Origin: Leptothrix sp. (in: b-proteobacteria)
Lineage (GTDB): Bacteria; Pseudomonadota; Gammaproteobacteria; Burkholderiales; Burkholderiaceae_C
DNA: 64,000 nucleotides
Reading direction: 5' to 3'
Assembly: GCA_013822685.1 (NCBI GenBank)
Contig: PNKV01000005.1
Coordinates: forward strand, 62,001-126,000
Shown here: one piece after another, positions 1-64,000 of the stretch
How positions within the stretch are numbered: the stretch's first letter is position 1
Layout: each line of letters starts with the position of its first letter
Translations under genes and position numbers: made by a program
The notes under the pieces: generated by a model
The model's input: the letters and a program-made list of their open reading frames with translations, nothing else
Database searches by the model: none
Told to the model about the DNA's origin: nothing

Positions 1-1193
1 TTGTGCAGGCGCTGGATCAGCTTGTCGGAGAAAATGCTGGCGGTGGTCCAGAAGCCGCCGGGCTTGTCAGTCTTGCTGATCTCCTGAGCCAGGCAGATGC
101 CTGCTTCAGCTAGCATGCGTGAGGTGGCGTAGCAGGCCGGATCACCCTTGCCAGCAAGTCGAACGCGGACTGTCTGCCCTTGGTCGGTCTCGCCCGTCAG
201 GCGCAGGTCAAAGGTGCATTTCTGGAGTGATTTGAGATTGGAGCCCTGGCCCGGCTTGGGCACCAGGAAGCGCTGCAGCAAGCGCCGTGTCCAGGGGGCG
301 GCGGCCAGCGCGACGAAGGTGAGCATGACCCCTGTCACCACATAGGCGCCAATGAGGCCGAACACCGTGCGCCCCACCAGAATGGCTTCTTCGTATTTGA
401 ACTTGGCGCCATAGCGTTGGCCTGACAAGGCATTGCTTCGGTGCACCACCCGGGTGTTGACACCGGCCATCACAAAAGCGGCCGTCCACTGTTTGAAGTC
501 CTTGTCGTGCATGGGCAGGTAGGCTTCGTTCTGGACTTCACTGAAGCCATGGCCGGGTGGGCACAGCAGATACGGGTCTGCAAGCGCATCGCGAAAGTCT
601 TTGTCTTTGGCCGCTTTGCCGATGAAGTCAATCGCCGTGGCGTAAGTGCCCCCCGGCGGATTGCCCCGCGCATGGAACACGCGCATCCTCACTTGGGTGC
701 AAGGGGCGTTGAAGCGGCGCAGAGATTCGTTCTGCAGAAAATGAACGCCCATGTCAGAAGGGATCGAGTCAAAGCCGCAGAAGTTGACCAGCCTGGCACC
801 CGTCTGCTGCGCTGTTTTCTCGTAGCGCTTGATCATCTCGGCCACCCACAAGGTCTCACCGGTGATGTCGCAGTAGTCGGTGCCTGTTTCGGCGCAGGCC
901 TGGATCAGCTTCTCGCCATACAGCGCGAAAGGGCCGGCCGTGGTGATGACCACCTTAGCTTGCGCGCACAGGCGCTTGAGCTGGTCAAGGTGATCTGCGT
1001 CGGCAATGATGATGGGGACATCTTTGGCCGATGGCGTGATGTCGTCTCTCAACGCAGCGAGCTTGGCTTGTGAACGCCCCGCAATCGCCCAGGAGACTGA
1101 GCGGCCCACGCCGTAGACCTCCAAGAGATGCTGCACGACCAGCTTGCCCACGAAACTCGTGGCGCCAAAAATGACGACGTCAAATTGCTTCAT
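1..1193 (-). CDS. saccharopine dehydrogenase-like / trans-acting enoyl reductase family protein (3' end missing)
   Basis: The start is the ATG at 1193-1191, giving MKQFDVVIFGATSFVGKLVV; the frame stays open to the window edge, so about 397 residues are present and the C terminus is cut off. The N terminus is a Rossmann fold with the GATSFVG dinucleotide loop, followed by segments typical of the family (ITTAGPFALYG, the C-D-I-T-G-E stretch, VNFCGFDSIPSD). A hydrophobic stretch in the second half (around GLIGAYVVTGVMLTFVAL) fits the membrane-associated members. Such proteins are NAD(P)-dependent reductases of unsaturated lipid or polyketide chains, but most are uncharacterised and the substrate is unknown. 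It lies 24 bases downstream of the AraC regulator gene on the same strand and is probably cotranscribed with it. Confidence 0.85.
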   Translation of the reverse strand, partial: MKQFDVVIFGATSFVGKLVVQHLLEVYGVGRSVSWAIAGRSQAKLAALRDDITPSAKDVPIIIADADHLDQLKRLCAQAKVVITTAGPFALYGEKLIQACAETGTDYCDITGETLWVAEMIKRYEKTAQQTGARLVNFCGFDSIPSDMGVHFLQNESLRRFNAPCTQVRMRVFHARGNPPGGTYATAIDFIGKAAKDKDFRDALADPYLLCPPGHGFSEVQNEAYLPMHDKDFKQWTAAFVMAGVNTRVVHRSNALSGQRYGAKFKYEEAILVGRTVFGLIGAYVVTGVMLTFVALAAAPWTRRLLQRFLVPKPGQGSNLKSLQKCTFDLRLTGETDQGQTVRVRLAGKGDPACYATSRMLAEAGICLAQEISKTDKPGGFWTTASIFSDKLIQRLH

Positions 1194-1217
1194 GTTTGTG
1201 ACCATGCGATGGCTTAC

Positions 1218-2282
1218 TCATGGCTCATGGTGGCTTGAAGTAGAAGGGGCTGGAGTCTGGCCAGAGCGCCGCTGCGATGGGGTCTGGCCGGTCACGCGTT
1301 TGAAGGCTCGGGTGAAGGCGGCGGCATCAGAAAACCCGGCGGCCTGGCTGATCTGGGTGATGGATTTGTCGGTTTCCAGCAGCAGGATCTCGGCAAACTC
1401 GACCCCCACTTCGGCCCTCAGTTGCGGGAAGCTGGTGCCTTCATCCTTGAGTCGCCGGCTCAGGGTTCGGGCCGACAGCGCCAAGTCTTTCACCAAGGCT
1501 TCGACATCCATGACCTGGTTTTGCCTGAGGGCGGCTTGCAGGCGCCGCCGCACCTCTTGCGTGATGGGCGTGACGTCGGTGCGGCTTTGGCTTTGCTGCT
1601 CCAAGGTGGCTTTCATCAGCATGTGCGATGCGCGGCTCGGTGCAATCAAGGGGATGTTCAAGTCCTGCTTGGAAAAGACCAGCTTGTTCTGCTTCGCGTT
1701 GAAAACGAACTTGAAGCCGAATGCGGCTTCGTAAGCGGCCGGATCACCGAGGGGGCTGTGCGTCAGGTTAACCACCAAACCAGAAACCGGGCGCGTCAGG
1801 AAAGGCACGATCTTCAGCGGTGCGGCCACCACGGTTTCGGTGAACAGGTCATGGACCTCGCCAAACTGGTACTTCGGCTCGATGATCATGTGCACCTCGT
1901 CACCCAAGTCTTGCCGGCGCATGACGTAGGCGGGCATCACCAACGAGGCGTATGTCAGGGCGCCCTGAAGTGCCTCCCCCAGCGTGGCCGACGTGATGGC
2001 CAGCAGCCCGATCGGCCCGTGCGCCGTCAATGGGAAGTGCGCCATGAACTTCACCAGCGGCGGTGTTCCAGGCGGACACGCGCGGAGAAAGTGCGCCAGT
2101 GCCAACTGCATCTGGCGGCCGTTCATGGTTTGCCAGGGCATGAACGGCCGAGGTAAATCGATGCCGCAATGCCTGAAGAAGGCATCGACATCCTGATTCA
2201 TCTCGCGCGCGAGCGACTCTCCCACCTCCAGGTATTGAATAGGGAAGGTCAAGCTTTTGATGATGGCGGCTGAAGTGGCCAT
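1218..2282 (-). CDS. AraC family transcriptional regulator with arabinose-binding-like N-terminal domain
   Basis: 354 residues. Residues about 20-210 resemble the N-terminal ligand domain of OruR/ArgR-like AraC proteins (for example FMAHFPLTAHGPIGLLAI). The C-terminal about 100 residues hold two helix-turn-helix motifs: LSARTLSRRLKDEGTSF and ITQISQAAGFSDAAAFTRAF, the second being the canonical AraC signature. Regulators of this subtype commonly control neighbouring fatty-acid or hydrocarbon genes. Here it lies between a reductase gene on the same strand and a divergent patatin gene, so control of one or both is plausible but inferred. The 161-base divergent gap (2283-2443) would hold the promoters. 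Confidence 0.93.
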   Translation of the reverse strand: MATSAAIIKSLTFPIQYLEVGESLAREMNQDVDAFFRHCGIDLPRPFMPWQTMNGRQMQLALAHFLRACPPGTPPLVKFMAHFPLTAHGPIGLLAITSATLGEALQGALTYASLVMPAYVMRRQDLGDEVHMIIEPKYQFGEVHDLFTETVVAAPLKIVPFLTRPVSGLVVNLTHSPLGDPAAYEAAFGFKFVFNAKQNKLVFSKQDLNIPLIAPSRASHMLMKATLEQQSQSRTDVTPITQEVRRRLQAALRQNQVMDVEALVKDLALSARTLSRRLKDEGTSFPQLRAEVGVEFAEILLLETDKSITQISQAAGFSDAAAFTRAFKRVTGQTPSQRRSGQTPAPSTSSHHEP

Positions 2283-2443
2283 GGCAGTATTTTCGGCGAT
2301 GGCAGTGAGGATCCGTCGATCCTATAAAAGTTGGGTTGATCTTTTCCGCCAATGCAATACCGCGTCCGCCAACCCGTTCCTCGCCAGGCATGCCACTTGC
2401 CGTTTTTGCGCCACGGTTTGTTCAAGCGCAATGGCGAGGTCAC

Positions 2444-3454
2444 ATGTCCAATCTGAAAGTCGTGATGATGCTGGGAGGTGGGGGCGCCTTGGGTGCCTTT
2501 GCCTGTGGTGTGTGGAAGGCGCTGGCCCCCTTGCTGCAAGAGGCCGGTGCGACATTGGTGGGGGTGGGTGGCGCATCGATTGGTGCCATCAACGCCGCTT
2601 TCGTGGCGCGCCATGGCCACGATCTCATGGCCAGCGCGCGCGCACTCGACCGTGTTTGGCGCCAACGCATTGCGACACCGTCGATGCCCTTTGCCGCCTG
2701 GTTTGGGCAAGGTCGGGATCTGCAAAGCTGGAATGGGGTTTTGACCGGGCTTCTCCTGGGTAGCCCGGGTCTTTACCGTGCTCAGTACCCGCATTGGAAT
2801 CCGATCGCGGGCCTGGACCGGTTGCACAAGCCGCTCATGGACCGCAGCGCCATGTGGCGTCTGCTGAGTGAAGAGCTGGGTACTTTGCCGACGTCTCGCC
2901 CTGGTCAGCCACTGCTGGCGGTCGCCGCGGTGGATGTCATGAGTGGCCAACTGAAGCTGTTTGACAGCGATCAGGATGCGATTGGCGTGGATCACCTGGC
3001 CGCGAGCTCGGCGATTCCTTTGCTCTTCGAGCCAGTCTCCATCGGTGGCCGCCTGCATTGGGATGGCGACATGACCCGACAGTCCGCCTTGCCTTTGATG
3101 CTTGAGCGACTGTCGGCAACCGGCAGGCTGCCTCCTGCCCCCATGGAGGAGGCGCCGACCTTGCTAATCACCGTTGACCAGATGAGCCAGGAGTTGAGCC
3201 GCTTGCCCGCTTCCGGGCTGGAGGTGGCTTACCGTGCGATGGACCTGTTGCTTCAAGGGAAACTGGACGAAGAGGCGCGCGCAGGTCATGGCTTCACTCA
3301 CGTGCTGGACATACGCCGTGCAGCGCTTCCCCATGACGCTGTGTCTGGCCAGTTCGACTACTCGCCAGAGCGTGTGATCGAACTCATGGAGCAGGGTGAA
3401 TCTCAAGCCATCGAGAGCTGGCAGGGGTGCCTACAGTGCGAATTCACCACCTGA
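2444..3454 (+). CDS. patatin-like phospholipase family protein
   Basis: The frame is open from 2336, but the ATG at 2444 has a GAGG ribosome site five bases upstream and begins MSNLKVVMMLGGGG, matching family starts, so 336 residues are called. The patatin elements are present: oxyanion loop GGGGALGAFACG (about 11-22), nucleophile elbow GASIGA with Ser45, and the catalytic Asp in HWDGD (about residue 207). The protein should hydrolyse acyl esters of lipids; no signal peptide is seen, so it is probably cytosolic or membrane-peripheral. It is divergent from the AraC regulator gene. Its last 19 bases overlap the remnant of a metallo-hydrolase gene that probably once formed an operon with it. Confidence 0.92.
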   Translation: MSNLKVVMMLGGGGALGAFACGVWKALAPLLQEAGATLVGVGGASIGAINAAFVARHGHDLMASARALDRVWRQRIATPSMPFAAWFGQGRDLQSWNGVLTGLLLGSPGLYRAQYPHWNPIAGLDRLHKPLMDRSAMWRLLSEELGTLPTSRPGQPLLAVAAVDVMSGQLKLFDSDQDAIGVDHLAASSAIPLLFEPVSIGGRLHWDGDMTRQSALPLMLERLSATGRLPPAPMEEAPTLLITVDQMSQELSRLPASGLEVAYRAMDLLLQGKLDEEARAGHGFTHVLDIRRAALPHDAVSGQFDYSPERVIELMEQGESQAIESWQGCLQCEFTT

Positions 3455-3816
3455 ACTGCATATCGACTTGACCCTTGGGCGGCCGGCTCATGGACGGGCG
3501 CTCACCATCGGCGATGCAGCGTGGTGAGTTGTGCTGCCATTGCTTGCTGCTCGAAACCAGCCAGGGCCTGGTGCTGGTAGACACCGGCTTCGGCTTGAAC
3601 GACGTGCGCAACCCGAGGGGGCGTTTGAGTGGCTTTTTCCTGAGCTTGCTCAGCCCGGCCTTTCGGGAAGAGATGACAGCAATTCGGCAGGTGCAGAGGC
3701 TGGGCTACCAGGCCAGTGATGTTCGCCACATCGTCCTCACGCGCCTTGCCGGCGACGCTTACTTCTACTACCGCGAGATGGACCTGCACTCGCCCTGGTG
3801 TGCTGCGAGCGCTTGA
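3436..3816 (+). pseudogene. MBL-fold metallo-hydrolase remnant (nonsense codon plus internal deletion)
   Basis: A GTG at 3436 opens VRIHHLNCIST, then a TGA at 3469-3471 interrupts the frame, which continues in phase as PLGGRLMDGRSP and a recognisable metallo-beta-lactamase N terminus (HCLLLETSQGLVLVDTGFGL, then VQRLGYQASDVRHIVLT). Where the family should show the HxHxDH zinc motif, the sequence jumps straight to LAGDAYFYYREMDLHSPW, which belongs near the C-terminal end of this family. The middle third to half, with all early zinc ligands, is therefore missing in frame, and the protein ends soon after at 3816. The placing of the LAGDAYFYY segment rests on my memory of the family. It cannot be a working MBL enzyme. 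Confidence 0.75.
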
Positions 3817-4021
3817 GGATCCTCAATGGCGAAGCTGGCCGTTCTAGCCTGCAGCCACTGAAGGCAAGCGATTTCCACAAGGTGCAAATGCTGCAGCAAT
3901 TCGTGCAGCGGATGGGGCAACAGCGCAACTGCCATCGGGCCGATTGAAAGGCTGTGCGCAGGCATATCTCTTGCCGGTTTCTGACGATGCTTTCCTCATC
4001 AGCCAATCAGGAGATCCGAGC
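3817..4021. other. intergenic remnant, no intact gene
   Basis: There is no convincing intact gene here. One plus-strand frame stays open from before 3797 to about 3947 and reads like eroded coding sequence (SDFHKVQMLQQFVQRMGQQR), but I do not recognise it. The end of the stretch carries the AGGAG ribosome site of the following ferritin-like gene. Confidence 0.4.
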
Positions 4022-4810
4022 ATGCAACCAACCACCCTGGGACACAACCGAACCGGCGCCGCCATGTCGCCAGCTGCGCTGCAAGCCATGAACGACGCGG
4101 CCGATGACTTGAGCCCAATGCAGGTCATCGACACGTCCAGCTTGCAAATTCAGAAGATGGCATTCATCAGCGAGTCGGAGGCCGTGGGCTCGGTTCCGGC
4201 ACCCAGCTCTGCCAAGGGCTACATCAAGAGCGGCATGGCCAAGCTGAAAGGCGGTGAGCCCACCGTGCTGCTGGACAAGCTGGGCGAGCGCATCGCCTTC
4301 GAGCGTGCCGGCACACGCCTGTACGACGCATTGATCGCCAAGTACAAGGCCACGCTGGAGTTGGGCGACGACCCCTTGCTGCCCGCGCCACCTTGGGTTC
4401 AGGCCGCCGGCGCGCCGGCCGAGGTGCCCCTGAATACCCTGATGAGCATCCGTGCGGAAGAGCTGGCGCATTTCAAGATGCTGACCCAGGCCGTGATCCA
4501 GATGGGTGGCGACCCCACCTCGCAGACCCCCTCTGCCGACGTGACTGCCGTGGCCTCGATGGGCATCATGCAGGTCCTCAACGATCCGCGGACCACGCTG
4601 GCCCAGTGCCTCACCGCGATGATGACCGCCGAGTTGACGGACAACGCCGGGTGGGAACTGTTGATCAGCTTGGCGGAAGACGCTGGCGAAACCGATCTGG
4701 TGCGCCGCTTTGAATCGGCCTTGGTTGACGAGCAACGGCACCTTCATGTCATCAAGACCTGGCTCACCTCGCTGGTGACGACCACCGCCAAGCCAGCCGA
4801 AGCCGTCTGA
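4022..4810 (+). CDS. ferritin-like domain protein, probable diiron carboxylate protein
   Basis: The start at 4022 is chosen because AGGAG lies about eight bases upstream; in-frame sequence runs back to 3944 but has no ribosome site. It encodes 262 residues, and after a low-complexity N terminus of about 70 the protein is strongly helical. It carries two E-x-x-H motifs expected of a four-helix diiron bundle (E147-L-A-H150 and E237-Q-R-H240) plus further glutamates in GERIAFERA and in AELTDNAGWE. The family is mostly uncharacterised; iron binding is inferred from the motifs. It heads a set with a second ferritin-like gene 36 bases downstream, an SDR and a DUF2231 gene. Confidence 0.75.
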   Translation: MQPTTLGHNRTGAAMSPAALQAMNDAADDLSPMQVIDTSSLQIQKMAFISESEAVGSVPAPSSAKGYIKSGMAKLKGGEPTVLLDKLGERIAFERAGTRLYDALIAKYKATLELGDDPLLPAPPWVQAAGAPAEVPLNTLMSIRAEELAHFKMLTQAVIQMGGDPTSQTPSADVTAVASMGIMQVLNDPRTTLAQCLTAMMTAELTDNAGWELLISLAEDAGETDLVRRFESALVDEQRHLHVIKTWLTSLVTTTAKPAEAV

Positions 4811-4846
4811 ACCCCGTTTGCCAAAACTGCACAGCAAGGAACCACC

Positions 4847-6019
4847 ATGACCATCAACCTCCTCACCGACCGAGGCACCCCCTTGGAACGCCAGAACTTC
4901 ACCTGGAAGGACCTGGTGCAAAAGCCCATCAGCAAGCTGGATGACGATGCCTTCACCCGTGTGCGCACCATCCTCATGAATGGCGTGGAGCTCGACTCTC
5001 TGCGCGTCAAGCAGGTGATCCTGCGCATGAATGGCCCGCTGCGCCGGCCCATCGCCCAGCTGATGCGCGCTGAGCAACACCAGGCCACCTTGATCAACTG
5101 GCTCATCGGCGCTGACCATTCGCCCATTGAAACCACCATTGGCTACGAGCAGACCGCCATCGAGGTGACCGCCTCGGTGGCCAAGCTGGAAAGTGATCCT
5201 TACCTGGCGCAGGGTTACCGCTACGCCCTGTTGGAAGACTTTGACCACCTGTACCGCTACAGCGCCTTGCTGGACCGGCTGGAGGGCAAGGACGCCAACA
5301 ACATCACCCAGGGCTACACCGACATCGTGCCGGCGCGGCCCACCATGGTTCACCACCGTGCCCCTGAACACGACCTGCTGGAACCCTATCCCCTGGATGC
5401 TTCGCTGGCCACCAAGCTCCATGCCATCACCTTGACTGGCGGTGAGTACCAGACCCACGATTACTACATGAACATCGGGCCACTGTTCTCGGACCCGATG
5501 GCGCGCCAGCTCTATGCCGAGATCGCCTCGGTCGAGTCGCAGCACATCACCCACTACGGCAGCATGATCAACCCCGATGAGAGCTTGCTGGAGAAGCTTT
5601 TGCTGCAAGAAGCGTGTGAGGTGTGGAATTACGCCGCCTGCCTCGAGCAGGAAGATCATCCCCGCATCCGCGCCATCTGGGAGCGCTTCCTGGACTATGA
5701 GCTGGGCCACCTGAGCGCCGTCATCGAGCTGTTCAAGACCCACGAGCGGCGCGATCCCGCCGAGGTGCTGGGCGATGGCACCCTGCCGCCGGGCATCGCC
5801 TTCGAAAGCCACCGCGGGTATCTGCGCGAGGTGATCGCCAAGGAGACCCAGCTTCGCAAGAATGGCACCGAGTTCGTCAACGAGCAGCAGGAGGGCGAGA
5901 GTTCGCTGGCCTACCGCGCGCAGATGAACGCCGAAGGTTCGCCCTCGGAAACGGTGTCGGCCACCTACCGCTGGACACCGGGCACCGAGCTGGCGCGTGA
6001 GCCAGAGCTGGTGGCCTGA
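4847..6019 (+). CDS. helical ferritin-like (iron-containing redox enzyme-like) protein of unknown function
   Basis: 390 residues, starting at an ATG preceded by an AAGGA ribosome site. I do not recognise a characterised homologue. The sequence is almost entirely helical and contains metal-ligand-type motifs: E130-D-F-D-H134, E230-S-Q-H233 and E285-L-G-H288, with extra candidates such as E76 and the QEACEVWNY glutamates. This suggests a duplicated or extended ferritin-like fold with a dimetal site. The C-terminal about 60 residues are polar and probably disordered. It shares strand and spacing with the preceding ferritin-like gene, so the two may act on the same substrate or store iron together. 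The enzymatic role is unknown. Confidence 0.7.
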   Translation: MTINLLTDRGTPLERQNFTWKDLVQKPISKLDDDAFTRVRTILMNGVELDSLRVKQVILRMNGPLRRPIAQLMRAEQHQATLINWLIGADHSPIETTIGYEQTAIEVTASVAKLESDPYLAQGYRYALLEDFDHLYRYSALLDRLEGKDANNITQGYTDIVPARPTMVHHRAPEHDLLEPYPLDASLATKLHAITLTGGEYQTHDYYMNIGPLFSDPMARQLYAEIASVESQHITHYGSMINPDESLLEKLLLQEACEVWNYAACLEQEDHPRIRAIWERFLDYELGHLSAVIELFKTHERRDPAEVLGDGTLPPGIAFESHRGYLREVIAKETQLRKNGTEFVNEQQEGESSLAYRAQMNAEGSPSETVSATYRWTPGTELAREPELVA

Positions 6020-6047
6020 TGACCAACCGATCCGAAAGGAGAAACCC

Positions 6048-6854
6048 ATGGCATCCGCATCCGCTCCCAATTCATCCCAGCCGCTGGCCCTGGTCACTGG
6101 GGCTTCGTCGGGCATTGGCTTTCACCTCGCGCGTTGTTGTGCGGAGTCTGGCTTTGACTTGCTGATCGCAGCCGACTTGCCTGAGGTCCACCAGGCCGCC
6201 CAAGAGCTGTCCAGGCTGGGCACCCATGTGCGGTCCGTCCAGGTCAACCTGGACACCCGCCGAGGGGTCGACGACCTGCTGGCGGCCGCCGAAGGCCGGC
6301 CCATCGAGGCCTTGCTGGCCAACGCCGGCCAAGGCCTTGGACAGGGCTTTCTGGACCAGGACTTTGACGACGTGCGCAAGGTCATCGACACCAACATCAT
6401 CGGCACCTTGTACCTTTTGCAGAAAGTTGCAAGGGAGATGCGAACGCGAGGCCAGGGCCGGATCCTGATCACCGGCTCCATCGCCGGCTTCCTGCCAGGG
6501 GCCTTCCAGGCCGTCTACAACGGCAGCAAGGCCTTCATCGACTCCTTCTCGTGGGCTTTGCGCAATGAATTGAAGGACACCGGCGTGTCGGTGACCTGCC
6601 TCATGCCTGGGCCCACCGACACGAACTTCTTTGCGCGTGCCGGCCTGCTGGACACCGAGATCGGGCAAGGCAAGAAGGACGATCCGGCCGATGTGGCGCG
6701 CACGGGTTTCGACGCCATGATGGCCGGCGAGGGCGACGTGGTCGCGGGCTTGAAGAACAAGCTGCAGGTGGCCATGGCCGGCGTCACGCCGTCATCGGTG
6801 CTGGCGGAACAACACCGCAAGATGGCCGAGCCCGGATCGGCCAAGCACCACTGA
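6048..6854 (+). CDS. SDR family NAD(P)-dependent oxidoreductase
   Basis: The ATG at 6048 follows an AAAGGAG site by about seven bases, giving 268 residues. It is a classical short-chain dehydrogenase: cofactor loop TGASSGIG (17-24), NAG in ANAGQG (about 92), and the catalytic set S144, Y157 and K161 (motif YNGSK). It lies 28 bases after the second ferritin-like gene and 37 bases before the DUF2231 gene, so it probably belongs to the same transcript. The substrate cannot be read from the sequence; the setting suggests a stress-related or redox role. Confidence 0.9.
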   Translation: MASASAPNSSQPLALVTGASSGIGFHLARCCAESGFDLLIAADLPEVHQAAQELSRLGTHVRSVQVNLDTRRGVDDLLAAAEGRPIEALLANAGQGLGQGFLDQDFDDVRKVIDTNIIGTLYLLQKVAREMRTRGQGRILITGSIAGFLPGAFQAVYNGSKAFIDSFSWALRNELKDTGVSVTCLMPGPTDTNFFARAGLLDTEIGQGKKDDPADVARTGFDAMMAGEGDVVAGLKNKLQVAMAGVTPSSVLAEQHRKMAEPGSAKHH

Positions 6855-6891
6855 AGCACCCAATCCATTCATCAATCACGCAGGAGTCATC

Positions 6892-7362
6892 ATGGAATCA
6901 AAAGCCAAATTGATGGGCCACCCCATCCACCAAATGCTGGTTGTCTTTCCGCTTGGTTTGCTGGGCGCGTCGGTGGTCTTCGACCTGATCTACCGCATGG
7001 CCGACATGCCAATCATGGCCGAGGTGGCCTACTGGACCATGGCCGGCGGCATCGTCACGGGCCTGGTGGCCGCCCCTTTCGGTTTGATCGACTGGCTGGC
7101 CATTCCCAAGGGCACACGTGCCAAAACCGTGGGCGCGCTTCACGGCGGCGGCAATGTGCTGGTGCTCTTGCTCTTCGTGGGCAGCTGGCTGACGCGCCGA
7201 GACTCGGAGATCCACATCACCACGGGGGCCACCGCCATGGCCATCGCGGGCCTGGCCCTGTCGATGTTGACCGCCTGGCTGGGTGGTGAGCTGGTCGACC
7301 GGCTGGGCATCGGCGTTTCCGACGAGGCGCATGTCAACGCGCCAAGCTCGTTGCGCCGTTGA
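6892..7362 (+). CDS. DUF2231 domain integral membrane protein
   Basis: 156 residues with an AGGAG ribosome site. The N-terminal GHPIHQMLVVFPLG motif is the hallmark of DUF2231 proteins, and four hydrophobic segments follow (around residues 14-35, 45-70, 82-100 and 113-130). The family is an uncharacterised inner-membrane group, sometimes with haem- or redox-linked relatives; the two conserved histidines near the first helix would fit such a role. It closes the ferritin-like/SDR set and ends immediately before the convergent flavin hydroxylase gene, with no spacer. Confidence 0.85.
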   Translation: MESKAKLMGHPIHQMLVVFPLGLLGASVVFDLIYRMADMPIMAEVAYWTMAGGIVTGLVAAPFGLIDWLAIPKGTRAKTVGALHGGGNVLVLLLFVGSWLTRRDSEIHITTGATAMAIAGLALSMLTAWLGGELVDRLGIGVSDEAHVNAPSSLRR

Positions 7363-8985
7363 TCAGGTGTGAGACAAGCCTGGCGTGAGTCCTTTCGCGC
7401 TCAGGCAGTCGTGCATGCTCATCGCCTGCTTGAGCAGGGTCACGGCATCCGTGCAAGGCCCGTCGTGCATCACGACCTTGTCTGGCCTGACGATGGCCAG
7501 CCAGCCAACCGGCACCACTGACGGCATCAAGCACCCACCGAAGTCCTCCCACACGCTCTGCGTGGAGGTTCTCGCCATTTGGCCGCGGGGGTTGATCTGG
7601 ATGAACTGGCCGCCGCGTGAAGTCCAAGCCTGGGTAAAGGCCGGCGCGAGACCCGCCGATGGATCAACCCCAAAACCCACCATGGCCAGCCCAGTGCCCA
7701 GGACGTCGTCGCTGAGAACCACCTCGCCGCCAGCCCCAGGCTTGAGCCACACCTGCGGCATTTGCGCACCACGGCGCAAACTGGCGCCTCGCAAAGGCTT
7801 GACGAAGCAGCCCACGCGGAAGTGGTTGGGTGGTTTGATTTCCAGGTTCTCGAACAAGCGCTTCAGCCTGGGGATGCGGGTCATCATGCTCATCATGCCG
7901 TGCGTGAGGAATGCCGTTGCATGGTTGCTGGGCATGACCAGCCGCCCCATCATCTTGGCCAGGTCGATCATGGCCTTGGCATGCGGGCGCCGCTCCTGGT
8001 CATAGGTGTCCAGCAGGCTGGGGGAGGCCCGACCATGGCAGACCCATGCCAGCTTCCAGGCCAGGTTGGCCACATCGCGCAGGCCGGACACCAGGCCTTG
8101 GCCCACAAACGGTGGCGTGATGTGGGCCGCGTCTCCGGCCAGGAGAACACGCCCAACCTTGAACTTCTCGGCGACCCGCGCATGGAAACGGTAGACCGCC
8201 ACCCGCTCGATCTCGATGTCCTTGCCCTGGGTCCAAGGCTGAAGCAGTCGTTTGACCATGTCCGGGTGCTCCATCTGCTCTCGAGTCTCTCCCACCCTCA
8301 GTTTGAACTCCCAACGTTGGCGGCCCCCCGGTGCCACCATGTGCGGGGTGGGGCGGTGTGGATCACAGATGAACTCGACGTGGTCAATGGGGGTGGGCGA
8401 TTGCTTGGCGTCGACCACCAGCCAATCCTCGGCAAAGGTCTTGCCCTTGAACTCCTGCCCCAGGATGCGGCGAACCAGTGAGTTGGCGCCATCCGCGCCC
8501 ACCACGTAACGCGCTTGGACCTGATGCGACTGCCCATCCTCGGTTTGCAGTTCAGCGGTGACCTGATCGGCATCCTGGCTCAGCGAGATCAGCGACACGC
8601 CCAGTGCGGTGGTCACGTGGCGGCTGTCCTTCAAGCGGTCGCGCAGCACCTGCTCCAACTGGGGCTGGTAGAAGGTGACCAGTTTGGGGTGCCCATCGAC
8701 CGAGCCGGCCGTGACCGCTCGGCTGTACTGGCCAAACAGCGGGGACCGCATGCGGACCTCCGGGATGGCCACCTTGTCGAATGCGTCCTCTTCCAGGCCG
8801 CACATTTGCAGCACTCGAAGGGCTTCGTTGTCCAGCGCGATGGCGCGTGGCGCCAGGAAGATGCTCGTGGCTTTGTCGATCACCAGCGTCTTGGTGCCGT
8901 AACGGCTCAGCAATTGCGCCAGAGCCGCCCCGACGGGCCCCATGCCAACGATCAGGACATCAACTTCAGAAGGTAGGTAAGACAT
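7363..8985 (-). CDS. FAD-dependent aromatic hydroxylase, MhpA-like (3-(3-hydroxyphenyl)propionate hydroxylase type)
   Basis: 540 residues. It has the N-terminal FAD Rossmann motif GMGPVGAAL (about 14-22), the DG-containing segment VVGADGANSLVRR (about 160) and the second FAD motif GDAAHITPPFVGQGL (from about residue 283) followed by DVANLAWKL. This order and length are typical of class A flavoprotein monooxygenases of the MhpA/PheA/TcmG group, which put a hydroxyl on a phenolic ring using NAD(P)H and O2. With the extradiol dioxygenase and FAH-type gene encoded upstream on the same strand, it most likely makes the catechol-like substrate for ring cleavage. The exact substrate is unknown. Confidence 0.9.
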   Translation of the reverse strand: MSYLPSEVDVLIVGMGPVGAALAQLLSRYGTKTLVIDKATSIFLAPRAIALDNEALRVLQMCGLEEDAFDKVAIPEVRMRSPLFGQYSRAVTAGSVDGHPKLVTFYQPQLEQVLRDRLKDSRHVTTALGVSLISLSQDADQVTAELQTEDGQSHQVQARYVVGADGANSLVRRILGQEFKGKTFAEDWLVVDAKQSPTPIDHVEFICDPHRPTPHMVAPGGRQRWEFKLRVGETREQMEHPDMVKRLLQPWTQGKDIEIERVAVYRFHARVAEKFKVGRVLLAGDAAHITPPFVGQGLVSGLRDVANLAWKLAWVCHGRASPSLLDTYDQERRPHAKAMIDLAKMMGRLVMPSNHATAFLTHGMMSMMTRIPRLKRLFENLEIKPPNHFRVGCFVKPLRGASLRRGAQMPQVWLKPGAGGEVVLSDDVLGTGLAMVGFGVDPSAGLAPAFTQAWTSRGGQFIQINPRGQMARTSTQSVWEDFGGCLMPSVVPVGWLAIVRPDKVVMHDGPCTDAVTLLKQAMSMHDCLSAKGLTPGLSHT

Positions 8986-9003
8986 GTGTGTTCCGGTCCA
9001 CGG

Positions 9004-10041
9004 TCAAGCGGGGATGAGGATGGCGCGGCCTGGGCGTTGCTGCGCAACGTGTGCAAAGGCTTGCTGGCCTTGGGCCAGGGGGACGCTCAGGCCAATGGGC
9101 AATTGCAGGCCGATGTTGGAGACCAGCAGCCCGTGCAAGGCGTCCAGGGCTTCAGCACTGGGTTGGAAAATGATCCAGGCATAGCGGGTGCCTCGGCCAG
9201 CTTGGGCCGTGACCAGGGCCTTCATGGCGGACCATGCCCGGTACACCTTCCACCCGCCCTTGATCCAGCCGTGGACATCCATGGTGTCCAGCAGCGGGTG
9301 CACGGTGGTGGCGTGGCCCATGGCGCCTGGTCTGAGGCGGCTGATCAAAGTCGCTTCGTCCTGCCAGACTGCGAAGTTGAGGCTGACGTCGTAGCCCGTT
9401 CCCAGTGTTGGCAATGCACGGCGCGTTCTGTCCACGACCACGGCGGCGCCCAGGTTCCTGCAGGTCTGCACGTGCTTGGTACTGCACACGGCCGTGACCC
9501 GCGCATCCCATCGGCTTAAAAGCTGCAAGGCCAGTTGCCCCAGGCCGCCGGAGGCGCCATGAACCAGCACCTCTTTGCCCTTGGCGTTGTGCTGATCAAG
9601 CCCCACGCTTTGAAGCGCCAGCCAGAGCGTGGTGAAGGTGTAGGGCAGGGCGGCAAGCTCTTGCGCGGTGAGGTTGGCGGGTGATGCGCGCAGGTGCTTG
9701 GCCTGGGCCAGAACATGGCTGGCATGGGCGCCCTGGGGGCCGGTGGGCAAGAGGCCGAACACGCGGTCGCCTGGCTTCCAGGTGGTGACGCCAGGACCGA
9801 CAGATTGGACAACCCCTGCCACGTCATTGCCCAAGGCCCTTGGAAAACTTGCAGCGCCTTTGAAGGCCAGGAGGCGCCGCCCATAGCCGGTCGAGCGCTT
9901 GGCATCAATGGGGTTGACCGACGTGGCCTCGACACGCACCAGCACCTGCTCTCGACCTGGTGCGGGTAACTCGCGTGGTCGAACTGCAAACCGGGCAGGG
10001 CTGCCAGGGGCAAGGCACAGCAATTCTTGCGCCGTGCTCAT
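9004..10041 (-). CDS. MDR-family NADPH-dependent (quinone/alcohol) oxidoreductase
   Basis: 345 residues of the medium-chain dehydrogenase/reductase superfamily. The N-terminal GroES-like half contains VRVEATSVNPIDAKRSTGYG, and the nucleotide-binding motif is VHGASGGLGQLALQL (about residues 161-175). The zinc-ligand cysteine cluster of alcohol dehydrogenases is absent, so it fits the quinone oxidoreductase/enoyl reductase branch. Its start overlaps the stop of the upstream FAH-family gene by four bases, and it precedes the flavin hydroxylase gene by 18 bases. It is therefore part of the catabolic operon, perhaps reducing a ring-cleavage intermediate. Confidence 0.9.
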   Translation of the reverse strand: MSTAQELLCLAPGSPARFAVRPRELPAPGREQVLVRVEATSVNPIDAKRSTGYGRRLLAFKGAASFPRALGNDVAGVVQSVGPGVTTWKPGDRVFGLLPTGPQGAHASHVLAQAKHLRASPANLTAQELAALPYTFTTLWLALQSVGLDQHNAKGKEVLVHGASGGLGQLALQLLSRWDARVTAVCSTKHVQTCRNLGAAVVVDRTRRALPTLGTGYDVSLNFAVWQDEATLISRLRPGAMGHATTVHPLLDTMDVHGWIKGGWKVYRAWSAMKALVTAQAGRGTRYAWIIFQPSAEALDALHGLLVSNIGLQLPIGLSVPLAQGQQAFAHVAQQRPGRAILIPA

Positions 10042-11003
10042 GCGGAAACGACCACATTGCGTTGCTGGCCCAGATCCAATGCACCGTCATCCGTGCGGAT
10101 GCTCAGGTTCATCACATCGTTGGGCTGCAGGTAGAGCTGATTGCGCAGGCCACCCTTGACGAACATCTTCCACTTGGTCGGCTCGGACAAGATGCGGTTA
10201 CCCACAAACATGGACAACTTGCCGGGGGCTTTGGCTGCACAACCGGCTGGGGTGCCGGTCGCAATCAGGTCGCCTGCCTGGAGGTCTTGCAGCGCCGAGA
10301 ACTCGCTCACGGTCTGGTGCGGCTTGTACAGCATGTCGCGGCAGTAGTCTTCCTGGCGAACCTGGCCATTGACGCTCAACTGCATGTGCAAATCGGGCCA
10401 ACGCAGCCACTCGGCTTGTTCCAGCAAGAGCAGCACGGGGCCTGCAGGCCCGAACGTCCGATAGCTCTTGCCCTTGTAGAACTGGCCTTGGGGCAGCTGC
10501 ACGTCGCGGGCAGACACATCGTTGACGATGGTGATGCCCGCCAGCACCTCGTGCAGCCGGTCCGGCTTGACCTGGACCGCCGATGTCAGGTCACGGCCCA
10601 CTACCAGACCCAGTTCGATCTCGTAGTCCAGCAACTTGACGTGAGCTGGGCGAACCACATCGTCGTAAGGCCCCGTGAGTGATGACGATGCCTTGGTGAA
10701 GAAAGTGTTGAAGGGCATGTCGGAGGGATCCTTGCCGGACTCGCGCACATGGCTGCCGTAGTTGGCGCCCTGGCAAAGAAACTGCTGGTTTGTCGTGACG
10801 GGCGACAGGATCTTGACCTCGTCGAAACTGATGGTGGCGTTGGCGGCCGTCATGGCGCGTGCCTCGGCCTGTCCTCGTCTGACAAAGTCTGCCGTGGTGG
10901 CATAGGTACCTGCGAGCGGGGCAATGCGCCGTGCAAACAGCACACCCCAATGGGCCTGCTCTGGTTGGCCTGGCAATGTGAAGCGAACAACTGAAGTGGC
11001 CAT
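10038..11003 (-). CDS. fumarylacetoacetate hydrolase (FAH) family protein
   Basis: 321 residues. The FAH fold is marked by NQQFLCQGANYGSH, the metal-binding DYEIELGLVVGRD, INDVSARD-like VNDVSARDVQLPQ, SYRTFGPAGP and the C-terminal ATGTPAGCA motif. Family members cleave or hydrate C-C bonds next to carbonyl groups, or decarboxylate, in meta-cleavage pathways, using Mg or Mn. It lies 45 bases after the extradiol dioxygenase gene, so processing of the ring-cleavage product is the likely job. A paralogue is encoded at 14944-16071 on the other strand and shares the same block order. Confidence 0.93.
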   Translation of the reverse strand: MATSVVRFTLPGQPEQAHWGVLFARRIAPLAGTYATTADFVRRGQAEARAMTAANATISFDEVKILSPVTTNQQFLCQGANYGSHVRESGKDPSDMPFNTFFTKASSSLTGPYDDVVRPAHVKLLDYEIELGLVVGRDLTSAVQVKPDRLHEVLAGITIVNDVSARDVQLPQGQFYKGKSYRTFGPAGPVLLLLEQAEWLRWPDLHMQLSVNGQVRQEDYCRDMLYKPHQTVSEFSALQDLQAGDLIATGTPAGCAAKAPGKLSMFVGNRILSEPTKWKMFVKGGLRNQLYLQPNDVMNLSIRTDDGALDLGQQRNVVVSA

Positions 11004-11048
11004 GTCGGACTCGTTTGATTGAATGGAGTTTGAGAAAGGAGTGGGGCG

Positions 11049-12188
11049 TCACAGCCACGGGCGCGCTGGTGTATCGACCACCTTGCCCATCTGCATCAGG
11101 CGCTTCAAGGTCACGCGGCCTGAGCGCAGCAGCTTGACCACGCGCCAGAACATCGCGGGCGTTTTGGCCGGGAACATGCTGGCGGGCACGTCATGGCCCC
11201 AGGCCCAAAGCGCACTGGTGGTGAATGGCCCATAGTGCGGCTCCCGGTCGGCGGTGAAGAGGTCACCATCGGTGTAATGCTCGAACGCCATGCCATCCGG
11301 GTCGCGCCAGTAGTCAAACAGCTGGCTGCCCAAAAGATGCCGGCCGATGCCCCACATGTGGTCATGTCCGTTGAAGCGCAGCACCTGCTGGCCTTGCCCC
11401 AAGGCATCCATGTCGGCCACCTCCCAGGCGCTGTGCTCGTAGCAGGCCTCCAGCCCTCCGGCGATGACCACGGTGTGGTGGTCGGCAGGGGTGTCACCCA
11501 GGTCCAGGCGGAAGAACGTGAGGAATGGGGCGCCGTCGTCCAGGTACTGCACGTCTGAAGGGAGCAAGCCAAGGTGGCGCATGTACCAGTCGGCCATGGT
11601 GTGAAAGTCCGTGGTCTGCAGCACCAAATGCCCCAGGCGGCCCACGGCGGCCGGTTCGATGTCGGTGCGAACAGTCACGTTCACGCGAACTGATTGCCCC
11701 AGGGCGTTCATGTGGTGGTGCTTGGGCTGGCGCAGGGGCAAGGGGTCGACCATGCCCCAGTCGGTGATCAGCCAGACCTCGTTGCCATCAGGATCGAGCA
11801 GGCTCACGCCGCGGGCGCCGCCAGGCACGGCATGAGCGGCCAGCGGCTGTGCGCCACTCTCGCGCTTCAGGCGCTCGAAATCGGTGTCGGGTGGCACGGT
11901 GAAAGCAGCCCCCACGTAACGAGACACCTTGGCTTTGCGCGCCGTCAGAACCGCAGGCGCCGAGCCCGTGCCTCGCATCACCAGCATGTCTTGCGTGCGC
12001 GAGACGGTGATCAGCCCGAAGTCCGTCCAGAAGCGCTGCGCCTCGTCCAGATTGGCCTTGTCAAAGCGCAGAAAGGCCAGTTGGGTGGCCTTCTGCAAGG
12101 CCGCAGGGCGCTCGAGCTTGCGCACATTCGCGGGCAGGTCGCTTTCGGGGTATTCGGGTGGGGTCCTCAAGACCTTGTTGTGGCTCAT
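11049..12188 (-). CDS. two-domain VOC protein, type I extradiol ring-cleavage dioxygenase
   Basis: The start is the ATG at 12188, giving MSHNKVLRTPPEY (379 residues); sequence upstream in frame runs into the operator. Two vicinal-oxygen-chelate domains are visible (about 35-150 and 183-310). Numbered from this start, the second carries all BphC-type residues at nearly BphC spacing: iron ligands H187, H252 and E303 (intervals 65 and 51, against 64 and 50 in BphC), catalytic H237, H284 in GRH, and Y293. It should thus be an active Fe(II) dioxygenase opening a catecholic ring next to the two hydroxyls. First gene of the minus-strand catabolic operon, divergent from a TetR gene. Confidence 0.9.
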   Translation of the reverse strand: MSHNKVLRTPPEYPESDLPANVRKLERPAALQKATQLAFLRFDKANLDEAQRFWTDFGLITVSRTQDMLVMRGTGSAPAVLTARKAKVSRYVGAAFTVPPDTDFERLKRESGAQPLAAHAVPGGARGVSLLDPDGNEVWLITDWGMVDPLPLRQPKHHHMNALGQSVRVNVTVRTDIEPAAVGRLGHLVLQTTDFHTMADWYMRHLGLLPSDVQYLDDGAPFLTFFRLDLGDTPADHHTVVIAGGLEACYEHSAWEVADMDALGQGQQVLRFNGHDHMWGIGRHLLGSQLFDYWRDPDGMAFEHYTDGDLFTADREPHYGPFTTSALWAWGHDVPASMFPAKTPAMFWRVVKLLRSGRVTLKRLMQMGKVVDTPARPWL

Positions 12189-12238
12189 AGGTGTTTGTGC
12201 GGATCTGTTGGGCTTGCTGATGATCGCGATTTTGCATG

Positions 12239-12272
12239 ATAATGACAAAAAAGTCATTATGACGATATTGTC
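12239..12272. promoter_or_regulatory. paired palindromes, probable TetR operator
   Basis: A perfect inverted repeat ATAATGAC-6-GTCATTAT spans 12239-12260 and is followed directly by a near-palindrome, GACGATATTGTC, at 12261-12272 (one mismatched pair). They sit between the divergent dioxygenase (start 12188) and TetR (start 12307) genes, the usual place for an autoregulating TetR operator. Both repeats share GAC/GTC ends, so two dimers may bind side by side. Function is inferred from position and symmetry. Confidence 0.65.
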
Positions 12273-12306
12273 GTTTTTACTGATCGAGATCCGCTAACCT
12301 GTTGCC

Positions 12307-12993
12307 ATGAGTACACCCGATTTCCGCACCCGCGTGGCGGCAGAAAAACGCGAACGAATGCGCACCCGTCTGATTGAGGCTGCCATGGAGGTCTTTTCTT
12401 CCAAGGGCATTGATGCCACGGTCATTGAAGACCTGATTGAGCAAGCGCAGGTGTCGCGCGGCACCTTTTACAACTATTTCCGCACCACCGAAGAGGTCAT
12501 GGCCGCGGTGCTGCAGGCCGTGGGCAACGAGTTGCTGCTGCTGGTGGACCTGGCCATTGCCGATCGAAGCGATCCGGCCGAGCGCCTGGCCTGTGGCGTG
12601 CGCATGGTGCTCCAGACAGCGAGGCACTTCCCGCACGCGGGCCGCTTCATCTCTCGCGTGGGTGTGAGCCGCAGCACGGACCACCTGCCCACGCTGGGTT
12701 ACCTGCTGCGTGACCTGGTTGAGGCCAACGAGGCCGGCCGGTTCAACTTGGCCGATCCGATGCTGGGGCTGGACCTGGTGGTGGGCACCACGACTGCTGC
12801 GTTGTTCTCGCTGAGCATGCGCACCGACCTGGCGGACACCTACCCGCAAGAGATCACCTTTCAGATCCTGTTGGGCCTGGGCATGAACCGCGCCGCCGCT
12901 CGCAAGCTCGTGGACAAGCCCATCCAAGCCGTTCAACTCCCGCCCGAATCCCTGCTGGTGCGAACGCTGCACAAGTCAACTATCACTACTTGA
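12307..12993 (+). CDS. TetR/AcrR family transcriptional regulator
   Basis: 228 residues. The N-terminal helix-turn-helix is clear: RLIEAAMEVFSSKGIDATV, then VSRGTFYNYFRTTEEVMAAV (about residues 20-70). The rest is a helical ligand domain without close recognisable features. It is divergent from the extradiol dioxygenase operon with palindromes in the gap, and seven bases upstream of the acyl-CoA ligase gene. It probably represses both transcripts until a pathway intermediate, perhaps an acyl-CoA, binds; this is inference. Confidence 0.93.
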   Translation: MSTPDFRTRVAAEKRERMRTRLIEAAMEVFSSKGIDATVIEDLIEQAQVSRGTFYNYFRTTEEVMAAVLQAVGNELLLLVDLAIADRSDPAERLACGVRMVLQTARHFPHAGRFISRVGVSRSTDHLPTLGYLLRDLVEANEAGRFNLADPMLGLDLVVGTTTAALFSLSMRTDLADTYPQEITFQILLGLGMNRAAARKLVDKPIQAVQLPPESLLVRTLHKSTITT

Positions 12994-13000
12994 ACCACTC

Positions 13001-14941
13001 ATGAATGCTCTCGTCGCAAGCCCTATCCGCAGTCTTCAGGATGTCGAAGCCATGGAGGCCAGCCTGCCTGACCTCATGGCAGGCCAGCAAAGCACTTATG
13101 CGCTGCTGTCCCAAGGGGCCAAGGTGCGGCCCAATGCGGCGGCGCTTTCATTTTTTCTGCGCACCGATGATCACCACCGGCCTTACGTCTGGACGCACCG
13201 CGAGTGGCTGGCCAAGATCACGCAGGCCGCCAACATGTTCAGGCAGTTGGGGGTGCAGCGTAATGATGTGGTGGCCTTCGTGCTGCCCAACTTGCCCGAG
13301 ACGCACTGGACCATCTGGGGTGGTGAGGCGGCAGGCATCGTGTTCGCCATCAATCCGCTGCTGGAGCCCGCGATGATGCTGGACCTGCTCAAGGCCGGGC
13401 AGCCCAAGTGGATCGTGACCCTGGCGCCCACGCCGGGCGCTGATCTGTGGGAGAAGGTGGCGAGCATCGCCCCGCAAGTGCCTGGTCTGCAAGGGGTGCT
13501 GAGCATCAGCCCGCTGCGTTATCTGCGCCACCCACTGGCGCCGCTTGTGCGCTTGGTCAACTGGCTCAAAACCCCAAAGCGCATGGGGACAGTGCCCGTG
13601 CTCAATTTCCACCAGGCGCTTGAGCGCCAGGATGGCGCTGCGTTGGGCTTTGCGCCACCAGGCCTGGACGATGTGGCCTCGTACTTCTGCACAGGCGGCA
13701 CCACCGGGATGCCCAAGATCGCCGTGCGCACCCACCGAACCGAGGTGGCCAATGCCCTGGAGCTGGCGGCCGTGGGCGCCTCTGAACTGGACGGCCCCGA
13801 CGTGAACGTGTTCTGTGGCCTGCCGCTCTTCCATGTCAACGCGCAGATCGGCACGGGGCTGTCCCTGTGGGCAAGGGGAGGCCATGTGCTGCTGGCCACC
13901 CCTCAAGGCTACCGCGGCGACAACGTGGTCAAGCGGTTCTGGGAGTTGGTGGCGCACCACAAGCTGGTGTCGTTCTCAGGTGTGCCCACGGTTTACGCCG
14001 CTTTGTTGCAAGTGCCCCGCAAAGGCCATGACGTGTCCAGCTTGCGCTTTGGCGTGTGCGGCGCCGCACCCATGCCTGTGGAGATGTTCAACCGGGTCCA
14101 GAATGAACTGGGTCTCAAGGTCCTTGAGGGCTATGGCCTGACCGAAGCCGGTTGCGTGTCCAGCCTGACGCCACTGCACGCGCCGCCCAGGATCGGCTCC
14201 ATCGGCTTGCGCATGCCCTGGCAGGACATGCGCGTGGCGCTCATTGGCGCCGATGGCGAATACCTGCGCGATGCCGAGGTGGATGAGGTGGGCACCATCA
14301 TCATCAAGGGGCCCAACCTGTTCAAGGGCTACCTCAACCCAGCGCACAACAAGGGCTTGTGGGTGACGCGGCCCGGCCTTCAAGGGCAGCCCGAGCGCTG
14401 GCTCAACACCGGTGACCTGGGGCGCGTGGATGGCGACGGTTATTTCTGGCTGACGGGCCGCCAGAAGGAATTGATCATCCGGGGCGGTCACAACATCGAC
14501 CCCAAGATGATCGAGGAGCCCATGTGCACGCACCCCTCGGTCGCAATGGCAGCGGCCGTTGGGCGGCCCGATGCTCACGCGGGCGAAGTGCCCGTGGTTT
14601 ATGTGCAGCTGCGCCCGGGTTCCCAGGCCACGGAGGATGAGCTGATGGAGCATGCCCGCTCAACCATCGCCGAGCGTGCGGCACACCCCAAGATCATCCG
14701 GATTGTCGACATCTTGCCCACCACAGCGATCGGGAAGATCTTCAAGCCAACGCTGATCCAGTCCGAGGTGCAGTCCGTCTTCATGGAAGAGGCCGCCAAG
14801 CTGGGGGTGCGCGAGGCCAAGGGCGAAGCCTGCCAGGACGTGAAGCTGGGCCTGGTGTTGCGCTGGCAAGCCAATGGCGATGTGGCGGCGCTCAAGGCGA
14901 GCCTGGACCGCTACACCTTCCGGCACGAGCAGGCGGCCTGA
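13001..14941 (+). CDS. acyl-CoA synthetase (AMP-binding, adenylate-forming)
   Basis: 646 residues, long for the family (usual 500-580), with about 60 extra residues at the C terminus. The P-loop-like signature CTGGTTGMPK lies at about residue 229, followed by GYGLTEAG (about 378), NTGDLGRVDGDGYFWLTGR and the catalytic lysine region TAIGKIFKP (about 577). It should activate a carboxylate to its CoA thioester with ATP. It follows tetR by seven bases and precedes the second FAH gene by two bases, so it belongs to the plus-strand arm of the catabolic island. The substrate may be a ring-derived or side-chain acid; this is not determinable here. Confidence 0.93.
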   Translation: MNALVASPIRSLQDVEAMEASLPDLMAGQQSTYALLSQGAKVRPNAAALSFFLRTDDHHRPYVWTHREWLAKITQAANMFRQLGVQRNDVVAFVLPNLPETHWTIWGGEAAGIVFAINPLLEPAMMLDLLKAGQPKWIVTLAPTPGADLWEKVASIAPQVPGLQGVLSISPLRYLRHPLAPLVRLVNWLKTPKRMGTVPVLNFHQALERQDGAALGFAPPGLDDVASYFCTGGTTGMPKIAVRTHRTEVANALELAAVGASELDGPDVNVFCGLPLFHVNAQIGTGLSLWARGGHVLLATPQGYRGDNVVKRFWELVAHHKLVSFSGVPTVYAALLQVPRKGHDVSSLRFGVCGAAPMPVEMFNRVQNELGLKVLEGYGLTEAGCVSSLTPLHAPPRIGSIGLRMPWQDMRVALIGADGEYLRDAEVDEVGTIIIKGPNLFKGYLNPAHNKGLWVTRPGLQGQPERWLNTGDLGRVDGDGYFWLTGRQKELIIRGGHNIDPKMIEEPMCTHPSVAMAAAVGRPDAHAGEVPVVYVQLRPGSQATEDELMEHARSTIAERAAHPKIIRIVDILPTTAIGKIFKPTLIQSEVQSVFMEEAAKLGVREAKGEACQDVKLGLVLRWQANGDVAALKASLDRYTFRHEQAA

Positions 14942-14943
14942 GC

Positions 14944-16071
14944 ATGGACCAAAGACAGTCGCGCCGTCAGGCGTTCAAGGCCGGGGCCGCGTTGCTGGGT
15001 ACCTTGTCCTTGCCCACCGCATCTGTGGCCGCGCCAACGCGCCCTGCCAGCGGCCAAGCCGCCAAGCCCTCATCAAGTCATTCATCAAAGGCAATTTCCA
15101 TGGCACTGCACACCGTTCGTTTTTCACATCAGGGCCGTGTTCAATGGGGCTTGGTTTCCAAGAACCGCATCACGCCTTTGCCCGGCGAGTTCGCCACCAC
15201 GGCTGATTTCATCCGAGGCTACGACCTTGCTGCCTTGTCGGAGTTCGCGGCATCCGAGGCCGCGCGCAAAACAACGCTGGCTTTGGATGAGGTTCAAATC
15301 CTGTCCCCGGTGACCAGCAATCAGCAGTTCCTTTGCCAAGGGGCCAACTACCGCCAGCACATGATCGAGTCGGGCATGGACCCGGATGCCAAGTCCTACA
15401 ACATGATCTTCACCAAGGCCACGAGCTGCATCGTTCCGGCCCACAGTGACCTCGTCAAACCGGCCCGCGTGCGCTTTCTTGACTACGAGATCGAACTGGG
15501 CTTGATCCTCAAGCGCGATGTGTTGGCCAAGACCGTGGTCACCAACGCCAATCTGCATGAGTTCGTGGCCGGGCTGGTCATCGTCAACGATTACTCTGCG
15601 CGCGACATCCAGATCCCGCAGACCCAGTTCTACAAAGGCAAGAGCTTTCGCACCTTTGGCCCGGTGGGGCCGTTCTTGTGCCTGTTGGCGCCGCAGGACA
15701 TGAAGCACCTGGACAAGCTGCAACTGACGCTGACCGTCAACGGCCAGGTGCGGCAAAAGGACACGACCGCCAACCTGGTGTTTGGCCCTGCCGAGACCTT
15801 GACCGAACTGTCGGGCGTGCAGGACCTGTTCGCGGGTGACTTGCTGTCCACGGGCACGCCCGCGGGATGCGCCTTGTCGGTCCCGTCCCCGTTCAAGCAA
15901 CGCATGGGCGCGCTGCTCCCCGAGGCCACCAAGTGGGCGATCTTCAACAAGGTGCAAGAAGGCCGCCAGCAGTACCTGAAGGCTGGCGACGTTGTTGAGG
16001 CGCGCATCCAAAGTGCGGATGGCGCCATTGACCTGGGCGTGCAACGCAACAAGGTGGTCAACGGCAGCTGA
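14944..16071 (+). CDS. FAH family protein with Tat-like N-terminal extension
   Basis: 375 residues from the ATG two bases after the ligase stop. The body repeats the FAH blocks of the paralogue at 10038-11003: NQQFLCQGANYRQH, DYEIELGLILKRD, VNDYSARDIQIPQ, SFRTFGPVGP, STGTPAGCA. Before it lie 52 residues with SRRQAFKAGAALLG and a hydrophobic, alanine-rich stretch ending SVAAP, which looks like a twin-arginine signal. An internal ATG at 15100 (MALHTVRFSHQGRVQWG), with AAGG upstream, would give a cytosolic protein aligned to the paralogue's start. Either the enzyme is exported or the true start is 15100; the call keeps the longer form. Confidence 0.8.
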   Translation: MDQRQSRRQAFKAGAALLGTLSLPTASVAAPTRPASGQAAKPSSSHSSKAISMALHTVRFSHQGRVQWGLVSKNRITPLPGEFATTADFIRGYDLAALSEFAASEAARKTTLALDEVQILSPVTSNQQFLCQGANYRQHMIESGMDPDAKSYNMIFTKATSCIVPAHSDLVKPARVRFLDYEIELGLILKRDVLAKTVVTNANLHEFVAGLVIVNDYSARDIQIPQTQFYKGKSFRTFGPVGPFLCLLAPQDMKHLDKLQLTLTVNGQVRQKDTTANLVFGPAETLTELSGVQDLFAGDLLSTGTPAGCALSVPSPFKQRMGALLPEATKWAIFNKVQEGRQQYLKAGDVVEARIQSADGAIDLGVQRNKVVNGS

Positions 16072-16165
16072 TCGGCTGGAGGGTGGAAACCCCATTCATG
16101 CATTTTGGTGAGATGTGTACATTTGGACGCATCAATGAACCAAAGCGTTTTGAACGGAGAAAACC

Positions 16166-17266
16166 ATGGCCCACGACCAGCAACCGCCCAACCACACCCA
16201 TCGGCGTGGTCTTCTGAAAGCCGCGGTGAGCCTGGGCGTGACGGCGGTGGGCGGCTTGACGCCCCTCATCGCCAGCGCGACCCCGGCGCTGTCGCGCATT
16301 GACGTGCATGCCCACCTCATCCCTGACTTTTACCGGCAGGCCATGAGCGACCACGAGGTGGCAGGGGATGGCGGCATCCCCATTCCATCGTGGTCGCCCA
16401 GTGCCGCTGTGAACTTCATGGACAAGTTCGGCATCCAGACCCAGGTGGTGTCTTTGTCCGAGCCGGGCTTTGCCTTCTTGCCGGACCGTGCCTCCAAAGA
16501 GCAGATGGCCCGGCGCATCAACGATTACATCCGTGATGGCCTGATCAACGTGCCTCCAGCGTCATCGCTGTACCGACGCTTTGGTGGCTTTGCATCGCTG
16601 CCCTTGGGCGACCCGGACGATCCCGGCGAGGTGGCGGCTGCCTGTGCAGAAGCCGCGCGGGCCATCAACTTGCTGGGCTTGGACGGCATCGGGCTTTACT
16701 CCAGCTACAAAGGCATTTACCTGGGCGACCCGCGGCTTGATCCGCTCATGCGGACCTTGAACGAGCTGCGTGCCTATGTGTTCATCCACCCGGTGGCCCC
16801 GCCCGTGCGCCCGGAGTTGTCCATGCCCAATTTTGTGCTGGACTTCCCGTTCGAGACAACGCGGGCCGTGACCAACATGCTCTACAAGGGCATCTTCCTG
16901 AGGTATCCGTCCATCCGGTGGCAGCTGGCCCATGCCGGCGGCACGATTCCCTTCTTGTCGTACCGCAGCGCCTTGCTGGCGCTGAATTTGAACCCGCGAA
17001 ACAGCTCCTACTCATCGCTCTTTTATGACACGGCCTTGTCAGCGGCACCGCCAGCCATGGCCGCCGTCCGCAAAGTGACCAGTGTGAGCCACATCCTGTT
17101 GGGCACCGACTATCCCTATGCCGGGATCGTTTACGCCCTCAAGTGGCCAGGTGATCCCAACTCGGAGTTGAACGACACCTTCAATGCATCAGAGCGCTTG
17201 CAGGTCGACCGGGGCAATGCGCTGGCCCAGCTGCCGCGCCTCTCCAAAAGGTTGGGCGTGGGCTAA
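16166..17266 (+). CDS. amidohydrolase (ACMSD-like, amidohydrolase_2) with Tat signal
   Basis: 366 residues with GGAGAA seven bases before the ATG. The N terminus HRRGLLKAAVSLG followed by TPLIASATPA is a twin-arginine signal peptide with cleavage near residue 40. The mature part is a TIM-barrel amidohydrolase: metal motif DVHAHLIP, then FIHPVAP, QLAHAGGTIPF and GTDYPYAG, whose Asp is catalytic. The family includes ACMSD, gamma-resorcylate and 6-methylsalicylate decarboxylases, so nonoxidative decarboxylation or hydrolysis of an aromatic acid is likely. Export is unusual for this family. A 94-base gap separates it from the preceding gene, leaving room for its own promoter. Confidence 0.85.
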   Translation: MAHDQQPPNHTHRRGLLKAAVSLGVTAVGGLTPLIASATPALSRIDVHAHLIPDFYRQAMSDHEVAGDGGIPIPSWSPSAAVNFMDKFGIQTQVVSLSEPGFAFLPDRASKEQMARRINDYIRDGLINVPPASSLYRRFGGFASLPLGDPDDPGEVAAACAEAARAINLLGLDGIGLYSSYKGIYLGDPRLDPLMRTLNELRAYVFIHPVAPPVRPELSMPNFVLDFPFETTRAVTNMLYKGIFLRYPSIRWQLAHAGGTIPFLSYRSALLALNLNPRNSSYSSLFYDTALSAAPPAMAAVRKVTSVSHILLGTDYPYAGIVYALKWPGDPNSELNDTFNASERLQVDRGNALAQLPRLSKRLGVG

Positions 17267-17311
17267 GGGCCAATCCGCACCGGATCAGGGAAAACTCTGC
17301 TGCCCAAGCGT

Positions 17312-17329
17312 ATGTACCACTTGGTACAT
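17312..17329. promoter_or_regulatory. 18-bp near-perfect palindrome, probable operator of the second TetR
   Basis: ATGTACCACTTGGTACAT is self-complementary apart from the central C/T pair. It lies only seven bases before the tetR start codon at 17337, a place where a bound dimer would block transcription initiation. A partly similar sequence, GTGTACATTTGG, lies at 16116-16127 ahead of the amidohydrolase gene, suggesting the same regulator may act there. Function is inferred. Confidence 0.6.
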
Positions 17330-17336
17330 TGCGCCC

Positions 17337-17939
17337 ATGCCCAATGCTGAAGCCAATCCACGCGCCACCTCCGATCAAGCAACGACCTTGCTGGACCAGG
17401 CGATCGCGCATGTCCTTGAACATGGCTACAGCGACCAGTCATTGCGCAGCATGGCGGCCAGCCTGGGCACCAGCCACCGCATGCTCAGCTATTACTTTGG
17501 CGATGTCGATGGCTTCTGGGAGGCCGTGGTCAGGCGCCTGCGCAACACGGATCATCATCGGCAGGCCGGCATGGCCGAAGGCCAGGCGTTCACGGTCCCA
17601 CCCATCGAAGAGGTCTGGCGGCACTTCACCTCGCCCAGCTACCTGCCCGTCTTCCAGCTGATGCTCGAGATCTACATCAAGGCCCTGCGTGACCGGCAAC
17701 GCTTCGGCGACTTTCTTGCCCATGCGGTTGATGGCTGGATTGGCCGTGTGGCCCAGTCCCTGCAAACCCAGCATGGCTTGAGCAAGGCCAAGGCCCGCAT
17801 CCGTGCCCGGCTTGAGCTGGCCATCGTGCGTGGCTTGCTGCTCGACCTGCTCACCACGGGCGACAAGGCGGGCACAAGCCAGGCCATCAAGCATTACGCC
17901 CAACTGATTCAACAGCCCCGCCAGGAGACCACACCATGA
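17337..17939 (+). CDS. TetR family transcriptional regulator
   Basis: 200 residues from the ATG at 17337; the frame is open further upstream, but MPNAEANPRATSDQ fits the family and the palindrome would otherwise lie in coding sequence. The helix-turn-helix is AIAHVLEHGYSDQSLRSMAA followed by SHRMLSYYFGDVDGFWEAVV. There is no Shine-Dalgarno motif before this start, and the operator is seven bases away, so the transcript may be leaderless or poorly translated. The stop overlaps the start of the serine hydrolase gene by four bases (ATGA), so the two genes are coupled. Confidence 0.88.
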   Translation: MPNAEANPRATSDQATTLLDQAIAHVLEHGYSDQSLRSMAASLGTSHRMLSYYFGDVDGFWEAVVRRLRNTDHHRQAGMAEGQAFTVPPIEEVWRHFTSPSYLPVFQLMLEIYIKALRDRQRFGDFLAHAVDGWIGRVAQSLQTQHGLSKAKARIRARLELAIVRGLLLDLLTTGDKAGTSQAIKHYAQLIQQPRQETTP

Positions 17940-19351
17940 TCCGTCGCAACACCGTGAAGGCCGCCTCGCTGGCCTGCCTGATTTTGCTGGGCACCCAGGC
18001 TGCGAGGGCCGACCTCATCGCCGACATCCCCGCAGGCACGGGCTATGCCGCGTGGGAGCTGTGCACGCGCACCCAGCAAAGCGGTGATGACTACCTGCGC
18101 GTGCGCTGGTTCTACACCGCCCCCAAAGTGCAGCCTCTGCCCGTGGTGTGGACCATCAAGTACGACCCCGGCAACAAGGTGGATGTGAGCAGCTTCATCC
18201 CCTTCATCACCAACAAGCGCACCGCGGTCTACCGCCCGGGCCTGGGTTGCACGCTCGTGCCCCCGGGTGCCACCGACGCCGGCGTGCGCGCCCAAGCCTT
18301 CAAGCCCGCGCCTTTGCCGATGCCCTCCGCGCAGCCATGGCCCACTGGCGAAGGCACCACCGAGGCCGCGCGGCTAACCCCGGCCCAGGCGGCCTTGCTC
18401 GCGGCCCATGGTGACCGCATCTTCACCGAGACCACCACCAAGCTCAGTCAGAAGCAGAACGCGCTGGCCTTCCTCGTGGCCCGCGATGGCCACCTGGTGT
18501 ATGAGCGCTATGCCCGCGATTACCGGCGCGACCAGCCTCAACTGGGGTGGTCCATGACCAAGTCGCTCACGGGCTTGATCGCGGGCGTGATGGCCACCGA
18601 TGGCCGGCTTGACCTGGATGCGCCCGTGGGCTTGCCGCAATGGGCCGGCAGCGCCAAGGCGGCCATCACCTGGAAACAATTGCTCAACATGGCCCCGGGC
18701 ATGGCCTGGAACGAAGGTTATGAAGGTGCCAGTGATGCCACCCAGATGCTGTTCTCGCAACCCAATCAGGGGGCGTGGGCCGCTGAACGGCCCCTGACCT
18801 CGGCGCCGGGCACGGTCTTCAATTACTCCACCGGCTTTGCCACCGTGGCCACCTATGCCATCAAGTTGAAGCTGGGCGGCGGCCACCAGGCCTTGTACGA
18901 CTACTACCAGCAACGCTTGTTCGCGCCGTTGGGCATCCGCCAGGGCGTGATTGAGCCCGACGCCAGTGGCACGCCCGTGGGCGGGGCGCGTGGTGTGCTG
19001 CGCCCTGTGGATTGGTTGCGGCTGGGGCAGTTGGTGGCGCAAGGTGGCCAATGGCAGGGCCAGACCTTGATCGCCCCCTCGGCGATGAACTTCCTGGTGG
19101 CTGCCTCACCGGCCAGTGCCGAATACGGCGGCTTCATCTGGCGTCAACCTGCCACCGCGATCCCCGAGTCCGTCCGCGTGCGCCTGCCTGCCGACCTGGT
19201 CTGGTTCGCTGGCCACATGGGCCAGTTCCTGGTGATCGTGCCCAGCCAGAACCTGGTGGTGTTGCGCATGGGCGTGTCGTTTGAAAAAGACCTGGCCCGT
19301 ACGCAAGTGTTCGAGGCCGTGGCAGACTTGATCGAGGCCGGTCACAACTGA
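17936..19351 (+). CDS. exported serine hydrolase, beta-lactamase/NylB-like family
   Basis: 471 residues. A Sec signal peptide is seen (RRNTVKAASLACLILLGTQ, cleavage near ARA-D at residue 25). Residues about 26-140 form an extra N-terminal domain. The catalytic domain has the S-x-x-K nucleophile motif S206-M-T-K209 in GWSMTKSLTGL and a Y-S-T variant of the Y-x-N motif in VFNYSTGFA. These features match class C beta-lactamase-like esterases, carboxypeptidases and amide hydrolases of the 6-aminohexanoate-dimer hydrolase type. Because it is cotranscribed with tetR near catabolic genes, it may hydrolyse an ester or amide of the growth substrate in the periplasm. It overlaps the convergent PepSY gene by ten bases. 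Confidence 0.88.
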   Translation: MIRRNTVKAASLACLILLGTQAARADLIADIPAGTGYAAWELCTRTQQSGDDYLRVRWFYTAPKVQPLPVVWTIKYDPGNKVDVSSFIPFITNKRTAVYRPGLGCTLVPPGATDAGVRAQAFKPAPLPMPSAQPWPTGEGTTEAARLTPAQAALLAAHGDRIFTETTTKLSQKQNALAFLVARDGHLVYERYARDYRRDQPQLGWSMTKSLTGLIAGVMATDGRLDLDAPVGLPQWAGSAKAAITWKQLLNMAPGMAWNEGYEGASDATQMLFSQPNQGAWAAERPLTSAPGTVFNYSTGFATVATYAIKLKLGGGHQALYDYYQQRLFAPLGIRQGVIEPDASGTPVGGARGVLRPVDWLRLGQLVAQGGQWQGQTLIAPSAMNFLVAASPASAEYGGFIWRQPATAIPESVRVRLPADLVWFAGHMGQFLVIVPSQNLVVLRMGVSFEKDLARTQVFEAVADLIEAGHN

Positions 19352-20904
19352 ACAGATGCCAGGCCAGTTGCCCGTGGCCCGCGCTGCCACGCTCGCCAGG
19401 CCAGGAATGCGAGCAGGGCCGCGGCGCCCGTCGACAACACATCAATGAAGGCGAATCCCTGCACATAGGCCTTGGCCAACTCAGGCCACCAGCCAGCCAG
19501 GGCAAGCAGGCTGGTGCCTGGAATCAGCGCCGTGGTCAGGGCGGCCAAGCCCAGCAAACCTGGGGTTGCCGCTGTGGCGCCGCGCACAAACGCGTGGACC
19601 ACGCAGCCAGTGAACACCATGTAGTAAACGCCATGGACAAGCACCTCGTGCGGCACTTGGCCACTGGCCAGCCAGCGGCTGCTGGCGATGGCGCTTGACA
19701 GGCCGGCCACGCAACCCAGGCACACGCCAATGTTCAACGAGGCCACCCATCGCACATGGCGCGGCTGTGACACTGCGGCGCCCGACTCGCGCAGGCGCTT
19801 GGTGCGCGTCTCGATCCAAAGCACGTTGCCCGTGTAGAAGAGCAGGGCACCCATCATGGCCAGCACGGCATACAGCACGCGCAGGGGCTCTCCGCCATAG
19901 CCGCCAAAGTGCAGCGAGAAAAAGCTGGACAACATGGCGCCCCAGCTGGACTTTTGCTGTCCCGGCAAATGGGTTGACTGGAAGACTTCGCCAGTAGAGG
20001 GGTCCATCAAGGCAAAGCCGGCACGCGCGCTGCGCTTGAAGTGCCTGTCGTCGGTGCCGGCCACTTGCGCCATGGCCTTCGGGGTGCCCACGCCACGGTA
20101 GTCCAACGCCGTGGGTTCGAAGCCTGGTGCGGCGGCCTTGGCGCGCGCCACCAGTTGCGAAGGGGGCAGCCAGTCGGTCGTGTCCTTGGTCACAGGCGTT
20201 CGCTTGGGGGTCGACTGGGTCTCCACCGCCTCCAGGCCCTTCGGGTAGATCAGGGCATCTTGCGCCGCGTAGATCCAGTCATGCAGGCCAAACACGGCCG
20301 CTGACAGGGCCATGACGATGTGAAACGGCAGGCTGGCCACACCCAGCAGGTTGTGCAGATCCAGCCACATGCGTTTGATGTTGCGGCCAAGGCGCAGCAC
20401 GAACAGGTCCTTGACCAGCGAGGGCAGCAGCACCACCACTCCTGATATCAGGGCGATGGCGTACACCAGCGAGACGATGCCGATGATTGGCTCGGCGATG
20501 TCCAACGGCAAGGGCAGGCCGCCTTTGCGGTGCAGGTTGTCAACGAAGTCACCGGTTTCGCCGCCATCAACGGCCAGTGGGCGCAAATGGCCCGCAGCGT
20601 CGAGTTCCATGCGTTGCTCGCGCCCGCCCTGCTTGTAGCGCATGAACGGGGCAGCGTTGTCTTCGCCCGGCAGCACCAGTGTGACGCGTGCGGTCTTTGG
20701 GTGAGCCGCGAAGAAGGCGGCGGCCAGCGCATCGGCGTCCATGCTTGCCTGACCACGTTGGGGCTCGGCGCGCGCCCAATGCGAGATCTCGGGCTTGAAC
20801 ATCGAGATGCCGCCCGCGTAGAAGGCCACGAACAGCATCAAACTGCAGAGGATGCCGGCCCACGTGTGCACCACGAGGTATTTGCGAACGGTGCCGGCTT
20901 TCAT
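19342..20904 (-). CDS. PepSY-associated TM helix protein (iron-uptake associated)
   Basis: The start is the ATG at 20904 (MKAGTVRKYLVVHTWAG), which overlaps the upstream stop by four bases; 520 residues. The first membrane helix, YLVVHTWAGILCSLMLFVAF, is characteristic of PepSY-TM proteins, and others lie near VYAIALISGVVVLLPSL, LLGVASLPFHIVMALSAAVF, LYAVLAMMGALLFYTGNV and the C-terminal third. A large periplasmic loop lies between helices 1 and 2. PepSY-TM proteins often accompany TonB-dependent siderophore receptors and some act as ferric-siderophore reductases. Here no receptor is present, but the operon promoter carries a Fur-like box, which supports an iron link. Confidence 0.88.
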   Translation of the reverse strand: MKAGTVRKYLVVHTWAGILCSLMLFVAFYAGGISMFKPEISHWARAEPQRGQASMDADALAAAFFAAHPKTARVTLVLPGEDNAAPFMRYKQGGREQRMELDAAGHLRPLAVDGGETGDFVDNLHRKGGLPLPLDIAEPIIGIVSLVYAIALISGVVVLLPSLVKDLFVLRLGRNIKRMWLDLHNLLGVASLPFHIVMALSAAVFGLHDWIYAAQDALIYPKGLEAVETQSTPKRTPVTKDTTDWLPPSQLVARAKAAAPGFEPTALDYRGVGTPKAMAQVAGTDDRHFKRSARAGFALMDPSTGEVFQSTHLPGQQKSSWGAMLSSFFSLHFGGYGGEPLRVLYAVLAMMGALLFYTGNVLWIETRTKRLRESGAAVSQPRHVRWVASLNIGVCLGCVAGLSSAIASSRWLASGQVPHEVLVHGVYYMVFTGCVVHAFVRGATAATPGLLGLAALTTALIPGTSLLALAGWWPELAKAYVQGFAFIDVLSTGAAALLAFLAWRAWQRGPRATGLASVQL

Positions 20905-21188
20905 CGAGACACCCCATGGACGAGGGCCGCGGCCACGGCATTGGCCCCGATCAACCAAGCCCAGCAGGCCAACTTGCCGCGGGCCATGAATGACAGCCCG
21001 ACGGTGGCCGCCCACAGTGGCACCACGCTCCACATGGCCACCTGGTACTTGGCCGGATCGTCATGACCCGAGGTGAGGTGAAAAACGAGCAGCCCACTGA
21101 GCCAGACCGCCAGCGGGAAACCCAGCACCGCGCCCACCAGGCCATGGTGCAGCAGTTGCCAGGACGACAGGGCATCGTTACGCGCCAT
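20901..21188 (-). CDS. small inner-membrane protein of a PepSY operon
   Basis: 95 residues with three hydrophobic segments (about 15-37, 50-66 and 74-92). I do not recognise it beyond its likeness in size and context to the small DUF3649/DUF3325-type proteins found with PepSY-TM genes in siderophore operons. It overlaps the upstream membrane gene by 11 bases and the downstream PepSY gene by four (ATGA), so all three are translated together and may form one complex. Confidence 0.75.
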   Translation of the reverse strand: MARNDALSSWQLLHHGLVGAVLGFPLAVWLSGLLVFHLTSGHDDPAKYQVAMWSVVPLWAATVGLSFMARGKLACWAWLIGANAVAAALVHGVSR

Positions 21189-21450
21189 GGGGTGCCTTTG
21201 ATTGTTGTTGGCGCCACCCGATCCAGGCTGACACGCCCGGTATGCCCACCATCAAGCCTGCCAGGGCCACGGCCAATGCGGTGGCAAGATCGAGGTGCTG
21301 GACGAGCGCCGCCACGGCGAGGGCAAAGAGGGCGAGCGTGAGCCCCCAGCCCAACACGGGGTTCAGCCGTGACGGAGCACGTTCGGTGGACAGGTTGGCG
21401 GTGAGCGCTGCCAGAAGCACCGCCAACGCAGCTGTGAGTAGGAAGAACAC
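21178..21450 (-). CDS. small membrane protein, first gene of the PepSY operon
   Basis: The frame could open at a GTG at 21525, but a strong promoter with its -10 at 21481-21486 lies inside that stretch, so translation more likely starts at the GTG at 21450 (giving about 90 residues, beginning MFFLLTAALAVLLAAL). Three to four membrane segments follow, ending in a charged tail WRQQQSKAPHGA. The family is not recognised with confidence; its place is like that of DUF3325/DUF3649 proteins. The start is weakly supported, as only a poor TGGG ribosome site precedes it. Confidence 0.65.
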   Translation of the reverse strand: MFFLLTAALAVLLAALTANLSTERAPSRLNPVLGWGLTLALFALAVAALVQHLDLATALAVALAGLMVGIPGVSAWIGWRQQQSKAPHGA

Positions 21451-21480
21451 GAGATAGGCCCATTTGCCAGATGATTGCTC

Positions 21481-21510
21481 ATTATAGTAATGCGAATCAG
21501 TCTTATTCAA
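21481..21510 (-). promoter_or_regulatory. sigma70-like promoter overlapping a Fur-like box
   Basis: Read on the minus strand, a -35 element TTGAAT (21510-21505) is followed after 18 bases by a perfect -10 TATAAT (21486-21481). The spacer and the -35 overlap a Fur-like imperfect palindrome, AATAAGACTGATTCGCATT (21507-21489; 12 of 19 positions symmetric). Holo-Fur bound there would shut off the PepSY operon under iron sufficiency. The promoter is seen directly; regulation by Fur is inferred. Confidence 0.65.
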
Positions 21511-21577
21511 TAATCTGGCCGGCACACCGATTGCTCCTTGGTTTTTTCACCCCTTGGTGAGGATGACAGGAGCCGGT

Positions 21578-22231
21578 ATGGACAATCCTTTGGACCTGGA
21601 CGCGACCATCTCGCGACGCGATCTGCTGCTCGCGGGCGCCGCCTCTGCAGCGGCAGTCAAAATTCCACAGGCCAACGCCACAGAGCCAACGCCCACGCCG
21701 ACAGCGGTTTTGCCGACACCCCACGCCAAAGTCTCGCTGAACGTCAATGGCCAAGCCCATGACCTGACGCTCGACACGCGCACGACCCTACTGGATGCCC
21801 TTCGCGAGCACCTGCACCTGACCGGCACCAAAAAAGGCTGCGATCACGGGCAGTGCGGTGCCTGCACGGTGATCGTAGATGGCCGGCGCATCAATGCCTG
21901 CCTGACCTTGGCCGTGATGCACCCCGGCGCACAAGTCACCACCATCGAAGGGCTGGGCAATCCCCGCCAACTGCACCCGATGCAGGCCGCTTTCGTCAAA
22001 CACGACGGCTATCAATGCGGCTACTGCACGCCAGGGCAGATCTGCTCGGCCGTGGCGGTGGTGGATGAGATCAAGCGCGGAGTTCCAAGCCATGTGAGCG
22101 CCGACCTGACCGCGCGCCCGCTGTTGTCGGCCGAGGAGTTGCGCGAGCGCATGAGCGGCAACATCTGCCGGTGCGGGGCCTATTCCAACATCATTGATGC
22201 CATCACCGAAGTGGCTGGAGGTGCGGCATGA
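21578..22231 (+). CDS. paoA: aldehyde dehydrogenase/xanthine dehydrogenase family 2Fe-2S subunit, Tat exported (PaoA-like)
   Basis: 217 residues from the ATG at 21578, preceded by [21 protein letters not shown] is a twin-arginine signal. The plant-type 2Fe-2S cluster motif is [21 protein letters not shown], split here as CDHGQCGAC plus a later C, and the second helical-bundle cluster is CGYCTPGQI with CRC in [12 protein letters not shown]. This is the electron-transfer small subunit of a periplasmic molybdenum hydroxylase of the PaoABC/YagTSR type, which oxidises aromatic aldehydes. Its stop overlaps the next gene's start by four bases. The gene is divergent from the PepSY operon. Confidence 0.93.
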
Positions 22232-23178
22232 AGCCCTTCACGTATGAGCGGGTGGCATCGCCTGCAGAGGCTGCTGCTGCGGTGGCCAAGCACCCCGGCG
22301 CCAAGTTCATCGCCGGGGGCACCAATTTGCTGGACCTGATGAAGCTGCAGATCGAGACGCCCACGCACCTGGTGGACGTCAACGCCCTGGCCCTGGACAA
22401 GATCGAACCGACTCCCGATGGCGGCTTGCGCATCGGCGCCTTGGTGCGCAACACCGACCTGGCCGCCGACCAGCGCGTGCGGCGAGACCACGCCGTGCTG
22501 GCCCGCGCGCTGCTGTCAGGCGCATCAGGCCAGTTGCGCAATAAGGCCACGACCGCAGGCAACCTGCTGCAGCGCACGCGGTGCCCGTACTTTTACGACA
22601 CCGATCAGCCTTGCAACAAGCGCCTGCCCGGCAGCGGCTGCAGCGCCATCGGCGGCATCACGCGCCAGCATGCCGTGATCGGTGGCAGCAAGGCCTGCAT
22701 CGCCACCCATCCCAGCGACATGACGGTGGCCATGCGGGTGCTAGACGCGACCATTGAAACCGTGCGGCCCGATGGTGCGCAGCGCGTCATCCCCATTGCC
22801 GATTTTCATCGGCTGCCTGGCGATACACCCCACATCGAAACGGCGCTGGAACCGGGCGAGCTGATCACCGCCGTGGTGTTGCCCAAACCGGTGGGCGGCA
22901 CACACATTTACCGCAAGGTGCGTGACCGCGCCTCGTATGCCTTCGCGCTGGTGTCCGTGGCCACCATCGTGCAGCGCGATGGGTCGGGCAGGGTGGCCTT
23001 GGGCGGCATGGCGCACAAACCCTGGCGCATGGAGGCGGCCGAAGCCGCGATGCCGCGTGGCGCATCGGCGGTGATGGCGCAGCTGCTGGCCGGGGCGCAG
23101 CCCACTGAAGACAACGCATTCAAATTACTTCTGGCCGAGCGCGCTTTGGCCGCGGCCCTGCTTCAAGCGAGGACCTGA
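22228..23178 (+). CDS. paoB: FAD-binding subunit of xanthine dehydrogenase-family enzyme (PaoB-like)
   Basis: 316 residues. The FAD-binding PCMH fold is shown by [15 protein letters not shown] (about 27-41) and by [18 protein letters not shown] four-cysteine insert, RCPYFY, QPCNKR, SGCSAI and [10 protein letters not shown], is the extra 4Fe-4S site typical of PaoB and of 4-hydroxybenzoyl-CoA reductase-like subunits. It passes electrons between the 2Fe-2S subunit and FAD. It has no signal peptide of its own and would be co-exported with PaoA, as known for the E. coli enzyme. It is coupled to the genes on both sides. Confidence 0.93.
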
Positions 23179-23180
23179 CC

Positions 23181-25391
23181 ATGAAGTTCACCACGCCCGC
23201 CACCACCAACCCCATTGACCAGCTCAAGGTCATCGGCAAACCCACGGACCGCATCGACGGCCCGCTGAAAACATCGGGCCGCGCGCCTTACGCTTATGAG
23301 CGCCACGATGTCGCGCCCAATGCCGCCTACGGCTACGTGGTGGGCGCGGGCATCGCCAAGGGCCGCATCGCCTCCATGGACCTGAGCGCGGCCAGGACGG
23401 CGCCCGGCGTGATCACCATCGTGACCGCCCGCAATGCCGGCAAGCTGGGCAAGGGGGATTTCAACACCGCCAGGTTATTGGGTGGCCCAGAGATCCAGCA
23501 TTACCACCAGGCAGTGGTCTTGGTGGTGGCCGAGACCTTTGAACAAGCGCGCGCGGCGGCGCAATTGGTCCGCATCGACTACGCCCGCTCGCTTGGCAAG
23601 TTCGATCTGGCCGCCGAGAAGGCGTCCGCTCAGTTGCCCAAGCCCACGGCCTTCGCGGGCCCGCCCGAGTCCAAGGTCGGAGATTTCACCGGCGCCTATG
23701 CTGCTGCGCCCGTGCAGTTGGACGCCACCTACACCACGCCCGATCAATCGCACGCGATGATGGAACCGCACGCTTCAACCGCGGCCTGGAAGGGCGACAA
23801 GCTCACGGTCTGGACCTCGAACCAGATGATCGCCTGGAGCGTGGGTGATGTGGCCAAGACGCTGGGCATCCCCAAGGCCAATGTGCGGCTGGTTTCGCCC
23901 TTCATCGGCGGAGGCTTTGGCGGCAAGCTCTTTGTGAGGGCCGATGCGCTCCTGGCCGCCTTGGGCGCGCGGGCCGCGAGGCGGCCTGTCAAAGTGGCGC
24001 TGCAGCGGCCTTTGATGGCCAACAACACCACCCACCGGCCGGCCACGATCCAACGCATCCGCATTGGCGCCACGCGCGAAGGCAAGATCACCGCCATGGC
24101 GCACGAGGGCTGGTCGGGTGACTTGCCGGATGGGCAGGCCGAGACCGCCGTCAACCAGACCCGCCTGTTGTACGCCGGGGCCCACCGGCTGACGACCACC
24201 CGTTTGGCCGTGCTTGACCTGCCCGAAGGCAACGCGATGCGCGCGCCGGGCGAGGCGCCAGGGATGATGGCCTTGGAGATCGCGGTCGACGAAATGGCGG
24301 AAATGCTGGGCCTGGATCCGATTGACTTCCGGGTGCTGAACGACACGCAGGTCGACCCTGAAAAGCCGGGGCGGCCGTTCTCGCAACGTCGCTTGATTGA
24401 GTGCTTGCAGATCGGCGCGCAACGCTTTGGCTGGGGCCAGCGCAAGGCCAAGCCCGCCCAGGTGCGCGATGGCCGCTGGCTGGTGGGCATGGGGGTGGCC
24501 GCCGCCTTCCGCAACAACCTGGTGACCAAGTCGGGCGCGCGGGTTCGCCTCGACAGCAAAGGCCTGGTCATCGTCGAAACCGACATGACCGACATTGGCA
24601 CGGGTTCTTACACCATCATTGCCCAGACCGCTGCCGAAGTGATGGGCGTGCCCTTGAACCAAGTGGCCGTGCGGTTGGGCGACTCGGCTCACCCGGCGTC
24701 GTCAGGCTCGGGCGGGCAATGGGGCGGCAACAGCTCCACATCGGGCGTCTACGCGGCTTGCATGAAACTGCGCGAGGCGGTGGCCAAGAAGCTGGGCATC
24801 ACCTCACCCGACGTGGTGTTCGCCGATGGCCTGGTCAAGGCGGGCGATCTCAACATTCCGCTTGGCGAAGCGGCGGGCGCGGAGGGCCTGGTGGTTGAAG
24901 ACTTCATCGAGTTTGGCGATCTGGACAAGAAGTACCAGCAATCGACGTTCGGCGCGCACTTCGTGGAGGTGGGCGTGGATGCTGTCACGGGCGAGATCCG
25001 GGTGCGGCGCATGCTGGCCGTTTGTGCCGCCGGCCGCATCCTGAACCCCAAGAGCGCACGCAGCCAGGTGATCGGGGCCATGACCATGGGCGTTGGCGCG
25101 GCCTTGATGGAGGAGCTGGCCGTGGACAAGCGCCATGGCTTCTTCGTCAACCACGACCTGGCAGGCTACGAGGTGCCCGTGCACGCCGACATCCCCCACC
25201 AGGACGTGCTTTTTCTGGACGAGACCGATCCCATCTCCTCACCCATGAAGGCCAAGGGCGTGGGTGAATTGGGCATCTGCGGGCTCGCCGCCGCCGTGGC
25301 CAACGCTGTTTACAACGCGACCGGAATTCGCGTTCGCGACTACCCCATCACGCTCGACAAGTTGCTGGACCGCCTGCCCCTGGTCACTTGA
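23181..25391 (+). CDS. paoC: molybdenum cofactor-binding catalytic subunit, xanthine dehydrogenase family (PaoC-like)
   Basis: 736 residues, matching PaoC (about 730). Family blocks are PFIGGGFGGKLFVRAD (cofactor loop), MRAPGEAPGMMALEIA, TDIGTGSYTIIAQTAAE and the catalytic glutamate in KGVGELGICG near the C terminus. It should hydroxylate aldehydes to acids at a molybdopterin-cytosine-dinucleotide site. No gene for the PaoD/XdhC-type cofactor-insertion chaperone follows here, so that must be elsewhere. The 3' end overlaps the convergent methyltransferase gene by eight bases. Confidence 0.94.
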   Translation: MKFTTPATTNPIDQLKVIGKPTDRIDGPLKTSGRAPYAYERHDVAPNAAYGYVVGAGIAKGRIASMDLSAARTAPGVITIVTARNAGKLGKGDFNTARLLGGPEIQHYHQAVVLVVAETFEQARAAAQLVRIDYARSLGKFDLAAEKASAQLPKPTAFAGPPESKVGDFTGAYAAAPVQLDATYTTPDQSHAMMEPHASTAAWKGDKLTVWTSNQMIAWSVGDVAKTLGIPKANVRLVSPFIGGGFGGKLFVRADALLAALGARAARRPVKVALQRPLMANNTTHRPATIQRIRIGATREGKITAMAHEGWSGDLPDGQAETAVNQTRLLYAGAHRLTTTRLAVLDLPEGNAMRAPGEAPGMMALEIAVDEMAEMLGLDPIDFRVLNDTQVDPEKPGRPFSQRRLIECLQIGAQRFGWGQRKAKPAQVRDGRWLVGMGVAAAFRNNLVTKSGARVRLDSKGLVIVETDMTDIGTGSYTIIAQTAAEVMGVPLNQVAVRLGDSAHPASSGSGGQWGGNSSTSGVYAACMKLREAVAKKLGITSPDVVFADGLVKAGDLNIPLGEAAGAEGLVVEDFIEFGDLDKKYQQSTFGAHFVEVGVDAVTGEIRVRRMLAVCAAGRILNPKSARSQVIGAMTMGVGAALMEELAVDKRHGFFVNHDLAGYEVPVHADIPHQDVLFLDETDPISSPMKAKGVGELGICGLAAAVANAVYNATGIRVRDYPITLDKLLDRLPLVT

Positions 25392-26286
25392 CCACAGGGA
25401 AGTGGGGCACGGCCAGCAAATCCAGGTGCCCGATTTCGAGAGACAGCAAACCATGGTGGATGTCGGCCGCTCGGTCGGCCAGCCAACTGGACACGGCGGG
25501 CTTGCAGGAAGGATCCGTTTCTGTGGCCACGGTGGCCGCTTCCTGGGCCATGTTCAGCAGCATGTCGCTGTGTTCCCGGCCAATGTGCCAATCGCTCGAT
25601 TGGGTGCTGACCTGGTAGCCCGCAACGGCGAGATGGGCCGCGAGGTAGGGCGTTGCCCGCACGCCCAGCGATGGGCCAAAGCCCTTTTCACCGCCTTGAT
25701 GGGACAAGAAGGCATCGGCGATGAGTTGGTCGGCAGGCCTGGTGGGAAACCATGTGCGCCGGCCATCCACGGTCAAAGAGGCTAGCAAAGGGCGTGGTGT
25801 CCGCACCAGCAGTGCGCTCAGCCGATCCAGCCAGGCGGCCGACACCAGGTCCAGAAATGCGGTGGTGACGAGGCCATCGCATGAGGCCAGATCGATGTCT
25901 TCGAGGTCGCGCGCCAGATCGAGCTGCTGGCTGCGAACCAGCCAGCGGGCAGGGCCCGCGTGGATGGCGAGGCCACCTTCGTGATCATGGCAGTGCCATC
26001 GTTGCCCGCTCGCCCACCGGGTGATCTCGGAGCGCTGGGCTGCGAGTAGCAGGGGGTCATGATCGACCAACCGCCATTCCTGGTCTTTTTCCAGCAAGGG
26101 CGCCAACGCCCGGAAGTTAGCGCCCGAACCCGAGGCCAGGTCAACGATGCGAAAGGCGGCGGGGTTCTGTGGCCCCAGCGCTGCCCGGAATCCAAGCGCG
26201 AGCGATGCACTGCGCGCGGCGAGATCGAAGGGTTCGCGTTGGCGCAGCCAGTCTGCGCTGAAACCGGTACTCGCCGCGTCACTCAT
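25384..26286 (-). CDS. class I SAM-dependent methyltransferase
   Basis: The ATG at 26286 overlaps the stop of the glycosyltransferase gene by four bases, giving 300 residues. SAM-binding motif I is IVDLASGSGANFRAL (about residues 47-61), then the acidic residues of motif II in WRLVDHDPLLL and motif IV in CDGLVTTAFLDLVSAAWLD. I cannot assign a substrate. It is the last gene of a tightly coupled six-gene set with RibD-like and PTPS-like members, so O- or N-methylation of that pathway's small-molecule product is the simplest reading. Confidence 0.82.
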   Translation of the reverse strand: MSDAASTGFSADWLRQREPFDLAARSASLALGFRAALGPQNPAAFRIVDLASGSGANFRALAPLLEKDQEWRLVDHDPLLLAAQRSEITRWASGQRWHCHDHEGGLAIHAGPARWLVRSQQLDLARDLEDIDLASCDGLVTTAFLDLVSAAWLDRLSALLVRTPRPLLASLTVDGRRTWFPTRPADQLIADAFLSHQGGEKGFGPSLGVRATPYLAAHLAVAGYQVSTQSSDWHIGREHSDMLLNMAQEAATVATETDPSCKPAVSSWLADRAADIHHGLLSLEIGHLDLLAVPHFPVVK

Positions 26287-27332
26287 CGGCTCACCTTGTT
26301 CGAGGCCGCCACCCAAGCTTGCACGGCGCTGTCCCAGTCAGGAAGGGCGCTGGCGGCTTGCTCCGCTGCGTTTGACAGCCGAGCGCGCAGGGCGCCATCG
26401 GTCAGGGTCTGCTGAAGGGCATCGCGCAGGGCGGGCAGATCACCCGGCGCAACGACCAAGGCGGCGCCAGCAGGCAGCGTGGCCGCGATGGCGCAGGCCG
26501 TGGTGGCAATGACGGGAAGGGCATGTGCAAGCGCCTCGGCGAAGACCATGCCGTAGCCCTCATGGTAGGACGGCAGCACGAAGATGTCGGCGCGCTGGTA
26601 GGCCTCCGTCAGCCGCTGATCGGGCTGTTCTCCCAGAAGCGCGATGCGGTTTGTCAGGCCATGGGTGGCGATGCGCTCTTGAAGCGCGGCCGAGGCGGCG
26701 GGGTCTCTCGTCACGCTACCGATGCAGGTCAGTTGCCAGTCAAGGTGGCGCAGTTGGGCCAGGGCGTCGACCAGCAGCAGATGGCCTTTGCGCGGCGTGA
26801 CGCTTCCAACGGCCAGCAATTGCAGCGGCCCCTTGCTTTTGGCTTGGCGGATGGTGGTGGGGCGATGCGTACCCGGGGTGACCACGGCGACACGATCCGC
26901 TGGAAGACCCGCTGCCCGGAGCGCTTGGGCAGTGTGTTCGCTGGGGCAGATGGCGCCTTTCAGACATGGCCAAAGCTCTGCCTCAATCTTTGCGTAGTGA
27001 ATAGCGTTCGCGGTATCCAGTCCGGTTTCCAGTGACAGCGGATGATGGATGAGGCCCACCAGGTTCAGTCGGCTTGCTTGGTCCTTCAAGCAGTCGGCCA
27101 AGCCAGGCAGCGCCAGTCCATCGATGATGACCGTGCTGTGGTCCGGCAAAAGGGCAAGTGCGGCGGCGGCGAGTGTTCGCGTGGGCTCATCTGCTTGCGG
27201 ATACCGGCCCGGCAGCTCGACCACATCGACCACCTGGCCACGCACACGCAGGCCTTCAATGATGTGCCGGTCGTACAGGTAGCCACCGGTGAGCTGATTA
27301 AGCCGCCCGGGGACCAGAAAAGCCAGCGCCAT
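26283..27332 (-). CDS. glycosyltransferase family 4 (GT-B)
   Basis: 349 residues. The N-terminal domain has GGYLYDRHIIEGL, typical of GT4 acceptor domains. The C-terminal nucleotide-sugar domain has LAVGSVTPRKGHLLLVDAL and the E-x7-E motif HEGYGMVFAEALAHALPVIAT. It shares one base (TGATG) with the stop of the PTPS-like gene, so the two are translationally coupled. GT4 enzymes include the biopterin glucosyltransferase of cyanobacteria, so linking a sugar to a pterin-like product is a reasonable but untested idea. Confidence 0.88.
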   Translation of the reverse strand: MALAFLVPGRLNQLTGGYLYDRHIIEGLRVRGQVVDVVELPGRYPQADEPTRTLAAAALALLPDHSTVIIDGLALPGLADCLKDQASRLNLVGLIHHPLSLETGLDTANAIHYAKIEAELWPCLKGAICPSEHTAQALRAAGLPADRVAVVTPGTHRPTTIRQAKSKGPLQLLAVGSVTPRKGHLLLVDALAQLRHLDWQLTCIGSVTRDPAASAALQERIATHGLTNRIALLGEQPDQRLTEAYQRADIFVLPSYHEGYGMVFAEALAHALPVIATTACAIAATLPAGAALVVAPGDLPALRDALQQTLTDGALRARLSNAAEQAASALPDWDSAVQAWVAASNKVSR

Positions 27333-27736
27333 CAGCGCAGCGCGCCTTCGAAGCTCGCCCAGGCCACCGGCGATTCACGCAAGACGACCCGAAGCGATGC
27401 CAGCTCGCCTGCCGTGCCGGGCCCCACGGCGCCCTCGGCCACGCGGGCTTTCAGCCGGGCAAAGATTTCACCGGCGAGCAACTCGGTGGTCGTGTTGCGG
27501 CCTTTGAATTGCGGAAGCTCATCCAGGTTTTTGTAATTGAATTCGCCGAGCACCTCGCGCAGCAACTGCAGCGCCAGCCCGATGTCGCACACCAGCCCGT
27601 TCTGGTCCAGCGCCGGGCGGCGGAAATCAATCTCGACGTTGTAGGTGGCGCCATGGAGTTGCTGGGCCGGGCCGAAAATTTCGCCGCGGAAGCTGTGGGC
27701 AATCATGAAATGATCAGAGACGGCAAGGCTGTACAT
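27332..27736 (-). CDS. 6-pyruvoyl-tetrahydropterin synthase (PTPS/QueD) homologue with altered active site
   Basis: 134 residues of the T-fold PTPS/QueD family. The first zinc histidine is at H14 (FMIAH), and the HGHNY motif appears as H28-G-A-T-Y, so the third zinc ligand is replaced by A30. The catalytic Cys expected four residues before H28 is A24, and the LDH histidine is missing (NYKNLDEL). The pterin-anchoring glutamate (E121, in LRES) is kept. Fold assignment is secure, but PTPS or QueD activity is unlikely; a changed reaction or a binding role is inferred. It lies 13 bases after the RibD-like gene. Confidence 0.83.
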   Translation of the reverse strand: MYSLAVSDHFMIAHSFRGEIFGPAQQLHGATYNVEIDFRRPALDQNGLVCDIGLALQLLREVLGEFNYKNLDELPQFKGRNTTTELLAGEIFARLKARVAEGAVGPGTAGELASLRVVLRESPVAWASFEGALR

Positions 27737-27749
27737 GTTGGTGTTGATT

Positions 27750-28535
27750 TCAAAGAGAGGGGATGAGGCCGAAATCGCATTCGATCATGGTGTCGTCGCC
27801 CAGCAGGAAACGACGCGTGCGAGGGCGCAGGCTGAGCGCCAGATCGTGGATTTCTGGCAGCACGAGGCTGGGTCGGCCGGAGCCGAGGATGACCGGGGCC
27901 ACGGTGATCTGCAAGCGATGAAGCGCACCTGCGGCCAGAAAGCGGGACACGGTGATGCCGCCGCCTTCCACGAACAGCCATGACAGCCCGCGCAAGGCCA
28001 GGATCCGACGGATTTCGAAGGGGTCAAGGCCATGTTGGCCGCGTGGCACGGGGACCACCTCGGCCTGGCCCCATTGCGCCTCAGCGCCGGCTTTGTCGGC
28101 GGCCACCAGCAGGAGGGTGGCCGCGCTGCCATCGCAAAAAACCCGCTGGCTGCCATCGAGCCGGTGCTCCGGGTCGACGATCACCCGCACGGGGTTGTCG
28201 CCTGCGCACAAGCGCACCGTGAGTTGTGGGTCGTCGTGCAGGATGGTGTTGGCGCCCACGAGCACTGCATCCGCGATGGCCCGCATGCGGTGGGTGTGCA
28301 CCAGGTCTTCTTCCCCACTGAGCCAGCGCGACATGCCGCAGGTGGTGGCAATGCGGCCATCAAGGCTCTGCGCCAGGTGGCCCACCACGTAAGAGCCTTT
28401 TTGTCGCATGGCGCAGAGCGGGCCGTAAAGCCTGTGGACCAGCGAGCCGCCATGGACCGCACCGCTGTTGTCTTCACCGCGAAGCACGGCCTGCCAGTCG
28501 GCTTCATCCCCTCGTGGGGAAGTCGTGGTCGTCAT
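27750..28535 (-). CDS. RibD C-terminal-domain (dihydrofolate reductase-like) reductase
   Basis: 261 residues from the ATG at 28535, which overlaps the upstream stop by four bases. The reductase fold of RibD is marked by [13 protein letters not shown] (about 51-63), [35 protein letters not shown] (quoted in two parts: [19 protein letters not shown]) and [13 protein letters not shown]. The N-terminal deaminase domain of true RibD is absent. The enzyme would reduce a ribosylaminopyrimidine or pterin-like ring with NADPH. Being next to a PTPS homologue and a glycosyltransferase, it probably acts in a separate pathway from riboflavin synthesis. Confidence 0.87.
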
Positions 28536-29539
28536 TTGGCGCAACGGCCAGCGGAAGGCCCGGCGTAATCGATGCGGTGGCACAAGGTGGTGTCCAGGCT
28601 GGATGCCGACAAACGGGCGAGCACCGTCGGCAAGGCGGCAAAGGGCGAGGCATCGGTGATCAAGGCATCCAGCGCAGAGTCGCTCAGCAATGACAAGGCC
28701 AGCTCGAAGCGCCGGCGGTGACTCCAGCGAGCACGCTGTGCGGTGGCCACCTGGCCCACTTGTGAACTTTTGAGCGTGAGCCTGCGCGCGTGGAAGGCAC
28801 CGCCGAGCGGCACGTTCACCTGGCGCTCGCCATACCAGCTCAGCTCCAGCACCGTGGCCTCGAAGGCAGCCAGATCCAGGGCGGTGGCCAGGCCTGAAGA
28901 TTGGCCGCTGGCATGGATCACGAGATCGGCTTCATGGCGGGCGGCGTCGGGCAGGGCAAAGTCCACATGCAGGTGCGCAGCGACGGCGCGCCGGGCCTCT
29001 TGCGTGTCCACCAACTGGACTTGACAGCCCGGCAGTCGGGTCGCCAGCCATGCCACCAGCATGCCCACGGCGCCCCCGCCGACCACGGCAATGCGGTCGC
29101 CCACACGCGGAGCGGCATCCCACAGCGCATTGACGGCCGTCTCCATGTTGGCCGCGAGCACGGCCCGCGCTGGCGGCACGTCCGGGGGCAGCACGTGCAC
29201 GGCCGTGGCGGGCACCACATAGTGGGTTTGATGCGGGTACAAGCAAAACACCGTGCGCCCCAGAAGATCATCAGGGCCTTGCTCGACCAGGCCAACGCTG
29301 TTGTAGCCGTACTTCACTGGTGCCGGGAAATCGCCTGACTGGAACGGCGCGCGCATGCGCTCGAACTCGCTGGCAGGCACCTCCCCACGAAAAACCAAGG
29401 TTTCCGTGCCTCGGCTGATGCCACTGTGCAGGGCCCTGACCAGCACTTGATCGGGCCCTGCTTCCGGCAAGGTTTCGGTGAGCAACTCGGCGTGGCCGGG
29501 TTCGGTCAGCCAGCAGGCTTGGGCAAGGGTATCGGCCAT
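28532..29539 (-). CDS. zinc-type alcohol dehydrogenase-like MDR protein of the pterin-like cluster
   Basis: 335 residues with the MDR layout: GroES-like part with [19 protein letters not shown], then the nucleotide-binding loop [15 protein letters not shown] (about 151-165). The catalytic Cys-Gly-x-Asp zinc site of alcohol dehydrogenases is replaced by SGISRGTE, and no structural four-cysteine lobe is seen, so zinc-independent catalysis is likely. The family is uncharacterised. The start follows the acyltransferase stop directly (TGA then ATG), and the stop overlaps the RibD-like start by four bases, placing it firmly in the operon. Confidence 0.83.
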
Positions 29540-30409
29540 TCAAGCCACCGATCCGTGCGCCAAGATGAGCTGCCGCATCTGTGCCGTGACGCAAGCGCCG
29601 AGTGCCTTCGCATCACCTTGGTCGGCTTTCATCGGCGCGCCGAATGTCACCCTGGCGACCAGGTCTCGGTAACGGGGCAAGGCCACCTGCAATGCGGCTG
29701 CCAGCTTCTCCTTGTGGTGCGCCGTGCGGCGCAACAGGGTCAGCGGATGCCGCTGGGCGGCAGGTGAGATGACGTGGCTCACCAGCGCCGGCACGAACTG
29801 CGTTTGGGGTGCCAGGCGAGCAAACAAGGCATAGCTGTTGGACCAGTTCTGCAAAGAGGCCGACGCTCGCGCTGCGCCAAAGGTGGCGGGATCAGGCTCG
29901 ATCTCTCCGGCCGGGAAGGTCAGCAAGGCGCCACCTTCTTTCAGGTGTTGGGCGCCGGCGCGAACCACGGCCATGCGACCAGACTCTTCCTCGGGCAAGA
30001 AGATCAATTGCCGCGCAACGTGGGGCAAGGCGCGCAGGAAAGGGCGATCCAGGGCGATCACCCGCAAGTCAGGGCGCGATGCCAGGCTGCAGAAAAGCGC
30101 CACCGTGTCGGTCATGCCAGGGTGGTTGGCCAGGATGAACACAGGGCCCTGAGCCGGGATGTTTTCCAGGCCTGTGGTGCGCACGCCAGCCGTCATTTGG
30201 CCAATCAACCAGGCGCTGCCTTGCGCCAGGCCATGGTCGCCCACACGGTTGTCGAACTCATTCGCCATCTGGGCAAAGCGGCTGGCCACGGGCCGAAACA
30301 ACTGACGCAAAGGTGCGCATTGAAAGCGCAACAAGCCGGTCGAATCCAGCAAATCGGCGATGTTGATCTCCGTGAGCGTGTCCACTAACGATGGCGAGGC
30401 GGCAGGCAT
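29540..30409 (-). CDS. 1-acyl-glycerol-3-phosphate acyltransferase-like (PlsC) protein
   Basis: 289 residues. The H-x4-D catalytic motif is H96-PGMT-D101 in ILANHPGMTDTV, and the substrate-binding motif appears as LLTFPAGEIEPD (about 156-167). There is no clear signal or multiple membrane helices. It transfers an acyl chain from acyl-ACP or acyl-CoA to an alcohol. It is the first gene of the six-gene set, so the final product may carry a fatty-acyl group, or the gene may only share the promoter. The promoter would be in the 151-base gap to the divergent RNA ligase gene. Confidence 0.87.
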   Translation of the reverse strand: MPAASPSLVDTLTEINIADLLDSTGLLRFQCAPLRQLFRPVASRFAQMANEFDNRVGDHGLAQGSAWLIGQMTAGVRTTGLENIPAQGPVFILANHPGMTDTVALFCSLASRPDLRVIALDRPFLRALPHVARQLIFLPEEESGRMAVVRAGAQHLKEGGALLTFPAGEIEPDPATFGAARASASLQNWSNSYALFARLAPQTQFVPALVSHVISPAAQRHPLTLLRRTAHHKEKLAAALQVALPRYRDLVARVTFGAPMKADQGDAKALGACVTAQMRQLILAHGSVA

Positions 30410-30560
30410 TGCTCGGTGAAGGGTTGGCGTTGTCGCAGTCTAGACCACTTCATTGCCACTCCCATGCTTGGGCGTCAGCGCCAGTTGACCGACCCTGACC
30501 CCACGGATTCCTCTGGGATAAACTGGAGCAGTCCCGTCGTTCGTTCCCGCACCCAGTCAC

Positions 30561-31148
30561 ATGTCTGACCAACTTTCCCTGATGGGTTTTGATGAGCCCC
30601 CTCGGCCGACGGACCGGCTGTTCTTCGCCCTGTTCCCGACTGAGGACGCCGCCAGGCGCATCGCCGACCTGGCCTTGCAATTGCGCAGCGAACATGGGCT
30701 CAGCGGCACCCCGCTTCAGGCCCAGCGATTCCACATCACCTTGCATCACCTGGGAGACTACGCAGGGTTGCCGCCCGATGTTGTGACCTTGGCCCTTCAG
30801 GCCGGACAGGCGCTTGACGTGCCCCCATTTGAGATCACCTTCGACCGTGTGGCCAGCTTCTCAGCCCATCCCAGCAAGCGGCCCTTTGTCATGCGAGGCG
30901 GTGACGATGGCCTGGCCGCGCTCATGGCCTTTCAGCAAACGCTGGCCATGGCCATGCGGAAAGTCGGTTTAGGGCGCCGGGTGGATGCGCGCTTCACACC
31001 GCATGTGACGCTGCTCTACGACTCGCGATTGCTGCCCGAACAAGCCGTGGTGCCCATCCACTGGACCGCACATGAGTTGGTGCTGGTGCACAGCCTGCTG
31101 GGCCAGACGCGGTACGTGCCGCTGGCCCGCTGGCCCCTGCAAGCGTGA
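30561..31148 (+). CDS. thpR: 2'-5' RNA ligase / RNA 2',3'-cyclic phosphodiesterase
   Basis: 195 residues of the 2H phosphoesterase superfamily. Both H-x-T catalytic motifs are present: H58-I-T60 in RFHITLHHLG and H148-V-T150 in FTPHVTLLYD. The protein opens or ligates 2'-5' and cyclic phosphate bonds in RNA; the cellular role is poorly known. Length is typical (about 180-200). It is divergent from the acyltransferase gene and followed by a small membrane protein gene and tadA. Confidence 0.92.
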   Translation: MSDQLSLMGFDEPPRPTDRLFFALFPTEDAARRIADLALQLRSEHGLSGTPLQAQRFHITLHHLGDYAGLPPDVVTLALQAGQALDVPPFEITFDRVASFSAHPSKRPFVMRGGDDGLAALMAFQQTLAMAMRKVGLGRRVDARFTPHVTLLYDSRLLPEQAVVPIHWTAHELVLVHSLLGQTRYVPLARWPLQA

Positions 31149-31204
31149 TCCGTTTGCCGTCGGCAAGGGGATAATCGCGCCATGAACCAACAAGGTTGAC
31201 CAAG

Positions 31205-31474
31205 ATGCGCGGTTTGTTTTCATGGGTGGGGTTGCTGGCCGTGTTGGCCATCATTGGCTTGTTGGCCAAACACCAACTGGGCTCCAAAGCAGTTCACCCG
31301 GTCAATGCGGCCTCGTCGTCTTATGCTGCAAGCGATGCCCCCAACGGCAAGGCGCCGCAGGTCGACACCCCTGCGCAGGCCAAACGGCTTCAAAAGCAGG
31401 TGCAGGATGACGTCAACCAATTGATGCAAAGCCGCCCGGCCGACGTCGATCAACAAACCGAGCCCAAGCCGTGA
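31205..31474 (+). CDS. small single-pass membrane protein, unknown function
   Basis: 89 residues from the ATG at 31205 (MRGLFSWVGLLAVLAIIGLL), with AAGG about nine bases upstream. One N-terminal membrane helix (about 5-22) is followed by a polar, probably periplasmic tail with a short helical segment QAKRLQKQVQDDVNQLM. No known family is recognised. Its stop overlaps the GTG start of tadA by four bases, so the two are coupled. Confidence 0.7.
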   Translation: MRGLFSWVGLLAVLAIIGLLAKHQLGSKAVHPVNAASSSYAASDAPNGKAPQVDTPAQAKRLQKQVQDDVNQLMQSRPADVDQQTEPKP

Positions 31475-32040
31475 GCACGTCAGAACAAGGCTTTTCCCCG
31501 GCGGACGAAAGCGCCATGCGCATCGCGCTGGACCAAGCCCACAACGCCTGGCTGGCCGGAGAGGTGCCCGTGGGCGCGGTGATCATGCGCGAAGGCCAGG
31601 TGATTGCCACCGGCTACAACCGCCCCATCACCACGCACGACCCGACCGCGCATGCCGAGATCGTGGCGTTACGCCACGCCGCGCAATTGCTGGAGAACTA
31701 CCGGCTGCCCGACTGCGAGCTGTACGTCACGCTGGAGCCTTGCGCCATGTGCGCCATGGCCTTGATGCACGCGCGTTTCAAGCGGGTGGTGTTTGCAGCG
31801 CCCGATCCCAAAACCGGCGTGGCCGGTTCGGTGCTGGATTTGTTCGGCCACCGGCAACTGAACCACCACACCCAGATCGCGGGTGGTTTGCTGGCCGAGC
31901 CGGCCTCCAAGTTGCTGAAAGCGTTTTTTGCCGAGCGCCGCGCGCAGTTCAAGGCAGAACGCGACGCGGCCAGGGAACTCGATGAGCCCATCCCCGTCGG
32001 GCAGGTCATCGAGCTGCCCGTGGATGACGGCAACAACTGA
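31471..32040 (+). CDS. tadA: tRNA adenosine(34) deaminase TadA
   Basis: 189 residues with a GTG start at 31471. The zinc deaminase signature is complete: H61-A-E63 in AHAEIVALR and P-C91-A-M-C94 in LEPCAMCAMAL. The RFKRVVFAAPDPKTGVAGS block is typical of TadA. The enzyme converts A34 to inosine in tRNA-Arg(ACG). The C terminus is about 25 residues longer than in E. coli and acidic. It is convergent with the KAS III gene with only two bases between the stops. Confidence 0.95.
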   Translation: MSTSEQGFSPADESAMRIALDQAHNAWLAGEVPVGAVIMREGQVIATGYNRPITTHDPTAHAEIVALRHAAQLLENYRLPDCELYVTLEPCAMCAMALMHARFKRVVFAAPDPKTGVAGSVLDLFGHRQLNHHTQIAGGLLAEPASKLLKAFFAERRAQFKAERDAARELDEPIPVGQVIELPVDDGNN

Positions 32041-32042
32041 GC

Positions 32043-33164
32043 TTAGAGCTTGCGCACCACCACGCTGCCGATCGAGTAGCCCGCGCCAAACGAGCAGATC
32101 ACCCCGATGTCGTCACGCTTCAGATCAGCGTGGTGTACGTGGAAGGCAATGACTGACCCAGCCGATGACGTGTTCGCGAACTCGTCCAGGATCAGCGGCG
32201 CGATGTCTGCGGTGGCTTCACCACCGATCAGCTTCTTGATAACCAACTGGTTCATGCTCAAGTTGGCCTGGTGCAGCCAGAAGCGGCGCACTTCCGAGGG
32301 CTGTGTCCCCAGGTCCTTGAGGTGGGCGTCGATGTGCGCGGCGGCCATCGGCACCACTTCCTTGAACACCTTGCGGCCTTCCTGGCGGAAGGTCTTGTCG
32401 CGGGCATTGGGGTCGGTGTCCTCGCAACGGTTCATGTACCCGAAGTTGTTGCGGATGGCATTGGAGAACTGCGTAGCCAACTTGGTGCCCAGCACTTCCC
32501 ATTGGTCGGTGCTGGTGGCCGTGTCCGCGCGCTCCACGATGACGGCCGTGCAGGCGTCGCCAAAGATGAAGTGGCAATCGCGGTCACGCCATTCCTGGTG
32601 GCCCGAGGTGATCTCGGGGTTGATCACCAGCACGCAACGGGCGGTGCCCGCGCGGATTGCATTGACGGCCTGTTCGATGCCGAAGGTGGCCGATGAGCAG
32701 GCCACGTTCATGTCGAAGCCATAGCCGCCAGCGCCCAGCGCCTGCTGGATCTCCACGGCCATGGCCGGGTAGCCGCGCTGCATGTTCGAGGCCGCGCAGA
32801 TCACGCCGTCGATGTCCTTGCCTTCCTTGCCAGCCTGTTCCAGGGCCTGGCGCGAAGCCTGGACGGCGATCTCGGCCATGAGCGACAGTTCGTCATCAGC
32901 GCGTGGGGCCAGGCGCGGGTACATGCGCTTGGGGTCCAGCACGCCGCCCTTGTCCATCACATAGCGCTGCTTGATGCCCGATGCCTTTTCAATGAACTCG
33001 ACGCTGGAGTGGGCCAGGGCCGGGCGTTCGCCGGCCTCGATCTCTGCAGCATGCGTGGCATTTTGCTGATCGACGTAGGCGTTGAAAGACTCGACCAGCT
33101 CAGCGTTGGTGATGGTCTGGGAAGGCTTGAACAGCCCCGTGCCGCTGATGACGACTTTGGTCAT
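32043..33164 (-). CDS. beta-ketoacyl-ACP synthase III (FabH-like thiolase-fold enzyme)
   Basis: 373 residues, about 50 longer than E. coli FabH. The KAS III triad is present: C156 in NVACSSATFG, H298 in WLHQANLSMNQ and N331 in EFANTSSAG. It should condense an acyl-CoA or acyl-ACP with malonyl-ACP to start fatty-acid synthesis or a secondary acyl chain. It lies nine bases after the ETF-QO gene on the same strand, a pairing that suggests a link with beta-oxidation rather than with a fab cluster. The insert near residues 35-80 marks a subfamily whose acyl preference is unknown. Confidence 0.9.
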   Translation of the reverse strand: MTKVVISGTGLFKPSQTITNAELVESFNAYVDQQNATHAAEIEAGERPALAHSSVEFIEKASGIKQRYVMDKGGVLDPKRMYPRLAPRADDELSLMAEIAVQASRQALEQAGKEGKDIDGVICAASNMQRGYPAMAVEIQQALGAGGYGFDMNVACSSATFGIEQAVNAIRAGTARCVLVINPEITSGHQEWRDRDCHFIFGDACTAVIVERADTATSTDQWEVLGTKLATQFSNAIRNNFGYMNRCEDTDPNARDKTFRQEGRKVFKEVVPMAAAHIDAHLKDLGTQPSEVRRFWLHQANLSMNQLVIKKLIGGEATADIAPLILDEFANTSSAGSVIAFHVHHADLKRDDIGVICSFGAGYSIGSVVVRKL

Positions 33165-33173
33165 GGTACTTCC

Positions 33174-34862
33174 TTACATGCCTGCGTAGTTGGGACCGCC
33201 GCCGCCTTCGGGCGTGACCCAGACGATGTTCTGGGTGGGGTCCTTGATGTCGCAGGTCTTGCAGTGCACGCAGTTTTGCGCGTTGATCTGCAGGCGATCG
33301 GTGTTGTCTTCGTTCTTGACGAACTCGTACACACCGGCCGGGCAGTAACGCGACTCGGGGCCCGCGTACTTGGCCAGGTTCACATCGACCGGGATCGAAT
33401 TGTTCTTCAGCGTCAGGTGGGCCGGCTGGTGCTCTTCGTGGTTCGTGTTGGACACGAACACCGAGCTCAGGCGGTCAAACGTGATCTTGCCATCGGGCTT
33501 GGGGTAGTCGATCTTGGCGCACTCGGCCGCTGGCTTGAGGAAGGTGTGGTCCGCGGCCGGGTTGGGCAAAGTCCATGGGGGCACCTTGATGCCCAGCTTG
33601 GGCAGCACCCAGTGTTCGACGCCGGTCATGATCGAGCCGACGTACAGGCCCTTCTTGAACCAGGTCTTGAAGTTCTTGGCGCCGTTCAATTCCTCGTGCA
33701 GCCAGCTCTTTTCGAACGCGACCGGGTAGGCGTGCAGTTCGTCGTACTGGCGGCCAGACGTGACGGCGGCGAAAGCCGCTTCAGCGCACAGCATGCCGGA
33801 CTTGATGGCCGCGTGGCTGCCCTTGATGCGCGAGGCGTTCATGTAGCCCGCGTCGCACCCGATCAGGGCGCCACCGGGGAACACGGTCTTGGGCAGGCTG
33901 GGCAGGCCGCCGTTGTTGATGGCGCGCGCGCCATAGCTGATGCGCTTGCCGCCTTCGATGTGCTTGAGGATGCTGGGGTGCTTCTTCCAGCGTTGCATTT
34001 CCTCGAACGGGCTCAGCCAGGGGTTCTTGTAGTCCAGGCCGACCACCAGGCCGAGCGTGACCTTGTTGTCTTCCAGGTGGTACAAAAAGCCGCCACCGAA
34101 GGTCTGCGAATCCATGGGCCAACCGGCGGTGTGCACCACCAAGCCAGGCTGGGCCTTGGCGGGGTCGATTTCCCACAGCTCTTTGATGCCGATGCCGAAG
34201 CTGGGGGGCGCCTTGCCTTCGTCCAGCTTGAACTTGCTGATCAGTTGCTTGCCCAGGTGGCCACGCGCGCCTTCGGCGAAGATGGTGTACTTGGCCAGCA
34301 ACTCCATGCCCAGCTGGAAGTTGTCGGTGGGCTCGCCTTGCTTGTTGATGCCCAGGTTGCCCGTGGCCACGCCCTTAACGCTGCCGTCGGCGTTGTAGAG
34401 CACCTCAGCGGCGGCAAAGCCGGGGAAGATCTCCACGCCCAGGCTCTCGGCCTGCTGGCCCAGCCAGCGCACCACATTGCCCAGGCTGATGACGTAGTTG
34501 CCTTCGTTGTGGAAGTTGTTGGGGATCAGGGCCTGCGGGGTCTTGAAGACGCCGGTTTCGCTGGTCATGAACAGCACTTCGTCGGCGGTGACAGCCTGGT
34601 TCAAAGGCGCACCGAGTTCCTTCCAGTTGGGGAAGAGTTCGGTGATGGCGCGCGGGTCCATCACGGCGCCCGACAAGATGTGCGCGCCGGGCTCGGAGCC
34701 CTTTTCAAGCACGCAGACCGAGACTTCTTTTCCACTTGAGGCGGCCAACTGCTTCAGGCGGATGGCCGTGGCCAAACCACCCGGGCCGGCGCCGATGACG
34801 ACCACGTCGTATTCCATCGATTCGCGTGGGCCAAACTGCTCAAGGATTTCCTGGGGCGTCAT
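33174..34862 (-). CDS. electron transfer flavoprotein-ubiquinone oxidoreductase
   Basis: 562 residues, standard for ETF-QO. The N-terminal FAD motif is VVIGAGPGGLATAIRLK (about 22-38). The C-terminal 4Fe-4S cluster cysteines are in YCPAGVYEF and CVHCKTCDIKDP, near residues 506-538. The enzyme hands electrons from acyl-CoA and other dehydrogenases, via ETF, to ubiquinone at the inner membrane. It is the first gene of a two-gene unit with KAS III and is divergent from an SDR gene across a 210-base control region. Confidence 0.95.
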   Translation of the reverse strand: MTPQEILEQFGPRESMEYDVVVIGAGPGGLATAIRLKQLAASSGKEVSVCVLEKGSEPGAHILSGAVMDPRAITELFPNWKELGAPLNQAVTADEVLFMTSETGVFKTPQALIPNNFHNEGNYVISLGNVVRWLGQQAESLGVEIFPGFAAAEVLYNADGSVKGVATGNLGINKQGEPTDNFQLGMELLAKYTIFAEGARGHLGKQLISKFKLDEGKAPPSFGIGIKELWEIDPAKAQPGLVVHTAGWPMDSQTFGGGFLYHLEDNKVTLGLVVGLDYKNPWLSPFEEMQRWKKHPSILKHIEGGKRISYGARAINNGGLPSLPKTVFPGGALIGCDAGYMNASRIKGSHAAIKSGMLCAEAAFAAVTSGRQYDELHAYPVAFEKSWLHEELNGAKNFKTWFKKGLYVGSIMTGVEHWVLPKLGIKVPPWTLPNPAADHTFLKPAAECAKIDYPKPDGKITFDRLSSVFVSNTNHEEHQPAHLTLKNNSIPVDVNLAKYAGPESRYCPAGVYEFVKNEDNTDRLQINAQNCVHCKTCDIKDPTQNIVWVTPEGGGGPNYAGM

Positions 34863-34956
34863 CGTGCTTCCTTCTACTGGGCGGATGAATGTTGTTGTGT
34901 TCTTGGACTCAAGTCCTCGATTCTAAAACGTGATGCGATTCCATTTCGCAAGAAAA

Positions 34957-34974
34957 TAGCACGATCGTTCGAAA
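34957..34974. promoter_or_regulatory. palindrome ACGATCGT in a divergent promoter region
   Basis: The 8-bp palindrome ACGATCGT (34961-34968), with partly symmetric flanks, sits in the AT-richer gap between the ETF-QO gene (start 34862) and the SDR gene (start 35073). It resembles the short operators of TetR-type fatty-acid regulators (PsrA/FadP-like) that control ETF-QO genes in proteobacteria. Identity of the regulator is inferred. Confidence 0.4.
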
Positions 34975-35072
34975 ATCTGCATTTCGAGGCCAAACGCCAT
35001 GTCGCGTGCTAAGGTTCCATGCGCTGAATCCACAAAAAACCCTTGAGAGACTTGCAGAGGAATTGCCACAGC

Positions 35073-35858
35073 ATGAGCTACAACATTGACCTGGCTGGCC
35101 GCGTGGCCCTGATCACCGGCGCCTCCAGCGGCCTGGGTACCCAATTCGCACTGACCTTGGCGCAGGCGGGTGCCGCCGTGGTGTTGGCCGGTCGCCGCAT
35201 CGAGCGCCTCAAAACCTTGCGCGCCGAGATCGAAGCCGCAGGTGGCGATGCCCACGTCGTTGGCATGGACGTGACCGACATCGACAGCATCCGCGCCGCC
35301 GTGGCGCACGCTGAAACCGAAGTCGGTGCCATCGACATCCTGATCAATAACTCCGGCGTCAGCACCACCGAGCGACTGCAGGACGTGACGGCCGACAGCT
35401 ACGACTTCGTGTTCAACACCAACACGCGTGGCGCGTTTTTCACGGCCCAGGAAGTGGCCAAGCGCATGCTGGCCCGCGCCCAAGGCTCGGCACCCGGCAC
35501 CTTCACGGGCGGCCGCATCGTCAACATCGCGTCGGCTGGCGGCCTGCGCACCATGCCCATGATCGGTGTGTATTGCATGAGCAAGGCGGCGGTGGTGCAC
35601 ATGACCAAGGTGATGGCGGCGGAGTGGGGCCGTTTCGGCATCACCACCAACGCGATCTGCCCTGGCTACATCGAGACAGAACTGAACTCGCGCCACTTCA
35701 ACAGTGACGCCGGCCAGAAGCTGATCAACATGCTGCCGCGCAAACGCCTGGGTCAGGCCAAGGACCTGGACGCCTTGCTGGTGACCTTGTGTGCGCCGCA
35801 AAGCGACTTCATCAACGGCGCGGTCATTTCGGCCGACGACGGCATGACGGCGGCTTGA
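35073..35858 (+). CDS. SDR family oxidoreductase (3-ketoacyl reductase-like)
   Basis: The ATG at 35073 has AGAGGA about ten bases upstream and gives 261 residues. Cofactor motif TGASSGLG (15-22), NNSG (92-95), and the active-site set S154, Y167 and K171 (YCMSK) are all present. The ending INGAVISADDGMTAA is typical of SDRs of the FabG/HBDH type. Given the neighbours (ETF-QO, thioesterase and succinyl-CoA:3-ketoacid transferase genes) a role in hydroxyacyl or ketone metabolism is plausible. A thioesterase gene follows within about 30 bases. Confidence 0.92.
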   Translation: MSYNIDLAGRVALITGASSGLGTQFALTLAQAGAAVVLAGRRIERLKTLRAEIEAAGGDAHVVGMDVTDIDSIRAAVAHAETEVGAIDILINNSGVSTTERLQDVTADSYDFVFNTNTRGAFFTAQEVAKRMLARAQGSAPGTFTGGRIVNIASAGGLRTMPMIGVYCMSKAAVVHMTKVMAAEWGRFGITTNAICPGYIETELNSRHFNSDAGQKLINMLPRKRLGQAKDLDALLVTLCAPQSDFINGAVISADDGMTAA

Positions 35859-35889
35859 AAAGCTGGAGCCACGGCCCCATTTGAACCAC

Positions 35890-36360
35890 ATGAGACTCGA
35901 CATTCCTGAACACAAGATCCTGGTCCATGATGTGACCTTGCCCGTTTACTGGGGCGACATGGATGCCCTCGGGCACGTCAACAACACGGTCTACTTCCGC
36001 TACATGGAGCAAGTCCGGGTGTCCTGGATTGCCTCCATGAGCGGCCCGGTAACCAGCGGGGTAGAAGGGCCGGTGATCGCCAACACCTTCTGCAACTTCT
36101 ACCGCGAGCTGGAGTTCCCGGCGCAGGTGATCGCGAAGCTGTATGTGGCCAACCCAGGCCGCACCAGCTTTGATACCTACGTGACCATCGAGCGGGTTGA
36201 TGAGCCTGGCGAAATTTGCGCGGCCGGTGGCGCCACCCTGGTGTGGGTCAGCTCGGCTGAAAGGCGGCCCATCCCCTTGCCACCGTTCTTGCGCGCCATC
36301 GTGGGGCCGGCGCCTGCCTTGCCCGGCACCGAGGCACCGCCCGCTTTACCGGGCAAGTAA
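35890..36360 (+). CDS. acyl-CoA thioesterase, hot-dog fold (4HBT)
   Basis: 156 residues from the ATG at 35890; an in-frame TTG at 35881 is an alternative start. The 4-hydroxybenzoyl-CoA thioesterase signature is VYWGDMDALGHVNNTVYF, with the catalytic Asp in GDMD. The fold continues with YLRYMEQ-like FRYMEQVRVSW and ends in a proline/alanine-rich tail. It hydrolyses acyl-CoA esters in the cytosol. It lies 31 bases downstream of the SDR gene and is probably cotranscribed with it. Confidence 0.88.
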   Translation: MRLDIPEHKILVHDVTLPVYWGDMDALGHVNNTVYFRYMEQVRVSWIASMSGPVTSGVEGPVIANTFCNFYRELEFPAQVIAKLYVANPGRTSFDTYVTIERVDEPGEICAAGGATLVWVSSAERRPIPLPPFLRAIVGPAPALPGTEAPPALPGK

Positions 36361-36457
36361 TTGGTGGGGTGGTTTTTCGTCCAATTCTCTGGATTTTTGC
36401 GGGTCACCCGGTGTACGCTGGCAATGTTGCGGTGCAGCGAAAACAAGGAGTGATTGG

Positions 36458-37165
36458 ATGAACAAGGTCTATCCCGATGCGGCCAGCGCGTTGGCGGGCA
36501 TCGTCAAGGACGGTCAGTTGATGGCGGTCGGTGGCTTCGGCCTGTGCGGCATTCCCGAAGCGTTGATCGATGCCCTGGCGGCGTCCGGCGTCAAGGACCT
36601 GACGGTGATTTCCAACAACGCGGGCGTTGATGGATTTGGCCTGGGCAAGCTGCTCAACACCCGTCAGATCACCAAGATGATTTCCAGCTACGTGGGCGAG
36701 AACAAGGAGTTCGAGCGCCAGTACCTGAGCGGCGAACTGCAGCTCGAGTTCACCCCCCAAGGCACCCTGGCTGAAAAGCTGCGGGCCGGTGGCGCGGGCA
36801 TCCCCGCCTTCTTCACCAAGACCGGCGTGGGCACTTTGGTGGCCGAAGGCAAGGAAACACGCGAGTTCGATGGCGAAACTTATGTCATGGAGCGCGCCTT
36901 GCTGCCCCAGGTGTCCCTGGTCAAGGCCTACAAGGCCGACAAGTCGGGCAACCTGATTTTTCGCCGCACGGCGCGCAACTTCAACCCGGCTGTGGCCATG
37001 GCCGGCAAGGTCACCATCGTCGAGGTGGAAGAGTTGCTGGAGATCGGCGAGATCGATCCCGACAGCGTGCACCTGCCAGGCATCTACGTGAACCGCATCG
37101 TGGTGAACGCCCACCCTGAAAAACGCATCGAGAAACGCACCATCACCGAAAAGGCAGGAGTCTGA
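36458..37165 (+). CDS. scoA: succinyl-CoA:3-ketoacid CoA transferase subunit A
   Basis: The ATG at 36458 follows an AAGGAG site by about six bases; 235 residues. Family blocks are [17 protein letters not shown] (about 23-39), [37 protein letters not shown] and [23 protein letters not shown], each typical of ScoA. With subunit B it moves CoA from succinyl-CoA to acetoacetate, feeding ketone bodies into the TCA cycle. The subunit B gene follows after two bases. Confidence 0.95.
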
Positions 37166-37167
37166 CC

Positions 37168-37800
37168 ATGCCCTGGACCCACGATCAAATGGCTGCCAAA
37201 GCGGCCGCCGAGCTGGAAGATGGCTTCTATGTCAACCTGGGCATCGGCCTGCCCACACTGGTGGCCAACCACGTCTCCCCTGACATCGATGTGTGGCTGC
37301 AGAGCGAAAACGGCATGCTGGGCATCGGCCCTTTCCCGACCGAAGACCAGGTTGATGCCGACCTGATCAACGCGGGCAAGCAAACCGTGACCACCATCCC
37401 CGGCTCGTCGATCTTCGGCTCGCACGACAGCTTCGCCATGATTCGCGGCGGCAAGATCAACTTGTCCATCCTGGGGGCCATGCAGGTGTCCGACAAGGGC
37501 GATCTGGCCAACTGGATGATCCCCGGCAAGATGGTCAAGGGCATGGGCGGGGCCATGGACCTGGTGGCCGGCGTCAAGCGCGTGATCGTGCTGATGGAGC
37601 ACACCGCCAAAGGCAACGAGCACAAGCTGCTCAAGGCCTGCACCTTGCCCCTGACGGGCGTGGGCGTGGTCAACCGCATCATCACCGAGCTGTGCGTGCT
37701 CGATGTGACGCCGGAAGGCTTCAAGTGCGTGGAGCTGGCTCCCGATGTGACCTTGGAGCAAGTGCGCGAGAAGACCGGGGCACCTGTGCTGGCCGCCTGA
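37168..37800 (+). CDS. scoB: succinyl-CoA:3-ketoacid CoA transferase subunit B
   Basis: 210 residues. The catalytic glutamate is E47 in [12 protein letters not shown], which forms the enzyme-CoA thioester. Other hallmarks are [15 protein letters not shown] near the N terminus and [15 protein letters not shown]. It forms the active enzyme with subunit A, encoded just upstream. A GC-rich hairpin downstream (37826-37843) probably ends the transcript. Confidence 0.95.
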
Positions 37801-37825
37801 TCGCTGTTGGTTTGCGCTCGAACCA

Positions 37826-37846
37826 GGCCGCCTCCGGGCGGCCTTT
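37826..37846 (+). terminator. probable intrinsic terminator after scoB
   Basis: A perfect 7-bp stem GGCCGCC/GGCGGCC with a four-base TCCG loop, followed only by TTT. It lies 25 bases after scoB and before rmuC. The short T tract makes it a weak or Rho-assisted terminator. Confidence 0.5.
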
Positions 37847-37874
37847 GCCATGGTGCGTCTGAGACAATGCCAAG

Positions 37875-39341
37875 ATGAACTGGATCAACTGGATTTTGCT
37901 GGCTTTGGCGGTGTTGAACACCTTGGTGTTGCTGTGGCTGGCCACGCGGCACGGTGATGACGCGCCTTTGAAACGCGCGGCGGATGAGCTCAAGCAGGAG
38001 CTGCGCAACCAGACCGACCAACTGGATCGAAACCTGCGCGACGAGGTCTCGAGAAGCGCCGTGGGCACGCGCCAGGAGTTGGGATCGACCCTGGCCAATT
38101 TTCAACAAACCTTGCTGGCCCAGCAGGGCGACGTGGTCCGCACGCAAAACGAGCAGCTGGACAGCTTCCGTGTGCAGCTGGCGCAAATGCAGCAGTCCTT
38201 GAGCGACACCTTGCGCCAGACCACGACCACCCTGGCCGAGCAGGCCCACACCACCCGTGAGACGCAAGAGTCGGCCTTCAAGCGTTTCTCCGACACGCTC
38301 AACGAGCAACTGCGGCAGTTGTCTGACACCAACGAGCGCCGCCTGATCGAAGTGCGGAACACCGTGGACACGCGCCTTCAGGCCCTGCAGGCCGACAACG
38401 AGAAGAAGCTGGAGCAGATGCGCCAGACGGTGGACGAGAAACTCCATGCCACCTTGGAGGCCAGGCTGGGCGAAAGCTTCAAGCAAGTGGCCGATCGCCT
38501 GGAGCTGGTGCACCGGGGCCTGGGCGAGATGCAGCGCCTGGCCAGTGATGTGGGCTCGCTCAACCGCGTGCTCAACAACGTCAAGACACGCGGCATCTTT
38601 GGGGAGGTGCAGTTGGCCGGCTTGCTGGAACAGGTCTTCACGCCCGAGCAGTACGCCGTCAACGTTGAGACCGTGCCCGGCAGTGGCGCCCGGGTTGAGT
38701 TCGCCATCCGGCTGCCCGGGCGGGGCGCACCCGGCTCGGCACCACTGTGGTTGCCGCTGGATGCCAAGTTTCCGCGCGAAGACTATGAACGCTTGCTGGA
38801 TGCCCAGGAGCGCGCCGATGTGGGCGCGGTCGAGGCCGCGGGCAAAGCGATCGAGCAACGCCTGCGCGTCGAAGCCCGCACCATCGCCGAGAAGTACCTG
38901 GCGCCGCCACACACCGCCGATTTCGCCATCCTCTTCTTGCCGACCGAAGGCCTGTACGCCGAGGCCTTGCGCCGTCCCGGTTTGTTCGAGGCGCTGCAGC
39001 GCGAGCACCGCGTGATGTTGGCGGGCCCCACTACCTTGCTGGCCACGCTCAACAGCTTGCAGATGGGCTTCCGCACTTTGGCGCTGGAGCAGCGCTCGTC
39101 CGAGGTTTGGCAAGTGCTGGGTGCGGTCAAGACCGAGTTCGCCAAATTTGGCGATGTGCTGGCCAAGACCAAGAAGAAGCTGGAAGAAGCGGGCAACACG
39201 ATTTCGTCGGTTGAAACGCGCACCCGCATGATGGGCCGCGCGCTCAAGAGCGTGGAGTCCATGCCTGATGCGCAAGCCCAGGCCTTGCTGCCCATCGAGA
39301 ACCCGCTGGATGCCGACGAGGGCACGCCTGAACTACCCTGA
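37875..39341 (+). CDS. rmuC: DNA recombination protein RmuC
   Basis: 488 residues. An N-terminal membrane anchor (WINWILLALAVLNTLVLLW) precedes a long coiled coil (about 35-210), then the conserved RmuC nuclease-like domain: NNVKTRGIFGEVQLAGLLEQ, LPLDAKFPREDYERLL, FAILFLPTEGLYAEAL and LAGPTTLLATLNSLQMGF. RmuC limits inversions at short repeats and is thought to process recombination structures. The gene stands alone between the scoAB terminator and an EAL-protein gene. Confidence 0.95.
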   Translation: MNWINWILLALAVLNTLVLLWLATRHGDDAPLKRAADELKQELRNQTDQLDRNLRDEVSRSAVGTRQELGSTLANFQQTLLAQQGDVVRTQNEQLDSFRVQLAQMQQSLSDTLRQTTTTLAEQAHTTRETQESAFKRFSDTLNEQLRQLSDTNERRLIEVRNTVDTRLQALQADNEKKLEQMRQTVDEKLHATLEARLGESFKQVADRLELVHRGLGEMQRLASDVGSLNRVLNNVKTRGIFGEVQLAGLLEQVFTPEQYAVNVETVPGSGARVEFAIRLPGRGAPGSAPLWLPLDAKFPREDYERLLDAQERADVGAVEAAGKAIEQRLRVEARTIAEKYLAPPHTADFAILFLPTEGLYAEALRRPGLFEALQREHRVMLAGPTTLLATLNSLQMGFRTLALEQRSSEVWQVLGAVKTEFAKFGDVLAKTKKKLEEAGNTISSVETRTRMMGRALKSVESMPDAQAQALLPIENPLDADEGTPELP

Positions 39342-39398
39342 TCAAGTTCGCTGAAAAACTGCCGATAACCTGGGTTGCCTTCAACCAAAAGGTGTTCG

Positions 39399-41978
39399 GT
39401 GACGCGGATTTTGTGGGTGGTTTTCTTGTTCTGGTGCAGCACGGCCTTGGCCCAAGCTGCACAGCCTGGTCCTGCAATCGCCGATGTGTCGGTGCTGCAA
39501 GGACGTGGCGAACAAGTGCCCATCGCGATCTGGCGGCCGGCCCAGGCTGCTTCAGAAACGCAGCCCGTCCGTGTGCCGTCCGATGCTGAAAACTGGACAA
39601 ACCAGCGCCTGGGCATCCGCCCTCTGGGTTTCCGGGGCGAAGGCGTGTGGACCTGGGCCCGGCTGTCCAACCCATCTCAAAATGCCACATCGGCCTGGCT
39701 GGCGGTTGCCGAGCCCTTCACCGATTGGCTGGACTGCGTGGTCAGCTCGCCAAGCCGCGCGCCCATCACCTACCGCCTTGGCGACCACCGGCCTTATGCC
39801 GAACGGCCTGTGCTCCATCCCCGATTCATCCTGCCTTTGAGCTGGGAGGCCGGCGAAACCCTGGACGTGCACTGCTACCTGCGCAACAAGGGCGCCAATC
39901 TGGTGGCCTTTGAGTATTGGCATCCCGACCACTTCTGGGCCATTGAGCGCACCGTGGCCATGACCAAGTTCCTGGGCTATGGCGCGGTGTTGCTGGTCGT
40001 GGTGTGCGGCGTGGTGGGCTTGCTGGTCAACCGCATCCCGGCTGCCATTCTCCTGGTCATCGAGCTGGTGCCCGTGCTGATGGGCACTTTGGCTGGTGAG
40101 GGCGATGCCTTCGAGTTCGTGTGGCCCACGCACCCTGAGTTGAACCTTCCGCCCTTCATGTGGACCTTGACCGCCTGCATCGCCGGGACGGTGGTGGTGG
40201 GCAAAATCCTGCCGCTGGCCCGCTTTGAAAAGATGCTGGTTCGAATAGTGGTGGCGACCGCGTCGACCCTGATGCTTTTGGCGGTGACCATCCCCATGAG
40301 CCAACCCTTGGGCACCGCGGTCAATGTGCTGCCCTTGGTCTACCTGTTGATGCTGATGACTTTGTGCCTGAGGCATTGGGGCGGCGGCCATTTGCCACGC
40401 ATCCTGGCCGTGGGCGTGGGTGCCCAGGCGCTGGGTTTGATGGGGGTGCTGGGCGGGGTGCTGGGCTGGCTGGGGCCCAGTGCCCGACTGACGGCCTTGT
40501 TCGCCAGCGTGGTCAAGGCCTTGAGCCTGGCCGTGGCGCTGGCTTACCGCATGCGGGTGGAGCGCGAGCAAAGCGTCCGCACGCAACAAGCGCACACCCG
40601 TGAGCTGGAACAGCGCCTGGCCTTTGAGTCAGAGCTGCGCCATGTCGCCACCCACCACCTGCGTTATGGCCTGCCCAACCAGGCCTTGCTGGACGAAGCC
40701 CTTCGGCGCACAACGCTGTCGGCGCCGTCCTCGGTGCTGTCGCTGTGGGTGATCAGGCTCAATCGCTTGTCTTTCCTGGAATCCATCTTGCCGCGTGAGC
40801 GCCTGGCCCGGCTGGTGGAGGGCTATGCCCAGGACATCGCCCTGTGGCTCAAGGCCCGCAACGATCTTCACCTGCTGTCGGTGGAAGACGCTTTGCATGT
40901 GACCGCGCTGGACGATGGCACCTTGGCCTTCGCGTCCATCGGGCAGCCGCCCAAGGCCGTCATGGCCGAGCTGACGGCGTTCCTCACCCACCGCTATGAG
41001 CAAGACGGCCTGTTCATCGCGTGGGATCCGCATGTGGGGGTCTCGTGCACGCCATCCGACCAGACCTTGGCGCACGACATGATCGACGAAGCGCGGGTGG
41101 CTTTGCAATGGAGCACGGCCCACCAGCGCGTGGTGATGTTCGATGCCGAGCGCATGAAACGCGAGCAGCTGTCATATGGCCTGACGCTGGACCTGGAGGG
41201 CGCCATCGTGCGCGGCGAACTGGTGCTGCACTACCAGCCCAAGGTGGAGCTGCCGTCACGCAAAACCAAATCGTTTGAAGCGCTGGTGCGCTGGCGCCAT
41301 CCGGTGCGCGGCATGATCCCGCCGGGGGCCTTCATCGCCGAGGCCGAGGCCACGGGCGCCATCAACCGCCTGACCATGTGGGCCATCCGCGAGACCGCCC
41401 AGTTTTTGCTGACCTTGCCCGATCCTTCCGTGCGCGTGTCGGTCAACATCTCTGCTTTCGACCTGGCCACGCCCCGCTTTGTGGAGCAGGTGCTGGCCAT
41501 CTTGCGCGAAGAAAACTGCCCGCCTGAATGCCTGATCCTGGAGGTGACCGAGTCGGCCGCCTTGAGCGACCGCGAGCGTGCCCTGGGCACCTTGTCGGCC
41601 CTGCGCCACCATGGTGTGCAGATCGCGCTGGATGACTTCGGCACGGGCTATTCCTCACTCGCCATCTTGCAGGAGTTGCCGCTGGACGAGATGAAGGTGG
41701 ACCGCAGCTTCGTGACCGACCTGGCCGTGTCAGAACGCAAGCAGGAGGTCCTCAAAGCCATGATCGATGTGGGTCACCGACTGGGCTTGACTGTGACCAT
41801 CGAAGGCGTTGAGCAGGAAGACAGCGTGGAGTGGCTGGCCCAGCACGACTGCGATGTCATCCAGGGCTTTGTGTTCAGCCGGCCCTTGGAGGCCGCCAAC
41901 GCGAGGCAGTGGCTTCAAGACCAACCGCCCCGCATTGACCACGCTCAAGCCGCCTTGCGCGACGTGGCCTCGGTGTGA
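39399..41978 (+). CDS. EAL-domain c-di-GMP phosphodiesterase with 7TM-DISM sensor
   Basis: The GTG at 39399 (MTRILWVVFLFWCSTALA) gives a signal peptide, with AAGG six bases upstream; 859 residues. A periplasmic beta-rich sensor region (about 25-185) is followed by about seven membrane helices (190-385) as in 7TM-DISM proteins. A degenerate GGDEF-like region without the GGDEF signature covers about 410-590. The EAL domain (about 603-850) has EALVRWRHP, NISAFDLATP, LEVTESAA, DDFGTGYSSL, KVDRSFV and IEGVEQ, so the metal and catalytic residues look intact. It should break down c-di-GMP in response to an envelope signal. It overlaps the convergent GST gene by 34 bases. Confidence 0.9.
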   Translation: MTRILWVVFLFWCSTALAQAAQPGPAIADVSVLQGRGEQVPIAIWRPAQAASETQPVRVPSDAENWTNQRLGIRPLGFRGEGVWTWARLSNPSQNATSAWLAVAEPFTDWLDCVVSSPSRAPITYRLGDHRPYAERPVLHPRFILPLSWEAGETLDVHCYLRNKGANLVAFEYWHPDHFWAIERTVAMTKFLGYGAVLLVVVCGVVGLLVNRIPAAILLVIELVPVLMGTLAGEGDAFEFVWPTHPELNLPPFMWTLTACIAGTVVVGKILPLARFEKMLVRIVVATASTLMLLAVTIPMSQPLGTAVNVLPLVYLLMLMTLCLRHWGGGHLPRILAVGVGAQALGLMGVLGGVLGWLGPSARLTALFASVVKALSLAVALAYRMRVEREQSVRTQQAHTRELEQRLAFESELRHVATHHLRYGLPNQALLDEALRRTTLSAPSSVLSLWVIRLNRLSFLESILPRERLARLVEGYAQDIALWLKARNDLHLLSVEDALHVTALDDGTLAFASIGQPPKAVMAELTAFLTHRYEQDGLFIAWDPHVGVSCTPSDQTLAHDMIDEARVALQWSTAHQRVVMFDAERMKREQLSYGLTLDLEGAIVRGELVLHYQPKVELPSRKTKSFEALVRWRHPVRGMIPPGAFIAEAEATGAINRLTMWAIRETAQFLLTLPDPSVRVSVNISAFDLATPRFVEQVLAILREENCPPECLILEVTESAALSDRERALGTLSALRHHGVQIALDDFGTGYSSLAILQELPLDEMKVDRSFVTDLAVSERKQEVLKAMIDVGHRLGLTVTIEGVEQEDSVEWLAQHDCDVIQGFVFSRPLEAANARQWLQDQPPRIDHAQAALRDVASV

Positions 41979-42721
41979 ATGACGCCTCGGTGCAGCTGGT
42001 ACATCTGGCGCACCCATTGCAGGGCCTGGCGATCACGCCAGGGTGCGGTGGCCCCGGCCATGGTGCGCTGGTAGGCCGGGTCGCCATACACCGGATGCTG
42101 ACTTGGGCAGGCAATCGGCGCCAGCAGTGATGCCGCGGTGATGTCGGCCGCCGTGAAGGTTTGCCCCACCAGGTAGGTGCGCCCGTCGCTGAGTTGCCCC
42201 TCCAGCCAGTCGATCACGTCGGTGATGCGCTTTTGAGCCCGTGCCGCGCCCTTGGCCGTGATGTTGAGCTTGCGCTTGAAACCCCATCGGATGATGGGAT
42301 AGGCCGCGCGCACAAAGGCCGCCTTGAGCGGCGTGGCGTTGTCGGTCCACAGTTTGACGATGTGCGCATCGCCCGATCCAAAACTGCGGGCATACAGAAA
42401 GCGCGCCACATCCTTGCCAATGGCGTCGAAGTGCCGTTCAACAGCGTGGATGTCCTGGCTCGACACCTTGGGAATCAAGGCCAGGGGTGCCCGTGTTTTT
42501 TCCAGCCACAGCAGGATGCGGCTGCTGTCCTGGATGGTGATGTCGGGCGTTTTCAGGATCGGCAGGGTGGTTTGGCCACGCTTGCCCATGAGCAAGGCCG
42601 GCGCCATGTGGAAGACGGGGGTCATGCGCACTTCCTGGTAGTCGATGCGTGAAAAGTCCAGCGTCCATCGGATCTTCTCGCTGTAGTGCGACATGGCGAA
42701 GGTGTACAAGGTCCAGCTCAT
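41945..42721 (-). CDS. glutathione S-transferase family protein
   Basis: 258 residues. The N-terminal thioredoxin-like domain begins MSWTLYTFAMSHYSEKIRW with the catalytic Ser/Tyr region SHYSEK and contains TTLPILKTPDITIQDSSRILLWL, where the cis-Pro and the DSS glutathione-binding motif are seen. The helical C-terminal domain has TYLVGQTFTAADITAASLLAP. Substrate unknown. The gene overlaps the start of its neighbour by four bases, forming a two-GST unit. Confidence 0.88.
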   Translation of the reverse strand: MSWTLYTFAMSHYSEKIRWTLDFSRIDYQEVRMTPVFHMAPALLMGKRGQTTLPILKTPDITIQDSSRILLWLEKTRAPLALIPKVSSQDIHAVERHFDAIGKDVARFLYARSFGSGDAHIVKLWTDNATPLKAAFVRAAYPIIRWGFKRKLNITAKGAARAQKRITDVIDWLEGQLSDGRTYLVGQTFTAADITAASLLAPIACPSQHPVYGDPAYQRTMAGATAPWRDRQALQWVRQMYQLHRGVIHTEATSRKAA

Positions 42722-43638
42722 GATGGCTTCACTTCACGGATGCGGTAGCCCACGCGGGGGAAATGGATGTGCACTCGGCCAGCGCGTTCACTGTGCTGCA
42801 CCAGAGTCAGGCGCTGCGCGTTGATGCCCACCAGCTCGCCTTGCACGGCCGTGCCATGGCCCAACAACTCAGGGGCGACGCTCACGCGCTGACCAATGGC
42901 CAGGCCCCCAGCATCGGGCGAGACGCTGTCGTAAGCGAGGGCGGCCGGTTCATGCGCGGCGGCCAGGGCAATGGCTTCATCGGCGGTCATGTCAGTGCGC
43001 TCACCATGGCCAAAAGCCTTCATGCGCTCCATCCAGGCGGCAGTGGCCGGGAAGCGGCCAAAATCAAAGCGGCCATTGCGCGCGAACCACAAGGTTGAAT
43101 ACAAAGTGAAATCGCCGCTGCCAGGCACCGTGCCGTTGACGAAAGCCTGGGCTGCCAAACCGCTTTCAACCCAGGCCACCTGGGTGGCCAGCTCTTGCTC
43201 GGCCAAAGGCACCGCACGCTTGAGTGCTTCGCGGTCCAGCGGCGCACCGCGCAGGGCGGCGCGGTCGGCCAGGAACTCGTCAGGCAGGTAGTCCACGTTC
43301 TTGCCAAAGGTATAGGCCACGGCCTTGCCGAACAGGTTCAGGTCCACCCAATGTTCGACGATGTCGTTCCAGCCTGGCCCCGCCTTGGCAGAGGGGGAGG
43401 GGGAGGGCGCCACGCGCTCCAGCTCCCAGGTGATCAGCCGCGTGTCGCAAAACACATCGGCGCCGATCTGCAGCACGGGCACTTTGCGGTAGCCACCCGT
43501 CAGCGCCACCATGTCTGGCTTGGGGGCGATGCGCGGCACCATCACCGAGCGCCAGCTCAAACCCTTGTAGCCCAGCAGGGCGCGGATCTTCTCGGCATAG
43601 GGGGATTCGTTGTAGTGGTGCAGAACCAGGTCGTTCAT
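42718..43638 (-). CDS. glutathione S-transferase family protein, long form
   Basis: 306 residues. The GST N-terminal domain is HHYNESPYAEKIRALLGYKG with KVPVLQIGADVFCDTRLITWEL; the Cys-Asp-Thr-Arg replaces the usual E-S-x-x-I. The C-terminal part has NGTVPGSGDFTLYSTLWF and then about 70 additional residues ending in VHIHFPRVGYRIREV, which look like a separate small beta domain. It is the first gene of a pair with the second GST and is divergent from a GlxA-type regulator. Confidence 0.85.
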   Translation of the reverse strand: MNDLVLHHYNESPYAEKIRALLGYKGLSWRSVMVPRIAPKPDMVALTGGYRKVPVLQIGADVFCDTRLITWELERVAPSPSPSAKAGPGWNDIVEHWVDLNLFGKAVAYTFGKNVDYLPDEFLADRAALRGAPLDREALKRAVPLAEQELATQVAWVESGLAAQAFVNGTVPGSGDFTLYSTLWFARNGRFDFGRFPATAAWMERMKAFGHGERTDMTADEAIALAAAHEPAALAYDSVSPDAGGLAIGQRVSVAPELLGHGTAVQGELVGINAQRLTLVQHSERAGRVHIHFPRVGYRIREVKPS

Positions 43639-43720
43639 GGGGGGCCTTTCTCAAGTCGGGGCATTGTGGCCGTTGGCGCCTGTCTCTAGAATTGGCGTTT
43701 TGGACATCTTTGATGCTGAT

Positions 43721-44692
43721 ATGGTCAACGTGACAAAACGGGTTCACCGTGTGGGTGTTTACGTGTGCCGCCATCACAGCCTGGCCAGCGTCGGCTTGGT
43801 GTTCGACACCTTCCGCATGGCGAACCAGGTGCTCGGCCCCCACCGTTTTGCCTTGTCGCGCATCAGCCATGATGGCCAGCCCGTGCCGCATCCTGATGGC
43901 TCATTGATAATGGATAGTGACCTGGCTGCCATGGCCAGCATGGATGTGGTGGTCATCCCCTCCCTGTGGGCGCATGGCGATGCAGCCGTGGCCGACAACC
44001 CCTCCTTGATCCAGGCGCTGCGGGCTTTGCCGCCCAAAGTGATGGTGGCCACCATGTGCACCGGCGCCTACCTGCTGGCAGCCAGCGGGCGCTTGAACGA
44101 GCGCCAGGCCACCACCCATTGGATGCTGGCTGATGGCTTTCACGAGCGCTTTCCGGGCGTCCGCTTGACCCCCTCCGAGAACCTGACCCATGACGGCAAC
44201 TTCATCTGCTCAGGGGGCTCTCTGGCCGCCGTTGACGCCTGCTTGTACGTGGTGCAACTGCTGGCAGGGCGCGACACCGCCCGAGAACTGGCCCGGATGC
44301 TGGTGACCGATGTGCAGCGCGGGCCGCAGACTTTGTACGCACCGCCCCAAGGCTGGCGCCAGCACGCCGATGCCGATGTGCGCAAGCTGGAGGCCCACAT
44401 CACCGAGCGCCATGCCCAAAGCCTGACCCTGGATGAACTGGCCAGCCAGATCCACGTCAGCGTGCGCACCTTGCAGCGGCGCTTTCTTGCTGCCACTGGC
44501 ATGACGCCCATCCAGTACCAGCAAACCGTGCGCATCGAGCGCGGCAAGGACTTGCTGGAGGCCGACAAGCTGCCAGTGCAGGACATCGCGGCCCAGGTGG
44601 GCTACCAGGACCGCGTGGCATTTGGCCGCTTGTTCAAGAAAATCACCGGCATGACGCCCGCGGCTTACCGTCAACGTCAACGCCGGGTGTAG
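43721..44692 (+). CDS. GlxA family transcriptional regulator (DJ-1/PfpI plus AraC HTH)
   Basis: 323 residues from the ATG at 43721; a GTG at 43730 is an alternative. Residues about 10-180 form a DJ-1/PfpI-like domain (VVVIPSLWAHG, and MCTGAYLLAASGRLNERQAT with the elbow Cys in MCTGA). The C-terminal AraC domain has LDELASQIHVSVRTLQRRF and IAAQVGYQDRVAFGRLFKKI. Members regulate amine, carnitine or stress genes; the divergent GST pair is a possible target. Confidence 0.92.
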   Translation: MVNVTKRVHRVGVYVCRHHSLASVGLVFDTFRMANQVLGPHRFALSRISHDGQPVPHPDGSLIMDSDLAAMASMDVVVIPSLWAHGDAAVADNPSLIQALRALPPKVMVATMCTGAYLLAASGRLNERQATTHWMLADGFHERFPGVRLTPSENLTHDGNFICSGGSLAAVDACLYVVQLLAGRDTARELARMLVTDVQRGPQTLYAPPQGWRQHADADVRKLEAHITERHAQSLTLDELASQIHVSVRTLQRRFLAATGMTPIQYQQTVRIERGKDLLEADKLPVQDIAAQVGYQDRVAFGRLFKKITGMTPAAYRQRQRRV

Positions 44693-44823
44693 AGTCCGGG
44701 CTTCCTTCTTCCCTCCCTCTCTTACGCCTCGTCCTGCATTGCCCATTCGTGGCGTCGTGCCTGTTCGATCCGAACGATGGGTATCCGACGTCAGCGGCCA
44801 CCATGCCGCGTCTGGAGCCTTGC

Positions 44824-45522
44824 ATGACTGCCGCCATTCCGCCCGACCTGGGTTACCAGGTCAAATTCCAATCCGTGGCCATCGAGGGCGGTGACGACTT
44901 GCAGATCCGATCCCTGTTGGATCGCCAGCAGTTTTTCGACCCGGATGGCGCGGCACAAGCGCAGGGCATCTCGGCGGCCACCTGGCCTTTGTTCGGCATG
45001 CTGTGGCCCTCGGCCCAGCGCCTGGCCGGGGCCATGCAGCAGCGCGATGATCTGGCCGGCAAGCGCATCCTGGAAATCGGTTGTGGCCTGGGCCTCGCCA
45101 GCTTGGTGGCCCACCGCCGCCTGGCCGATGTCACGGCCAGCGATTGCCATCCTTTGGCCGAAACCTTTCTGCAGGCCAATCTCTTGCTCAACGCCTTGCC
45201 CGTGATGAAGTACCTCACCGGGCAGTGGACCACCGCCAACGCAGGCTTGGGCCAGTTCGACCTGATCATTGGCAGCGATGTGCTCTACGAGCGCAGCCAT
45301 CCGCAGCAGTTGTCTGAGTTCATCGATCGGCACTCAGCCGATGCGGTCGAAATCGTGATCGTGGATCCCAACCGCGGCCACCGCTCGCGCTTCACCCAGC
45401 GCATGCAGGCAATGGGTTTTGACTACGCCATGACCAACCTGGACAGTAACGTGTCAGCCACCGAGCCTTACCGGGGCCGCATGCTGCATTTCAAGCGCCA
45501 ACGCTCACTGCTTGGCGCCTGA
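44824..45522 (+). CDS. SAM-dependent methyltransferase (METTL21/lysine-methyltransferase-like)
   Basis: The ATG at 44824 follows GGAG by seven bases, giving 232 residues. Motif I is ILEIGCGLGLASLVAHR (about 87-103), followed by VTASDCHPLAETFLQANL and FDLIIGSDVLYERSHPQQL, the D-V-L-Y segment of the methyltransferase_16 group. Members methylate protein lysines or small molecules; the bacterial substrates are mostly unknown. Its 3' end overlaps the convergent hemH gene by 18 bases. Confidence 0.83.
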   Translation: MTAAIPPDLGYQVKFQSVAIEGGDDLQIRSLLDRQQFFDPDGAAQAQGISAATWPLFGMLWPSAQRLAGAMQQRDDLAGKRILEIGCGLGLASLVAHRRLADVTASDCHPLAETFLQANLLLNALPVMKYLTGQWTTANAGLGQFDLIIGSDVLYERSHPQQLSEFIDRHSADAVEIVIVDPNRGHRSRFTQRMQAMGFDYAMTNLDSNVSATEPYRGRMLHFKRQRSLLGA

Positions 45523-46602
45523 GGCCTGGGCCCTTTCGCGCTGCGCGGCCAGCACGGCCGGTGAGGGCTGTGCAGCGCGCTCGGTGGGCCAGCCTTGCAG
45601 ATGTTTGCTCACCAGGCTGCTCAATGCCCTGATCCACTCCAGACGGTCGTTCAGGCAAGGGATGTAATTGAACTCCTGGCCACCGCTGGTCAGGAAGGCC
45701 TCTTTGCTCTCCATCGCGATCTCTTCCAGCGTCTCGATGCAATCGCCCACAAAGCCAGGGCAGATCACATCAACGCGTTGCGTGCCCGCCTTGGCCAGTG
45801 CTCGCAAGGTGGGTTCGGTGTAGGGCTCCAACCATTTCGCCTTGCCAAAGCGGCTTTGGAAGGTGACCACATATTCATCGGCTTTCAGGCCCAGGCGCTC
45901 GGCCAGCAAGCGGCCTGTTTTAAGGCATTCGCAGTGATACGGGTCGCCCAGGTGCAAGGTGCGCTCGGGCATGCCGTGGAAGCTCATCACCAGCTTGCCG
46001 GCGCGGCCATGGCTGGCCCAATGGGCCTGCACGCTGGCGGCCAAGGCATCGATGTAACCCGCATCGTCATGAAACCGCGCGATGGTGCGCAACTCGGGCA
46101 GGTGGCGCACGCGCTTGCCCCAATCAAACACATCGTCCATCACGCTGGCGGTGGTAGCACCCGAGTATTGCGGGTACAGCGGCACGATGAGGACGCGGGT
46201 TGCGCCTTCAGCCTTGAACGCATCCATCTGGCTGGCAATGCTGGGCTGCCCATAGCGCATCGCGTGTTTCACGACCAGATCATGGCCTTGCTCGCCCATG
46301 AAGCCCTGCAGCAAGGTGGTCTGCTTTTCGGTCCACACGCGCAGGGGCGAGCCGCCGGGGGTCCAGATGCTGGCGTATTTGGCGGCTGACTTGGCGGGGC
46401 GCACGCGCAGCACGATGCCGTGCAAGATGAGCCACCAGATCGCGCGGGGGATCTCCACCACGCGCGGGTCGCTCAAGAACTGGCCAAGGTAGCGGCGCAA
46501 GGCCGCGGGCGTGGGTAATTCAGGGGTGCCCAGGTTGACCAGCAACACGCCGGTCCGGGGGGCTTGTCCGTGTTGAAAACGGGGTTCAGTGGCAAACGTC
46601 AT
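45505..46602 (-). CDS. hemH: ferrochelatase
   Basis: 365 residues, usual for betaproteobacterial HemH. Signature segments are VLLVNLGTPELPTPAALRRY near the N terminus, MSFHGMPERTLHLGDPYHCEC (the active-site His lies in SFHG), and CPGFVGDCIETLEEIAME with the metal-site glutamate. It inserts Fe2+ into protoporphyrin IX, the last step of haem synthesis, at the membrane. The ATG overlaps the stop of the large hybrid kinase gene by four bases, an unusual partner for hemH. Confidence 0.96.
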   Translation of the reverse strand: MTFATEPRFQHGQAPRTGVLLVNLGTPELPTPAALRRYLGQFLSDPRVVEIPRAIWWLILHGIVLRVRPAKSAAKYASIWTPGGSPLRVWTEKQTTLLQGFMGEQGHDLVVKHAMRYGQPSIASQMDAFKAEGATRVLIVPLYPQYSGATTASVMDDVFDWGKRVRHLPELRTIARFHDDAGYIDALAASVQAHWASHGRAGKLVMSFHGMPERTLHLGDPYHCECLKTGRLLAERLGLKADEYVVTFQSRFGKAKWLEPYTEPTLRALAKAGTQRVDVICPGFVGDCIETLEEIAMESKEAFLTSGGQEFNYIPCLNDRLEWIRALSSLVSKHLQGWPTERAAQPSPAVLAAQRERAQASGAKQ

Positions 46603-49600
46603 GGGGCTGCATTGTCACCCCTGTCCGCCAGTTTGCACAAAACCGAAGTCACCTGCTGGATGTCGATGGGCTTGGTCCAATAACCGGCAAAACCCGCTGC
46701 CTTGGCACGGGCCACGTCGTCGGGCATGGCATCGGCCGAGCACATGAAGGCGGGCGTATTTTCCAGCAAGGGCAAAGTGCGCAGGGCGCGCAGCACGTCA
46801 AATCCGGACATGCCGGGCAAATGGGCGTCCAGCACCAGCACATCGGGTGCTTTGTCTCGGGCCATGGACAGGGCCATCTGGCCGTCTTCGGCGATCTCCA
46901 GGCTCAGTTGCGGGTAGGGGCGTAGGGCCTCCTCGAACAACATCGCGTTGATGCGGTTGTCTTCGACGTAAAGCACGTGAAGGGGTGTCTGCTCCGCGCA
47001 GGGGGCCTCGCGGGGTGTATTGGCGATACTTGCATCGCCATCGGGTTTGTCCATGTGCGTATTGGTTGTGTCGCCAGCATTTGACAGGAGGCCATTGGCC
47101 ACCGCTGGCATGACGATGTTGACCCGTGTTCCCGAGCCTGGTTGACTTCGAATTTCCATGCTACCCCCCATGGCTTCGATCAGCGAGCGCGTGATGATAA
47201 GTCCTAGTCCGGAACCTTCGATGGACGAGGTTTCTCGGCCCAGGCGTTCAAAGGGTTGAAACAACTTGCCCAGCTGCTGGGGGCTCATGCCTGGCCCATT
47301 GTCCCTGATCGCCAGGGCGATGGCGCCATCGCTGCGTTGTTCAGTGTTAAATCGCACCGAACCGCCAGCCTGGTTGTACTTGATGGCGTTCGAGCCAATG
47401 TTCATCAGGATCTGGCGCAGGCGTTGGCGATCGGCGTTGACCTGGTAAGTCGGATCCACCTCAACCTGCAAGGAAATGCCGCGTTGCGAGGCCAGCGGGC
47501 CCAGCATGGCGGCGCATTGCTGCACCTCGCCCAACAGGGTCAGGGGCTCGGGTTTGAGGGTCAGGATGCCGGCTTCCACCTTTTGAAGGTCCAGCACGTC
47601 GTTGACGAGAGCCATCAGGTGTTGGCTGCCGTGCAGGATCTGATCCACGAAACTGAGGTGCGGTGAAGCCGCGGCGGTGTTGGCCAGTTGCAGCTTGAGC
47701 AATTGTGCGAAGCCGTTCACCGCGTTCAGCGGCGTGCGGATCTCGTGGCTCATGCGCGACAGGAACTCGCTCTTGGCCGCGCTGGCCGCTTCGGCCGACT
47801 GCTTTTCGCGCAAGACTTGCTCGGCCCGCTTGATGGGGGTGATGTCGGAATGCGTGCCCACCAGGCGCACCGGATGCCCTTGCGCATCTCGGCTGACGAT
47901 CTTGCCGCGCGACAGGATCCACACGTCATGGCCCAACTTGTGGCGCATGCGGAACTCGGCCTGGAACAGGCCTTGATCATGTTCCATGTAGGCGCTCAGG
48001 GCCGACACCACGGCTTGGCGGTCATCAGGATGGATGCTGTCCGTCAGCTCGCTGACCAGGTCGCCCATCTCGTGGTCTTCGTAGCCCAGCATGGCTTTCC
48101 AGCGCTGCGAATAAAAGATGCGGTCGGCGGTGGCGTCCCAATCCCACACACCGTCGCCCGCACCGTCCAGGGCGAACTTCCAGCGTTCTTCACTCAAGGC
48201 CAAGGCCTGTGCGGCCTGGCGTTCCTGGGTGATGTCCCGGAAGGTGGCCACCACGGCAAAAGGCTGTGCTTGCGTGTTGACCCGCAGCAGGTGGCTGCTG
48301 ATCTGAACCCAGACCACGACACCATCGCGGCGGCGCAGGGGGTAAACGCGGTCATCCTGGCGCTGGCCTGTCCGGATGGTGGCAATCACCGGCCACTGCT
48401 CACGCGGCAAGGTCTGCAGCAAATCATCGGTCAACAGCTCGTAGCCCAAGACATCGCTGGTGTTCACGTTGACCAGCTCATCGGATTGCACGCCCAGGAT
48501 GCGGCAGCCCGCCTGGTTGATGGCGACCACGCGGCCATCCAGCTGCACCACGATCAGGCCATCGCTGATGGACGAGGCCACTGATCGATAAAGCTCTTCG
48601 CTGACCCGCAGCTTCTCAGCGGCCACCATGCGCTCGGTCATGTCCCGTGTCAGGAAGAGGGTGTGCTTGTCGGGCATGGGCGTCAGGCGCGCCTCGAAAT
48701 GCCGCAGGCCGCCGTCCAGCTCCAGGGTGTAATCAAGGCGTTGGGGCAAGCCCGTTTCATGTGCCCGGGCAATGGCGCGGGCCTCGCGCTCGGCCAGTTC
48801 AGGCGGCACGCTGGCACCAAAAGGCTTGCCCTTCAATTCGCTGAACGGGCGCACCAGCAAGGCATGCTCTTCATGAGCGGCCTCGTAGCGGCCTTGGTCA
48901 TCAATCACAAACCACAGATCAGGCAAGGCCCGCAGCACCGAGGTCAGGCGAGCCTGGGATTCTTCAAGCGCTTTTTGTTGCACGGCCAGGGCCGCCGCAT
49001 GCTTCTTGGTTTCGCTGATGCCAATCGAAAAATGCACGATGCTGCCATCGGGCAGACGTTGCTCTTTGGACAAGACCCAGCCATTGTTCAGGCGGATCTC
49101 TTGCGGCTCGGGCTGATCGACCAGGCGCATGCGCCACTCGAAGAAGTCGTCTTCACGCCCGATGGCATCGGGGTAGAGGCCCTCGGCAATGCGCTTGCGC
49201 AGCAGGTCAGCCCACAAGGTGCCCTCAACGGGATCTGCGCTCATGCGCCTGCGCCAACTGCTGTTGCTGAGCAGGATGCGCCCGTCTGGTCCGCGGATCA
49301 TCACGCCCGCATTGAACGATTCGATGGCTTGCCTGAGCAGCAGGTCGGCCTGGCGGCTTTGCTGCTCTTCGTTGATCTGGCGGGTGATGTTGCTGCTGGC
49401 ACCCCGGTAGCCCATGAACCGGCCTGCATGGTTGAACACCGGAGTGCCACTGATGCTCACGGTGATCAGGCCACGCGGGGTCATGCGATCCGCGATGGCG
49501 TGGCTGAAAGGTTCGCGCCGTGCGCGTGCAGCCAGGAAGCGATCCCAGGAGGCGCGGGTGTCGTCGTTGCGGGGGGTGTAGAGGTCTTTGGCCTTGAGGC

Positions 49601-50237
49601 CCACTTCGGTCGATGGGTTCAGGCCGGTGTGTTGCATCAGGCTGGCCGAGACCCATTGGATGATGCCCTGGTCATTGGTCTCCCACAGCCAATCGCTGCC
49701 CGCCAGGCTGGCGGTGCGAACACGCGCTTCCAGTTTGCGAAAGCGCTGCGTGTTCAGGCGCGCTTCAACCAGCGCGCTGGCGGCCAGGCCGAGATCCCGC
49801 AGGCTCTGCAATTGCTGGGTAGACAGCTCGCGGGGCTCAGAGGCCAGCACGCAAACCGTGCCCAGTGCCTGGCCTTGCACCATCAAAGGAACGCCCGCGT
49901 AAAAGCGGGCGTGTGGCGGTCCGGTGACCCAGTCGTTGTTGCTGAACCTCGGGTCGTTGCGCGCATCGGAGATGACCAGCACATCGGCCTGGCCAATGGT
50001 GGTGGCGCAAAAGGCGTCCAGCCGCGAGAACTGGCGTTGCTCGATCCCGATCCGGGCCATGGCCCACAGGCGGTGGCTGTCGATCAGGTTGATCATGGCC
50101 ACGGGGCAGTCCAATTGGGCGACCAGCAGGCGCGTCAAAGCGTCGAACGCGGGGTCGACCTCGGAGTCCAGCAGCTTGCTGGCGCTCAACAGCGCTAGTC
50201 GCGCGGACTCATCGGGTGGAACTGCATTGAGGGTCAT
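46599..50237 (-). CDS. cytosolic hybrid sensor histidine kinase with GAF, several PAS and a REC domain
   Basis: 1212 residues from the ATG at 50237 (MTLNAVPPDES); a GTG at 50270 is an alternative start. Order: GAF (about 20-165, LDCPVAMINLIDSHRLWAM), at least five PAS/PAC units (about 170-810; examples SDWLWETNDQGIIQWVSAS and DGVWDWDATADRIFYS), HisKA with the phospho-acceptor in SHEIRTPLNAVNGF (about 828), HATPase_c (NIGSNAIKYN, DNGPGMS, GSGLGLIITRSL) and a C-terminal receiver (VLYVEDNRINAM, phospho-Asp in VLDAHLPGMSGFD, TKPID). No membrane helix is seen, so an internal signal, perhaps redox or light through a PAS cofactor, is likely. No cognate DNA-binding regulator lies next to it. Confidence 0.92.
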   Translation of the reverse strand: MTLNAVPPDESARLALLSASKLLDSEVDPAFDALTRLLVAQLDCPVAMINLIDSHRLWAMARIGIEQRQFSRLDAFCATTIGQADVLVISDARNDPRFSNNDWVTGPPHARFYAGVPLMVQGQALGTVCVLASEPRELSTQQLQSLRDLGLAASALVEARLNTQRFRKLEARVRTASLAGSDWLWETNDQGIIQWVSASLMQHTGLNPSTEVGLKAKDLYTPRNDDTRASWDRFLAARARREPFSHAIADRMTPRGLITVSISGTPVFNHAGRFMGYRGASSNITRQINEEQQSRQADLLLRQAIESFNAGVMIRGPDGRILLSNSSWRRRMSADPVEGTLWADLLRKRIAEGLYPDAIGREDDFFEWRMRLVDQPEPQEIRLNNGWVLSKEQRLPDGSIVHFSIGISETKKHAAALAVQQKALEESQARLTSVLRALPDLWFVIDDQGRYEAAHEEHALLVRPFSELKGKPFGASVPPELAEREARAIARAHETGLPQRLDYTLELDGGLRHFEARLTPMPDKHTLFLTRDMTERMVAAEKLRVSEELYRSVASSISDGLIVVQLDGRVVAINQAGCRILGVQSDELVNVNTSDVLGYELLTDDLLQTLPREQWPVIATIRTGQRQDDRVYPLRRRDGVVVWVQISSHLLRVNTQAQPFAVVATFRDITQERQAAQALALSEERWKFALDGAGDGVWDWDATADRIFYSQRWKAMLGYEDHEMGDLVSELTDSIHPDDRQAVVSALSAYMEHDQGLFQAEFRMRHKLGHDVWILSRGKIVSRDAQGHPVRLVGTHSDITPIKRAEQVLREKQSAEAASAAKSEFLSRMSHEIRTPLNAVNGFAQLLKLQLANTAAASPHLSFVDQILHGSQHLMALVNDVLDLQKVEAGILTLKPEPLTLLGEVQQCAAMLGPLASQRGISLQVEVDPTYQVNADRQRLRQILMNIGSNAIKYNQAGGSVRFNTEQRSDGAIALAIRDNGPGMSPQQLGKLFQPFERLGRETSSIEGSGLGLIITRSLIEAMGGSMEIRSQPGSGTRVNIVMPAVANGLLSNAGDTTNTHMDKPDGDASIANTPREAPCAEQTPLHVLYVEDNRINAMLFEEALRPYPQLSLEIAEDGQMALSMARDKAPDVLVLDAHLPGMSGFDVLRALRTLPLLENTPAFMCSADAMPDDVARAKAAGFAGYWTKPIDIQQVTSVLCKLADRGDNAAP

Positions 50238-50303
50238 GCGGTCGTCATGGGTGGGACGGCAACGAATCACTCTAACCCATGCGTGCTCAGATGTGTCTAA
50301 GCG

Positions 50304-51242
50304 TCAGCACTGAGGCAAAGTGTCAGAAAAGCTCAACACTTCAAAATGAATCTGAGTGGCCGTGGCGTCCGTGGGGGGAGACCCCATGCAGATCACGCCA
50401 CTGCCATGCAAGGTGCAGGTGCCGCGTCGCAAGGTCAGGATCTGGTCATCGTGGTCGAACTTGACGTGCGTGCCGTTGTAGCTGAGATCGCTCAGGTAGA
50501 TGTGGCCGCTGTGTGATTCGATGCGCACATGTGAGCGCGACACGCGGGCGTCGCTGACGCAGAAGGAGGCTTGCGGGCTGCGGCCCAAGGTCAAGGGCAT
50601 GCTGGCGGTCGAGAAGATGCGCTCGGTGCCCAACCAGGTCAGGCGCACGCCGTCGGGCATGTCGGTGCTTTCGGCGCCCATCATCATGGTCGATTCGGTG
50701 TCGCCAAATTTGCGGCTTTCCATGCGCAGCACGGGCACCGGTTCTTTGCGGCCGCGCAGATGAAGGCGGTCGATGCTGCGAAAGCGCTCTTGCTGGTCCG
50801 AAGGCAGCTCGCGGATCAAAGGGCCGGTGGCCAGGGTTTCGTTGTCACCAGCCAGGTCGATCAGCCGGGCGGCCACGTTGACGGCATCGCCAAAGCAATC
50901 GCTGTCCACCTCCACGATTTCGCCCCAGGCCAGGGCCACTTTCATTTTCAGGGCGGTGGCCTTGCTGGGCAGGCCGTCCCTGGGCAAGGGGGCCAGGCGT
51001 TCCAGCGAGTCCTGGGCGCTGGCGGCGGCCTCCACCGAGCGCTCGGCGTCGTCAAACACGGCCATCAGGCCATCGCCCAGGGTCTTGACGACCCGGCCAC
51101 CGCCCTTGGCCACGATCTGGCCCAGCATGGCCAGGCTGTGCGTGACCACCGTGGCGGCCTCCTTGTTGCCAAGGCGCAAATACAAGGCCGTGCTGCCGCG
51201 AAGATCGGCAAACATGACGGCACATTCCTTGGTGGTTCCCAT
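50304..51242 (-). CDS. class III adenylate/guanylate cyclase fused to an FHA domain
   Basis: 312 residues. The N-terminal cyclase homology domain (about 5-180) has the first metal Asp in FADLRGSTAL (D13), the second in KTLGDGLMAVF (D57) and FGDAVNVAARL further on. The C-terminal FHA domain (about 210-300) has LGRSPQASFCVSD, SRSHVRIESHSG and LSYNGTHVKF, the phosphothreonine-binding Arg, Ser and Asn-Gly motifs. The fusion suggests cyclic-nucleotide synthesis controlled by binding a phosphorylated partner. It lies 66 bases upstream of the hybrid kinase gene on the same strand. Confidence 0.87.
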   Translation of the reverse strand: MGTTKECAVMFADLRGSTALYLRLGNKEAATVVTHSLAMLGQIVAKGGGRVVKTLGDGLMAVFDDAERSVEAAASAQDSLERLAPLPRDGLPSKATALKMKVALAWGEIVEVDSDCFGDAVNVAARLIDLAGDNETLATGPLIRELPSDQQERFRSIDRLHLRGRKEPVPVLRMESRKFGDTESTMMMGAESTDMPDGVRLTWLGTERIFSTASMPLTLGRSPQASFCVSDARVSRSHVRIESHSGHIYLSDLSYNGTHVKFDHDDQILTLRRGTCTLHGSGVICMGSPPTDATATQIHFEVLSFSDTLPQC

Positions 51243-51304
51243 AGCTCGGTATGTTGGCTCAGGTGGTCAGCCAGTGGTGTGAAAAATCACACGGGTTTTG
51301 AGGC

Positions 51305-52129
51305 CTATTCGTTGGCATGCCTTGCGCTCGGCATCCGGTCAATGTAGTTGACTGGCGCGTGATCCGCCAGCAAAGCCGGGGGTGTGGTGCGCCAGGCCAA
51401 CGGATTGACCAGGGCGCCGCGGCCGCGAGGGGCGCGCAGCCTCACTTCGCGGCCCACGTGCCTGAAGCCCATGAAAGCCGGTGGGACCATGGACACCAGG
51501 TCAATCGCATCGACCACCCGGTAGATGGGCAGGTGGCGCAGGGACCTGGCCAAGGCGGCGTTGCCAACGCGGGGTGCGCCAAAATTGTAGACGGCCCGGG
51601 GCGTGCGCCGGGCCGCGGCCAAGGTGGCCAGGGCCGCGCCCAGGCTGTGGCCGGTGTAAAAAATCGGACACTCCAAGGCGGCCAGTTCAGGCGCGATGTC
51701 GGACCAGATGGAATCAAGTGCGCGCCGAAAACCCCGGTGCAAACCGGGTTGGCGCAGCCTCAGAAATTGCCATCCCAAGGTGATGTCGGTGAGGCTGTCT
51801 CGGGGGGTGTCCGTGCCGCGAAAGGCCAGCACGGCGAACTGGGGCGGCGAGCCGGCCGTCACCAGCATGGCCTGGGTGTCGGTTTCGGCGCACAAGAAAA
51901 AACGCCGCTGCTGCAAACCCGCTTTGTCCAGAAAACTGCGCCGCGTGGGCCGGGGCGGCGGATTGCTTTCTTCGATGTCGTGGCGGTAGACCAGGCGGCT
52001 CAGCTCGGCCAGCCACAAGGCATTGCCTTCCACGTAGTCGCTGGTGCTGGGGTCGAAAGCGGGCAGGGCCACGCGCGTGAAAAAGTCGGTCGCATCGCCG
52101 GGGCGCAGCACATCTTGCCAAGTGGTCAT
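51305..52129 (-). CDS. class 3 lipase family protein
   Basis: 274 residues from the ATG at 52129 (MTTWQDVLRPGDATDFF). The alpha/beta-hydrolase nucleophile elbow is GHSLGAALA with S162, preceded by VLAFRGTD (about 100-107), the lipase-3 oxyanion strand. YNFGAPRVGN and DLVSMVPP supply the acid region, and His in DHAPVNYID closes the triad. There is no signal peptide, so a cytosolic acylglycerol or ester hydrolase is likely. The gene lies 62 bases upstream of the cyclase-FHA gene on the same strand. Confidence 0.9.
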   Translation of the reverse strand: MTTWQDVLRPGDATDFFTRVALPAFDPSTSDYVEGNALWLAELSRLVYRHDIEESNPPPRPTRRSFLDKAGLQQRRFFLCAETDTQAMLVTAGSPPQFAVLAFRGTDTPRDSLTDITLGWQFLRLRQPGLHRGFRRALDSIWSDIAPELAALECPIFYTGHSLGAALATLAAARRTPRAVYNFGAPRVGNAALARSLRHLPIYRVVDAIDLVSMVPPAFMGFRHVGREVRLRAPRGRGALVNPLAWRTTPPALLADHAPVNYIDRMPSARHANE

Positions 52130-52165
52130 CGGTGTCGTTGGTGGACAAAAAAAGAGAGCGCCATG

Positions 52166-52191
52166 AAAAATGCCCGGGGGTGCCGGGCATT
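52166..52191 (-). terminator. intrinsic terminator of rpoD
   Basis: A perfect 9-bp stem (AATGCCCGG at 52169-52177 with CCGGGCATT at 52183-52191) and a five-base loop are followed, on the minus strand, by a run of T (complement of 52166-52170). It lies 34 bases after the rpoD stop. Confidence 0.75.
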
Positions 52192-52224
52192 TGGTCAAAC
52201 TGGCTCAACCGTGGTCCGGGTGGA

Positions 52225-54471
<2,247 letters not shown>

Positions 54472-54588
54472 GCGGATCCTCGAAAGATGGGCTGGGGGCT
54501 TGTCGAACCCTCCATTATCCTTCATGCGGAGAGTTGCGTCAAAAATAGTCATGCTGGCGGTGTGCCACATGACCGGCGAAATCGACTG

Positions 54589-56652
54589 CTAGGAGGCAGA
54601 AGTGGGGCGCATTCGGCTGATTTCAAGCTTGAGCGTCAAGGATTGGCGGATCAGCTCGATCTTTCTGGCCTCGGCCGAGTCGGACAGCTCGCCCGACTGG
54701 GTCAACAGCTCCAGTTCGTCCTGCATCGACTGCAATTGCAGGTGCTTGATCTGTCCCAACAATTCTTCCAGCGACTCCTGGCCGGTCAGCACGTCGTGGA
54801 AATTGGTGATGCGCTGGGCCAGGGCCGAAAAACCGGGATCTGGCTCGGCAGAGTCGCTGTGGTCGGGGTTGTCATCGTCGCCCAGGGTGGCGTGGCGCAT
54901 GCGGTCGATCAACTCCTGGGCACTCATCGCGCCCTGGTCATGCACCAGGCGGTCCAGCCACCTGAAAAAATGACCGTAGACGGCGGGCTGTTCGCACAGC
55001 AGGTCGTGGGCCGAGGCGGGCACCTGCTCCCAGAAGTCGCTGCGGGCAATCATCAGCCAAACGATGCGGTCCAGGCGCCCGGCGGCTTGGGGCAGGGGGC
55101 GCCGGTCCACCACCGGGCTGCCTTTGCGCTGCCAGCGGCTGTTGCCATCCCAGGGCTTTTTCCAGTCACCACGTTTGCCACCACCTTGGCGGCGGGGCTG
55201 GGGCGCGCCGTCGTCACCGTAGCTCTGGTAGCTGTGTTCGTCGGCGGGCTCGCCGGTGTAGCTGTTGTCCCAAGGGGGGGGCTGGTCGCCGTCGCGGTGC
55301 TCCTGGTGGCTTCTTTTGGGCGATTGCTTTGGCTCAGCCTGGGCAGCCAGGCGTCGGCGGATCTCTTCCGGGGCGGTGCGCGCCATGGCGGCCAACTCGT
55401 CGGCGATCTGACCGCGCAGGGCGCCTTCGGGCAACTGGCCGATCAGGGGCAAGGCCTGGGCTTGCAGGCGGGCGCGTCCTTCGGCCGTGTTCAAGTCGCA
55501 GTCGCCTTTGGCGTGCTCCAGCAACTGGCGCGACAAGGGCACGGCCTGCTGGACGCAGGCTTCAAAAGCCTCGGGGCCGAATGCGCGGATGTACGAGTCG
55601 GGGTCGTGCTCGGCGGGTAAAAACAGGAAGCTGATGCGGCGGGTGTCGCTGGCAAAGGGCAGGGCAGCCTCCAGCGCCCGCCCAGCGGCGCGGCGCCCGG
55701 CCCCGTCACCGTCGAAGCTGAACACCACCTGCTCAGTGAAGCGAAACAGCTTTTGCACGTGCTCGGCCGAGCAGGCGGTGCCCAAGGTGGCCACGGCGTT
55801 GCCAAACCCCCATTGGGCCAGCGCCACCACGTCCATGTAGCCTTCGGTGACCAAGGCATAGCCCTTGGTGCGCAGGGCGCTGCGGCCTTCGTACAAGCCG
55901 TAGAGCTCGCGGCCCTTGATGAAGACCGGGGTCTCGGGCGAGTTCAGGTATTTGGGCTCACCTTTGTCCAGGACTCGCCCGCCAAAGCCAATGACTTCGC
56001 CTTGCGGGTTGCGGATCGGGAACATGATCCGGTCGCGGAAGCGGTCGTAGCGCTTGGCCTCGCCATCGGCCCTGGGTTCGCCCTCGTCGGAGGTGATGAC
56101 CAGGCCGGCTTCCACCAGCAAGGGGTCGTCGTACTTTGGATACACGCTGGCCAGGCCGCGCCAGTTGTCGGGCGCGTAGCCCATGCCAAAACGTGCGGCG
56201 ATCTCGCCGGTCAGACCCCGCGCCTTGAGGTAGGCCACGGCTCTGGGCGTGCTTTTCAGTTGCTGGCGCCAGTGCTGCGTGGCTTTGGCCATCACGTCGG
56301 TCAGCGAGGTCTGCTTTTCCTTCTGGGCCTTGGCTTTTTCGCGGTCTTCCGGCTTGCTGTCGTCGTCGGGCACGGGCATGCCCTGGATCTGGGCCAGGTC
56401 CTTCACGGCTTCCACAAAGCCCAGGCCCGCGTTCTCCATCAGGAAGCCAACGGCGTTGCCGTGCACGCCGCAGCCAAAGCAGTGGTAAGTCTGGCGGCTG
56501 GGGCTGACGATGAAGCTGGGCGATTTTTCGCCGTGGAAGGGGCACAGGCCCTTGAAGTTGATCCCGGCCTTTTTCAACGTGACGTAGCGGCCCACCACCT
56601 CGACGATGTCGGTGCGGGCCAGCAGGTCTTGGATGAATGACGGTGGGATCAC
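54589..56652 (-). CDS. dnaG: DNA primase
   Basis: 687 residues. The N-terminal CHC2 zinc ribbon is C37-PFH40 with C58-FGC61 (NFKGLCPFHGEKSPSF, YHCFGCGVHG). The catalytic core has RIMFPIRNPQGEVIGFGGR and the TOPRIM motifs VTEGYMDVVAL and SFDGDGAGRRAA. A low-complexity Gln/Arg/Gly-rich linker (about 420-510) separates the core from the C-terminal helicase-interacting domain. It makes RNA primers for replication. No rpsU homologue lies upstream in this window; adk occupies that place. Confidence 0.97.
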   Translation of the reverse strand: MIPPSFIQDLLARTDIVEVVGRYVTLKKAGINFKGLCPFHGEKSPSFIVSPSRQTYHCFGCGVHGNAVGFLMENAGLGFVEAVKDLAQIQGMPVPDDDSKPEDREKAKAQKEKQTSLTDVMAKATQHWRQQLKSTPRAVAYLKARGLTGEIAARFGMGYAPDNWRGLASVYPKYDDPLLVEAGLVITSDEGEPRADGEAKRYDRFRDRIMFPIRNPQGEVIGFGGRVLDKGEPKYLNSPETPVFIKGRELYGLYEGRSALRTKGYALVTEGYMDVVALAQWGFGNAVATLGTACSAEHVQKLFRFTEQVVFSFDGDGAGRRAAGRALEAALPFASDTRRISFLFLPAEHDPDSYIRAFGPEAFEACVQQAVPLSRQLLEHAKGDCDLNTAEGRARLQAQALPLIGQLPEGALRGQIADELAAMARTAPEEIRRRLAAQAEPKQSPKRSHQEHRDGDQPPPWDNSYTGEPADEHSYQSYGDDGAPQPRRQGGGKRGDWKKPWDGNSRWQRKGSPVVDRRPLPQAAGRLDRIVWLMIARSDFWEQVPASAHDLLCEQPAVYGHFFRWLDRLVHDQGAMSAQELIDRMRHATLGDDDNPDHSDSAEPDPGFSALAQRITNFHDVLTGQESLEELLGQIKHLQLQSMQDELELLTQSGELSDSAEARKIELIRQSLTLKLEISRMRPTSAS

Positions 56653-56688
56653 GGGGCGAAGCTTCGGTCTGAAGGGGCAAGAAAGACA

Positions 56689-56721
56689 ACGGCCCCGACG
56701 CTGTGCAAGCGAGGGGGCCGT
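56689..56721 (-). terminator. possible terminator between adk and dnaG
   Basis: An 8-bp stem, ACGGCCCC (56689-56696) with GGGGCCGT (56714-56721), encloses a 17-base loop and is followed on the minus strand by a broken T tract (TTGTCTTTCTT). It lies 35 bases after the adk stop. The long loop makes it a weak candidate. Confidence 0.4.
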
Positions 56722-56755
56722 GGGTCAAGCCGGGAGGGCTGTGACGGTGTCTGGC

Positions 56756-57505
<750 letters not shown>

Positions 57506-58267
57506 TCAAGTTCTACCCTCGAAGAAGGCGCGAACACGGGCCAGGTCTTCTGGCGTGTCGACCCCGGGGCCCGGGGGCTGTAGGGCGACATGGACCGCAA
57601 TGCGCTCCCCATGCCACAGCACGCGCAACTGCTCCAGCGATTCGACCTCTTCCAGTGGGCTGGGCGGCAGCTGCGGGTAGCGGCGCAAAAAGCCGGCGCG
57701 GTAGCCGTAGATGCCGATGTGGCGCAGGGGCGCGCCCGGACCTGAGGCCGCTTGCCCGGGGATGGGCGCGTCACGCCACCAGGGAATCGGGGCGCGCGAG
57801 AAATACATGGCGCGGCCCAAGGCATCCGTGACCACCTTGACCACATTGGGGTTGCCGAATTGATCGGCATCCTCAATGGCGTGGGCGGCGGTGCTGACCA
57901 CGCAATCGGGGCGCTGGTCCAACTGGTCGGCGCAGGCATTGATCAGGTCGGGGTCGATCAGCGGTTCATCGCCTTGCACGTTGACCACGGCATCGTTGCC
58001 ATCCAATCCCAGCAATACGCAGGCTTCGGCCAGGCGGTCGCTGCCCGTGGGGTGGTCGGCGCGGGTCAGCACGACGCGCACCCCATGGGCCTCACAGGCA
58101 GCGGCCACTTCAGGTGAATCCGTGGCCACCACGACCTGGCTGGCTCGGCTCTGGCCGGCGCGTTGCGCCACCCGAACGACCATGGGCAAACCGGCGATGT
58201 CCGCCAGCGGTTTGTTGGGCAGGCGGCTTGAGGCCAGCCGCGCCGGTATCAGGACCGAAAAGCCCAT
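57506..58267 (-). CDS. kdsB: 3-deoxy-manno-octulosonate cytidylyltransferase (CMP-KDO synthetase)
   Basis: 253 residues. The nucleotidyltransferase N terminus is [19 protein letters not shown], followed by [27 protein letters not shown] and [15 protein letters not shown], all diagnostic of KdsB. It activates KDO with CTP for lipopolysaccharide inner-core synthesis in the cytosol. The Trm112 gene ends one base upstream, and lpxK lies ahead of that, so these form one envelope operon. Confidence 0.97.
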
Positions 58268-58268
58268 G

Positions 58269-58490
58269 TCAGGCGGCCCCGGCGTTGCCGGTCAGCAGGG
58301 CGGCATTGGGAATGGGGTCGTCGTTTTCTTCCACCGGCACGGCTTCGTTTTCCAGCATGACAGGGATGCCGTCGCGGATGGGGTAGGCGAGTCGGTCCGC
58401 CGCACAAATCAGCGCTTGGCCCTGGGGCTTGCGGTGCAGCGGGCCTTTGCACAAAGGGCAGACCAGCAGTTCGATGAGTCGAGTGTCCAT
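58269..58490 (-). CDS. Trm112 family protein
   Basis: 73 residues. [11 protein letters not shown] supplies the first Cys pair, but the second pair of the zinc-binding Trm112 fold is not seen, leaving only one later Cys in [20 protein letters not shown]. The block [12 protein letters not shown] is typical of the small YcaR-like proteins encoded between lpxK and kdsB. Eukaryotic and archaeal Trm112 activates methyltransferases; the bacterial role is unclear. Confidence 0.92.
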
Positions 58491-58506
58491 CGGGATGATT
58501 TTTCCG

Positions 58507-59571
58507 TTAAAGGTGAGGGCGGGGCAATCGCCCCAGCGCCGAGTCGATCGCCTGCCAGAAGCTGGTGTCAGGCCTGAAGTCTAGTGCCGCCACCCACACT
58601 TGCGTGCCGGGGCGCTCCTGGCGCACGCGTTCAGGCTTTATTTTGACCGCGTCTTTCTCGGTCAGGATGACATGGGCAATGCCCAGGGGCCATGGCAAAG
58701 TGTTGTAGGGGTCGTGGTCATCGCAGGCCACGGCGTGTGTGGTGAAACCCAAGGCGGCCAGCTGGTCAAAAAATTTGGGAGGGTGTGCGATGCCGGCCAC
58801 GGCCCAAGCGCCTTCGCGGGGCGGTTGCAGGCTGGCATTGCGGCCTTGGCCTGACCACCATTGGCTCAGTGCCTGCATGGCTGACATGCCACGGTGCGCC
58901 AAGTGACCTTTCAAGGGCGTGGTGGGCGCTGCGGCGTTGTACAGAACAATGGGCGGTGCCACAAGCGGGCCGCAAGCAGCGGGGGCGATGGGCTCTCGCA
59001 AGGGGCCCGCGGGCAACAGCCAGCCGTTGCCCGCGCCACGTTCGTCAAACACCACGACCTCGATCTGGCGGGCTAGCTTCAAGTGCTGCAAACCATCGTC
59101 GCAAACCAGGATGTCGATCGCTGGGCAAGCCCGCCGCAAAGCCCGCCCGCCTTCGACGCGGTCGCGGCCCACCATCACGGGCACGTGGGTGCGTCGCCAG
59201 ATCAGCAGGGGTTCGTCACCCACCTGCTCGGCGCTCAACTGGTCGGCCGATGAAGAGTCAATGAGCGTGAAGGCCGGGGCGTCTGCCGCGCGCTTGTAGC
59301 CTCGAGTCAGCACACCAGGGCGCCAGCCTTGGTGTTGCAGATGCTGAACGATGGCGATCGTGGCCGGGGTTTTGCCAGCACCGCCCACGATGCGGTTGCC
59401 CACCACCAGCACGGGCAAGCCTGGCGATTCGGCCTTGATGAGGCCCACACGGTAGGCGTGCCGGCGCAGAGTGACGAGGCAGTGCATCAGCGCGGACACC
59501 GGCCACAGCAAGATCGGCAAAAGCCCGCGCGATGACCAACTGCGAACAATCCGCTGCGTGATTGAAGCCAT
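58507..59571 (-). CDS. lpxK: tetraacyldisaccharide 4'-kinase
   Basis: 354 residues. The Walker-A motif is [19 protein letters not shown] (about 56-74), and the DEXX-like [20 protein letters not shown] follows, both typical of LpxK. It phosphorylates the 4' position of the lipid A disaccharide at the inner membrane; an N-terminal hydrophobic segment ([20 protein letters not shown]) supplies the anchor. It lies downstream of the ExbD gene and upstream of the Trm112 gene. Confidence 0.97.
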
Positions 59572-59599
59572 CAGCAGGGCGTGGTCGTGTGGGCGCCGA

Positions 59600-60037
59600 T
59601 CAGGGCTGGGCCGCCGCGCCCATCTGGCCCTGGGTGGCGAATGTCAGCTGCGACAAGCCGGCGCGCCGCGCCGCGTCCATCACGTTGATCACGCTCTGGT
59701 GGGTGGCTGAGGCATCGGCGGTCAGCACGATGACGGTGTCGCGGTTCGCCCCGGTGCTTGCCGTCAAGGCGGCGGCCAGCAATTCAACGCTGCGCCCTTC
59801 GACCGGGCGGTTGTCCACTGAATAGCGCCCATCGGCCGTGACCACCACGACCAGCTCCTTGGGCCTGGGTTTGGTGGACTGCGCGTTGGCCACGGGCAGG
59901 TTGATCTTGAGCTCGGTGAACTTGGCGTACGTGGTGGTCAGCATCACGAAGATCAGGACCACCAGCAGCACGTCAATGAACGGGATGAGGTTGATCTCGG
60001 GGTCTTCGCGGTGGCGCGTGCGGAAATTCATCGACAT
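59600..60037 (-). CDS. exbD: ExbD/TolR-type biopolymer transport protein
   Basis: 145 residues from the ATG at 60037 (MSMNFRTRHREDPEINLIPF); an ATG at 60031 is an alternative. One membrane helix, FIDVLLVVLIFVMLTTTYA, carries the essential Asp in PFIDV. The periplasmic part has DGRYSVDNRPVE and a C-terminal D-A-S-A-T-H-Q-S region. With ExbB it forms a proton-driven motor that energises TonB- or Tol-type systems. No tonB gene is next to it. Confidence 0.92.
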   Translation of the reverse strand: MSMNFRTRHREDPEINLIPFIDVLLVVLIFVMLTTTYAKFTELKINLPVANAQSTKPRPKELVVVVTADGRYSVDNRPVEGRSVELLAAALTASTGANRDTVIVLTADASATHQSVINVMDAARRAGLSQLTFATQGQMGAAAQP

Positions 60038-60046
60038 GGCAAGCAC

Positions 60047-60697
60047 TCAGCGGCGGCTGGTGGTCAGGCGCAGGATGTGCGGCACCATGCGTTCGGCGGC
60101 CTGCTCCAGGTCCAGGGTGTAGGAATCGACCCGGGCCCGAAAATGACGGTAGAACGCCAACGACGGGATGGCCACGATCAAGCCAAACGCGGTGTTGTAC
60201 AAGGCCACCGAGATGCCATGCGCCAGCTCCAGCGGGTTGGCGCCGGCGGTGCCGGAGGACGCGCCCGAGACACCAAAGATCTCGATCATGCCCACGACGG
60301 TGCCCAGCAGCCCCAGCAAGGGCGCCGCACTGGCGATGGTGCCCAGCGCGCTGAGGTTGCGCTCCATGTCGTGCACGGCTTGGCGGCCTGCGGTCTCGAA
60401 CGAGGCGCGCAAATTGGCGTCGGTGATGCGAGGCTCGGCCATGGCTGTGCGCAGGCCCTGGGCCAGCACCAGCCCGAGCGAAGAGTTCTCGGCCAGTTTG
60501 TTGACCGTGTCCACGGTGGGCAGGCTGGCGCGGGTCACGGCCATGACCTCATCGACCAGCCGAGCGGGCGCCACGCGAGATGCGCGCAGGCTCAGAAACC
60601 GTTCAATGATCAGGGCCAGGGCCACGATAGAGCACAGCACGAGGGGCCAGATCGGCCAGCCAGCAGCTTGTAAGATCGACAGCAACGAGAGCTCCAA
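60047..60697 (-). CDS. exbB: MotA/TolQ/ExbB proton channel family protein
   Basis: 216 residues with a TTG start at 60697 and no strong ribosome site. Three membrane helices are seen (about 10-30, 108-130 and 155-178); the second and third include ASAAPLLGLLGTVVGMIEIF and ISVALYNTAFGLIVAIPSLA, the conserved ExbB/TolQ segments. It forms the pentameric channel around the ExbD helix, encoded nine bases downstream. Confidence 0.93.
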   Translation of the reverse strand: MELSLLSILQAAGWPIWPLVLCSIVALALIIERFLSLRASRVAPARLVDEVMAVTRASLPTVDTVNKLAENSSLGLVLAQGLRTAMAEPRITDANLRASFETAGRQAVHDMERNLSALGTIASAAPLLGLLGTVVGMIEIFGVSGASSGTAGANPLELAHGISVALYNTAFGLIVAIPSLAFYRHFRARVDSYTLDLEQAAERMVPHILRLTTSRR

Positions 60698-61049
60698 AGG
60701 TCACGCTAAGCCGCAGATTATGGCGCTGAAATTTGCGCTTTCCTGACCCCGTTTCATCTCATTGGCGACTGGGCAGTCATCCACCAAAGCTGTGGATAAC
60801 TTTGTGGGTAAGCCAGCCTGGCGGCCCGCCAAACCCCGAAAATTCACGGCCTTCTACAGATTGCCACATTTTTAAGCAGATAAAAATCGTTGTAAATCAT
60901 ATGCTTATGACATTGTTAAGGCTCTGTGACAGCGTTTTAGGGCGTTTTGGCCTTGAACTGCGCGGTTGTGGACTTCCGCGGGCGCTTGCCTGCTGGCGAT
61001 GCGCGCCCCCGGCGTCGTTTGAATCGAGCGTATGGTCTTGGGGTTATCC
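60698..61049. other. 352-bp intergenic region with DnaA-box-like sites and an AT-rich core
   Basis: No gene is seen. The stretch separates divergent exbB and xseA and must hold their promoters. It contains a perfect DnaA box on the minus strand (TTATCCACA, complement of 60791-60799) and a one-mismatch copy just beyond (complement of TTGTGGGTAA at 60802-60811). An AT-rich segment at about 60860-60920 follows. There are too few boxes for a replication origin. Confidence 0.55.
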
Positions 61050-62366
61050 ATGACAGCCCGCGTGTGGGGCGTTTCTGCCCTGATCAATGCCATCAGCGAC
61101 AGCTTGGCCGCGCGCTTCCCCCAGTGCGTGGTTCGGGGCGAGATCAGCGGCTTCACGCGCGCTGCCAGCGGTCATGGCTATTTCACGCTGAAGGACGAAA
61201 ACGGCGGTGCCAGTTTGCGCTGTGCCATTTTTCGCCGGGCCTTGTCCCAGGTCGATTTCACGCCTGGCGAAGGCACGCTGGTCGAGGTGCGCGGCAACCT
61301 GTCCGTGTACGAAGCGCGCGGCGAGCTGCAGATGGTGGTGGAGGGCATGCAACGGGCTGGTGCCGGGGCCCTTTACGAGCAGTTTTTGCGCCTGAAAGCC
61401 AAGCTTGAGGCCGAGGGCTTGTTCGAGCCTTCGCGCAAGCGTGCGATCGGCCATTTCCCGCGCCGTGTGGCGGTGGTCACTTCGCTCGCGGCCGCGGCTT
61501 TGCGAGACGTGCTCACGACTTTGCAGAGGCGCTCGCCGCATGTGGAGGTCGTGGTCGCACCTTGCTCGGTCCAGGGGGTCGAGGCGCCCGCGCAGATCGT
61601 GTCGGCCCTGGCCCAGGTGGTGTTGAGCCACCATGCGGGCACGGTCATCGACACCGTCATCGTGTGCCGGGGCGGAGGTTCACTCGAAGATCTGTGGGCT
61701 TTTAACGACGAGCGGGTGGTGCGCGCCATCGCGCAATGCCCGATCCCGGTCATCAGTGGCGTTGGCCATGAAACCGATGTGACGCTGGTCGACTTTGTGG
61801 CCGACTTGCGGGCGCCCACCCCCACGGCCGCCGCTGAACTGGTGGCCCGCGCGCAAGGGCAGGCCCAAGGCGACTTGGCCGCCATCGCCAATGTGATGGG
61901 CCAGCGGATGGGGCAGCGGTTGGACGGCCTGGCTCAACGCCTGGACCAGGCCGCGATGCGCCTGGCCCGCCCGGCCCAGGCTTTGCGTGGGCATCGGCAT
62001 GACCTGGCCTTGTTGGCGCAGCGGATGCGGGGGGCCAGCCACCGTCGTGTGGGCTTGGCCGCGCAAGCTTTGCCGGTGTGGCAGGCACGTTTGGTTCGGG
62101 CGGTGTCGCAGCAACAATCGCACGCGCAGCATCAGGTGCATGCACTGCAAAATCGCCTGCACGCATTGGATCCGCAGCGCGTGTTGGAGCGCGGCTACGC
62201 CTGGCTCAGCGACTCGAGCGGCCATGCGGTCACCAAGGCGTCGCAGGCCAGCGTTGGGGCCACCTTGGACGTGGTCTTGGCCGATGGTCGCCTGCAGGTC
62301 GACGTGGCCAGCCGCTCCATTGATTCGCCGCTTTCATCCGCAGGAGAAGCCACAGCCCCCGACTGA
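61050..62366 (+). CDS. xseA: exodeoxyribonuclease VII large subunit
   Basis: 438 residues from the ATG at 61050 (MTARVWGVSALINAISD), with GGGG seven bases before; an ATG at 61032 would add six residues. The OB-fold N-terminal domain shows VRGEISGFTRAASGHGYFTLKD; the catalytic region has VVTSLAAAALRDVLTTLQRR, CRGGGSLEDLWAFNDERVV and ISGVGHETDVTLVDFVADLR, all diagnostic. The C-terminal half is a long coiled coil. It degrades single-stranded DNA together with XseB, whose gene is not in the window. Confidence 0.96.
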   Translation: MTARVWGVSALINAISDSLAARFPQCVVRGEISGFTRAASGHGYFTLKDENGGASLRCAIFRRALSQVDFTPGEGTLVEVRGNLSVYEARGELQMVVEGMQRAGAGALYEQFLRLKAKLEAEGLFEPSRKRAIGHFPRRVAVVTSLAAAALRDVLTTLQRRSPHVEVVVAPCSVQGVEAPAQIVSALAQVVLSHHAGTVIDTVIVCRGGGSLEDLWAFNDERVVRAIAQCPIPVISGVGHETDVTLVDFVADLRAPTPTAAAELVARAQGQAQGDLAAIANVMGQRMGQRLDGLAQRLDQAAMRLARPAQALRGHRHDLALLAQRMRGASHRRVGLAAQALPVWQARLVRAVSQQQSHAQHQVHALQNRLHALDPQRVLERGYAWLSDSSGHAVTKASQASVGATLDVVLADGRLQVDVASRSIDSPLSSAGEATAPD

Positions 62367-62453
62367 GTTTTGCGGGCATCCTCGCGAATGCCTGGGCCAC
62401 CTGCCTACAATCAGAAATTGTTCACGTTTTTAATTCCAAGAGGATCAAGCACC

Positions 62454-63035
62454 ATGGCTCACACGCTCCCCCCCCTGCCTTACGCCCAAGACGCATTGGC
62501 CCCCCACTTGTCGAAAGAAACCTTCGAGTACCACTACGGCAAGCACCACCAGGCCTACGTCACCAACCTGAACAACCTGATTCCCGGCACCGAGTTCGAG
62601 AACCTGTCGCTCGAAGACACGATCAAGAAGTCCAGCGGTGGGGTCTACAACAACTCGGCCCAGATCTGGAACCACACCTTCTTCTGGAGCTGCATGAAGC
62701 CTCAGGGCGGTGGCGAGCCCACAGGCGCTTTGGCCGATGCCATCAACGCCAAGTTCGGCAGCTATGCCGCTTTCAAGGAAGCCTTCACCAAGTCGGCCGT
62801 GGGCAACTTTGGTTCTGGCTGGACCTGGTTGGTCAAGAAGCCTGACGGCACCGTGGACATCGTCAACACGGGCGCTGCTGGCACACCGCTGACCACCGCC
62901 GACAAGGCGCTGCTGACCATCGACGTGTGGGAGCATGCCTACTACATTGACTACCGCAATGCGCGTCCCAAGTTCGTCGAGACTTTCTTGAACTCGCTGG
63001 TCAACTGGGATTTCGCGGCACAGAACTTTGCTTGA
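62454..63035 (+). CDS. sodB: superoxide dismutase (Fe type)
   Basis: 193 residues from the ATG at 62454 ([20 protein letters not shown]), after an AGAGGA site. Metal ligands fall in [19 protein letters not shown] and [11 protein letters not shown], and [11 protein letters not shown] follows; the length and sequence suit the cytosolic iron enzyme. It dismutates superoxide. It lies 87 bases after xseA and is followed by a strong terminator. Confidence 0.97.
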
Positions 63036-63061
63036 GCCTTCCAGGCCTTGTGAGCACCATC

Positions 63062-63086
63062 AAGCCGGGCAATGCCCGGCTTTTTT
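63062..63086 (+). terminator. intrinsic terminator of sodB
   Basis: A perfect GC-rich stem AAGCCGGGC/GCCCGGCTT with an AAT loop is followed by a run of six T. It lies 27 bases after the sodB stop. Confidence 0.92.
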
Positions 63087-63112
63087 GTTGACCGGGTCTT
63101 TGATGAAAAGCC

Positions 63113-63144
63113 TTCAATACCCCTTTGCCATCTTTGGTATTGAA
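63113..63144. promoter_or_regulatory. 9-bp inverted repeat upstream of sucA
   Basis: TTCAATACC (63113-63121) and GGTATTGAA (63136-63144) form a perfect inverted repeat with a 14-base spacer, and a further half-site AAATACC follows at 63158-63164. The rest of the 304-bp sodB-sucA gap holds the sodB terminator and no gene. A regulator-binding site for sucA is plausible but the regulator is unknown. Confidence 0.45.
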
Positions 63145-63339
63145 ATGCTTTTGTGCCAAATACCGCTTCGCGGCTTGAGCGGTGGTACATTCGTCTTCGG
63201 TTTTATCAGGCCCTTCCCGTCGCCTTTCTGGATCTCAGAAGTCAGCAAGGCGGGTCGCAATCCGCCAACCGGTCAAGCCGTGTCGCGGAAGGTTTTCAAC
63301 CAGCCATAACCCAGCAAACCTGGGAGTGAGGTCAGCGAA

Positions 63340-64000
63340 ATGATGCAGCAGTTCAGGTCGAACTCGTACCTGTTCGGGGGAAACGCCCCGTACGTCGAAG
63401 AGTTGTACGAGGCCTATCTCGACAACCCGGGCTCCGTGCCCGACAACTGGCGGTCGTACTTCGACGCCTTGTCCAACGTCCCAGCCACGGACGGCTCCGA
63501 TCACCGAGATGTGGCCCATGCGCCCGTCGTTGAATCGTTTGCCCAGCGCGCCAAGGCCAACGCCTTCATGGTCAAGACCAGCAGTGCTGATCTGGCCGTG
63601 GCCCGCAAGCAAGTCCATGTGCAATCGTTGATTGCTGCTTATCGTTTCCTCGGCTCCCGCTGGGCCGACCTCGATCCCCTCAAGCGCCAAGAGCGCCCCA
63701 AGCTGCCCGAGCTGGAGCCCGCGTTCTACGACCTGACCGAGTCCGACATGGACATCACGTTCAGCGCCACGAACACCTACTTCACCAAGGCCGAGCAGAT
63801 GTCCTTGCGTGACATCCTGCAAGCGCTGCGCGAAACGTATTGCGGCTCGATCGGTGCAGAGTTCATGCACATCACCGAGCCCACTGAAAAACGCTGGTGG
63901 CAGGAAAAGCTGGAAAGCATCCGCTCCAAGCCTTCTTTCAGCGTCGAGAAGAAAAAGAACATCCTGGAGCGCCTCACTGCCTCTGAAGGCCTTGAGCGTT
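63340..64000 (+). CDS. sucA: 2-oxoglutarate dehydrogenase E1 component (N-terminal part)
   Basis: It starts at the ATG at 63340 with GAGG nine bases upstream and remains open to the window edge (220 residues of about 950). The N terminus MMQQFRSNSYLFGGNAPYVE, then LYEAYLDNPGSVPDNWRSYF, is the typical SucA lead segment that binds the E2 component. IGAEFMHITEPTEKRWWQEK marks the next conserved block. It is the thiamine-diphosphate-dependent first enzyme of the 2-oxoglutarate dehydrogenase complex of the TCA cycle. sucB would be expected beyond the window. Confidence 0.96.
   Translation, partial: MMQQFRSNSYLFGGNAPYVEELYEAYLDNPGSVPDNWRSYFDALSNVPATDGSDHRDVAHAPVVESFAQRAKANAFMVKTSSADLAVARKQVHVQSLIAAYRFLGSRWADLDPLKRQERPKLPELEPAFYDLTESDMDITFSATNTYFTKAEQMSLRDILQALRETYCGSIGAEFMHITEPTEKRWWQEKLESIRSKPSFSVEKKKNILERLTASEGLER

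Follow-up and report, generated by a model that had tools for sequence, protein, structure and literature searches.

PTPS-IV is a named subfamily of COG0720 with a defining FGPAQ signature (Phillips 2012, cited in PMC5445326), and its function is given, in the passage of PMC5041015 that treats it, only as an unpublished statement on F420. A PTPS-IV neighbourhood with PF00925 and PF01872 has been printed earlier, in a node of 561 sequences (PMC5445326); PF00925 is called FolE2 there and is GTP cyclohydrolase II according to Pfam. The MDR, GT4, methyltransferase and lipid-enzyme genes described below are not named in that paper's descriptions of PTPS-IV. The biopterin glucoside, cyanopterin and limipterin pathways likewise join a glycosyltransferase to a GTP-derived bicycle from a PTPS-family protein, and use GCH I and a catalytic PTPS (PMC3546692, in part). 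In riboflavin synthesis, the passages of PMC9478397 on the BrbF/ArfB formamidase step describe how a creatininase-family protein, BrbF, deformylates the FAPy-type intermediate and can so take over from a FAPy-forming cyclohydrolase. The relevant parts of PMC9608346 and PMC3489674 deal with ordinary riboflavin genes.

The window analysed here is a stretch of 64,000 nucleotides from Leptothrix sp. (GCA_013822685.1, contig PNKV01000005.1). Six genes, all on the − strand, span 25384–30409 (Table 1). An earlier note had described them as a unit with five tight junctions, and on rereading the sequence all five are exactly as it claimed: TGA and ATG directly adjoin between acyltransferase and MDR, MDR and RibD share 4 bp (ATGA, RibD starting at 28535), 13 bp separate RibD from PTPS, PTPS and GT4 share 1 bp (TGATG), and GT4 and methyltransferase share 4 bp (ATGA, methyltransferase starting at 26286). 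Chance packing of the six genes was set aside, since genomes far apart carry this set again and QueD-type controls are without it. The likeness to the published PTPS-IV subfamily lies in FGPAQ. Of the two neighbours reported for that subfamily, RibD_C adjoins in the window and PF00925 lies outside the operon (a 239.5-bit copy at G000:C16 of the window genome).

Table 1. Features of the locus, in window coordinates
Feature	Position	Strand	Remarks
Acyltransferase, PF01553 type, NHPGMTD and FPAG motifs	29540..30409	-	First gene; PF01553 31.3 bits, cut-off 23
MDR dehydrogenase, BchC-like	28532..29539	-	60 bits, far under BchC model cut-off; GISRGTE and KYGY motifs
RibD_C reductase, no deaminase domain	27750..28535	-	PF01872 123.4 bits, cut-off 24.1
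PTPS-IV T-fold protein (6-pyruvoyl tetrahydropterin synthase family, subfamily IV)	27332..27736	-	PF01242 85.7 bits
PTPS-IV signature FGPAQ, residues 21-25	27662..27676	-	Read from sequence
GT4 glycosyltransferase	26283..27332	-	PF00534 103 bits
Class I SAM-dependent methyltransferase	25384..26286	-	Alignment motif and AlphaFold model

Of the 91 PTPS-like proteins from the clusters, that of the window among them, 89 carry FGPAQ and all 91 the substrate Glu. Aligned with PTPS and QueD, the family is without the catalytic Cys, Asp and His and one zinc ligand: the Cys is Ala in 90/91, as is the second His of HGH (90/91), the Asp is Asn in 76/91, and the His is Tyr or Phe in 82/91. The QueD reference used for this comparison is the E. 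coli sequence; alignment with PDB 4ntk agrees with the losses. The window protein scores 43.8 against a QueD cut-off of 89.25 and matches none of the motifs of QueD (PTPS-I), PTPS-II and PTPS-III (CxxxHGH, CxxxxxHGH and ExxHGH, with Cys/Asp/His). PDB 3d7j (Streptomyces coelicolor SCO6650) matches the PTPS-IV profile with E 8e-63. The MDR protein is below Pfam cut-offs (ADH_zinc_N 21.4 bits, cut-off 31.8), and in the window and seven aligned relatives SxGTE and [KQ]YGY replace the Cys and GHE motifs; it appears to lack the usual catalytic zinc ligands of MDR dehydrogenases (Cys, His-Glu) and with them the mark of a zinc-dependent alcohol dehydrogenase. Database annotation calls the relatives 6-carboxytetrahydropterin synthase (queuosine) and zinc-binding alcohol dehydrogenase; judged by their residues, neither name has support. 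For the methyltransferase, a Pfam search gave no match. Support for it comes from alignments of 28 and of 35 sequences, whose consensus DLGxGTGSN reads DLASGSGAN in the window, and from the AlphaFold model (pLDDT 93.9), which best matches PDB 3mgg, a methyltransferase (E 9e-12, TM-score 0.56 by query length).

Recurrence was assessed in genomes chosen by the PTPS gene alone. Strong PTPS-IV matches occur in 22 of 349 sampled Pseudomonadota genomes, the window's own among them, and 20 of the 22 (all but the window's own and G492) were examined around the PTPS-like gene. MDR was present in 20/20, GT4 and methyltransferase in 19/20 each, and RibD in 18/20. Ten weaker PTPS hits, taken as a control, are QueD-type proteins (motif CARLHGH or CARMHGH); in their surrounding stretches, three of them short (6–10 kb), MDR, methyltransferase, RibD and CDP-alcohol phosphatidyltransferase each scored 0/10, and GT4 gave two weak matches. 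A further count used the 74 loci that have MDR, PTPS and both 6-kb flanks, out of 96 (6 were without MDR or PTPS and 16 without a flank). The 80 named loci are the best 80 of at least 565 MDR relatives, so MDR is present in them by construction. GT4 and methyltransferase were found in 72 of the 74 loci each, RibD in 58, CDP-alcohol phosphatidyltransferase in 55, a flippase-like protein in 39, and RibA and a creatininase-family protein in 33 each. We inspected 8 of 27 plasmid records and 3 more of 14 haloarchaeal ones; one of the 8 plasmid loci first inspected, L024, holds an orphan PTPS-IV (FGSAQ) without partner genes, a point against the main reading given below, and was left out of the 96-locus set. 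Actinomycetota, Acidobacteriota, Gemmatimonadota and haloarchaea have the gene set too; its distribution is patchy and partly plasmid-borne, and Methylosinus trichosporium OB3b carries the cluster on a plasmid. Ten of the 96 loci, all from Streptomyces, share a gene for a beta-lactamase-family serine hydrolase. The gene-neighbourhood search proposed with the earlier note thus finds the set recurring, both in the 20 PTPS-chosen Pseudomonadota and in the 74 loci. The core is MDR-PTPS-GT4-methyltransferase plus RibD, and the unit is wider than six genes: RibA, the creatininase-family protein, CDP-alcohol phosphatidyltransferase and the flippase-like protein are members of fuller copies.

The earlier note had held that these enzymes do not fit riboflavin, folate or queuosine synthesis, and the RibD and PTPS proteins bear this out. 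The Pfam search of the window RibD found RibD_C and no deaminase domain, which sets it apart from bifunctional RibD, and a tree sets the 85 cluster RibD clearly apart from the 11 housekeeping RibD taken from this order, with SH-aLRT 100 for the split. Extra supply of riboflavin, folate or queuosine from rib/que paralogues would account for the riboflavin-type nature of RibD, and of RibA where fuller copies have it, but it is very unlikely given the RibD split and missing deaminase, the absence of RibB, RibH and RibE among the six genes (Pfam search), the low QueD score and missing CxxxHGH motif of the PTPS, and its lack of a place for GT4, methyltransferase and lipid enzymes. The separate RibD clade, together with the signature and the missing catalytic residues of PTPS-IV, marks the genes as something other than ordinary rib/que paralogues. 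Among solved structures, the relative that ranks first for RibD is 6p8c, named a 2,5-diamino-6-ribosylaminopyrimidinone 5'-phosphate reductase; next comes 2azn, which bears the label of a putative uracil-type reductase. Reduction of 2,5-diamino-6-ribosylaminopyrimidinone 5'-phosphate is thus its likely reaction. RibD-type enzymes reduce the ribosyl side chain, and the ring reduction first proposed has been dropped. RibD is missing nearby in 16 of the 74 loci, which counts against the main reading given below. An F420-type PPOX reductase was considered as a possible stand-in for it: among 97 loci searched, the L018 protein has 6 occurrences, each in Streptomyces, and the Haloarcula protein turned up nowhere outside its own locus.

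We next consider where the substrate could come from. Cluster RibA has Met or His in place of Tyr in 21 of 38 copies, and a creatininase gene is nearby for 21/21 Met/His copies against 8/17 Tyr copies (raw counts, phylogeny ignored). Met at this switch position, carried by RibA of the Streptomyces loci, is presumably the residue that gives FAPy. Streptomyces coelicolor SCO6655, near SCO6650 as judged by gene number, is reportedly a GTP cyclohydrolase II that stops at FAPy (work of 2006 attributed to Spoonamore et al.). The likeness to this system consists of the 3d7j match and the Met RibA; the window genome differs, with a Tyr-type RibA at a separate locus and no creatininase in the operon. 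Stand-alone RibA occurs in 99 of 300 genomes of the order, so this copy in trans says little. Seven carriers were compared around their RibA copies outside the cluster, and no shared neighbourhood was found under a rule that half of the longer protein had to align; such a rule would pass over mis-started genes, and it left the RibA frames themselves unpaired. In Haloarcula halophila, GCH_III (GTP cyclohydrolase III) sits beside MDR-PTPS, and L100 has a creatininase-RibD fusion. The cluster creatininase matches NCBIfam ArfB weakly (38 bits, cut-off 180); in contrast to BrbF/ArfB it sits with PTPS-IV, MDR, GT4 and methyltransferase, and its formamidase activity is a prediction. The link between Met RibA and creatininase, together with GTP cyclohydrolases II and III in the clusters, makes entry through FAPy/2,5-diamino-6-ribosylaminopyrimidinone phosphate likely.

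The gene at the end of the set is swappable, encoding a CDP-alcohol phosphatidyltransferase, an MdoH-like glycosyltransferase (GT2) or, in the window, the acyltransferase. A membrane end enzyme is present in 88 of 94 loci. The acyltransferase occurs in 4 of 74 loci (by a profile built from the same four), only inside a clade whose other members have CDP-alcohol phosphatidyltransferase (9 rows) or no such gene (1). It does not co-occur with the phosphatidyltransferase, whose motif is intact in 76/76. The phosphatidyltransferase is absent from the window, and an L039 query found no match in the window genome, G000 (assembly 93.6% complete, no positive control genome). The acyltransferase locus, first taken as a complete six-gene unit, is thereby better seen as a copy with a lineage-specific substitute, fuller copies elsewhere holding more genes. 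Phosphatidyltransferase and GT2 rarely co-occur (both in 4, p 4e-7 before phylogeny), and 'both' may be over-counted because the GT2 profile is lax, scoring the window genome's own MdoH at 535 against 801–1015 in clusters. With phylogeny counted (6 independent pairs, median p 0.125), the exchange of end enzymes is only suggestive. The end enzymes suggest a membrane-attached product; the MdoH-like alternative gives no hint of a lipid anchor, which counts against the main reading.

From the observed gene set, its conservation, the active-site changes and the alternative entry and end enzymes we infer every reaction and the product. The reading we favour, at somewhat less than even confidence, is that the locus is a local copy of a widespread pathway from GTP to a small pyrimidine/pterin-type molecule that is glycosylated, methylated and attached to the membrane. 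GTP cyclohydrolase II, encoded elsewhere in the window genome and in the cluster in other taxa, or replaced by archaeal GTP cyclohydrolase III, would open GTP to FAPy/2,5-diamino-6-ribosylaminopyrimidinone 5'-phosphate, with the creatininase-family formamidase acting where the cyclohydrolase stops at FAPy. The reductase-only RibD would then convert ribosyl to ribityl without deamination, retaining the 2-amino group. The invariant Glu of PTPS-IV may bind the 2-amino-4-oxopyrimidine edge, and PTPS-IV with the zinc-free MDR could modify the side chain or close a second ring. Glycosylation by GT4 and methylation by the methyltransferase would follow, before a membrane enzyme joins the product to lipid, by acylation here and phosphatidyl transfer elsewhere. 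As first proposed, a pyrimidine- or pterin-derived, glycosylated, perhaps lipid-linked product seems the best reading of the sequences; the six-gene unit was too narrow.

A soluble tetrahydropterin glycoside, analogous to biopterin glucoside, limipterin or cyanopterin, is an unlikely alternative. PTPS-IV and MDR would then act as PTPS and sepiapterin reductase, GT4 would add the sugar, and the end enzyme would have a side function. Pterin closure proceeds by an Amadori rearrangement, which ribosyl reduction blocks, so RibD would stand in the way. The Glu that reads the pterin edge is kept in 91/91 sequences and a glycosyltransferase accompanies a GTP-derived pterin supply, as in the pterin glycoside pathways (PMC3546692, in part). 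However, PTPS-IV is without Cys, Asp, His and one zinc ligand, the cluster cyclohydrolases found are GCH II or GCH III (GCH I was not searched separately), and nearly all loci have a membrane end enzyme.

We rate it as improbable that the genes make an antibiotic-like pyrimidine nucleoside or glycoside for secretion or storage, with membrane enzymes that modify or export it. The patchy, partly plasmid-borne distribution and the Streptomyces serine hydrolase speak for it, as does SCO6655, listed in PMC2853524 among genes expressed opposite to predicted flux, most of which rise in stationary phase; a core conserved from Pseudomonadota through Streptomyces to haloarchaea would be unusual if the product were a lineage-specific antibiotic. 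F420 is made by haloarchaea and Streptomyces, and L018 has, close to the cluster, a gene annotated as an F420-dependent PPOX-class oxidoreductase, of which 5 other Streptomyces loci hold relatives. A role of PTPS-IV in F420 synthesis, stated in the relevant passage of Zallot et al. 2016 (PMC5041015) from unpublished data, is nevertheless extremely improbable: CofD (PF01933) had no match in three of eight carriers searched, G000 (94% complete), G060 (97%) and G104 (100%). PF01933 matched in the five others and also in E. coli, and is therefore not F420-specific.

The earlier note knew of no characterised pathway with this set. No paper on the whole set was found among the open-access papers searched, although the PTPS-IV/PF00925/PF01872 neighbourhood was already in print (PMC5445326, in its passage on PTPS-IV). 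One testable pathway would join the functionless PTPS-IV, the FAPy-forming cyclohydrolase reported for Streptomyces coelicolor and the solved, unassigned structure 3d7j, and since 22 of 349 sampled Pseudomonadota genomes carry the gene set, a common metabolite may have gone unseen. It is possible, if doubtful, that bacteria and haloarchaea make here a membrane cofactor or signal of a new class: a ribityl-pyrimidine or pterin, glycosylated, methylated and anchored to lipid, with FAPy from unrelated GTP cyclohydrolases and an enzyme for lipid attachment that differs from lineage to lineage by exchange. On this view, the cytochrome b561, YceI and flippase-like partners would hint at redox work in the membrane.

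The six-gene operon comprises an acyltransferase, a zinc-free MDR dehydrogenase, a RibD-like reductase, a PTPS-like protein, GT4 and a methyltransferase. The five junctions claimed in the earlier note were re-read from the sequence and all agree: in gene order, an adjacent stop and start, a 4-bp overlap, a 13-bp gap, a 1-bp overlap and a 4-bp overlap. The 3' end shares 8 bp with a convergent gene of a three-gene molybdenum hydroxylase set, which is possibly unrelated to the operon; six compared loci (L034, L038, L053, L075, L090, L106) likewise have at least one related subunit gene nearby. At E 0.01 the window methyltransferase is matched by neither Pfam nor NCBIfam; its AlphaFold model (pLDDT 93.9) matches SAM methyltransferases in structure (3mgg, E 9e-12). 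Aligned relatives share the consensus DLGxGTGSN, which reads DLASGSGAN in the window.

Features of the window and of the compared loci
Feature	Record	Positions	Strand
Six-gene operon	Window	25384-30409	-
RibD of the operon	Window	27750-28535	
Molybdenum hydroxylase set	Window	21554-25391	
Overlap of operon and hydroxylase gene	Window	25384-25391	
Divergent sister copy (L219)	G140:C28	6902-11923	
PTPS-IV/GT4 remnant (L032)	G140:C105	7416-8537	
Lone PTPS-IV-like gene (L024)	Streptomyces plasmid	9001-9396	
Split PTPS match	Haloarcula marismortui NC_006395.1	104289-104662	
CDP-alcohol PT/sulfatase-like frame	L053	4658-7063	
CDP-alcohol PT/sulfatase-like frame	L040	7439-11155	

The earlier note had left recurrence across genomes to a neighbourhood search, and the set does recur, both around strong PTPS matches in 20 Pseudomonadota genomes and in 74 loci with both flanks. 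Among 300 genomes of the order, 14 gave any match and nine a strong one (identity of 55% or more across almost the full length, window genome included), seven of these from one genus. The PTPS profile matched 32 of 349 Pseudomonadota genomes, 22 strongly (at least 183 bits); among the nine genomes sampled from the window's own family it matched the window genome only. Twenty strong genomes (the window genome and G492 excluded) were scanned with profiles built from other loci, giving MDR in 20/20, GT4 in 19/20, methyltransferase in 19/20 and RibD in 18/20, with CDP-alcohol phosphatidyltransferase (PT), MdoH-like GT2, flippase-like protein and RibA in nine each, cytochrome b561 in six and creatininase in four. 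The ten weak matches are CARLHGH or CARMHGH proteins, two beside a weak GT4 match; MDR, methyltransferase, RibD and CDP-alcohol PT were absent from the stretches scanned, three of only 6-10 kb. A set of 96 loci was drawn from named genomes, plasmids and relatives; in 74 of these, both MDR and PTPS are present and each flank extends 6 kb. These contain GT4 (72), methyltransferase (72), RibD (58), CDP-alcohol PT (55), flippase-like PF03706 (39), RibA (33), creatininase (33), sulfatase-like (19), GT2 (17), FkbM (13), cytochrome b561 (10) and acyltransferase (4). Named carriers among the matches listed are Pseudomonadota, Actinomycetota, Acidobacteriota, Gemmatimonadota and haloarchaea.

FGPAQ, the PTPS-IV signature in the available text of PMC5445326, occurs in the window protein and in 89/91 cluster sequences, the window's among them. 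The PTPS-IV profile matches a solved structure, 3d7j (SCO6650, E 8e-63). The 91 sequences were compared with E. coli QueD at its zinc, catalytic and substrate residues. At the zinc site, His 15 and His 30 are kept in 91/91 and His 32 is Ala in 90/91; the catalytic Cys is Ala in 90/91, Asp is Asn in 76/91 and His is Tyr or Phe in 82/91; the substrate Glu is retained in 91/91. The alignment with PDB 4ntk is consistent with this comparison. Judged from these residues, PTPS-IV probably binds a 2-amino-4-oxopyrimidine or pterin and probably cannot work by the PTPS/QueD mechanism.

The window RibD has the reductase domain only, and its closest solved relatives are 6p8c, named 2,5-diamino-6-ribosylaminopyrimidinone 5'-phosphate reductase, and then 2azn, labelled putative 5-amino-6-(5-phosphoribosylamino)uracil reductase. 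Cluster RibD (85) and housekeeping RibD of the same order (11) are split with SH-aLRT 100, where the program flags long branches meeting. Beside this split, supply of riboflavin or queuosine by the set appears very unlikely. The switch residue of cluster RibA, reportedly shown by Spoonamore et al. in 2006 to decide between FAPy (the formylated GTP ring-opening product) and the deformylated product, is Met in 19, His in 2 and Tyr in 17. A creatininase, the candidate formamidase, lies near 21/21 Met/His RibA versus 8/17 Tyr RibA (Fisher p 1.5e-4, phylogeny ignored), and at L100 it is fused to RibD. In the available text of PMC9478397, a creatininase-family protein deformylates exactly this entry intermediate and archaeal GTP cyclohydrolase III yields FAPy. 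The latter, an unrelated enzyme, adjoins CDP-alcohol PT, MDR, PTPS and methyltransferase in Haloarcula halophila. Together, the varied entry enzymes and RibD relatives point to one shared intermediate, FAPy or diaminopyrimidine. In the window genome, a RibA of the Tyr type is encoded away from the operon (G000:C16); the single creatininase, a distant one at C7, scores 118 bits with the cluster profile versus 238-383 in clusters. Stand-alone RibA occurs in 8/9 strong carriers versus 99/300 genomes of the order (Fisher p 8e-4, phylogeny ignored), and in the ninth as a fragment at a contig end, which lends weak support to a supply from elsewhere in the genome.

The CDP-alcohol PT motif DGx2ARx8Gx3Dx3D is intact in 76/76. 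Mapped on an MDR tree, 94 loci divide by end enzyme into 58 with CDP-alcohol PT, 20 with GT2, six with both, four with acyltransferase and six with none. The acyltransferase, the profiled gene immediately before MDR in the window, L034, L035 and L043, appears through two changes within a clade of 14 rows (99*); of the remaining rows, nine carry CDP-alcohol PT and one has no end enzyme. A search of the window genome, run with no positive control genome, gave no match to CDP-alcohol PT of the cluster type. The exchange of end enzymes suggests a common role in attachment at the membrane, and is only suggestive once relatedness is counted (6 pairs, median p 0.125). A membrane setting is likewise indicated by the flippase-like (PF03706), YceI and cytochrome b561 partners; a soluble pterin glycoside is a possible but doubtful product. 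At L053 and L040, CDP-alcohol PT and a sulfatase-like domain share one frame (on L053 the sulfatase part falls below the Pfam cut-off).

In the proposed pathway, RibA and creatininase would convert GTP to FAPy or diaminopyrimidine, RibD would reduce it, PTPS-IV and MDR would modify it or close the ring, and GT4 would add a sugar; methylation and lipid attachment would follow, the order of the later steps being a guess. An antibiotic-like end product seems unlikely. A role in cofactor F420, the subject of a remark on PTPS-IV from unpublished data (available text of PMC5041015), is hardly credible, as a CofD match is absent from 3/8 carriers searched.

For the window RibD, L034 is the closest relative, followed by Zoogloea copies from GT2-type clusters; the window MDR groups with CDP-alcohol-PT-type copies. 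Among the loci compared, it is in the window and L034 that RibD lies between MDR and PTPS. From these affinities and this position, the operon may be a mosaic.

One of eight plasmid loci first inspected (L024) holds a lone PTPS-IV-like gene with FGSAQ; it adjoins a MEKHLA-domain gene, and no profiled partner was found there. In Haloarcula marismortui the PTPS match is split in two and no PTPS gene is annotated in the incomplete gene table, a possible sign of a broken or frameshifted gene in that record. Genome G140, of the window's order, carries a divergent sister copy with RibD, MDR, PTPS with HSHHY (a type also in Haloarcula), methyltransferase, CDP-alcohol PT and GT4. It also carries a cluster remnant, L032, in which the first 30 PTPS-IV residues run directly into a GT4 frame and MDR, RibD and methyltransferase are absent within the 17 kb examined.

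No paper describing the full gene set was found in the open-access library searched, which leaves out most subscription journals; the texts consulted did not mention the acyltransferase form, the sister cluster or the alternative entry enzymes. PTPS-IV has already been published as a subfamily, together with its association with PF00925 and RibD_C (PMC5445326, available text). SCO6655 is among genes with expression opposite to predicted flux, most of them raised in stationary phase according to the authors (PMC2853524, available text).
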